A stretch of 32,533 nucleotides of DNA, taken from Prochlorococcus sp. AG-402-G06 (lineage in GTDB: Bacteria; Cyanobacteriota; Cyanobacteriia; PCC-6307; Cyanobiaceae). The translations under genes and the position numbers were made by a program. The notes beneath the pieces are model-generated. The model did not search any database. It worked only from the letters and a program-made list of their open reading frames with translations, and was not told the DNA's origin. Every line of letters starts with the position of its first letter. The stretch's first letter is position 1. Where the stretch lies: NCBI GenBank assembly GCA_003277985.1, contig QCHR01000015.1:1-32533 (forward strand), written 5' to 3'. Below are positions 1 through 32,533 of this stretch, piece by piece.

Positions 1-92
1 AAAATGAGTTTGACGCTGTAGTTATAAATGAAGATATAGAAAAAGCCTTCAAGGAAATTGAAGGCTTAATGGGATTGAAAACTAAAATTTAA
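1..92 (+). CDS. gmk: Guanylate kinase, C-terminal end (partial)
   Basis: An open frame enters from the left edge (first complete codon at base 3) and ends with TAA at 90-92. Its 29 residues include NEFDAVVINEDIEKAF and end in GLMGLKTKI. The pattern 'FD-VVIN-D---A' is typical of the C-terminal part of guanylate kinase, which phosphorylates GMP to GDP. From memory, a gmk next to psaJ/psaF is also the order in picocyanobacteria. It converges with psaJ, whose stop lies only 16 bp away, and no terminator is visible between them. The P-loop and GMP-binding part lie outside the window, so the identification rests on a short tail and on context. Confidence 0.75.
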   Translation, partial: NEFDAVVINEDIEKAFKEIEGLMGLKTKI

Positions 93-108
93 TTAATAAT
101 TGATATTT

Positions 109-246
109 TTAAAAAGACATTGGGTGGAAAAGCAAATCCGGTACAAATCTATTGAATTCTACAATAATGCTTGCAGTTAAAGTGATCCAAATCGCTGCAA
201 CTACCGGTGCTGATCTAAACCATTTAGTACGAAATAATTGAAACAT
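109..246 (-). CDS. psaJ: Photosystem I reaction center subunit IX (PsaJ)
   Basis: A 45-residue frame with ATG at 246-244 and TAA at 111-109 begins [18 protein letters not shown] and ends [12 protein letters not shown]. PsaJ is a one-helix thylakoid membrane subunit of photosystem I that contacts PsaF. The helix is about residues 13-31 ([19 protein letters not shown]), followed by the family-typical EFNRF-PDLLF tail. The length is normal for PsaJ (about 40-45). The gene is too short for routine ORF thresholds. It lies 45 bp downstream of psaF on the same strand, the usual psaF-psaJ operon order. Confidence 0.93.
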
Positions 247-291
247 GAGTAAGAAAAATTAAGTGATTTTTTTAATTAGATAAAAAGTTTT

Positions 292-849
292 TTAGCCTCT
301 TGGACCATTAAGAGAGACATTATTATCTTTTTCCCTTAGTTCTCCATTTTTCCCCTCTCTATTTGCTTGTAGAGGCCAAGCTGCTCCTCTTTTTAAGCAT
401 TGCCAAGCAAGATCAGTATCAATAATGATTTCATATTCTGCAGCATTCTTTTTGCCTCTAACAGCTCTTACATACTCCCTACCTGACCAACCAATAATAC
501 CGGCAATATATATAAACATAACTCCAGGAATAAGTAGATCTCCTTCATGACCCCGGTTTATCCATGCACCCCAAGGCTCAATAGGCGGTCCAATTATTAA
601 ATGAGGAAGCCCATCGTCTCCACATAATGCTTTGCTATATCTTTCAAATCTTTTTATCGCCTGGTCAGTGGAGGCGGCGCTTGCTCTTTCTTGAAAACGG
701 GGGTTATCAGCACAAGAAACCAAGGCAGAAGCAGTGAAATCTGTAGGAGCTCTATCAGCGTTTAGCGCTGGACCTGGCCTTGCATTTGCTATTGGAGCTA
801 TTCCCAAGAAAAGAAATGCTGAAAGTAAAATGGATAAAAGACGACTCAT
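292..849 (-). CDS. psaF: Photosystem I reaction center subunit III precursor (PsaF)
   Basis: A 185-residue PsaF. In cyanobacteria it is a photosystem I subunit with a lumenal N-terminal domain and a transmembrane helix. Residues 1-23 form a signal peptide (SRLL, a hydrophobic stretch to about 17, then the ANA cleavage-type motif). The lumenal part carries two cysteines (in LVSCADNPRF and SKALCGDDGLPHL). The segment WGAWINRGHEGDLLIPGVMF leads into the membrane helix (about residues 107-122). The tail WQCLKRGAAWPLQA is also typical of PsaF. Start is ATG at 849. It is co-directional with psaJ and divergent from tsaD, with a 73-bp intergenic space that must hold both promoters. Confidence 0.95.
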   Translation of the reverse strand: MSRLLSILLSAFLFLGIAPIANARPGPALNADRAPTDFTASALVSCADNPRFQERASAASTDQAIKRFERYSKALCGDDGLPHLIIGPPIEPWGAWINRGHEGDLLIPGVMFIYIAGIIGWSGREYVRAVRGKKNAAEYEIIIDTDLAWQCLKRGAAWPLQANREGKNGELREKDNNVSLNGPRG

Positions 850-922
850 GAGTTCTGATTTTTATCTGTTGCCCTGTTTTAATGGGATTTCAATACTAAA
901 CTTAGTTGATTACTAGCGATAA

Positions 923-1993
923 ATGTCAATAATTTTATCCCTCGAAACAAGTTGTGACGAGTCTGCAGCGGCTTTAGTTACTGATGAAAAAGGAAAAATT
1001 GATTTAATAGGGAATGAGATAGCTTCACAAATTGAAGAACATGCTAATTGGGGTGGGGTTGTTCCGGAAATTGCTTCAAGAAGACACTTGGAAAATCTTC
1101 CATATTTAATTGAAGAAGTTTTTGCAAAATCTCAATTACAAATACAAGATATAGATGCAGTAGCTGCAACTGTTACTCCAGGATTAGCAGGTTCACTTTT
1201 GGTAGGATCAATAACTGCAAGAACTTTGGCGAATTTGCATCAAATTCCATTTTTAGGAATTCATCATTTGGAGGGACATCTCTCATCAATATATTTGTCA
1301 GAAAATCATCCTAAGCCTCCTTTTTTAGTCTTATTAGTTAGTGGAGGACATACTGAATTGATCAAGGTAGATCTTCAACATAAGTATCAACGTCTTGGGA
1401 GAAGTCATGATGATGCTGCAGGAGAAGCTTTTGATAAGGTTGCAAGACTACTTGGACTTTCATATCCAGGTGGGCCTGCAATTCAACAAATAGCTAAATC
1501 TGGAGATTCCAAAAAATTCTTATTCCCAAAAGGGAGAGTATCTAAGCCAGAAGGTGGTTTTTATCCGTATGACTTTTCTTTTAGTGGTTTGAAAACCTCT
1601 GTTTTTAGGCAGATAGAAAAAATCAGATCAGAAAATAAAAAATTACCAATAGAGGATATAGCTGCAAGTTTTGAATACGTAGTGGCGGAGGTCCTAGTAG
1701 AGAGGAGCATTCGATGTGCTCTTGATCAAGGTCTAAATTCTCTTGTATTAGTAGGTGGAGTTGCTGCAAATGTTCGATTACGGGAAATGATGCTTGCAAA
1801 AGCATCTGAGCATGCAGTTAATATTGCTCTTGCACCAATGGAATTTTGTACTGATAATGCGGCAATGATTGGTGCGGCAGCTTTGTTAAGATTGTCATCA
1901 AATAATATTCAAAGTTCAATGGAACTAGGTGTTTCCGCACGTTGGCCATTAGAAAAATCTGATTTACTTTATGATTCTAAACCTCCTTTTTAA
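923..1993 (+). CDS. tsaD: tRNA N6-adenosine threonylcarbamoyltransferase TsaD
   Basis: A 356-residue Kae1/TsaD protein, formerly Gcp. It transfers the threonylcarbamoyl group to A37 of tRNAs that read ANN codons (t6A), working with TsaB, TsaC and TsaE. The N-terminal [14 protein letters not shown] is the ASKHA-fold signature. The metal-binding motif HHLEGH has its histidines at residues 115 and 119. SGGHTEL follows at 140-146 and [10 protein letters not shown] lies near the C-terminus. Length is typical for the family. The start is an ATG and the gene is divergent from psaF. hli follows 28 bp after the stop, so they may share a transcript. Confidence 0.96.
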
Positions 1994-2021
1994 TCAATAT
2001 TTTAAGTTTTAAATTTTTCTT

Positions 2022-2204
2022 ATGTCTGTAAATCAAGGAAATGAAGCAAATAAATCCACTAGGCTTGCAAGCTCAAGTGAGCTTAATTCATGGAAAAGAG
2101 GATTCACTCCTCAAGCTGAGATATGGAACGGTAGAATGGCAATAGCAGGTTTAATTATTGTATTAACTATTCTTTTAGCATCAAATTTAATTTTTTCTGG
2201 CTAA
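2022..2204 (+). CDS. hli: High-light-inducible protein (single-helix chlorophyll-binding protein)
   Basis: A 60-residue Hlip/SCP protein. It has a polar N-terminal half and one transmembrane helix from about residue 38. The chlorophyll-binding motif ExxNGR is at E33-N36-R38 (EIWNGRMAIAGLII), with WKRGF-PQAE before it as in other picocyanobacterial Hlips. Such proteins bind chlorophyll and carotenoid in thylakoids and protect photosystems under high light or stress. Prochlorococcus genomes carry many copies, so the exact hli number cannot be given. It lies 28 bp after tsaD and is followed by a hairpin with a T-run that looks like its terminator. Confidence 0.93.
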   Translation: MSVNQGNEANKSTRLASSSELNSWKRGFTPQAEIWNGRMAIAGLIIVLTILLASNLIFSG

Positions 2205-2218
2205 AAAAAATATTGGTT

Positions 2219-2246
2219 TTAGAATGATATTTAGTTCTAATTTTTT
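2219..2246 (+). terminator. Putative Rho-independent terminator after hli
   Basis: A 6-bp inverted repeat, TTAGAA (2219-2224) and TTCTAA (2235-2240), with a 10-nt loop is followed directly by six T residues. It begins 15 bp after the hli stop codon. The stem is A+T-rich and therefore weak, but the T-run and the position fit a terminator for hli. Confidence 0.5.
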
Positions 2247-2248
2247 GT

Positions 2249-2770
2249 TTGTCATTTTGCTTATTTAGTGAATGTAAATCTTATCGTTGGATTTTAAAAA
2301 GAGAGTTATTAATTGGTAAAAAGACGGTAGTTTTTATTGGCTTGAATCCGTCAAGAGCCAATTTATCTACTAACGACAGGACTCTAGTAAGGATAATTAA
2401 GTTTTGTTCGAGATGGAATTACAAAAATATTTATATAATTAACCTTTTTGGACTGATTTCCAAGTCTCCTATTCAATTATCAAAAAGCAAAGATCCAATT
2501 GGTGAAAATAATGATTTTATTACTTTAAAATCATTAGAATTTTGGAGGGAAAATAGTAATTGCGATTTGTGGTTAGGGTGGGGTGATAAAGGACAATTAA
2601 AAGGACGAGATCGTAAAGTTTTAAAATTAATTAAAAATTTTTCAGATTTGAAGTCAAATGAAAATAATTATTCCAAACGTGTTTTAAGTCTTGGCCTAAG
2701 CAAAAAAGGTAATCCTCGCCACCCTCTCTATATGCCTAATCAATCTTTCTTAAGACAATTTGATCTGTAA
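2249..2770 (+). CDS. DUF1643 domain-containing protein
   Basis: A 173-residue protein that matches the DUF1643 pattern: SYRWILKREL near the start, VVFIGLNPSRANLSTNDRT at about residues 27-45, then YKNIYIINLFGL, and a GWGDKG element around 110. NPRHPLYMP near the C-terminus also fits. The family's biochemical function is not known to me. The only plausible start near the domain boundary is a TTG at 2249, three bases after the T-run of the hli terminator; an in-frame TGA at 2225-2227 prevents any start further upstream than 2228. Its transcript may come from read-through or an internal promoter. It looks like an accessory gene. Function is left open. Confidence 0.75.
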   Translation: MSFCLFSECKSYRWILKRELLIGKKTVVFIGLNPSRANLSTNDRTLVRIIKFCSRWNYKNIYIINLFGLISKSPIQLSKSKDPIGENNDFITLKSLEFWRENSNCDLWLGWGDKGQLKGRDRKVLKLIKNFSDLKSNENNYSKRVLSLGLSKKGNPRHPLYMPNQSFLRQFDL

Positions 2771-2940
2771 TTTTTAAATTGGTTTTGCAGTTATTTTCTA
2801 AATTAGAATGTATAAATTATTTTTGGATTGAAAGGGTTGCTACTCTATAAGAATATGTAAGTAAAATCAGCTTATTAACTTATTTATTTTCTTAGATAGA
2901 TTTAATGGATACTCATTTATGTCTTCATTGCTAGTTATTT

Positions 2941-4185
2941 ATGACTCCTGAGCGGCTGGGCTTGCTCTGGGGTATCACAGTTTTTTCTGGAGCTGGAGCA
3001 AGATTACTTTCAGTTTTAACAGGACTTCCTGGGGTAGTTTTATTGTTGCTATCTGGCTTGTTGATTGGGAGATCAGGTCTTGGATTGGTTGAACCTTTAG
3101 ATCTTGGTAAAGGTTTGGAGACAATAGTTGGTTTGCTGGTAAGCCTTGTTTTATTTGATGGTGGATTAAATCTTCGATTTCCAGGTGGGGCAATTAAGTC
3201 AATAGTTCTAAGAATTTCTTCAATTAGATTAATTATTTCTTTAGCAGCTGGCTTCCTTGCTGCTCACTGGTTTGCAGGACTTGGCTGGTCAGTAGCAGGA
3301 GTTTATAGCGCAATTGTTCTCGCTACCGGGCCAACTGTTGTAACTCCATTAGTTCGACAAATTCGACTTGCCTCTCCATTAAGTGATGTTCTAGAGGCTG
3401 AAGGGTTGATCCTCGAACCTATCGGAGCAGTTCTTGCGCTTTTGTTGTTAGAACTCGTTGTTGGCGATTTGCATGGCTGGAGAGAACTATTTCTTGGTTT
3501 GCTTTCAAGGCTTGGAGGAGGAGTCTTAATTGGATCACTTGCAGGCCTGTTTCTTTCAGAAGGTTTAAAGCGTTTACGTTCTGAGCCTTATATCGGGATC
3601 AGATTGCAATTGACTCTCGGAGTAATTTTCTTGCTTTATGGGGTATGTGAATGGTTATTACCTGAATCAGGATTGCCTGCATCTGTTGCAGCAGGTTTTG
3701 TTGTAGGACAAAGACCTTCTACTGAGGCGAATGAACTTGATAAATTAATAAGAGAATTAGCTCAGTTAGCAATAACTATGCTTTTCCCCCTCCTGGCAGC
3801 AGATGTTTCATGGGGGGAATTGAGTCCATTGGGATGGGGTGGGATAACTTGCGTTCTCTTTTTAATGATTATAGTTCGACCAATCGCTGTATCAATTGCT
3901 ACTTATGGATTGCCTCTTGATAATAAACAAAGATTGTTTCTTGGTTGGTTAGCTCCCCGTGGAATAGTTACTGCTGCAGTTGCGTCTTTATTCTCTATTA
4001 GATTGGAGCAAGCAGGTGTTTTAGGGGCTGGAAAACTTCAGGGATTAGTTTTTTTGACAATATTAATGACTGTAGGAATACAAGGTTTAACAGCGCAACC
4101 TTTTGCAAAAATGTTGGGTTTATTGGATGAAGAGAAAGATTTAGATAAACCGACTAATTCGGGCTCTATCTTTACTGAATCTTGA
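2941..4185 (+). CDS. Monovalent cation:proton antiporter, CPA1/NhaP type
   Basis: A 414-residue polytopic inner-membrane protein of about 11-13 helices from end to end. It belongs to the Na+/H+ exchanger superfamily, which swaps Na+ or K+ for protons to control pH and ions. VLFDGGLNL lies at 70-78. The discontinuous-helix signature appears as [11 protein letters not shown] (127-137), followed by [12 protein letters not shown] (153-164). In many relatives the latter motif reads 'D-P-I-G' with Asp; here residue 159 is Glu. [12 protein letters not shown] near the C-terminus is also typical. ATG start at 2941, about 170 bp after the DUF1643 gene. Its last 45 bp overlap the 3' end of gltX on the other strand. 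Ion specificity cannot be read. Confidence 0.85.
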
Positions 4186-5571
4186 GAGTAAAACCCAACT
4201 TTGAATTAAATCAGGACCGTTAAGAGTTCCAAAAAGTGCAGCTCTAAGGCTTTTCATAACAAGACCTTTTTTCACTTCGCAGTTCTTTGTCGCCTGATTT
4301 ATTAAATCAAGCGCTTCATCTTTACTGAATTTTGAGGCATCTGAGTTTCCCAACTTTTCAAGAATAAAATTTAAAATTTCTGCAGCTTCTTTTACTTTCA
4401 ATTGCTTTCTTCCATCATCACTTAAAGCTGGTTCTTCAAAAAAAGGTTTAGCTTGATCAACCCCATCATTAATAAGAACCATTGAAGGTCCTATTAAGCT
4501 TATGAGATTGATCCCCCATTCTTTACTTGGAAGGTGCCATCCATTCTCTTTAAACATAGGATTTAAATTTTCTAGTAATGTTTCGGCTGGCATCTCATGG
4601 ATTACTTGAGAGTTGAGCCAGTTCAATTTGTCCCAATCAAATTTTGCTGAAGCTTTATTAACCTTTTTAAAACTGAAAATCTCTGAAATCTCCGAAATTT
4701 TGAATCTTTCATTAATTCCTTCTGGAGCAGACCAGCCAAGTAGAGTCATATAGTTTGCCATCGCTTCAGATGTGTAACCCATTTTTTTGAATTCAGAAAT
4801 TGAAGTGACCCCATCCCTTTTTGAAAGTTTTTTGCCTTCAGAATTTAAAATCAAAGGAGTATGTGCGAAAACTGGAATACTTAGTCCAAGGGCTTCGTAA
4901 AGGAGAATTTGCTTTGCTGTATTTGCAAGATGATCTTCTCCCCTTATTACATGGGAGATTTTCATTGCTGAATCGTCTGCTACAACAACCAAATTGTACA
5001 GGGGATCTCCAATTGAATTTGCTGGTGCTCTTCTTGCAATGACCATATCACCGCCTAAATCTTTTCCACTCCAATTCATTTCCCCTCGAATCAAGTCATT
5101 CCATGAAATTAATTTTTGATCACTGATTTTGAATCTGATAACAGGTTCTCTTCCAACCTTTATAAATTCTGATTCCTGCTCTGGAGTTAAGTTTCTATGC
5201 CTATTGTCATATTTTGGAGCTAAACCATTTCTCTTTTGAGCTTCTCTCATTTCATCTAGTTCAGCTTCTGATACATAACACCTGTATGCAAAACCTTTAT
5301 CGAGAAGAGTTCTTATGATTTTTTTGTGTTCATTTACTCTTTCACTTTGAATTGTGGGGGATTCATCCCAGTTGATTCCTAGCCATTTGAGTCCATCAAA
5401 AATGTTTTTTATGTACTCTTCTTTTGATCTTTCAATATCAGTATCTTCAATTCTTAAGAGAAAAGTCCCACCTTCTTTTTTTGCAAATAGCCAATTAAAT
5501 AGTGCTGTTCTCGCTGTTCCTAGATGAAGCGTTCCAGTTGGACTTGGTGCCAATCTTACCCTAACTGTCAA
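4141..5571 (-). CDS. gltX: Glutamyl-tRNA synthetase GltX
   Basis: A class I aminoacyl-tRNA synthetase that charges tRNA-Glu. In cyanobacteria this feeds both translation and tetrapyrrole synthesis, and the enzyme is usually non-discriminating, also charging tRNA-Gln. From a TTG start at 5571 the protein has 476 residues and begins [19 protein letters not shown], with the HIGH-like HLGT at 16-19 and the KMSKS-like KLSKR at 248-252. RIEDTD follows the first motif as expected. The frame can be extended to an ATG at 5619, but that would run into tRNA-Asp, so the TTG is preferred. It lies 21 bp downstream of tRNA-Asp on the same strand and overlaps the antiporter gene tail to tail. Confidence 0.95.
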
Positions 5572-5592
5572 AGCTCTAATTTGATTTAGATA

Positions 5593-5666
5593 CGGGACCG
5601 ACGGGATTCGAACCCGCAACTTCCGCCGTGACAGGGCGGTGCTCTAACCAGTTGAACTACGGTCCC
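5593..5666 (-). tRNA. tRNA-Asp (GTC)
   Basis: Reading the minus strand, a 7-bp acceptor stem (GGGACCG with CGGTCCC) closes a full cloverleaf of 74 nt that ends in discriminator G at 5593. The D arm is TTCAACTGGTTAGA. The anticodon arm is CCGCC-CTGTCAC-GGCGG, giving anticodon GTC. The T arm contains GGTTCGAATCC. CCA is not encoded. It lies between the PSHCP gene and gltX, all on one strand. Confidence 0.97.
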
Positions 5667-5679
5667 AGATTTAGTCCTT

Positions 5680-5712
5680 AAAAAGGATTTTATCTTTCAT
5701 TAGAAATCCTTT
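5680..5712 (-). terminator. Hairpin with U-run just upstream of tRNA-Asp (terminator or attenuator)
   Basis: The arms AAAGGATTT (5682-5690) and AAATCCTTT (5704-5712) are perfectly complementary, with a 13-nt loop. Read on the minus strand, the core stem AGGATTT/AAATCCT is followed by five U residues (5684-5680). It lies 14 bp before the 5' end of tRNA-Asp. It could end the rplS-tRNA-Trp-PSHCP transcript or act as a leader attenuator. A competing small hairpin, TCCTT/AAGGA (5675-5687), overlaps it. Confidence 0.5.
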
Positions 5713-5726
5713 CCATTGACCCAATG

Positions 5727-5756
5727 AGTATCATCCTAAAAACGCCTTCTAGTCAA
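5727..5756 (-). promoter_or_regulatory. Candidate promoter for tRNA-Asp/gltX
   Basis: On the minus strand, TTGACT (5756-5751) is a 5/6 match to a -35 box. It is separated by 18 bp from GATACT (5732-5727), a 4/6 match to a -10 box. A start near 5720 would put the hairpin with U-run into a short leader in front of tRNA-Asp. This is motif inspection only. Confidence 0.35.
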
Positions 5757-5778
5757 CTAAGAATTAATTTTGTTGACT
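5751..5778. repeat. 7-bp inverted repeat overlapping a candidate -35 box
   Basis: AGTCAAC (5751-5757) and GTTGACT (5772-5778) are perfect reverse complements 14 bp apart. The left arm contains the candidate -35 box of the tRNA-Asp/gltX promoter. The geometry resembles an operator for a dimeric regulator, but chance cannot be excluded in A+T-rich DNA. Confidence 0.45.
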
Positions 5779-5867
5779 TAAGAAAACTATCTTTATGAGG
5801 TTTTTTTCAATCTAATTCTCTTTGAAGAGAGATGCTCATGAAATAAAACTAAACAAGTAGATGATTT

Positions 5868-6056
5868 TTAAGGACGAAAACCTGCAGGCTCTATGAGCCT
5901 AACTTGATTCCCACGAGCTGTGAACTCGCGGCCTTGGTCGCTTTGAACTACTACACGGCCACCTGATTTTACACGAATAACTCGAGCTCTGACCCAGCCT
6001 AATGCAGCTGATTCAAGAACTTTTACGACATCGCCAGGTTGAAGATCCAACTCCAT
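5868..6056 (-). CDS. Prochlorococcus/Synechococcus hyper-conserved protein (PSHCP), small Tudor-like protein
   Basis: A 62-residue basic protein that starts MELDLQPGDVVKVLES and ends RLIEPAGFRP. I recognise it as PSHCP, reported as essentially invariant in Prochlorococcus and marine Synechococcus and absent elsewhere. From memory, published work found it with ribosomal and photosystem-related proteins in pull-downs, and a solution structure showed a Tudor (SH3-like barrel) fold that binds RNA. The sequence fits a small five-strand barrel: PGDVVKV, WVRARVIRVK, GRVVVQSD, REFTARG, QVRLIE. Twelve of its residues are Arg or Lys, consistent with RNA contact. The gene sits between tRNA-Trp (35 bp upstream) and tRNA-Asp (201 bp downstream), and rplS and gltX flank the pair on the same strand. 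ATG start. Confidence 0.88.
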   Translation of the reverse strand: MELDLQPGDVVKVLESAALGWVRARVIRVKSGGRVVVQSDQGREFTARGNQVRLIEPAGFRP

Positions 6057-6091
6057 TCTTTAAAAAAGTAACTGCAGAAAGGGTTTTCGAA

Positions 6092-6164
6092 CGCGCCGTG
6101 GAGGACTTGAACCCCCGACATCAGGTTTTGGAGACCTGCGTTCTACCAACTGAACTAACGGCGC
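6092..6164 (-). tRNA. tRNA-Trp (CCA)
   Basis: The minus strand folds into a 73-nt cloverleaf. The acceptor stem is GCGCCGT/ACGGCGC with discriminator G at 6092. The D arm contains TTCAGTTGGTAGAA. The anticodon arm is CAGGT-CTCCAAA-ACCTG, giving anticodon CCA. The T arm contains GGTTCAAGTCC. The terminal CCA is not encoded. It lies between rplS and the PSHCP gene. Confidence 0.97.
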
Positions 6165-6180
6165 ATTTTATATGCCCTTT

Positions 6181-6203
6181 AAGTCATTGTTGTCCAATGA
6201 CTT
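6181..6203. repeat. 9-bp perfect hairpin between rplS and tRNA-Trp
   Basis: AAGTCATTG (6181-6189) and CAATGACTT (6195-6203) form a perfect 9-bp stem with a 5-nt loop, 21 bp after the rplS stop and 16 bp before tRNA-Trp. On the minus (coding) strand no U-run follows, so a classical terminator is unlikely. It could be an RNA 3'-end stabiliser or a processing signal separating rplS mRNA from the tRNA. Confidence 0.55.
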
Positions 6204-6224
6204 TTGATTGAGGAGGCCGAAACC

Positions 6225-6713
6225 TCAGCGGTCGAAGCGCTGCTTTACGCGTGTGGCTTTGCCCACTCGCTCACGCAGATAGAAAAGCTTCGCTCTTCTT
6301 ACTTTACCTCGGCGCTCAACCTTAATGGATGCAACCTGAGGACTGTGAACCAGAAAAATTCTTTCAACTCCTATTCCTTGGAAAATTCTCCTAACTGTAA
6401 TTGTTTGATGAATGCCTCCATGTCGCTTTGCTATTACAACCCCTTCATAGGGCTGAACCCTTTCCTTATTACCCTCACTTATCCTGACACCAACACGAAC
6501 AGTGTCTCCAACGTAAATATCTGGGAGATCTTTGCTTTGTTGTGCATCTTCAAAAGTCTTTATTATTTCTGCAGGAGAGAGCTTTTTGATTGAGATTTTC
6601 TTTCCTATGGTTTTTTTATCTGAAGCAATTTTTACTCCAGATGCCTCTGAAATATTTGATTCATCTTCAACTTTTACCTCTTCTGATGAGGTTTCTTGCG
6701 AATCAACGGACAT
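6225..6713 (-). CDS. rplS: 50S ribosomal protein L19
   Basis: 162 residues from the ATG at 6713; a TTG and a GTG one and two codons upstream are possible but less likely. The first 48 or so residues are a polar, acidic-then-lysine-rich extension found in picocyanobacterial L19. The L19 domain follows: [69 protein letters not shown] and [10 protein letters not shown]19 lies at the interface of the two ribosomal subunits. tRNA-Trp and the PSHCP gene follow on the same strand. A minus-strand TACAAT box at 6749-6744 could be its -10. Confidence 0.95.
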
Positions 6714-6743
6714 CACCAATTAATTTATTTTGGCCGAATTCAT

Positions 6744-6749
6744 ATTGTA
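6744..6749 (-). promoter_or_regulatory. Candidate -10 box of rplS
   Basis: The minus strand reads GGGTACAAT, with TACAAT (5/6 match to TATAAT) at 6749-6744, 30 bp before the rplS ATG. No good -35 box is found at the usual distance. Confidence 0.3.
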
Positions 6750-7012
6750 CCCGCTGGTTTCTCAAATTAAAAATTTTTTATATATCTATGATATTTCCAT
6801 CCCTTTTTGACCAGGATTTTCCCAACTAGCTTTTTTTAGTCATTGAGTGATCGTTTTTAAGGAATTTCATCTTTTCTACTTTTTTCTTTGATATAGAAAT
6901 TTTCTTAAAGAAAAGAATTTTTTCAAGAAAAATGTCCCTCTTCATTTGATAGTTTAAGTATTATTAGCTTGTTAGTAATGCAAATTTTGAGATTTTTACT
7001 TTTTTCAAAACA

Positions 7013-7852
7013 ATGAAACTTTTTTCTGATCTTCTTTCTTCTGCGAACAAAAAAAAACCTATCAATAATGGCCCTGTTATTAAACAAAGGAGAGGTGTTG
7101 AAATTAAATCTTTAAGAGAGATAGAAATTATGCGTAAATCAAGTAAAATAGTTGCAACTGTATTGAGTGAGATTAGAGATTTAGTTAAACCTGGAATGTC
7201 TACTTTGGATTTAGATAACTATGCTGAAAGACGAATAAGAGAACTTGATGCTAAGCCAAGTTTCAAAGGATATCATGGTTTCCCAGGTAGTATATGTTCA
7301 AGTATCAATAACGAGGTTGTTCATGGAATACCTAGTAAGACTAAAATTATTAATGATGGAGATTTGCTCAAAGTAGATACTGGAGCTTTTTATAATGGTT
7401 ATCATGGAGACAGTTGTATAACTATATGCGTAGGTAATACTTCAGATAAAGCAAATGAATTAAGTAAAGTTGCTAAAGAGGCTTTGATGCTTGGAATCAA
7501 ACAAATTAAGCCGCAAAATAAACTACTTGATATAGCAGGAGCAATAGAAGATTATGTTAAAGCTAACGGTTTTAGTATTGTTGAAGATTATACCGGCCAT
7601 GGAGTAGGTAGGAATCTTCATGAAGAACCTTCTGTATTTAATTTTAGAACTAATGATTTACCAAATGTAACTTTAAGGGAGGGAATGACTATTGCAGTTG
7701 AACCTATAATTAATCTTGGCTCAAAGTACTGCAAGACACTTCGTGACGGATGGACAGTAATTACAAAAGATGGAAATTTATCTGCTCAATGGGAGCATAC
7801 TGTCTTAGTAACGAAAGATGGGTTTGAGATATTAACTGATAGAGGAGATTAA
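7013..7852 (+). CDS. map: Methionine aminopeptidase, type I
   Basis: 279 residues. It removes the N-terminal methionine from nascent proteins using two metal ions. After a 40-residue N-terminal extension rich in lysine, the catalytic domain begins at [21 protein letters not shown]. The metal and substrate motifs are present in order: [38 protein letters not shown] with the two Asp ligands, [12 protein letters not shown] with the His ligand, and the Glu ligands in TIAVEPI and [11 protein letters not shown] start after a 283-bp gap from rplS. It converges with a dehydrogenase gene 19 bp further on. Confidence 0.95.
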
Positions 7853-7871
7853 ATTTCTTTTAAAGGGGGAA

Positions 7872-8621
7872 TTAATTTGAGTAGATTTTATATATAAATC
7901 TTGAATACAATATTCTAATTGATTCAATAATTGGCATTAATAGATACGTTATTGGATTAGGTGAAACTATTATTAAATAATCCTCTTTTTCTGCTTTTTG
8001 TAATATTTTTTTTGCTACCAATTCAGGTTTCATTATCCCTTGAGGATTTAATTGTGATTTAAAAGGACCTAAGATTAATTTTTTGATAATAAAATAATTT
8101 CCTTTTTCCATTAATAATTTACTTTTCTTTAAACTTACAAGTTCACCTATTAAACGTTTTGTTATTTCATATACCGGACTAAAAGCTATTTGAATCTCTG
8201 CTTCAGATGTGTTTACCCATACTTCTTTTGAATTGTAATCATTTTTATTTTTAGATAAAGCCAAATCCTCAAACATTTCTATTAATCTCCAATGACTAAG
8301 AGAATTTATTTCTACCGCTTTATTTATTTCATTTGAATCAATCATTCCTTTTGGATTAAATCCATGATTAAGTATTAAAATGTCAATATTAGCGAGACGG
8401 CTTGAAAGGAGTCTTTCTTTTCCGCAGGACCAAATAATCCATTCATTCGGAGTGTTTTTATTAGATTTACTATTATTTTTTTTTGCATGAGTTAATCCAA
8501 CCACATAAGCCCCTTTTTTTTTCAGTGCTTCAATAAGTGACTTCCCAAGGGCCCCATTTGCACCAGTTATAGCAATCTTTAAACCTTTAAACCTTGAGTC
8601 GACTGACAAGTTTTTCTTCAT
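7872..8621 (-). CDS. Short-chain dehydrogenase/reductase family protein
   Basis: 249 residues with a Rossmann fold. The nucleotide-binding TGANGALG motif is at residues 19-26. ILNHG (83-87) stands where most short-chain dehydrogenases have NNAG, and the catalytic Tyr-xxx-Lys is YEITK with Y151 and K155. The C-terminal 35 residues are hydrophobic (YLIIVSPNPITYLLMPIIESI), suggesting membrane association. Substrate unknown. ATG start. It is divergent from the DRTGG protein gene and converges with map. Base composition looks A+T-richer than neighbours such as hemL, but no count was made. Confidence 0.82.
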   Translation of the reverse strand: MKKNLSVDSRFKGLKIAITGANGALGKSLIEALKKKGAYVVGLTHAKKNNSKSNKNTPNEWIIWSCGKERLLSSRLANIDILILNHGFNPKGMIDSNEINKAVEINSLSHWRLIEMFEDLALSKNKNDYNSKEVWVNTSEAEIQIAFSPVYEITKRLIGELVSLKKSKLLMEKGNYFIIKKLILGPFKSQLNPQGIMKPELVAKKILQKAEKEDYLIIVSPNPITYLLMPIIESIRILYSRFIYKIYSN

Positions 8622-8770
8622 TTAGTTGAATCCATTGTAATCCGTGCAAAAAATTTGGAATTAATGGAGAATAATTGTCTAATTAGTATTTTATACAGAT
8701 TTAGTGTTGAGAACTTTTTCAAACAGCCTAAACTTATAAAGTTATTAATCTCAAATCTGATCTTTAATTA

Positions 8771-9874
8771 ATGAGCAAGACCTTTCTAATTGGATCATGT
8801 GAACCATTTAGTGGTAAGTCAGCATTAGTTCTTGGTATCGCAAGAAATTTAATTGCTTCAAATCATTTGGTTAGATTTGGTAAACCTTTAGCCACAAGCC
8901 TGGAATTAAATGTCTCTAAAAAAGGAGACATTCAAGATATGATTGATGATGATGTCAGGTTTGTTGGCGAGACATTACAATTAGCCTCTGAAAATTTAAT
9001 ACCTTCTATTCAGTTTTTGTCTGCCTCTACTGCTAGCAAGAGGATTCAAGAGAATATTTTAGATCCTGGGAGTAAATTTGATGAGTTCAAATTATCTCTT
9101 AGTTCTTCTGATGAGGCAATCAATATTCTTGAAGCAGCAGGGAGTTTGCATGAGGGACTCTTATATGGATTAAGTCTTAGTCAACTCGCCAAAGGTTTAA
9201 ATGCTAACGTTTTGCTTGCTCATTTTTGGCAAGATAGTAGAAGTATTGAAGCATTATTGGAGGCTAAAAACCAACTTGGAGATCGTTTGAGTGGTGTTGT
9301 CTTAAATGCTGTGAACCCTGATCAAATTAAAGATATTAAAGAAAATGTCGTTCCATCTCTTAAGTCACTAGGTTTAGATGTCTTTGGAGTAATGCCTAGG
9401 TCCCCTTTGCTGAGGAGTGTAACTGTAGAGGAATTGGTGAGACGTTTAAATGCTCGAGTTATTTGTTGTTCTGACAGACTTGAGTTGATGGTCGAAACTT
9501 TGAGTATAGGTGCAATGAGTGTTAATTCTGCAATGGAATTTTTTCGAAGAAGGCGCAATATGGCGGTAGTGACAGGAGCTGATCGAACAGATATTCAATT
9601 GGCGGCTTTGGAAGCTTCTACTCAATGTCTCATACTTACAGGTGCTGGCGAACCACTGCCTCAATTGATCAATAGATCGGAAGAGTTAGATGTTCCATTA
9701 CTAAAAGTTGATAGAGATACTCTCTCAACAGTTGAGGTTATTGAGCAAGCATTTGGCCATGTTCGTCTTCATGAGACAGTAAAAGCTACTTATGCTTTTC
9801 GTTTAGTACAAGAACACTGTGATCTTGATCGAATCTTTAAAACTTTAGGAATTTCTTCTTCAGTTCATGAATAG
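8771..9874 (+). CDS. P-loop (BioD-like) protein with C-terminal DRTGG domain
   Basis: 367 residues in two parts. The N-terminal domain resembles dethiobiotin synthetase and the N-terminal part of long phosphotransacetylases: SCEPFSGKSALVLG carries the P-loop lysine at K16, and GSLHEGLLYGLSL and VLLAHFWQ follow. The C-terminal part (about 215-330) is a DRTGG domain, with MPRSPLLRSVTVEELV, then VVTGADRTDIQLAALE and CLILTGAGEP. The phosphate acetyltransferase catalytic domain is absent, so this is a free-standing sensor or regulatory unit rather than Pta. It ends 28 bp before a SLOG-fold gene and probably shares its transcript. The ligand is unknown. Confidence 0.85.
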   Translation: MSKTFLIGSCEPFSGKSALVLGIARNLIASNHLVRFGKPLATSLELNVSKKGDIQDMIDDDVRFVGETLQLASENLIPSIQFLSASTASKRIQENILDPGSKFDEFKLSLSSSDEAINILEAAGSLHEGLLYGLSLSQLAKGLNANVLLAHFWQDSRSIEALLEAKNQLGDRLSGVVLNAVNPDQIKDIKENVVPSLKSLGLDVFGVMPRSPLLRSVTVEELVRRLNARVICCSDRLELMVETLSIGAMSVNSAMEFFRRRRNMAVVTGADRTDIQLAALEASTQCLILTGAGEPLPQLINRSEELDVPLLKVDRDTLSTVEVIEQAFGHVRLHETVKATYAFRLVQEHCDLDRIFKTLGISSSVHE

Positions 9875-9902
9875 TGGCTACGTTATAAATTAGTAAATTA
9901 GG

Positions 9903-10421
9903 ATGTCCTTGAGTCGCTCACTCGATCTTCCTGCATTGGGACGAGTTGATACTCTCGCTCAGGAATTGGCCTTGTTGAAAAACGAGGGGAACAGAAGAAT
10001 CGCTTTTCTAGGCAGCAGACATGTGCCTGTTGTTTCTATCCATATAGTCGAATTAATAGCGAGGTCTTTGGCTGAAGAGGGCCATTCGATAATTACTTCG
10101 GGTTCTCAAGGTGTAAATGCTGCTGTGATTAGAGCGGTCCTAGATGTAAACCCTTCACTATTAACAGTTTTGTTGCCTCAATCCCTTGATAGGCAAACTT
10201 CTGAGGTTAAGGACCTTCTTGGTAGTGTTTTACATCTAATAGAGAAAGAAGACAATAATGATTTACCCTTGCCAATGGCAAGTAGTCTTTGTAATCAAGA
10301 AATTATTAACAGATGTGATCAATTGATTTGTTTTGCATTTCACGACAGTGAAACATTATTGAGTAGTTGCCATAGTGCTGAAGATATGGGAAAAGTTGTG
10401 AGTCTGATGTTTTTTGATTGA
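9903..10421 (+). CDS. Small SLOG-fold protein, DprA/Smf-related
   Basis: 172 residues with a single Rossmann-like domain of the SMF/DprA-LOG superfamily. IAFLGSRHVP (33-42) is the first strand and loop, ITSGSQGVNAAVIRA (64-78) the nucleotide-binding turn, and NQEIINRCDQLICF (131-144) the late motif. It is much shorter than true DprA (about 350 residues), lacking its N- and C-terminal domains. The full-length protein loads RecA on single-stranded DNA. It may bind a nucleotide or a signal molecule. ATG start at 9903. It follows the DRTGG gene with a 28-bp spacing, suggesting a shared role. Confidence 0.75.
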   Translation: MSLSRSLDLPALGRVDTLAQELALLKNEGNRRIAFLGSRHVPVVSIHIVELIARSLAEEGHSIITSGSQGVNAAVIRAVLDVNPSLLTVLLPQSLDRQTSEVKDLLGSVLHLIEKEDNNDLPLPMASSLCNQEIINRCDQLICFAFHDSETLLSSCHSAEDMGKVVSLMFFD

Positions 10422-10544
10422 TTTGTAATAAAAGACAAATTATCGACTTCTATATATCTTTGAGAATATTAAATATCTCATAAGTATATTTATAAGCAAT
10501 TTGGCTTTTTTTTCATAAGATGGTGGTAACAAAGAGAAATTTTT

Positions 10545-11042
10545 ATGCCCTCTTCTTATTCTTTTGACGTGGTTTCAGAATTTGATCAGCAGGAATTATT
10601 AAATGCTATTGATCAATTGAGGAGAGAGGTCGATCAAAGGTATGATCTCAAAGACTCAAAGACAAAAATTGATATCAAAGAAGATGAATTATCTATTGTT
10701 TCTCTAAGCGACATGACAATAGAATCTGTTAAAGATATTTTATTACAGAAAGCAACTAAAAGAAATTTATCATTAAAGATATTTGATTTTCAAAAGATTG
10801 AAACCATAGGAGGAAATATGGTAATGCAAATTGTTAAATTAAGGAAAGGATTGCCTCAAGAAACCTCAAAAAAATTAAGCAAGTTAGTTCGAGATAATTT
10901 GAAGAAAGTAACTGTTTCTATACAAGGTGATAGTTTGAGGGTTACCGGTAAGAGTAAAGATGATTTGCAATCTGCTATTAATTTAATTCAGACGCAGGAA
11001 AAGGATTTGGAGATAGCTCTTCAATTTCAAAATTATAGATAG
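10545..11042 (+). CDS. YajQ family protein (UPF0234)
   Basis: 165 residues, the normal size for YajQ. The start SYSFDVVSEFDQQELLNAIDQ and the following REVDQRYDLKDSKTKI are the family signature. KIETIGGNMVMQIV and the repeated half-domain VRDNLKKVTVSIQGDSLRVTGKSKDDLQ complete the duplicated fold. Homologues in some bacteria bind cyclic di-GMP; that role is not shown for picocyanobacteria. ATG at 10545 with an AAAGAGA stretch upstream. A run of eight T residues in the gap before it (near 10507-10513), preceded by a 4-bp AAGC/GCTT stem, may be a weak terminator of the previous gene. Confidence 0.92.
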   Translation: MPSSYSFDVVSEFDQQELLNAIDQLRREVDQRYDLKDSKTKIDIKEDELSIVSLSDMTIESVKDILLQKATKRNLSLKIFDFQKIETIGGNMVMQIVKLRKGLPQETSKKLSKLVRDNLKKVTVSIQGDSLRVTGKSKDDLQSAINLIQTQEKDLEIALQFQNYR

Positions 11043-11084
11043 TAAATTAATATTTAGAAACTTTGGCTCTTGTGCTTTTTAATT

Positions 11085-11279
11085 ATGGATCCATTAATAC
11101 AAAAACTTTCTAAAAAAGCAATTGACTTATCTGGAAAGTCAAAAAAAGAATTAGAAAGAACATGTTGGATGATTGTTCATGAGTATAAGCATGGTGCTAT
11201 GCCAACTGAATATGATATTAGAGAGATTGATGAAGATTTGTATTTGAAGGTTTTGCGTACTGCTAAAGAGATTATTTAG
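11085..11279 (+). CDS. Hypothetical protein, 64 residues
   Basis: A small, probably helical, charged protein beginning MDPLIQKLSKKAIDL. It contains KKELERTCWMIVHEYKHGAMPT and ends LYLKVLRTAKEII. I do not recognise the family. ATG at 11085 is taken as the start; a TTG at 11070 would add five residues. It lies 42 bp after the YajQ-like gene on the same strand and has no signal peptide. The HEYKHG stretch looks like a metal site only superficially (HExxH is not matched). Confidence 0.6.
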   Translation: MDPLIQKLSKKAIDLSGKSKKELERTCWMIVHEYKHGAMPTEYDIREIDEDLYLKVLRTAKEII

Positions 11280-11283
11280 AACG

Positions 11284-11321
11284 AAAATAAGAATACTAAT
11301 AACACTCTAAAATCTTATTTT
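11284..11321 (+). repeat. 9-bp inverted repeat downstream of the 64-residue gene
   Basis: AAAATAAGA (11284-11292) and TCTTATTTT (11313-11321) are perfectly complementary with a 20-nt loop, starting five bases after the stop codon. It could fold as a 3' hairpin, but no T-run follows beyond its own arm, so terminator function is doubtful. Confidence 0.35.
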
Positions 11322-11416
11322 GCTAAACCCTAATTGTAATGTAAATATTTTTTCTATCTAACAATTTTCGCAATACTCTCTAAATCAACATAAAATCTTT
11401 TTAATTAATCTTTTTT

Positions 11417-12223
11417 ATGACAACTCCATTTCGTAATGTGACTCCGAATGGACCAGGTGGAACAACGACTCTTCTACTTGTCCTTTCCTTTACGGGCTTT
11501 TTGCTTCTTACACAAGCATTTTTTGTGGTCCCTGCTGGACAAGTTTCAGTTGTGACAACATTAGGTAAAGTCAGTGGTGGATCACGCAAACCTGGTTTGA
11601 ATTTTAAGATCCCTTTCGTTCAAAATACTTATCCTTTTAATGTTCAGACACAAGTTAGACCTGAAAAGTTTGATTCATTGACGAAAGATTTACAGGTTAT
11701 TTCTGCTACTGCAACTGTTAAATATGCTCTAAAGCCCAGTGAGGCTGGAAGAGTATTCAAAACTATCTCTTATAATGATAGAGAGATCTATAACAGGATT
11801 ATTCAACCATCCTTACTTAAGGCTCTCAAATCAGTTTTTTCAAAATATGAGTTAGTAACCATAGCTAGTTCCTGGAGTGATATTTCTGAATTAGTGGAAA
11901 AAACAGTTGCTGATGAACTTAATAAGTTTGATTATGTAGATGTTCAATCCCTTGATTTAACTGGTTTAACAATTGCAGATGAATACAGAGCAGCTATTGA
12001 AGAAAAACAGATTGCTGAGCAGAAACTATTGAGAGCTCAGACTGAAGTTAAAATTGCAGAACAAGAGGCTTTGAGGTATGACACATTAAATAAAAGTCTC
12101 GATGATCAAGTTCTTTTTAAACTGTTCTTAGATAAATGGAATGGGGAGACACAAGTTGTACCCTCTCTGCCAGGCAGTGAAGCAGGCAATGTTCCTGTAA
12201 TCGTAGGTGGAAGAAACAGATAA
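11417..12223 (+). CDS. SPFH/prohibitin-family membrane protein
   Basis: 268 residues. One N-terminal membrane anchor at about 16-38 is followed by the SPFH (band 7) domain: VVPAGQVSVVTTLGKV, then PGLNFKIPFVQNTYPFNVQTQ and KDLQVISATATVKYAL. An alpha-helical stretch (AIEEKQIAEQKLLRAQTEVKIAEQEA, about 195-220) is typical for oligomer assembly. The family forms large rings in the cytoplasmic or thylakoid membrane and often controls FtsH proteases, as HflC and prohibitins do. The partner here is unknown. ATG start after a 137-bp gap. It converges with hemL, and a strong shared hairpin separates them. Confidence 0.9.
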   Translation: MTTPFRNVTPNGPGGTTTLLLVLSFTGFLLLTQAFFVVPAGQVSVVTTLGKVSGGSRKPGLNFKIPFVQNTYPFNVQTQVRPEKFDSLTKDLQVISATATVKYALKPSEAGRVFKTISYNDREIYNRIIQPSLLKALKSVFSKYELVTIASSWSDISELVEKTVADELNKFDYVDVQSLDLTGLTIADEYRAAIEEKQIAEQKLLRAQTEVKIAEQEALRYDTLNKSLDDQVLFKLFLDKWNGETQVVPSLPGSEAGNVPVIVGGRNR

Positions 12224-12235
12224 ATAGTTAATTTT

Positions 12236-12278
12236 AAATAAAACCAACTTAAATTATTAATTAAAGTTGGTTTTATTT
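12236..12278. terminator. Bidirectional terminator between the SPFH gene and hemL
   Basis: A perfect 15-bp inverted repeat, with arms 12236-12250 and 12264-12278 and a 13-nt loop. Each arm has AAATAAAACCAACTT or its complement, so T-rich tracts end the hairpin on both strands. It starts 12 bp after the SPFH stop codon, and its right arm includes the hemL stop codon (12273-12275). Confidence 0.8.
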
Positions 12279-13571
12279 GATCTCAGCAAAGCTTTCTTTA
12301 AAAGCCTTTATTGTTGCGCTTATATCATCTTCAGAATGAGCTAATGATGTGAAACCAGCTTCAAATGCACTTGGAGCTAAATAAACGCCTTTTTGTAGCA
12401 TGAGTCTATGAAGTTTGCTGAAACGTTCTGTATCAGCAGATTTAGCTTCTTCAAAGTTCCTGACTGGGCCTTCACATAGATAAAAGCCAAACATCGCACT
12501 AATGCTCTGACCATGAATGGCGATGTTTGATTCTTTAGCAGCATTAATGATTCCATCTAGAAGCTTTTTTGTTATTGCTTCTAATTTTTCATAAGTACCT
12601 TCTTGCTTGAGAAGCTCAAGAGTTTTAATCCCTGCTGTCATAGCAAGAGGATTGCCGCTCAATGTACCTGCTTGATACATTGGTCCAGATGGAGAAACCA
12701 TTGACATAATTTCTTTACGGCCGCCATAGGCACCAACTGGGAGGCCTCCACCAATAACTTTACCCATCGTAGTTAAATCAGGAGTGACTCCAAAACGCTC
12801 TTGGGCCCCTCCATAGCTAATTCGGAAACCAGTCATTACTTCATCAAAAACTAAAAGAGCTCCGTTCTCTTGCGTTACCTCTCTTAATCCCTCTAAAAAG
12901 CCTGGCTCAGGTGTTATGAAGCCTGCATTCCCAACAACAGGTTCCAAAATGACTCCTGAAATAGCATCAGGGTTTTCAGCAAATAGCTCTTTAACTGCTT
13001 CAAGATCGTTATAAGGAGCAGTTAGCGTATTGGCGGTTGTGCTTCTTGGAACTCCTGGTGAGTCTGGCAGACCAAGCGTTGCTACGCCCGAGCCAGCCTT
13101 AACCAAAAACATATCAGCATGTCCGTGGTAGCAACCCTCAAACTTGATAACTTTATCCCTTCCAGTAAAAGCTCTCATTAAGCGAAGAACAGCCATGCAA
13201 GCTTCTGTTCCGCTATTCACAAAACGAACCATCTCAACGCTTGGGACAGCATCGATAACCATTTCAGCAAGCTGGTTCTCAAGAGCACAAGGTGCTCCAA
13301 AGCTAGTACCTTTCTCGATAGTTTCTTGAAGAGCTGCTATTACCTCAGGGTGGGCATGCCCGCAAATCGCAGGTCCCCAGCTACCTACGAAATCAATGTA
13401 TCTGTTTCCATCTACATCCCAGGCATAAGGACCTTTAACCCGATCAAAAACGATTGGATTACCTTCAACGGATTTGAAAGCCCTTACGGGTGAACTGACT
13501 CCACCAGGCATTAAATTTTTGGCAGAGCCAAAAATTTCTTCAGATCTTTTTGTGTTCAACGCGTCTGTCAC
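12273..13571 (-). CDS. hemL: Glutamate-1-semialdehyde 2,1-aminomutase
   Basis: 432 residues. A PLP enzyme that makes 5-aminolevulinate from glutamate-1-semialdehyde, the entry to chlorophyll and heme. The start region [34 protein letters not shown] (118-130) and CYHGHAD are family motifs. [10 protein letters not shown] (241-250) carries the cofactor-binding Asp. The PLP-binding lysine is K271 in [21 protein letters not shown] start at 13571. Together with gltX and hemC it gives three steps of the C5 tetrapyrrole pathway in this window, though not in one operon. The stop codon lies inside the terminator stem. Confidence 0.97.
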
Positions 13572-13841
13572 GGCACCTCAGCGAATGAGCTCATAAACAC
13601 AGTCCGCCATAATGGCCTAAAAGTGACTGATTCGTCTAAATTTTTGAATCTGTTCAGCATCTGGTTATTTTTTTTAATCTTTAAAACTCATATCGTTAGA
13701 ATTGGTATTAGGCTTGAAAAACATGTGAGAGAAAGACTTTCTATAGGATCACAACTGTTAAATTCAATGTTTTTTGGTTGATTGTGAATATTTGATTTGT
13801 TAATTCTGTGATGATTTGAAAATAGAAATAGCGTGATTTTT

Positions 13842-14669
13842 TTAAAAGAAAAAATCATTTTCATCTTCTGAGGGAGGCCATCTAATGTCAACAACTACAG
13901 GTGCGTGATCACTTGGTTTTTCTCTAGATCTTGGTTCTTTGTCAATCCAACAACTATTGGCACAACTAAGAATATCTTCTGTTAAGTAAATATGATCGAT
14001 TCGCCAACCCTTGTCTCTTTCCCAAGCTGAATGGCGATAATCCCACCAAGACCAATTTTTATCTCCAGGTTCAAATATTCTAAAAACATCGTTTAATTCG
14101 CCTCCTAAAGCATCTTTAAGTAATTTTCTCTCTTCAGAAGAAGCCATAATTGTCTCATTATAGTTATTTGGTGTATGTATATCTCTATCCTCAGGGGCAA
14201 TATTGAAGTCTCCTAATAAACATATAGGCGTATTATTTGAATAGACTTGACTTAGATAAACTTGTAGACATTCTATCCATTTTTTTTTATAAATAAACTT
14301 ATCTGAATTTATATTTGATCCATTTGGAACATAAACATTTATTACTCTTATATCATTTATTTCAGCGCTTATAATCCTTTTTTGCTCGCTTAATATAGAT
14401 GAATCTTTACAGTCCTCGATTACCTGATTAAAACCAATCTTTACATCATTAATTGGGAATCTACTTATTATTGCTACTCCATTGTATGATTTTTGCCCTG
14501 AGATTGAAACCTCATAACCAATGTTTGAAAAAATTTCAACTGGAAAAAATTGATCTTCTGTTTTTGTCTCTTGTAAGCAAAGAATGTCAACATTGTTGGC
14601 TTCGAGCCATTCTTTGACATGATCTATTCTTGATCGAATAGAATTAACATTCCAAGTTGCAACCAGCAA
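13842..14669 (-). CDS. xthA: Exodeoxyribonuclease III
   Basis: 275 residues of the exonuclease/endonuclease/phosphatase fold. It acts on abasic sites and 3' blocked ends in DNA repair. The catalytic motifs are in order: ATWNVNSIRSR with N8, LCLQETK with E34, INVYVPNGS, LGDFNIAPEDRD, WSWWDYR, WRIDHIYL and the terminal SDHAPVVVDI with D254 and H255. Length is normal. ATG start at 14669; a divergent small gene starts 58 bp away. The last codons lie in a 9-bp inverted repeat (13834-13842 with 13849-13857), A/T-rich and without a clear terminator tail. Confidence 0.95.
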   Translation of the reverse strand: MLVATWNVNSIRSRIDHVKEWLEANNVDILCLQETKTEDQFFPVEIFSNIGYEVSISGQKSYNGVAIISRFPINDVKIGFNQVIEDCKDSSILSEQKRIISAEINDIRVINVYVPNGSNINSDKFIYKKKWIECLQVYLSQVYSNNTPICLLGDFNIAPEDRDIHTPNNYNETIMASSEERKLLKDALGGELNDVFRIFEPGDKNWSWWDYRHSAWERDKGWRIDHIYLTEDILSCANSCWIDKEPRSREKPSDHAPVVVDIRWPPSEDENDFFF

Positions 14670-14726
14670 GAATTTAAATTTTATTACTTAAGTTATTATC
14701 ATGTAAATTCAGACAAAAGTTTAGTT

Positions 14727-15062
14727 TTGAATCAAACCGCACGTTTTTTTCATGTTCAATTAATTTTGGCTTTTGCTTGCCTAGCGCCAATTTTAATTTC
14801 GGCAGGTCAAAATATATTTGCTTCAAAAATAACGAAAGTATCTGAAGTTAAAAATTATTCAACAGATGAGAAAAGAGATATCTACAGTACTTTTGAGAAA
14901 GTCGATCAGGTTGATCAGGGTTTACCTTTAGATCCATTTGATTTAATGAATCGTCTTAAAAAAGCAGGAGCGATGAATAATGCCACAACTCCGTCAGATG
15001 CACTTGATGAAGCTCTCAATGCATTTGATCAGTCTCAGTATGAAAATCTACCAAATGAATAA
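14727..15062 (+). CDS. Hypothetical secreted or membrane-anchored small protein
   Basis: 111 residues from a TTG start. Residues 9-27 are hydrophobic (VQLILAFACLAPILISAG), like a signal peptide or anchor. The rest is polar and acidic, with PLDPFDLMNRLKKAGAMNNATTPSDALDEALNAF in the middle. I do not recognise a family. It is divergent from xthA and 70 bp before the next co-directional unknown gene. No conventional ATG is available near the hydrophobic segment, so the start is uncertain. Confidence 0.6.
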   Translation: MNQTARFFHVQLILAFACLAPILISAGQNIFASKITKVSEVKNYSTDEKRDIYSTFEKVDQVDQGLPLDPFDLMNRLKKAGAMNNATTPSDALDEALNAFDQSQYENLPNE

Positions 15063-15132
15063 AATCACAATAATATTTTCCAGGATTTTGTTAAATTCAA
15101 GGCTGGTCACTTCTGGCCCGTTTATTAATTAG

Positions 15133-15780
15133 ATGCAAAACCATCCGATCCCCTCGGTTACTGATCCATTTCAATACAGAGCAATTGGAATAGTTAGAGG
15201 TGTTTACAAGCCTCAAGATGATGACAACTTTACTCGAGGAGTTCTAGTTGATTCTAAAGGCAATGAAATAGATTCTGTTGTCCTTGGGAGAGTCCTAACT
15301 TTGATTCGTAATCATGTTCCTTTGGAAAAACCACATCTTTGGGTTGTATATCCACGATGCAGGAATAATCAAAATCTTCATTTGCAAATTACAGGTATTT
15401 GGGAACCAAGTACTTTAAAAAAAGATTTTGTGGAGAGCGAGGGATTGAATGAAGCTTCAAATTTGAAAGTTGATTCTGATGATTTGTTGGAAGGTGATGA
15501 TTATTTCTCAATAAGAGGAGAATTGATTTTTACTAAGCCAGAAGAGAAGGAGTTAGTTATAAAAATCCGTCAAAAGCCAAGAAATCAAAAAAAGAAAGCG
15601 CTACCTTTTAAAGTTAATCTTAAGGGTGAAGTCCCTATGAATTACTTGAAAAATTTTATTAGTCTCAATGTTCGTCGTGTTGATTATCAACTCTTTGTTG
15701 AGGACTTTCAAATAATAGGTGCCGTTTCTCAACAACCAAATAATAATAAAAGTAGAAAAAATCTTAAAAAAGAGAAATAA
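15133..15780 (+). CDS. Conserved hypothetical protein, 215 residues
   Basis: A soluble protein with no signal peptide. The N-terminal part contains FQYRAIGIVRGVYKP, then RGVLVDSKGNEIDSVVLGRVLTLIR, and HLWVVYPRCRNNQNLHLQITGIW (about 72-95). The second half repeats a beta-rich pattern (YFSIRGELIFTKPEEKELVIKI, then VDYQLFVEDFQIIGAV) and the tail is strongly basic (NNKSRKNLKKEK). It resembles a cyanobacterial family of unknown function; the basic tail might bind nucleic acid, which is inference. ATG at 15133. It is in line with the upstream small gene and with larC, 66 bp further on. Confidence 0.65.
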   Translation: MQNHPIPSVTDPFQYRAIGIVRGVYKPQDDDNFTRGVLVDSKGNEIDSVVLGRVLTLIRNHVPLEKPHLWVVYPRCRNNQNLHLQITGIWEPSTLKKDFVESEGLNEASNLKVDSDDLLEGDDYFSIRGELIFTKPEEKELVIKIRQKPRNQKKKALPFKVNLKGEVPMNYLKNFISLNVRRVDYQLFVEDFQIIGAVSQQPNNNKSRKNLKKEK

Positions 15781-15846
15781 GTGCTTTTTTTTTAACTTTA
15801 TTCATATGTATTTTATCTATAAAACTGATTATAAGTTTATTTGTAA

Positions 15847-17070
15847 ATGAAATCTATTTTTATTGATTGTAGTCTTGGAATATCTGGAGATATGCTGGCA
15901 TCAGCATTCTTTGATTTAGGTGTTCCTTATTCTATTTTCTCTGATAACTTAATAAATTTAAACATAGATAAAGAATATAACTTAGAATTTAATGAGGGAG
16001 ATAGTCAAGGAATAAAAGGAATTATATGTACAAAAACCGAGATTCAATGTAAGGAACTATCTAGAAGTCTTAATGATGTAAAAAACTTACTTTTGAATTC
16101 AAGATTGAATGATTATGTGAAAAAGAAATCTATAAAGGTTTTTGAAACTCTTGCCGAAGCAGAAGCAATTATTCATGGGAAGAAAATTTCAGATGTTCAC
16201 TTTCATGAACTAGGTTCAATTGATTCCATACTTGATATTGTTAACGTTTGCTCCTCTATTGACTTTTTAAAGCCAGATAATATTTATTTTTCAAATCCAC
16301 CTGCAGGGAAAGGAATTGTATCTACTTTGCATGGTCTTCTGCCGGTTCCAGTCCCTACAGTTCTTGAGATAGCGAGGCAAAAGAAAATTCCATTAACGGT
16401 GCTCGATGATAAATATTTTGGTGAAATAACAACCCCTACTGGCATCGCTTTAATAGCAACTTTTAAAGATAACTTTGGTCAGCCAGATAAAATAAATATT
16501 AAAAAGATTGGTATAGGCTTAGGAAGTAAAAATATTTCTCGACCTAATTTTTTAAGAGTTATGTTGATAGATGAAAATTCTGACTATATAGAAAATAATC
16601 AGCCTTCTTATGAAAATATAATTTCTCAGGAAGCTTGGATTGATGATTCCACACCTGAAGATGTTGCGGTTTTAATCGAAAGATTAAGATCTGCAGGCGC
16701 TATAGATGTTGTTTGTTATTCGGTTGATATGAAAAAAAATAGAAAAGGTATATGTATACAAGCTATTGTATACCCCAAGAATAAAAATTTACTTAGAGAA
16801 GTTTGGTTTAACTATAGTACAACAATAGGAATAAGAGAAAATAAGATTAGTCGCTGGATACTTCCAAGAAGAACAGTGAGTCATAAAACTAAATTTGGGA
16901 TAGTTAATATTAAACAAGCAATGAGGCCAAATGGTCAGGCTTCAATAAAAATAGAACATAAAGACCTGACTAAAATAACTCTAAATACTGGTATTCCAAT
17001 AGATGAGATACGTCAGAAATTAATTATAGAATTATCAGAATTTTATGAATTAGATGATTGGTCTTTTTGA
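15847..17070 (+). CDS. larC: LarC-like nickel-insertion protein (DUF111), one-frame
   Basis: 407 residues matching LarC, the CTP-dependent nickel insertase that completes the nickel-pincer cofactor of lactate racemase LarA and related enzymes. IDCSLGISGDMLASAFFDLGV opens the protein. DVHFHELGSIDSILDIVN and PAGKGIVSTLHGLLPVPVPT are N-domain signatures. EAWIDDSTPEDVAVLIERL followed by VDMKKNRKG and TTIGIRENK mark the C-domain. In Lactobacillus the two parts are joined by a programmed frameshift; here they are one continuous frame. The usual His-rich linker between the halves is missing. LarA, LarB and LarE are not in the window. ATG start. Confidence 0.88.
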   Translation: MKSIFIDCSLGISGDMLASAFFDLGVPYSIFSDNLINLNIDKEYNLEFNEGDSQGIKGIICTKTEIQCKELSRSLNDVKNLLLNSRLNDYVKKKSIKVFETLAEAEAIIHGKKISDVHFHELGSIDSILDIVNVCSSIDFLKPDNIYFSNPPAGKGIVSTLHGLLPVPVPTVLEIARQKKIPLTVLDDKYFGEITTPTGIALIATFKDNFGQPDKINIKKIGIGLGSKNISRPNFLRVMLIDENSDYIENNQPSYENIISQEAWIDDSTPEDVAVLIERLRSAGAIDVVCYSVDMKKNRKGICIQAIVYPKNKNLLREVWFNYSTTIGIRENKISRWILPRRTVSHKTKFGIVNIKQAMRPNGQASIKIEHKDLTKITLNTGIPIDEIRQKLIIELSEFYELDDWSF

Positions 17071-17084
17071 TACTGAATTGTAAT

Positions 17085-18035
17085 ATGAATAAAATTGTAC
17101 GAAATAATTTTGTTTTTGGACTTATCTCTAAAATCAATATTAAACTTTTTATAACATTAATTTGTTTTTTATTTATTGGAACTTCAATATATGGAAATTT
17201 TGAGTCTTTATCTAATCAGATAATTACTAGTGAAAATATATTTTTGCTATTATGCGGCATTATATTTAGTTTTTTAGGTATAATTATTAATGCTTATGCA
17301 TGGAAGCTTTTAGTCAATAATATTGGTTGTAATATTAATAATTTGAATATAGTAAAACTATTTTTAACTACAAATATATATAAATATTTGCCAGGAGGTG
17401 TATGGCATTTTGTATCTAGGTATAATACTTTGCGGTTAGAACTTTCAAATGAAAAATCAATAGAATCTATTTTATTGGAGCCAATCTTAATGCTAATAGC
17501 AGGATTTGTTTTTATACCTTTTCGTGGTTTTAATATATCTATTTATATACTTTGCTGGTCATCTACTTTAGTCTTTTTGCCAGCATTTAGAAGATTTCTA
17601 ATAAAAAAATTGAAGGCAATGAAGGCAACAATTTTTACTAATAATGATAATATTAAAGACAGAGATTTAGCACAACATAGCCAAAATTTTTCGATAAGGA
17701 TAGTTTATCCATATAAGCCACTATTTGTGGAAATCATATTTATTTTGTTTAGATTTCTCGGCTTTTTATGTTGTATAAATGCATTTTCTATTGGTTCAAT
17801 AATCACTCATGGTGAATTAATATCTTCCTTTTCCTTAGCATGGATAATTGGCCTTATAGTCCCAGCAGCACCTGGAGGATTAGGTGTGTTTGAATCAGTG
17901 ATTCTATTTAGTCTTGGCTCACATTTGCCAGAGGCACCTCTGTTGGCATCATTACTTTGCTATCGCCTTGTTTCAACAGTTGCTGATATATTGGCAGCTT
18001 TGATTTATCCAGCGAAAAAAATCTTTAAATTTTAA
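17085..18035 (+). CDS. LPG-synthase-type transmembrane protein (UPF0104, flippase-like)
   Basis: 316 residues from ATG at 17085; a TTG at 17058 would overlap the end of larC. About eight hydrophobic helices span the protein. The late segment IVPAAPGGLGVFESVILFSLG (about 257-277) and the following RLVSTVADIL are signatures of the lysylphosphatidylglycerol synthase membrane domain. The soluble aminoacyl-transferase domain is absent. Stand-alone relatives are annotated as flippase-like, acting on lipid-linked substrates. It begins 14 bp after larC on the same strand and converges with the iron permease gene 9 bp away. Very A+T-rich. Substrate unknown. Confidence 0.75.
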   Translation: MNKIVRNNFVFGLISKINIKLFITLICFLFIGTSIYGNFESLSNQIITSENIFLLLCGIIFSFLGIIINAYAWKLLVNNIGCNINNLNIVKLFLTTNIYKYLPGGVWHFVSRYNTLRLELSNEKSIESILLEPILMLIAGFVFIPFRGFNISIYILCWSSTLVFLPAFRRFLIKKLKAMKATIFTNNDNIKDRDLAQHSQNFSIRIVYPYKPLFVEIIFILFRFLGFLCCINAFSIGSIITHGELISSFSLAWIIGLIVPAAPGGLGVFESVILFSLGSHLPEAPLLASLLCYRLVSTVADILAALIYPAKKIFKF

Positions 18036-18044
18036 ATATCAATG

Positions 18045-19562
18045 TTAGTTATTTCTGTGATTTAAGCTTGGTATTAGGGCTAAAGAGGCTATTAATCCCA
18101 GACAAATTATTATAATTGAAGGTAAGATAGATTCTGCTACTCTTTCATCTCCTGCATATTGGAATATACGTACTGAAAGCGTGTCAAAATCAAATGGTCT
18201 TAATATAAAAGTTAGTGGTAATTCCTTTATTGTGTCAACAAAAACAAGAAGTATACCTACCAACATAGGCCCTTTGAGAAGTGGTAAATGTATTTTTAAA
18301 AGGACCTCTGACCAGTTCTTCCCTAGATTTATGGCGGCGTTATCTATATTTGGAGAAATCCTCTCAAAGCCAGCATCCAGCCCACCTTTCGAAACAGCTA
18401 AAAATCGAATGCTATATCCCCATATTAGTAAGCTTAATATGTTTATTTGCCAGATACTTCCTTTAAAGGAAAGCAGAGCAAGGGCTAAAACAGATCCAGG
18501 AATTGCATAGCCAATACTGGATAAGAAGGTCAATATATTGAGCCATTGATGATTATGCCATCTCTTAGAAATTGATAAAATCAATGATATGAATATCGTG
18601 ATTAATGAAACAACTAAGGCTAAACCAAAGCTCCTAATAGTTAATCCAATTAAATCTGTATTGAAGCCTTGATTGATTTGATCAATGTTTATTATTGCCC
18701 ATGTAATTGGAATTCCCAATGTAAGCATTGGAGGCGTAAAGGTTATAAATTGAGCAAGGAATAGCTTTACACCTTTTAATTCCCATTTTGGTGAATCTCC
18801 ACTATTTATGCCGTCTGTCCATCGTTTACTTCTCTCTCTTGATTTGCGTTCAATTGCAACTAATAGAAAAACTATAATCAGAGCAAATAACGAAAGAGCT
18901 ATGGCACCTGAGGGCTCACCTTCCTCTACCCAACTCTCAAGTATCCCAGCGGAAATACTTGGAATATTTAAAAGTTGAACGGCACCTAACTCATTTATTA
19001 TTTCCATAGCCATTAAAGCTAGCCCAGCAGTAATTGAGGGGATTGCTATTGGCAGAGATATTCTAAAAAAACTTTTCCAAGGACCTATCCCAAGAGTTCT
19101 GCATGCTTCAATTTGTTTTCTTCCGCCTTTATCAAAACTTTCTGAACTTAGTAGAAATACATATGGGTAGGTTGTGAATGCCATTATTAGTACACCCCAA
19201 AACAGACCGGTAATTCTGATGGAATTTATGCTGCCAAGGTCAATGAATGTAGCTGCTAAAAGATAAGCTGGAGTTGCGAAAGGAATTAGTTGGCAAACTT
19301 TAAGTATTTTTCTGCCTTTAAAATGGCAATTGGCTAAAATCCACCCATTTGCTATACCTAAAAACCCTCCAAGAGTTAGAGAAAAAATCAATAGTAAAAG
19401 TGTTCCTTTTATTTCATTAAGATTGGCTGTCGTTAAATAAATAGAACCTTTTTGAATACCGTAAAAACCCTCTCTTACTAGACTAAATAACGGACATAAA
19501 ATAAAAAAAGTTAATAGGATGACTAGGAACTTTAAAATGTTGCGACGATCATTTAATCCCAT
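18045..19562 (-). CDS. Iron(III) ABC transporter permease (FutB/SfuB type)
   Basis: 505 residues from the ATG at 19562. A TTG at 19631 would add 23 lysine-rich residues and shorten the gap to the COG0523 gene to 27 bp, so it remains possible. Two homologous permease halves of about six helices each carry the EAA loop that docks the ATPase. The first is EACRTLGIGPWKSFFRISLP (about 152-171) and the second NAAINLGKNWSEVLLKIHLP near the C-terminus. This fused two-module plan is that of Fe(III) permeases such as FutB and SfuB, working with the FutA binding protein and the FutC ATPase, neither of which is in the window. It is the last gene of the yjbQ-to-permease series. Confidence 0.87.
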   Translation of the reverse strand: MGLNDRRNILKFLVILLTFFILCPLFSLVREGFYGIQKGSIYLTTANLNEIKGTLLLLIFSLTLGGFLGIANGWILANCHFKGRKILKVCQLIPFATPAYLLAATFIDLGSINSIRITGLFWGVLIMAFTTYPYVFLLSSESFDKGGRKQIEACRTLGIGPWKSFFRISLPIAIPSITAGLALMAMEIINELGAVQLLNIPSISAGILESWVEEGEPSGAIALSLFALIIVFLLVAIERKSRERSKRWTDGINSGDSPKWELKGVKLFLAQFITFTPPMLTLGIPITWAIINIDQINQGFNTDLIGLTIRSFGLALVVSLITIFISLILSISKRWHNHQWLNILTFLSSIGYAIPGSVLALALLSFKGSIWQINILSLLIWGYSIRFLAVSKGGLDAGFERISPNIDNAAINLGKNWSEVLLKIHLPLLKGPMLVGILLVFVDTIKELPLTFILRPFDFDTLSVRIFQYAGDERVAESILPSIIIICLGLIASLALIPSLNHRNN

Positions 19563-19658
19563 TGAATTATAGATAAATTTAATATTTTTTTCTTTTTTAA
19601 AGTTCTTTGAATGTGATTTGATTTTGTTCAATTTATTCTTAAATTTGGTGTTTTGTAA

Positions 19659-20675
19659 TTATTTGTCAATACATGCATTTAATTGAGAAAGTATTTTCTC
19701 TTTATCTAATTCTTTTCCAATAAAGACAAGTTGATTATTTCTTTCTTCTCCCCATTCACTATCTTCAATAGAAATTCTTTTACCAGCGAGGTGAAAAACA
19801 TGTCTTCTTTCACTTTCGCTGAACCAAAGGATACCCTTCGCTCTGAAAACACTACTTTTTAATTGATTATCTAGAAAATATTGGAATTTTCTAAGTGAGA
19901 AAGGTTCTTTAGTTTGAAAAGAAACAGAAATAAAATCTTCAATTTTATTATCTTCTTCTGAGTGTTCATGTTCATGTTTATGTTCATGTTTATGTTCATG
20001 TTCATGAACTGAGTCTTTTTGATTTATAAAATCAGTTTCGAATAGCCCCACGCTTAATAATAGATTAAGAGGAATATCCCCTTTAATACTTTTTAAAATT
20101 CTCACATCATGTTTTATTTCTTTTAACTTTACTATGGTCTCTTCTATACTTTTGTTGGTTACTAAATCACATTTATTTAGAAGTAAAATATCACCATAGA
20201 TTATCTGGGATCTTCCTATTGAACTTTCTAAAGCAACATCATTAAAGTTCTCAGCATCAATTAAGGTTATAATAGAGTCTAATCTTGTATGATCTCTTAA
20301 ATCACTTCCAAGTAATGTCATTGCGACTGGGAGAGGATCAGCTAATCCTGTAGTTTCAATAATAATGTAGTCTAAATTCTTGTTGACATTAATTAACTTT
20401 TCGATTGCTTCTACTAACTCACCATTTATAGAACAACAAATACATCCATTACTTAGTTCTATCATTTCTTCTTCAGTCTTAACTATTAACTCATTATCAA
20501 TTCCTATTTCACCAAATTCGTTAACTAATACAGCTGTTTTTATACCTTTCTGATTAGTAAGTATATGATTTAACAAAGTTGTTTTACCTGAGCCTAAAAA
20601 TCCTGAAATAATAGTAATAGGAATATTGGTTTTGGAAACTATATTTTCTTTAATGTTGGATTCAGTTGTGTTCAT
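19659..20675 (-). CDS. COG0523 (CobW/YciC/ZigA-type) metallochaperone GTPase
   Basis: 338 residues. The P-loop is GFLGSGKTT at 25-33, the metal-binding CxCC motif is C78-I-C80-C81, and ETTGLADP and LLLNKCDL complete the GTPase motifs. A His-rich stretch of HE and HK repeats follows, then the CobW C-terminal domain (RAKGILWFSE and WGEERNNQLVFIG). Such proteins deliver zinc, cobalt or other metals using GTP. The metal here is not readable from sequence. It begins 25 bp after the carbinolamine dehydratase gene and precedes the iron permease, which suggests a metal-linked operon. No cobalamin synthesis genes are adjacent, so CobW proper is not indicated. Confidence 0.92.
   Translation of the reverse strand: MNTTESNIKENIVSKTNIPITIISGFLGSGKTTLLNHILTNQKGIKTAVLVNEFGEIGIDNELIVKTEEEMIELSNGCICCSINGELVEAIEKLINVNKNLDYIIIETTGLADPLPVAMTLLGSDLRDHTRLDSIITLIDAENFNDVALESSIGRSQIIYGDILLLNKCDLVTNKSIEETIVKLKEIKHDVRILKSIKGDIPLNLLLSVGLFETDFINQKDSVHEHEHKHEHKHEHEHSEEDNKIEDFISVSFQTKEPFSLRKFQYFLDNQLKSSVFRAKGILWFSESERRHVFHLAGKRISIEDSEWGEERNNQLVFIGKELDKEKILSQLNACIDK
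19965..20006 (-). repeat. Hexanucleotide tandem repeat encoding His-rich stretch
   Basis: Seven tandem 6-bp units, TTCATG or TTTATG on the plus strand, encode HE and HK pairs in the COG0523 protein. The array is in frame, so copy-number changes would lengthen or shorten the metal-binding stretch without frameshift. Confidence 0.9.
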
Positions 20676-20700
20676 TTTAATTGGAGCAAATAATAATTGA

Positions 20701-20988
20701 TTAGGTATTGATTAATTTATCAATAGACTCAGCAAGCTTTATATCATTAGTAGTGATTCCGCCTTTGTCATGAGTTGTTAAATATATTTTAACTTTATTG
20801 TATGTATTCTGCCAATCTGGATGATGATCTATTTTTTCAGATAAAAGGGCGACCTTACTCATAAAACCAAATGCATCAATAAAATTATTAAATATAAATT
20901 CCTTCTTAATCGTTTTATTATCTATTATCCAGGAAGGGTTCTTTTCTATAAAAGAATCTAGTTGAGTTTGCTCTATTAGGTAAACCAT
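20701..20988 (-). CDS. Pterin-4a-carbinolamine dehydratase
   Basis: 95 residues, normal for the family. The active-site motif is complete: [20 protein letters not shown] followed by TTHDKGGIT, with the paired histidines and the HD pair. The enzyme dehydrates 4a-hydroxytetrahydropterin during recycling of tetrahydrobiopterin-type cofactors. From memory, Prochlorococcus generally lacks an obvious phenylalanine hydroxylase, so the substrate is uncertain. The protein is not the Rubisco-assembly relative acRAF, in which the catalytic motif is degenerate. It sits 18 bp after yjbQ and 25 bp before the COG0523 gene. ATG start. Confidence 0.9.
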
Positions 20989-21006
20989 GAGTTTTTTTAT
21001 TTTATT

Positions 21007-21468
21007 TTAATTTAAATCAAAATCACCAATTGCATGCAATTGTAATGACCTTGATTTATTTGATGCTCTGTGTTCCCATATATATATGGCTTGCCATAAG
21101 CCTATTTCTAATTTGCCATCAACAACGCTAAAGCTTAAATTATTTGAAGTCAGCATTGTTCTTATGTGAGCAGGCATATCGTCTAAACCTTCTTCTGAAT
21201 GAAGATATTCTATTTTTTCACGATTTCTGTCAATTGGATAAACTCCCTCCTCAGGCACAATAGCCTTCATGTAGGCTGATAGGTCTTTTAGAACATTAAT
21301 ATCCGCATTTTCATTTATAATTAGACTACAGCTTGTATGCTTTAGAAAAATAAGAAGTATTCCTTTTTTGAGCTTTTTATATTGGATCCAATGATTAATA
21401 TCTTTTGTTATGTCAGTAAAACCTTGTCCCTTTGTCTCGAAATCTAAAGTTGATAAGATCTGTTCCAT
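21007..21468 (-). CDS. YjbQ family protein (UPF0047)
   Basis: 153 residues, normal for UPF0047. The family motifs are present: GILLIFLKHTSCSLIINENADINV, then MPAHIRTMLT and the terminal GLWQAIYIWEHRA. Family members have been reported to show weak thiamine-phosphate synthase activity, but the real role is unsettled. ATG start at 21468. It is the first gene of a four-gene minus-strand series that runs into the pterin dehydratase, the COG0523 GTPase and the iron permease, with gaps of 18, 25 and 27-96 bp. The region upstream holds several inverted repeats. Confidence 0.88.
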   Translation of the reverse strand: MEQILSTLDFETKGQGFTDITKDINHWIQYKKLKKGILLIFLKHTSCSLIINENADINVLKDLSAYMKAIVPEEGVYPIDRNREKIEYLHSEEGLDDMPAHIRTMLTSNNLSFSVVDGKLEIGLWQAIYIWEHRASNKSRSLQLHAIGDFDLN

Positions 21469-21580
21469 TTCTACTAAACTGCCTAACCTGACTGGATTAG
21501 ATATTAACAGGTTTGTTCCTTCCTTATTAAGTTAAAGTATTTTGACTACGAGCTTATAAAAAAGATATAACCTTTTGAGT

Positions 21581-21626
21581 TTTAAATCATGAATAATTTA
21601 ATTCAGAACTTATGATTTAAATTATT
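21581..21626. repeat. Two overlapping inverted repeats in a divergent promoter region
   Basis: First pair: TTTAAATCAT (21581-21590) with ATGATTTAAA (21612-21621), perfect, 10 bp. Second pair: AATAATTTAA (21592-21601) with TTAAATTATT (21617-21626), perfect, 10 bp. The right arms share 21617-21621, so the two stems cannot form together. They lie between yjbQ and the carboxypeptidase gene. Both are A/T-rich. Confidence 0.5.
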
Positions 21627-21659
21627 TTAAATTGATCAAATACTGATCTCTTTTCATTA

Positions 21660-21690
21660 ATTTGATATTAGGATTACACAAATATCAAAT
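21660..21690 (+). repeat. 10-bp inverted repeat just before the carboxypeptidase start
   Basis: ATTTGATATT (21660-21669) and AATATCAAAT (21681-21690) are perfect reverse complements with an 11-bp spacer, ending 8 bp before the chosen TTG start. In RNA it would form a hairpin just upstream of, and possibly covering, the ribosome binding site; in DNA it is operator-like. Confidence 0.5.
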
Positions 21691-21698
21691 GGAATACT

Positions 21699-23228
21699 TT
21701 GTCAAAGTCTGCTTGGCAGCTTCTGGGTGATTATCTAAAAGATACGCAGTTGTTGGGATCTATACAAAGCACTCTCTACTGGGATCAAAATACATCTATG
21801 CCCATTGCTGGTTCCAGTTGGCGAGGAGAGCAATTAAGTCTTTTGGCGAAGCAACTTCATGCAAGACAAAGTTCTGAACAATTTGAAATTTTAATTAAAG
21901 AAGCTAAATCTGAACTTCAAAATTCTAAAGAAAAAGACGAGTTTGAATCACAACTCATTACAGATAGGTGTAGAAATATTGAGTTGCTTGAGCAAGATTT
22001 AAATAGACAGAAAAGTTTGGATCCTCAGTTGGTTGTTGAGCTCGCAACAGCAAAGTCTGAAGGTTATATGTGTTGGCAAGAAGCTAGGAAGAATAATGAT
22101 TTCAAAAGCTTTTCTCCAGCTCTTAAGAAATTAATTTCATTACGAAGAGAACAATCCAACCAGCTTTGTGAAGAAAGAAGTTGCTGGGAGACACTTGCCC
22201 AGCCTTTTGAACCAAACTTAACGATTAATCGTGTAAGAGAACTATTTGAACCTTTAAAAAAAAGACTGCCAGAATTGATTCGGAAGGCTGAGACAATAAC
22301 CAACAAAAAGATAAAAAAATGGGATTTAGCAATTAACGATCAAGAAAAACTTTGTCAAATACTTTTAAATGATTGGTCTAGGGATCCTTCTAATACAGCT
22401 ATAGCTAAGTCCCCTCATCCATTCTCCATAACTTTAGGTCCGGATGATTATCGAATTACGACTCGAATAGTTAAAGGTCAGCCACTTTCTTGCTTATTAG
22501 CTACTGCCCATGAGTGGGGGCACTCTCTTTATGAACAAGGCTTGCCTTCTGAAAGTCACCAATGGTTTGCATGGCCGTTAGGTCAAGCAACCTCTATGGC
22601 TGTTCATGAGAGTCAATCTCTATTTTGGGAAAATAGAATTGCTAGGAGTTTTTCATTCGCAAAGTCTTTTTGGCATCATTTCGAGAATGCAGGTGCTCCA
22701 ATTCACTCTGGAGAGGATTTATGGATCAATCTAAATCCTTTTATTCCAGGTTTGAATCGAGTAGAAGCCGATGAACTCAGTTATGGCTTGCATATAATGA
22801 TTAGGACTGACTTGGAAATTGATCTTCTCGAGAGAGGACTTTCTGTAGAAGATCTGCCTGGTGAATGGAATAAAAGGTATTTGAACTTACTGGGTGTGTC
22901 GCCAGAAAATGATACTGAAGGATGTTTGCAAGATGTGCACTGGAGTGAGGGGATGTTTGGTTATTTTCCTTCTTATTTGCTTGGTCATCTTATTAGCGCT
23001 CAGTTAACAAAAACCCTTGAAGAAGATTTAGGAAAAATTGAAAATATTATTGAATCTAAGGAAATCAGTAAAATATTGGGTTGGCTTCGTAAAAATGTTC
23101 ATCATTATGGTAGAAGTTTAGATTCCGAGGAACTTGTAAAGAAGGTCTCTGGAGCAAAATTATCACCAACTTATTTTCTTGAATATTTAGATAATAAACT
23201 TGAAAAGCTTTCTACAATCTCTAATTAA
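21699..23228 (+). CDS. M32-family metallocarboxypeptidase
   Basis: 509 residues, normal length for thermostable carboxypeptidase 1 relatives. The zinc motif HEWGH is at 271-275 and the third ligand lies in HESQS with E304. YWDQNTSMP near the start and GLHIMIRTDLE later are also typical. It removes C-terminal residues from peptides in the cytoplasm, except after proline. The start is a TTG at 21699, chosen because the conserved N-terminal part begins there (SAWQLLGDYLKD) and no ATG is in frame near it. A perfect inverted repeat lies immediately upstream. ppa follows 126 bp later. Confidence 0.93.
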   Translation: MSKSAWQLLGDYLKDTQLLGSIQSTLYWDQNTSMPIAGSSWRGEQLSLLAKQLHARQSSEQFEILIKEAKSELQNSKEKDEFESQLITDRCRNIELLEQDLNRQKSLDPQLVVELATAKSEGYMCWQEARKNNDFKSFSPALKKLISLRREQSNQLCEERSCWETLAQPFEPNLTINRVRELFEPLKKRLPELIRKAETITNKKIKKWDLAINDQEKLCQILLNDWSRDPSNTAIAKSPHPFSITLGPDDYRITTRIVKGQPLSCLLATAHEWGHSLYEQGLPSESHQWFAWPLGQATSMAVHESQSLFWENRIARSFSFAKSFWHHFENAGAPIHSGEDLWINLNPFIPGLNRVEADELSYGLHIMIRTDLEIDLLERGLSVEDLPGEWNKRYLNLLGVSPENDTEGCLQDVHWSEGMFGYFPSYLLGHLISAQLTKTLEEDLGKIENIIESKEISKILGWLRKNVHHYGRSLDSEELVKKVSGAKLSPTYFLEYLDNKLEKLSTISN

Positions 23229-23354
23229 AATAGACATATATTGCCAAAAACATAAGCTGAGCATATCTTTTGTTGAAACTTTTCTAAATTATGTGCCACA
23301 ACTCCGTTTGCATTTACAGTGTTGATTTACCATGTAAGAACATCAAAAAATACC

Positions 23355-23942
23355 ATGGCTAACCTTGACCAATCACCTAGCAGAACAATGCCTAATCTGC
23401 TTCATATATTGCCTGCGTTTGCCAATGAATCTGAACTTAGAGTCAATACAATTGTTGAGTTAAATTCAAATACTATAAATAAATACGAACTTATTACTGA
23501 AACAGGGCATCTAAAGCTTGATCGGGTCGGATATTCTTCTCTGGCCTACCCTTTTGCTTATGGGTGTCTTCCACGTACATGGGATGAAGACGGCGACCCA
23601 TTAGATATCGAAATTGTGAATGTTACAGAGCCTTTGATCCCTGGTTCAATTGTTGAGGCGAGGATTATAGGAATAATGACTTTTGATGATGGAGGTGAAG
23701 TGGACGACAAAGTTATTGGTGTAATAGCTGATGATAAGAGGATGGATCACATACAAAGCTTTGAACAACTAGGTAAGCATTGGATTAATGAAACAACTTA
23801 TTATTGGGAGCATTACAAAGATCTAAAAAAACCAGGTACTTGTACTGTAAATGGTTTCTTTGGTATTGAAAAAGCAGTTCAGATTATTAAATCCTGTGAG
23901 GAGCGTTACCTATCTGAAATAGATCCTAATTTAATTAATTAA
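23355..23942 (+). CDS. ppa: Inorganic pyrophosphatase, family I
   Basis: 195 residues from the ATG at 23355; a GTG 12 codons upstream (23319) is open but adds unlike residues. The protein splits pyrophosphate in the cytoplasm and so drives biosynthesis. The catalytic region WDEDGDPLDIEIV has Asp residues at 77, 79, 81 and 84. VDDKVIGVIADDKR carries the other metal-binding Asp pair and HYKDLKK follows. Length is normal for bacterial family I. It converges with hemC, stop codons 14 bp apart. Confidence 0.95.
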   Translation: MANLDQSPSRTMPNLLHILPAFANESELRVNTIVELNSNTINKYELITETGHLKLDRVGYSSLAYPFAYGCLPRTWDEDGDPLDIEIVNVTEPLIPGSIVEARIIGIMTFDDGGEVDDKVIGVIADDKRMDHIQSFEQLGKHWINETTYYWEHYKDLKKPGTCTVNGFFGIEKAVQIIKSCEERYLSEIDPNLIN

Positions 23943-23956
23943 ATTTTATGAATAAT

Positions 23957-24904
23957 TTAGGCCCTTGCAGACTTGAATATCTCTTCTAATATTTCTCCTG
24001 CTCCACGGCCTTTTAATTCATTGGCTAAGTCTATTCCGATTTCCTCGGCAGAGCTTACCGATCCTTTTTTTATATCTCTAATTAATCTTTTACCATCTAA
24101 ACTTGCGACCATTCCTTCAAGAATTAATTCATCGTTGTTAATTTCCGTTCTAACGCCTATTGGAACTTGACATCCTCCTTCAAGCTCTCTGAGGAAAGAC
24201 CTTTCTGCTAAACATCTTTTAGATGTTGAGGCGTGTTCGAGTGTCTTTAAAATATCTAGTACCTCTTGTTTACCACTTACACATTCAATACCAAGAGCTC
24301 CCTGCCCCACAGCATGTAGTGAAATATCTGTTGGAATTAGCTGATGTATTCGATTAGCAAAACCAAGTCTTTGTAATCCAGCAGCAGCCAAGATAAGACA
24401 GTCATATTCTCCTGAGTCAAGCTTTTCTAATCGTGTAATAACATTTCCTCGTACATCTTTGAAAACAAGATGTGGATAATGGTATCGCAATTGAGCTAGC
24501 CTTCTTAAGGAACTAGTCCCTACAACAGAACCCTCTGGCAGAGTTTCTAGCTTGTGAATTTTATTTTTCTCATTAACTACTAACGCGTCCGAAGGGTCCT
24601 CCCTTTCTGTTATGCAGCCCAGAATTAATCCATCTGGAAGGTGTGTAGGTAAATCCTTAAGCGAGTGGACTGCAATTTCTGCATGACCTAGAAGCATTTG
24701 AGCTTCAAGTTCTTTAGTAAAAAGACCTTTATCTCCTATTTTTGCTAAAGCTACATCAAGTATTTTGTCTCCCTGCGTAGCCATTGCTTCGATTGTGATA
24801 GCAAGATCAGGATGCGCTTTTTGTAGTTCATCTCGTACCCAGTTCGTTTGAACCATGGCCAGCTGGCTTCGGCGAGAGGCGATGCGCAGTTGGTCTAGTG
24901 TCAT
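23957..24904 (-). CDS. hemC: Hydroxymethylbilane synthase (porphobilinogen deaminase)
   Basis: 315 residues from the ATG at 24904; a TTG two codons further upstream is less likely. It joins four porphobilinogen units into hydroxymethylbilane for chlorophyll and heme. Motifs: [13 protein letters not shown] at the start, KDLPT, then GTSSLRR (129-135) and DVRGNV. The dipyrromethane-cofactor cysteine is C245 in [11 protein letters not shown]. Length is typical. It is separated by 155 bp from sigA on the same strand, and that gap contains a 9-bp inverted repeat. Confidence 0.96.
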
Positions 24905-24938
24905 TAGCAAATATTTTCTATTTCTTTACCTTAATCAG

Positions 24939-24986
24939 TCAACCTTACCAAATTAAAATTCTTGGAAAATAATTTAATAAGGTTGA
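24939..24986. repeat. 9-bp inverted repeat upstream of hemC
   Basis: TCAACCTTA (24939-24947) and TAAGGTTGA (24978-24986) are perfect reverse complements. Inside, CCAA (24948-24951) can pair with TTGG (24962-24965), so a bulged longer stem is possible. It lies 35-82 bp upstream of the hemC ATG. No U-run follows it on the minus strand, so it is better read as operator or leader hairpin than as sigA terminator. Confidence 0.45.
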
Positions 24987-25059
24987 TGTGAAACGAAATC
25001 TATGATTTAACCAATATTTGTATTGAGCTGAGGAAAGTGAATGTAATAGTTTACTTTTT

Positions 25060-26322
25060 TTAATTTAGCTTGATATATTCTTTGAGAACCCCGTTTCTAT
25101 TTGGATGACGGAGTTTTCTGAGAGCCTTAGCCTCTATTTGTCTAATCCTTTCTCTCGTTACATCAAAAATCTGTCCAATTTCTTCAAGGGTTTTCATCCT
25201 TCCATCGTCTAAGCCATAACGAAGTCTTAGAACATCCCTTTCTCTGGGGCTTAATGTAGCGAGAACACCCTCTAAATCCTCTCTTAATAAAGTCTTTGCG
25301 ACATCTTGTTCAGGATTTTCTATGTCTGCTTCTATAAAGTCACCAAGCCTAGAATCTTCTTCTTTCCCAATTGGGGTCTCAAGAGAAATGGGGAGTTGAG
25401 CGCTTTTGGCAATGAATCTGAGTTTCTCAATCGTCATTTCCATACTTTCCGCGATTTCTTCCTCGGTTGGTTTCCTTCCAAACTCTTGACTTAAAACTTT
25501 AGTGGTTTTCTTGATCCGTGAAATTGTTTCATATAAATGCACAGGCAAACGAATTGTTCTGCTTTGATCTGCAATTGCTCTGGTAATAGCCTGCCTGATC
25601 CACCAGGTAGCGTAAGTTGAGAATTTATATCCTTTCTCATGATCAAATTTTTCAGCTGCACGAATGAGACCAAGACTTCCTTCTTGGATTAGATCTTGAA
25701 AAGACAACCCTCTATTCATATATTTCTTGGCAATTGAAACTACTAATCGAAGATTCGATTGCACCATTTTTTCTTTTGCTCGTCTACCAAGCATCAATCG
25801 CCGGCGGAAGCGAGTTAATGGCATTTCTGCAAGAACTGCCCATTCTTTTACTGATGGGAAATGGCCATTCTCACTTTCGAATTGCGCAGCTTCTTCCTCT
25901 AATTGAAGAAGGTCAGCTATCTTTCTGGCCAATTCAATTTCTTCGTCTGGCCTGAGAAGCCTTATACGCCCAATTTCTTGGAGATAAACCCTTATCGAGT
26001 CTTCTGTGTAAACACCCTTTGGCCCTATTTTTATGCTTGCTAAAGCTTTAGCAGCTGCTTCTTGAGCACTCGATAGCACTGAGGCATTATCGTCATCATC
26101 ATCTAGATCGATATCTGCCTCAGTTACTTTATTTGCTTCAGCAATTAATTTATCCGCCTCTAGATCTAAATCAATTTTTAGATCATTTGAAGATTCTTGA
26201 GGAAGAGTTTGGGTTTCTTTGGTCACGTTTAATTTGGCAGCTGTTTTTTTAATTTTTTTGGAATTATTTTTAGTTTCTTGATTAAGAGAGATATCTTTAG
26301 ATGTCATTTTTTCCTTTAACAT
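25060..26322 (-). CDS. sigA: Principal RNA polymerase sigma factor (group 1 sigma-70)
   Basis: 420 residues. The first 100 or so are polar, with an acidic run ([10 protein letters not shown]), as in cyanobacterial group 1 factors. Region 1.2 is [16 protein letters not shown]. Region 2 contains [36 protein letters not shown] and the -10 recognition helix [14 protein letters not shown]. Region 3 follows, and region 4 ends with the -35 helix [19 protein letters not shown]. Strong matches throughout mark the housekeeping factor rather than a group 2 copy. ATG at 26322; a second ATG five codons in is possible. It is divergent from the structured-RNA region and priA. Confidence 0.93.
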
Positions 26323-26495
26323 GATTTACACGATGGTGTTGTGGTCTTTTGCAGATCTCAGGTTATTACCCGAAAAAATGGTCGGAATCTCCTAGAGATA
26401 ATATTTCAGGAAAAACTATTTAATTTGTAAAAATTCAACAGAAACACTCTAATTTGAGATTGTCCTTAATCGTGATAAATCTTGCGAAAAATCAC

Positions 26496-26525
26496 ATGAC
26501 ATCAATATGGACTTGAAATTATGAA
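26496..26525 (+). promoter_or_regulatory. Candidate promoter of the structured RNA
   Basis: ATGACA (26496-26501), a 5/6 match to TTGACA, and TATGAA (26520-26525), a 4/6 match to TATAAT, are 18 bp apart. A start near 26532 falls just before the first base-paired segment (26535) of the predicted RNA. Confidence 0.4.
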
Positions 26526-26531
26526 GGATGT

Positions 26532-26683
26532 TTTGTTGAGGAATGGAAATGTGTAAGCAAGTAAGTCAGGGGATTTCTCAGACCGGCTTATCTCAGAATT
26601 GGATTTTTCCTATTCCTGATAAAGCTCATAGTCTTCCCTCTGGGTGGAATTTTGCGAGTTCCACAACAGCTTTAAAGCTGTTC
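26532..26683 (+). ncRNA. Candidate structured RNA, 6S-like (ssaA/ssrS)
   Basis: Hand folding of the plus strand gives a long rod of nested helices. Outer pairs: GTTG (26535) with CAAC (26664), TGGAA (26544) with TTCCA (26659), GCAA with TTGC, and CAGGGGA with TCCCTCTG (one bulge). A large open central loop follows. The inner arm pairs GCTTA with TAA-A-GC and TCAG-AAT-GG with CC-ATT-CTGA around an ATTTTT loop. A closing stem, central bubble and terminal arm are the plan of 6S RNA, which binds the housekeeping RNA polymerase holoenzyme. The segment is less A+T-rich than its surroundings and has its own promoter candidate. I could not compare it with a 6S alignment, so the identity is inference; ends are approximate. 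Confidence 0.5.
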
Positions 26684-26734
26684 ACAAGCTAATGGTAGAA
26701 AAAATTTCTAAAGTCGGCAAGTACTAATAAAGAT

Positions 26735-28978
26735 ATGAATCCTTTTATATTTGATATTTGGTTACATGTAGGTCGTGAAGGACGATGTTTTTCTTATCAA
26801 GACGGAAATAATTTAGGTATTGATTTAGGAGATGTTGTGACAGTGCGCCTGAAAGGGAAACTCATGCAAGGGTTGGTCGTAGACAAAATGAAAAAAAATA
26901 TAGCTAGCACGCACCAAAATAGAAAGAATTTTTCGCTGAATAATGTAGAAAAATTGGTTCAAAAAGCAGCTATCAAAAAGGAATGGAGAGAGTGGCTTGA
27001 AGAAATTGCTCTTGATTTATATGTGAGTGATTTTCAGATGCTTAAGACCGCGCTACCTCCTGGTTGGTTAGGAAGGACGAAACTATCTAATAGACCAAAA
27101 AAACTCTGGTGGGTAAAATTGTCTGGCAATAATCATGAGGGAAAGGTATCTTCTCGACAGATTGAGTTAAAGAAAAATCTTCTATTAAATGGAGGAGGAA
27201 AATGGCAAAAGGATTTAGAGGCGGAAGGATTTTCTTCTGTATTGATTAGAAACTTTGTCTCAGTTGGTTGCGGAGAAAGAGAAAAACGTCTGTTCCTTGA
27301 AAACTCTTTTGATGATGAAGAATCTAATGATAAAAAGATTTTAAAGCTTGAGGAGCCCCAACCTTTAACGTTAGAGCAAAAATTAGCAAAAGGAAAATAT
27401 GAATCTCTTTCAACTGGATCAGCTCTTTTGCTTTGGGGTATTACTGGATCTGGTAAGACGGAGGTATACCTACAAATTGCAGCGTTTGAGTTATCCAAAA
27501 GTAGGCATTGTCTTATTCTTACACCCGAAATTGGGTTGGTACCGCAATTAGTTGATCGCTTTCGAAAAAGATTTGGATTAAATGTTTTTGAATATCATAG
27601 TAATTGTTCTACTAAAGAGAAAATTGATACATGGAAGAGATCTTTAGACACTAAAAAACCTAGTGTTTTCATTGGTACTCGATCAGCTATTTTTCTACCA
27701 TTATCCAATTTAGGATTGATAGTTCTTGATGAAGAACACGATAGCTCTTATAAACAAGAATCCCCAATGCCTTGCTATCATGCAAGAGATTTGGCTATTC
27801 ATAGAGCAAAAAAAATAGGAGCTAAAGTAATACTTGGAACAGCAACTCCATCTTTAAATGTTTGGAAAAATTTAAAACCCCATGGAAATGTAGTTGTTGC
27901 GAAATTAACTCAAAGGATTTCGAATCGTAAATTACCAACGGTTAGTGTCGTAGACATGCGAGAAGAATTGGCTATTGGGAATCGAAGCTTAATTAGTAGA
28001 TATCTTAAAAAACAGCTTTTGAGTATAAAAGAGAGTGGTAATCAAGCTATTATTTTAGTCCCTAGACGTGGATATAGTAGTTTTTTAAGTTGCCGAAGTT
28101 GTGGAGAGGTCGTTCAATGTCCACATTGTGATGTTGCGCTAACTGTACATCGATCCAAAGAGGGGAATCAATGGTTGCGTTGTCATTGGTGTGACTTTCG
28201 TTCGAAAATGAGTGATAAATGTGGAGAATGCGGTTCTAATGCTTTTAAACCGTTTGGGACTGGAACACAAAGAGTGATGGATCATCTAGAAAGAGAACTA
28301 GAGGGAATAAGTTTATTAAGGTTTGATAGAGATACAACTAGAGGCCGTGATGGCCATAGATTGTTGCTAGAAAGATTTGCTGATGGTGACGCCGATATTT
28401 TAGTAGGTACTCAGATGCTCTCTAAGGGCATGGATTTGCCAAAAGTAACTCTTGCCGTCGTCTTAGCAGCAGATGGTTTATTGCATCGGCCTGATTTAAT
28501 GGCTACTGAAGAAACGCTTCAACTATTTATGCAATTAGCTGGTCGTGCAGGGCGAGGTGAGCAACCTGGAAAGGTTGTAGTGCAAACTTATTGTCCTGAT
28601 CATCCAGTGATTCTTCATTTGATTGATGGGAGTTACGAAGAATTTCTGAAAAAAGAAGAAAAGACTAGAAAAGAAGCCTCGATGGTTCCATACAGTCGAG
28701 CCTGCTTATTAAGGTTCTCTGGCGATTCTTCAGAGTTGACATCAAATGGAGCATTTGATGTTTTTTCAAAAATAAAGAGTGCTTGCAGTCAAAAAGGTTG
28801 GAAGTTAGTCGGTCCAGCTCCTTCATTAGTTGAGAGGGTTGCAGGTAAAAGCCGTTGGCAACTTCTTTTATATGGTCCAGAATCAAGTCATATACCACTC
28901 CCTTATGGACCTGAATTATGGAAAGATTTACCAAAAGGAGTAACTCTTTCGATTGATCCTGATCCTCTACAATTGTGA
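26735..28978 (+). CDS. priA: Primosomal protein N' (PriA helicase)
   Basis: 747 residues. A 3'-5' helicase that restarts stalled replication forks by loading the primosome. The N-terminal DNA-binding domain is followed by the Walker A motif GITGSGKT at 235-242 and the DEEH box at 332-335. GTATPSL is motif III. A zinc-binding insertion begins at C453 with CRSCGEVVQCPHCD, then CHWCDF and KCGECGS, giving eight cysteines. VGTQMLSKGMDLPKVTLAVV and the QLAGRAGRGEQPG motif VI follow. ATG start, 24 bp after a short hairpin. It converges with the DUF3153 gene, 11 bp apart. Confidence 0.96.
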   Translation: MNPFIFDIWLHVGREGRCFSYQDGNNLGIDLGDVVTVRLKGKLMQGLVVDKMKKNIASTHQNRKNFSLNNVEKLVQKAAIKKEWREWLEEIALDLYVSDFQMLKTALPPGWLGRTKLSNRPKKLWWVKLSGNNHEGKVSSRQIELKKNLLLNGGGKWQKDLEAEGFSSVLIRNFVSVGCGEREKRLFLENSFDDEESNDKKILKLEEPQPLTLEQKLAKGKYESLSTGSALLLWGITGSGKTEVYLQIAAFELSKSRHCLILTPEIGLVPQLVDRFRKRFGLNVFEYHSNCSTKEKIDTWKRSLDTKKPSVFIGTRSAIFLPLSNLGLIVLDEEHDSSYKQESPMPCYHARDLAIHRAKKIGAKVILGTATPSLNVWKNLKPHGNVVVAKLTQRISNRKLPTVSVVDMREELAIGNRSLISRYLKKQLLSIKESGNQAIILVPRRGYSSFLSCRSCGEVVQCPHCDVALTVHRSKEGNQWLRCHWCDFRSKMSDKCGECGSNAFKPFGTGTQRVMDHLERELEGISLLRFDRDTTRGRDGHRLLLERFADGDADILVGTQMLSKGMDLPKVTLAVVLAADGLLHRPDLMATEETLQLFMQLAGRAGRGEQPGKVVVQTYCPDHPVILHLIDGSYEEFLKKEEKTRKEASMVPYSRACLLRFSGDSSELTSNGAFDVFSKIKSACSQKGWKLVGPAPSLVERVAGKSRWQLLLYGPESSHIPLPYGPELWKDLPKGVTLSIDPDPLQL

Positions 28979-28989
28979 GTTTTATCTTT

Positions 28990-30081
28990 TTAAGGTGGTA
29001 GCTCAGGGAAACCAAAGCCCATTTGGAGACGAAATCTTTGAAGGGATAAGCTCAACAAAGTTAAAGCAATTATCAAGATAATCCCAACTGAAATTTGGTT
29101 CCATTTCCAATTTGAAATCTCCAGTTGATTAATCTTTCCAATTTCAAGAGGAAAGAAAGTTAAACCTTGTTTAAAAGAGGGTTCTAGAGGTTTTGTTTTG
29201 AAATTATTTTTATTGCCAATGTCATTAATTACTATGCTTAGTTTTAATCCAGGGATTTTTGGGATTTCTCTCAAATCAAAATAAATCTTAAAATTTTGAC
29301 TTGTACCAATTACCCAGTTTTTGTTGTTTGTAATTATTTCAGGTTGATTTATATTGAATCCGCTAGCCTTTGACGCGGCTGAAGCTATTTGCAGAAATAA
29401 TTTGTTTGTATCTTCAAAACGAATAGTTGGTGATTCAAAATGCTGCTTATTCTCCTGATTTTGAAGTCTTAAGACACTTTGTTCTTTAGTAAGATTGTCT
29501 TTAAATTCCATCTGCCATGGAATTGATTCGCCCGAATTACTATCTATATCAAGTGAAATCTTTAGCCGATCTGGACCTGTAACACTCAACTTTGTTGACA
29601 TTTCTACGCAACCACTCAAAAGGAAGGTTAATAATAAAATACTTAACAAAGTTATTATTGAAAATCCAAATCCTAGATTTTTTGTTGGACCAGTTGGAGG
29701 ATAATTAATTATCTCCTCCTTCTTTCTCGTTTTTGCAAATGACGATTTCAGAGATGGCTCCATCTCTATCTTCGGTATTTCTACAGACCAGTTTGACGGT
29801 CTTGGTAAATATGGAGCATCAAGTATTGACAGAAGCTGTTTAGCCTGTTGACGGACGCTCTCTTTTTTATTGTGGATCAATGTTTGACAAATATTGATTG
29901 CTTTTTGTTCATCGCTTTTACCCATGTAGGCAGTAACAATAAGTAGTCTAAGTTGTCCTCCTATTTCAGTCTCTGCTTGAAAATCTAGAAGTAAAGGTTC
30001 AATTGACTTAATGCAAAAACTGTAGTCACCTTTTTCAATGGCCGCTTCAGCCGCTTTTATAGCTGAAGCTATATTTGACAT
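28990..30081 (-). CDS. DUF3153 domain protein with N-terminal helical repeat
   Basis: 363 residues. Residues 1-95 form a TPR-like helical pattern (AAEAAIEKGDYSFCIKSIEPL, then LRLLIVTAYMGKSDEQKAI). A hydrophobic segment near 133-158 ends in LLSGCVEMSTKL, which looks like the lipoprotein-type start of the DUF3153 domain but is internal here. The beta-rich body follows, and a last membrane helix lies at about 330-350. DUF3153 is a cyanobacterial family of unknown function. The fusion of a cytoplasmic helical part to an exported-type domain is notable. Its ATG is directly next to the argB stop, so translation is probably coupled. Confidence 0.75.
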   Translation of the reverse strand: MSNIASAIKAAEAAIEKGDYSFCIKSIEPLLLDFQAETEIGGQLRLLIVTAYMGKSDEQKAINICQTLIHNKKESVRQQAKQLLSILDAPYLPRPSNWSVEIPKIEMEPSLKSSFAKTRKKEEIINYPPTGPTKNLGFGFSIITLLSILLLTFLLSGCVEMSTKLSVTGPDRLKISLDIDSNSGESIPWQMEFKDNLTKEQSVLRLQNQENKQHFESPTIRFEDTNKLFLQIASAASKASGFNINQPEIITNNKNWVIGTSQNFKIYFDLREIPKIPGLKLSIVINDIGNKNNFKTKPLEPSFKQGLTFFPLEIGKINQLEISNWKWNQISVGIILIIALTLLSLSLQRFRLQMGFGFPELPP

Positions 30082-30996
30082 TTAACCTCTACCCATAACC
30101 ATTGTTCCAATACCTGCATCAGTGAAAACTTCTAATAGAAGTGAGTGAGGCGTTCTTCCGTCAATGATATGGGCAGCATTCACTCCCTGGGCAAGTGAAC
30201 GTATACAACATTCAACTTTTGGTTTCATGCCTGCTTTAACTATTCCTTTATCAATTAATTCTCTAGCTTCTGAAAGACGTATTTTTTCTATTAAGGAAGA
30301 AGGATCATTCCAATTCCTTAAAATACCAGGGGTATCTGTCAAAAGGATTAATTTTTCTGCACAAAGTGCTGCCGCAAGTTCCCCAGCAACAGTATCAGCA
30401 TTGATATTGTGCGATCTGCCATCAGAAGAGTTGGCTACACTAGAAATTACTGGTACGTAACCTTCTTCTAGAAGAGGACTTAATATTTTTGTATTTACTT
30501 TTGCAACTTCTCCAACAAGACCATGACTTCCGCCTCCAAGCGTTCTTGCCTCAATAAGTCCGCCATCTATTCCACATAGTCCAACAGCCAATCTTCCGTG
30601 ATTGTTTATTCCACTTACGATCTGTTTATTTACTCTTCCAGCAAGAACCATTTCTACGACATCCATGGTCTCGGTATCAGTAATACGTAAACCATCAAGG
30701 AAAACTGGCTTTATTCCTAATTTTTCTAACCATTGGTTTATTTCCGGGCCACCACCATGAACGACAACTATTTGTACGCCAACAGACGATAGAAGAGCTA
30801 GATCTCTAAATACTGCATTCTGAAGTGTTTTATCGGCCATTGCTGATCCCCCATATTTGATTACAATTCTTTTATTTGCAAAACGCTGTATATAAGGAAG
30901 CGCTTCACTTAAGACGGAAACTCTTATTGAGTCTTTTTCCGTAAAGGGTTTATTTAAATTCTTACTATGATTAGTTTGTTGGTTTTCTTTATTCAT
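30082..30996 (-). CDS. argB: Acetylglutamate kinase
   Basis: 304 residues. It phosphorylates N-acetylglutamate in arginine synthesis and in cyanobacteria is a target of the nitrogen sensor PII. The amino-acid-kinase motifs are [10 protein letters not shown] (about 43-52), [14 protein letters not shown], then [26 protein letters not shown] and [11 protein letters not shown]. The N-terminal helix extension typical of hexameric, PII-controlled enzymes is present (about 25 residues before [14 protein letters not shown]). It overlaps the DUF2854 gene by 8 bp and abuts DUF3153, so the three appear to form one transcription unit. Confidence 0.96.
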
Positions 30997-31552
30997 TTTC
31001 TTGGGACTTCTCTTCTTGTTTTTGAGGAAGTAGGATTAAATCTAGTTCACCGGGTGTGGGACAAAATAATTCAGCGCACAAACCTTTAGCAAAGAATCTT
31101 CCTAAACGTTCTTTTTGAGCATTCCATCTTTCTAAAGAAACTGCAGCCATTTCAAATCTCATTCGTATTCCATAATTACCCTCGTTAACCAACTCTTCTA
31201 CTTCTATAAGTTGGGGTGGATTGTCTATGTCCCAAAGCTTCAATACTCTTAGAGATGCTTCAAGCTGGCAAGATTGACCATAGCGCCATCTAGTCACATC
31301 TTTAACTAGTTTTCCTAGCTCTTCAGGAGCTTTGTCCCTCTCTGATGCAAACTTAGTCGCCGGAACTATTCTTAGGGCAGGCGGAACTTCAGTCGTTTTC
31401 AGCGATATACCTATTAGGAAAATAGGTACTCCATAGAAGAACGTTGGAACACTGAGGTTTGTTGCATCAGTGAAATAGGCTGTTAGGCCTATTAGAGAAA
31501 GGGATGCTCCTCCGATGGTGATGAGGCTTGCCGGTGAAAGAAGTTTATTCAT
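30989..31552 (-). CDS. DUF2854 membrane protein
   Basis: 187 residues. Two N-terminal hydrophobic segments (about 8-27 and 37-49, [18 protein letters not shown] and [13 protein letters not shown]) form a hairpin in the membrane. The soluble part contains [19 protein letters not shown] and ENGEL-like elements, with [28 protein letters not shown] near the end. DUF2854 is found in cyanobacteria and, as I recall, plant plastids; its function is not known to me. ATG start at 31552. It is first in the unit with argB and DUF3153 and divergent from a 63-residue gene. Confidence 0.78.
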
Positions 31553-31593
31553 GAGTGTAATTTTGGCTAAAATCTTGGGCAGATGGGTTTTTC

Positions 31594-31599
31594 AGGAGA
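31594..31599 (+). promoter_or_regulatory. Ribosome binding site deciding the start of the 63-residue gene
   Basis: AGGAGA lies 7 bp before the ATG at 31607. This favours that start over the in-frame ATG at 31583, eight codons upstream. Confidence 0.7.
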
Positions 31600-31606
31600 C
31601 AGTCTC

Positions 31607-31798
31607 ATGGCCTCACACCAAAAACAATTTTCTGAGTTAACTGAACTTGTTGAAAAATTAAACAAGGATAGAGCTTGGATCCTTGAACAATTAGATAAAG
31701 GCAGCTGGCCTGAATTTAGACCTGATCTGGCGGCTTTGGAGAGAGAATTAGGTCAACTTTTGACTAGGGCTACAGAATATATTGAAGAAAATGGTTGA
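31607..31798 (+). CDS. Conserved hypothetical small protein, 63 residues
   Basis: A short, charged, probably all-helical protein: MASHQKQFSELTELVEKLNKD, then WILEQLDKGSWPEFRPDLAALERELG and a final LLTRATEYIEENG. No signal peptide or membrane segment is seen. I do not recognise a named family. The start is set by a good AGGAGA site. The stop lies 5 bp from the ssb stop, so the two converge closely. It is divergent from DUF2854, with 54 bp between starts. Confidence 0.7.
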   Translation: MASHQKQFSELTELVEKLNKDRAWILEQLDKGSWPEFRPDLAALERELGQLLTRATEYIEENG

Positions 31799-31803
31799 TT
31801 TTT

Positions 31804-32241
31804 TCAGAATGGAATGTCATCTGTATCAGGAACTAATGGTGAGCTGTCCCATTTCACACCGTCGTTTTTTGAGGAATTTTCTGAATTGCTTTTTATATTT
31901 GAGTTAGTTTGAGAAGGTATTGATGAAATAGCTGTTTTCGAAGAAAAGGGGTGGATTCGAGAAAGAGTAAATTCAGCTTGTTTCTCTTTGGTACCATCCT
32001 GGCGAGGGACAGTATTCATTCTCAAGCGACCTTCTATTACTAATTTAGAATTTACTTGAACTGTGTTTTGAAGTTCTTCTGCTAACTTTCCCCAACCAAC
32101 TACCTTAATTGCGCAGGGAGGGTCATCAGCACGGAGGCTGTCAAATTCAACTTCAACTTCAGCTAGCGGGGTTTTGTTGTCTTGGGTAAAACGAACTGTT
32201 GGAGACTTCTTTACCAAAACCTCAAGCATGCAATGGTTCAT
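31804..32241 (-). CDS. ssb: Single-stranded DNA-binding protein
   Basis: 145 residues. The OB-fold core contains LEVLVKKSPTVRFTQDNKTPLAEVEVEF, then IKVVGWGKLAEELQNTVQVNSKLVIEGRLRMN and AEFTLSRI. A polar linker rich in Ser and Asn follows, ending in the acidic tip DTDDIPF, the conserved tail through which SSB recruits replication and repair partners such as PriA. The N-terminal part is a little divergent from the E. coli protein, as in other cyanobacteria. ATG at 32241; a second Met is at residue 5. It is divergent from the cobK-like gene. Confidence 0.92.
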   Translation of the reverse strand: MNHCMLEVLVKKSPTVRFTQDNKTPLAEVEVEFDSLRADDPPCAIKVVGWGKLAEELQNTVQVNSKLVIEGRLRMNTVPRQDGTKEKQAEFTLSRIHPFSSKTAISSIPSQTNSNIKSNSENSSKNDGVKWDSSPLVPDTDDIPF

Positions 32242-32273
32242 TTTTTTCCCTTTAGTTATTGTGGTTTATCTTG

Positions 32274-32533
32274 ATGGATATAAGGAAAAAATGCCAGCCA
32301 CATCTTTGGTTGTTAACAGGAACAGGCGAAGGTCATGTCTTTGCTGAGTCTTTATTGAAAGAAGGCTGGAAAATTACTGTTAGTGTTGTTTCGGATAGAG
32401 CCTCTATTCCATATGAAAAATTAAATTTAGAGAAAATATTAATTGGCGCTTTAATTAATGAAGAAGAGATCAGGAGAGTCATATTAAACGAGAGAACTCA
32501 TCAAAATGGATTTCATTGTGTTGTTGATTTGAC
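32274..32533 (+). CDS. Precorrin-6A reductase-like protein, N-terminal part (partial)
   Basis: An open frame starts with ATG at 32274 and runs off the window end (86 complete codons). It reads HLWLLTGTGEGHVFAESLLK near the start, then ITVSVVSDRA. The nucleotide-binding loop with a TGTxEG pattern is typical of CobK/CbiJ, which reduces precorrin-6A in cobalamin synthesis; this fits a B12-producing picocyanobacterium. NGFHCVVDL near the edge fits the family's 'DATHP' region just beyond. It is divergent from ssb with 32 bp between starts. A TTG immediately before the ATG is a possible alternative. Confidence 0.75.
   Translation, partial: MDIRKKCQPHLWLLTGTGEGHVFAESLLKEGWKITVSVVSDRASIPYEKLNLEKILIGALINEEEIRRVILNERTHQNGFHCVVDL

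Follow-up and report, generated by a model that had tools for sequence, protein, structure and literature searches.

What can the position of a gene tell us about the role of its product? The question is raised by a small gene in a window of 32,533 nucleotides from Prochlorococcus sp. AG-402-G06 (contig QCHR01000015.1; "the window" is the whole stretch of DNA that was analysed). An earlier note had recognised the encoded protein as PSHCP, a nearly invariant Tudor-fold protein, and had argued from its placement among translation genes for a role in tRNA or ribosome function. The photosynthetic cells that make PSHCP are very abundant, and its sequence is conserved to an extreme degree. The basic finding is already known, in that the protein, the gene order, the transcripts and the pull-down partners have been in print since 2014, in a paper that describes PSHCP as invariant, in one gene order, across every genome examined there (Whidden 2014, PMC4215834). 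Within the literature searched, the present analysis adds the gene order in outgroups and the uneven spacing of the two tRNA genes.

The features that matter here are the following, in the order in which the minus strand reads:

6225-6713, minus strand: rplS (ribosomal protein L19), ATG at 6713; TIGR01024 at 155.5 bits, cut-off 90.7 (NCBIfam)
6091-6165, minus strand: tRNA-Trp (CCA); ARAGORN, Rfam tRNA at 68.9 bits
6057-6090, minus strand: 34-nt leader from tRNA-Trp to the PSHCP ATG, from the ORF and tRNA coordinates
5868-6056, minus strand: PSHCP coding sequence, 62 amino acids, ATG start; ORF call and identity to PDB 6nnb
5668-5867, minus strand: spacer from PSHCP to tRNA-Asp with a promoter-like TTGACT-N18-GATACT, the -10 stopping about 59 nt short of tRNA-Asp
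5592-5667, minus strand: tRNA-Asp (GTC); ARAGORN, Rfam tRNA at 68.5 bits
about 4141-5571, minus strand: gltX (glutamate-tRNA ligase), TTG start; TIGR00464 at 531.9 bits against a cut-off of 289.95 (NCBIfam)

The minus-strand order rplS, tRNA-Trp, 62-residue ORF, tRNA-Asp and gltX, as the earlier note described it, is confirmed by the ORFs, ARAGORN and NCBIfam; gltX lies outside the 5593-6713 span which that note treated, yet is placed as it said.

Identity, fold and distribution of the protein

The 62-residue protein was correctly named, as its identity to 6nnb, Foldseek and the family alignment all indicate. Residues 1-56 are 100% identical to 'Prochlorococcus/Synechococcus Hyper Conserved Protein' in PDB entry 6nnb (E = 2.4e-31), titled 'Solution structure of the Tudor domain of PSHCP', and residues 1-62 are 100% identical to proteins in genomes of the picocyanobacterial family. 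AlphaFold2 models the protein with five strands (best pLDDT 86.1; five models, 57.8-86.1), and the sole PDB match to this model below E 0.001 is again 6nnb (E = 8.8e-07, TM 0.74), with Spt4:Spt5, a myosin SH3-like domain and many Tudor domains ranked below it. PSHCP is thus predicted to be a five-stranded Tudor barrel like 6nnb, and in this it resembles the small barrels of the Tudor, Agenet and SH3-like kind (TDRD3, PHF20, PHF1 and the myosin N-terminal domain; TM by query length about 0.6-0.8). No Pfam family exceeds its cut-off for the protein, SH3_1 (PF00018) reaching 22.0 bits against a gathering threshold of 22.9 (E = 0.00012). The KOW domain of MutS2, a protein of ribosome rescue, is locally 38% identical to PSHCP over 34 columns in the picocyanobacterial family's own MutS2. 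We considered this domain as an ancestor and do not favour it: hhalign gives a probability of 71.9 over the 34 columns, with a weak score and a register about one strand off that of the predicted barrel, and the two are probably not homologous in that register. In protein, in the order rplS-trnW-PSHCP-trnD-gltX and in clade, the locus is identical to what 6nnb and the 2014 paper describe, the window showing no difference from them (Whidden 2014, PMC4215834).

A match to PSHCP was found in 363 of 400 genomes of the picocyanobacterial family (E <= 0.001), so the observation in the window is not due to chance. The 37 misses comprise 20 listed genomes, all less than 90% complete, and 17 unlisted ones worked out from the match list; these 17, and two partial cases, were searched for rplS. 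Among good-quality family genomes the count is 247 of 251. Has the gene been lost from the other four? G168 and G382 yielded no rplS either, and the G352 contig stops 42 nt past tRNA-Trp, where PSHCP would begin, so that these three look like assembly gaps; G182, in which one contig stops right after rplS and another contig end has a partial second rplS, trnD and gltX, may be either a gap or a loss. In five draft genomes (G151, G182, G352, G254 and G299) the contigs are interrupted somewhere from the rplS end to the PSHCP end, perhaps due to the strain-to-strain likeness of this stretch. Six extra in-family matches were set aside: L201 is L-aspartate oxidase and L204 is MutS2 (both by NCBIfam), L202-L203 and L205 are the same two proteins, respectively, by likeness, and L200 is a low-complexity frame.

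Outside the family, none of the 324 other genomes of the class has a match at E <= 0.001 (best 0.007). This search covered 388 genomes; the 64 listed matches all belong to the picocyanobacterial family, and no family member is among the 20 misses listed, nearest kin first. The best match lies between E 0.007 and 1 in 78 of the 324, and four of these 78 (L181-L184), inspected by eye, hold no credible homologue. Viral contigs gave 34 pattern matches and no relative, and no copies were found in phages and plasmids. Against viral models, Foldseek returned one match below 0.001 (5.4e-04, 24% identity, nameless), which we take to be a common small barrel. One metagenome-assembled contig, titled Bifidobacterium breve, has PSHCP together with the full picocyanobacterial neighbourhood (L107); the title is almost surely wrong.

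Constraint on the protein and on its gene

For the alignment, 175 loci were gathered, of which 161 are unique (the fragment L229 was left out). This set is not random: the early loci are best matches, and variants were added deliberately. They include 34 of the 363 matched genomes, fetched for an E-value that looked too high for the size of the genome, which proved to be 32 variant proteins and 2 cuts by contig ends. In this set PSHCP is identical to that of the window over all 62 residues in 129 of 161 loci, 35 of them with a two-residue tail, and identical over residues 4-60 in 143. Over the same loci, the median identity to the window (best local match) is 70.7% for RplS (n = 156) and 62.2% for GltX (n = 152).

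Is it the protein or the DNA that is held constant? In the 129 genes with identical amino acids, third positions vary in 60 of the 62 codons (those for Met and Trp cannot). Of 26 four-fold codons, 24 occur with each of the four bases, and GC3 spans 0.16 to 0.79. Since third positions, four-fold codons and GC3 are so variable, the strong constraint acts on the protein and not on the DNA, whose silent sites are nearly saturated. Lys30 is kept in 161 of 161 loci, which, given so little variation, tells nothing in particular of that residue. Some divergent proteins occur: in genus g9 (L111-L120) PSHCP starts at residue 3 and carries V10L and L19M, with tRNA-Asp at 562-574 nt in 10 of 10 loci, and in L224 (L260 in its longer form) the start has likewise moved to residue 3.

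Silent variation is lower at the very start of the gene, at 0.25 in codons 2-7 against 0.74 elsewhere (30 loci). A regulatory RNA element at this point was considered and rejected, because psaC, used as a control, behaves equally (0.28 against 0.76 in the 18 of 30 psaC loci that could be parsed, from different genomes) and because the PSHCP leaders contain no conserved fold (z 0.37 in 63 thinned leaders). The leader is somewhat better conserved in PSHCP (26.8 bits) than in psaC (17.3 bits), a comparison over the 10 genomes that could be matched out of 13, with kinship ignored. In the last 33 nt before the ATG (157 leaders), a pattern near TGCAGTTTCCTAGTTTTGAGA recurs across many, though not all, lineages.

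Gene order, spacing and the age of the neighbourhood

Wherever a locus of the family can show it, the order is the same. Of the 161 loci, 158 have tRNA-Trp upstream of PSHCP, with a leader of 32-49 nt between the two in every case; the remaining three start too near a contig end. tRNA-Asp was found downstream in 155 of 161 loci at first look; five others end within 700 nt, and L224, which had seemed to be a locus without tRNA-Asp, shows it in the longer stretch L260, 1435 nt on and followed by gltX, giving 156 of 156 loci able to show it. The distance from PSHCP to tRNA-Asp ranges from 112 to 1435 nt; among the 155 loci first measured, 19 have it above 500 nt, as does L224. tRNA-Trp is therefore an evenly spaced close neighbour of PSHCP, and tRNA-Asp a looser one, yet always present where visible; the fixed order with both tRNA genes held across genomes, with no separation seen. 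The interval before tRNA-Asp can contain other frames: one that looks by eye like a flavin reductase in L224/L260, and in L024 (of which L048 is a duplicate) and L052 a frame on the opposite strand, some 330 codons long and by eye resembling LysR, within about 1200 nt.

Does this constancy mean that PSHCP acts on its neighbours? The outgroups bear on this question. Of 34 outgroup genomes, 33 yielded rplS, and the gene order was read at 30 loci, with up to four printed frames each. In 18 of them rplS-trnW is followed by a frame recognised by eye as secE (with a nusG frame also in 17, and one pair confirmed by NCBIfam), in 7 trnW is followed by other genes, in 2 no trnW is visible, one of these being cut by a contig end, and in 3 (L158, L160 and L161) trnW is followed by trnD. 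Family f10, which we take to be Prochlorotrichaceae, has rplS-trnW-trnD-gltX without PSHCP in 4 of 4 loci (L161 and L197-L199; rplS came from 4 of 6 genomes). Family f11, which we believe to be Synechococcus elongatus, has rplS-trnW-trnD without PSHCP in 2 of 2, gltX being absent from the stretch fetched. The six trnW-trnD gaps of f10 and f11 (116-390 nt) yielded no proto-PSHCP: among 36 real and 1800 shuffled frames scored with a PSHCP profile, shuffled frames took each of the first 15 ranks. In a tree of RplS, f10 is sister to the picocyanobacterial family with support of 87/67, and f11 is unplaced (120 columns, modest support).

The presence of rplS-trnW-trnD without PSHCP in 6 of 6 f10 and f11 loci suggests that the neighbourhood rplS-trnW-trnD(-gltX) is probably older than PSHCP. 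The simplest reading is that PSHCP would have joined an existing neighbourhood on the stem of the family; a possible alternative is that PSHCP was lost in f10, in f11 and in the remaining families. If the order is the older of the two, the constancy of PSHCP's address at least partly follows from it. And since the neighbours were probably together before PSHCP, its position argues only weakly that PSHCP acts on the tRNAs next to it.

The earlier note saw in those tRNAs the obvious candidates for the RNA target, such that PSHCP would act on tRNA-Trp and tRNA-Asp or on a joint tRNA-mRNA precursor. The order fixed wherever visible speaks for this (trnW in 158/158 at 32-49 nt, trnD in 156/156), as does the tRNA binding in vitro described below; but the outgroups have the tRNA/rplS/gltX order without PSHCP, trnD stands anywhere from 112 to 1435 nt away, twice past an opposite-strand gene, and of the 31 outgroup loci with tRNA-Trp, 17 keep the core of that tRNA unchanged, the two of f11 included. 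We regard such a role as improbable. The broader argument from placement to a tRNA or ribosome function keeps its premise, the fixed order, and is weakened by the outgroup order and by the loose spacing of trnD.

Transcription and possible roles

How is the gene transcribed? Terminator-like sites are scarce upstream of PSHCP (6 of 156 rplS-trnW gaps, 4 of 158 leaders). After PSHCP they occur in 38 of 155 gaps against 5 of 155 shuffled ones and are lacking in the other 117, the window included, where a scan of the 5668-5867 spacer found none after the PSHCP stop. Past trnW, 3 of 6 outgroup loci have one, both f11 loci among them. Promoter calls here are consensus matches and denote candidate sites. 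Ahead of trnD the best score averages 8.48 of 12 against 7.68 in shuffled sequence, and TTGACN-N16-19-[TG]A[TC]A[CA]T, a pattern written after the sites had been seen, occurs in 90 of 155 loci (missing in 65) against 5 of 3100 shuffles. TTGACA precedes trnD in 5 of 5 outgroup gaps scanned and, by eye, in the sixth, L161. Such matches suggest that trnD has its own promoter in at least many strains. The rplS-trnW gap has no promoter excess (6.75 against 7.02 shuffled).

Upstream of PSHCP the best promoter-like sites mostly score just 7 of 12, and the commonest, TTGGTA/CCTGAT, lies within trnW. Of the 31 outgroup tRNA-Trp loci, 17 (both f11 loci among them) keep the tRNA core that holds it and 14 (all four f10 loci among them) depart from it, and thus the site is not specific to carriers of PSHCP. 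Whidden 2014 (PMC4215834) gives predicted promoters within and past trnW. It also cites an earlier report that PSHCP shares transcripts with rplS, trnW and trnD, gltX being excluded, and co-transcription of PSHCP with trnD for two strains. By RT-qPCR, transcripts spanning all of rplS and PSHCP made up less than 2% of the pool, and MIT 9313 and WH 8102 have an excess of transcripts without trnW (Whidden 2014, PMC4215834). At less than 2%, one long transcript would be at most a precursor. Perhaps the cutting of an rplS-trnW-PSHCP precursor at the 3' end of tRNA-Trp, rather than a promoter within trnW, is the main source of PSHCP mRNA. This origin is compatible with the even leader (158 of 158 loci at 32-49 nt), with the scarce upstream terminators and with the published trnW-less transcripts, and also with the best site within trnW, which scores 7 of 12 and consists of tRNA core sequence that 17 of 31 PSHCP-free outgroup loci share; nevertheless we hold it to be doubtful. 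If true, the amount of PSHCP would be tied to tRNA-Trp maturation and to the transcription of a ribosome gene. In the window the gltX TTG stands only 20 nt past the 3' end of tRNA-Asp (5571-5592), and the 5' end of the gltX mRNA, too, may depend on tRNA processing.

What, then, does the protein do? A structure paper in JBC from 2019 reportedly found that PSHCP binds tRNA in vitro, more tightly than DNA, with a patch at Lys30. The earlier note's remark that the RNA target is unsettled would accordingly stand for the cell only, general binding of tRNA having reportedly been measured in vitro already.

The reading that we favour is that PSHCP would be an RNA-binding protein of Tudor fold, confined to the picocyanobacterial family. 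The gene would have arisen or been inserted on the family's stem, between old rplS-trnW and old trnD(-gltX) pairs; its expression would be closely tied to trnW, by read-through and processing or by a start in or just past trnW, and trnD would have its own promoter in at least many strains. Present in large amounts, the protein would bind tRNA and rRNA irrespective of sequence and assist translation near the ribosome, and would not be a factor for its two neighbour tRNAs. We consider this general role the most likely because of the published abundance, the L2 pull-down and the reported tRNA binding, and we put the probability of the whole reading at about 0.5. Its identity, fold, distribution, protein constraint, gene-order history and spacing are those observed above; the stem origin, the mode of transcription and the step from binding to cellular function are its conditional parts. 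For abundance, pull-down and transcripts it draws on Whidden 2014 (PMC4215834), in which the amount of PSHCP is on the order of RbcL and its changes parallel those of translation genes. Against it stand PsaD and Ycf48, which came down with L2, the published transcripts, which disfavour a dominant long rplS-PSHCP mRNA, the co-transcription with trnD cited for two strains, and the trnD motif and the terminator, missing in 65 of 155 and 117 of 155 loci, respectively.

The pull-downs also admit two more specific readings. PSHCP might be a clade-specific ribosomal protein at one fixed 50S site near L2. L2 was pulled down in all three strains, PSHCP is basic, and the 23S rRNA carries non-compensatory changes close to L2 (Whidden 2014, PMC4215834); the near-total invariance of the protein points the same way, as do its position after rplS and the terminator-like sites in just 6 of 156 rplS-trnW gaps. 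The bait, however, was a tagged recombinant protein that yielded few peptides, and PsaD and Ycf48 were recovered as well (Whidden 2014, PMC4215834), so we think a fixed ribosomal site unlikely. Those two partners could instead mean that PSHCP connects ribosomes to photosystem assembly: PsaD and a Ycf48-like protein appear in the pull-downs of all three strains, but on one to four peptides per strain (Whidden 2014, PMC4215834), and the genome context seen here gives such a connection no support, which leaves it very improbable.

Two consequences follow from the gene-order history. A neighbourhood that is probably older than PSHCP weakens 'guilt by neighbours' as a functional argument, and an origin of PSHCP on one stem branch would pose a concrete question: which change in translation took place on that branch?
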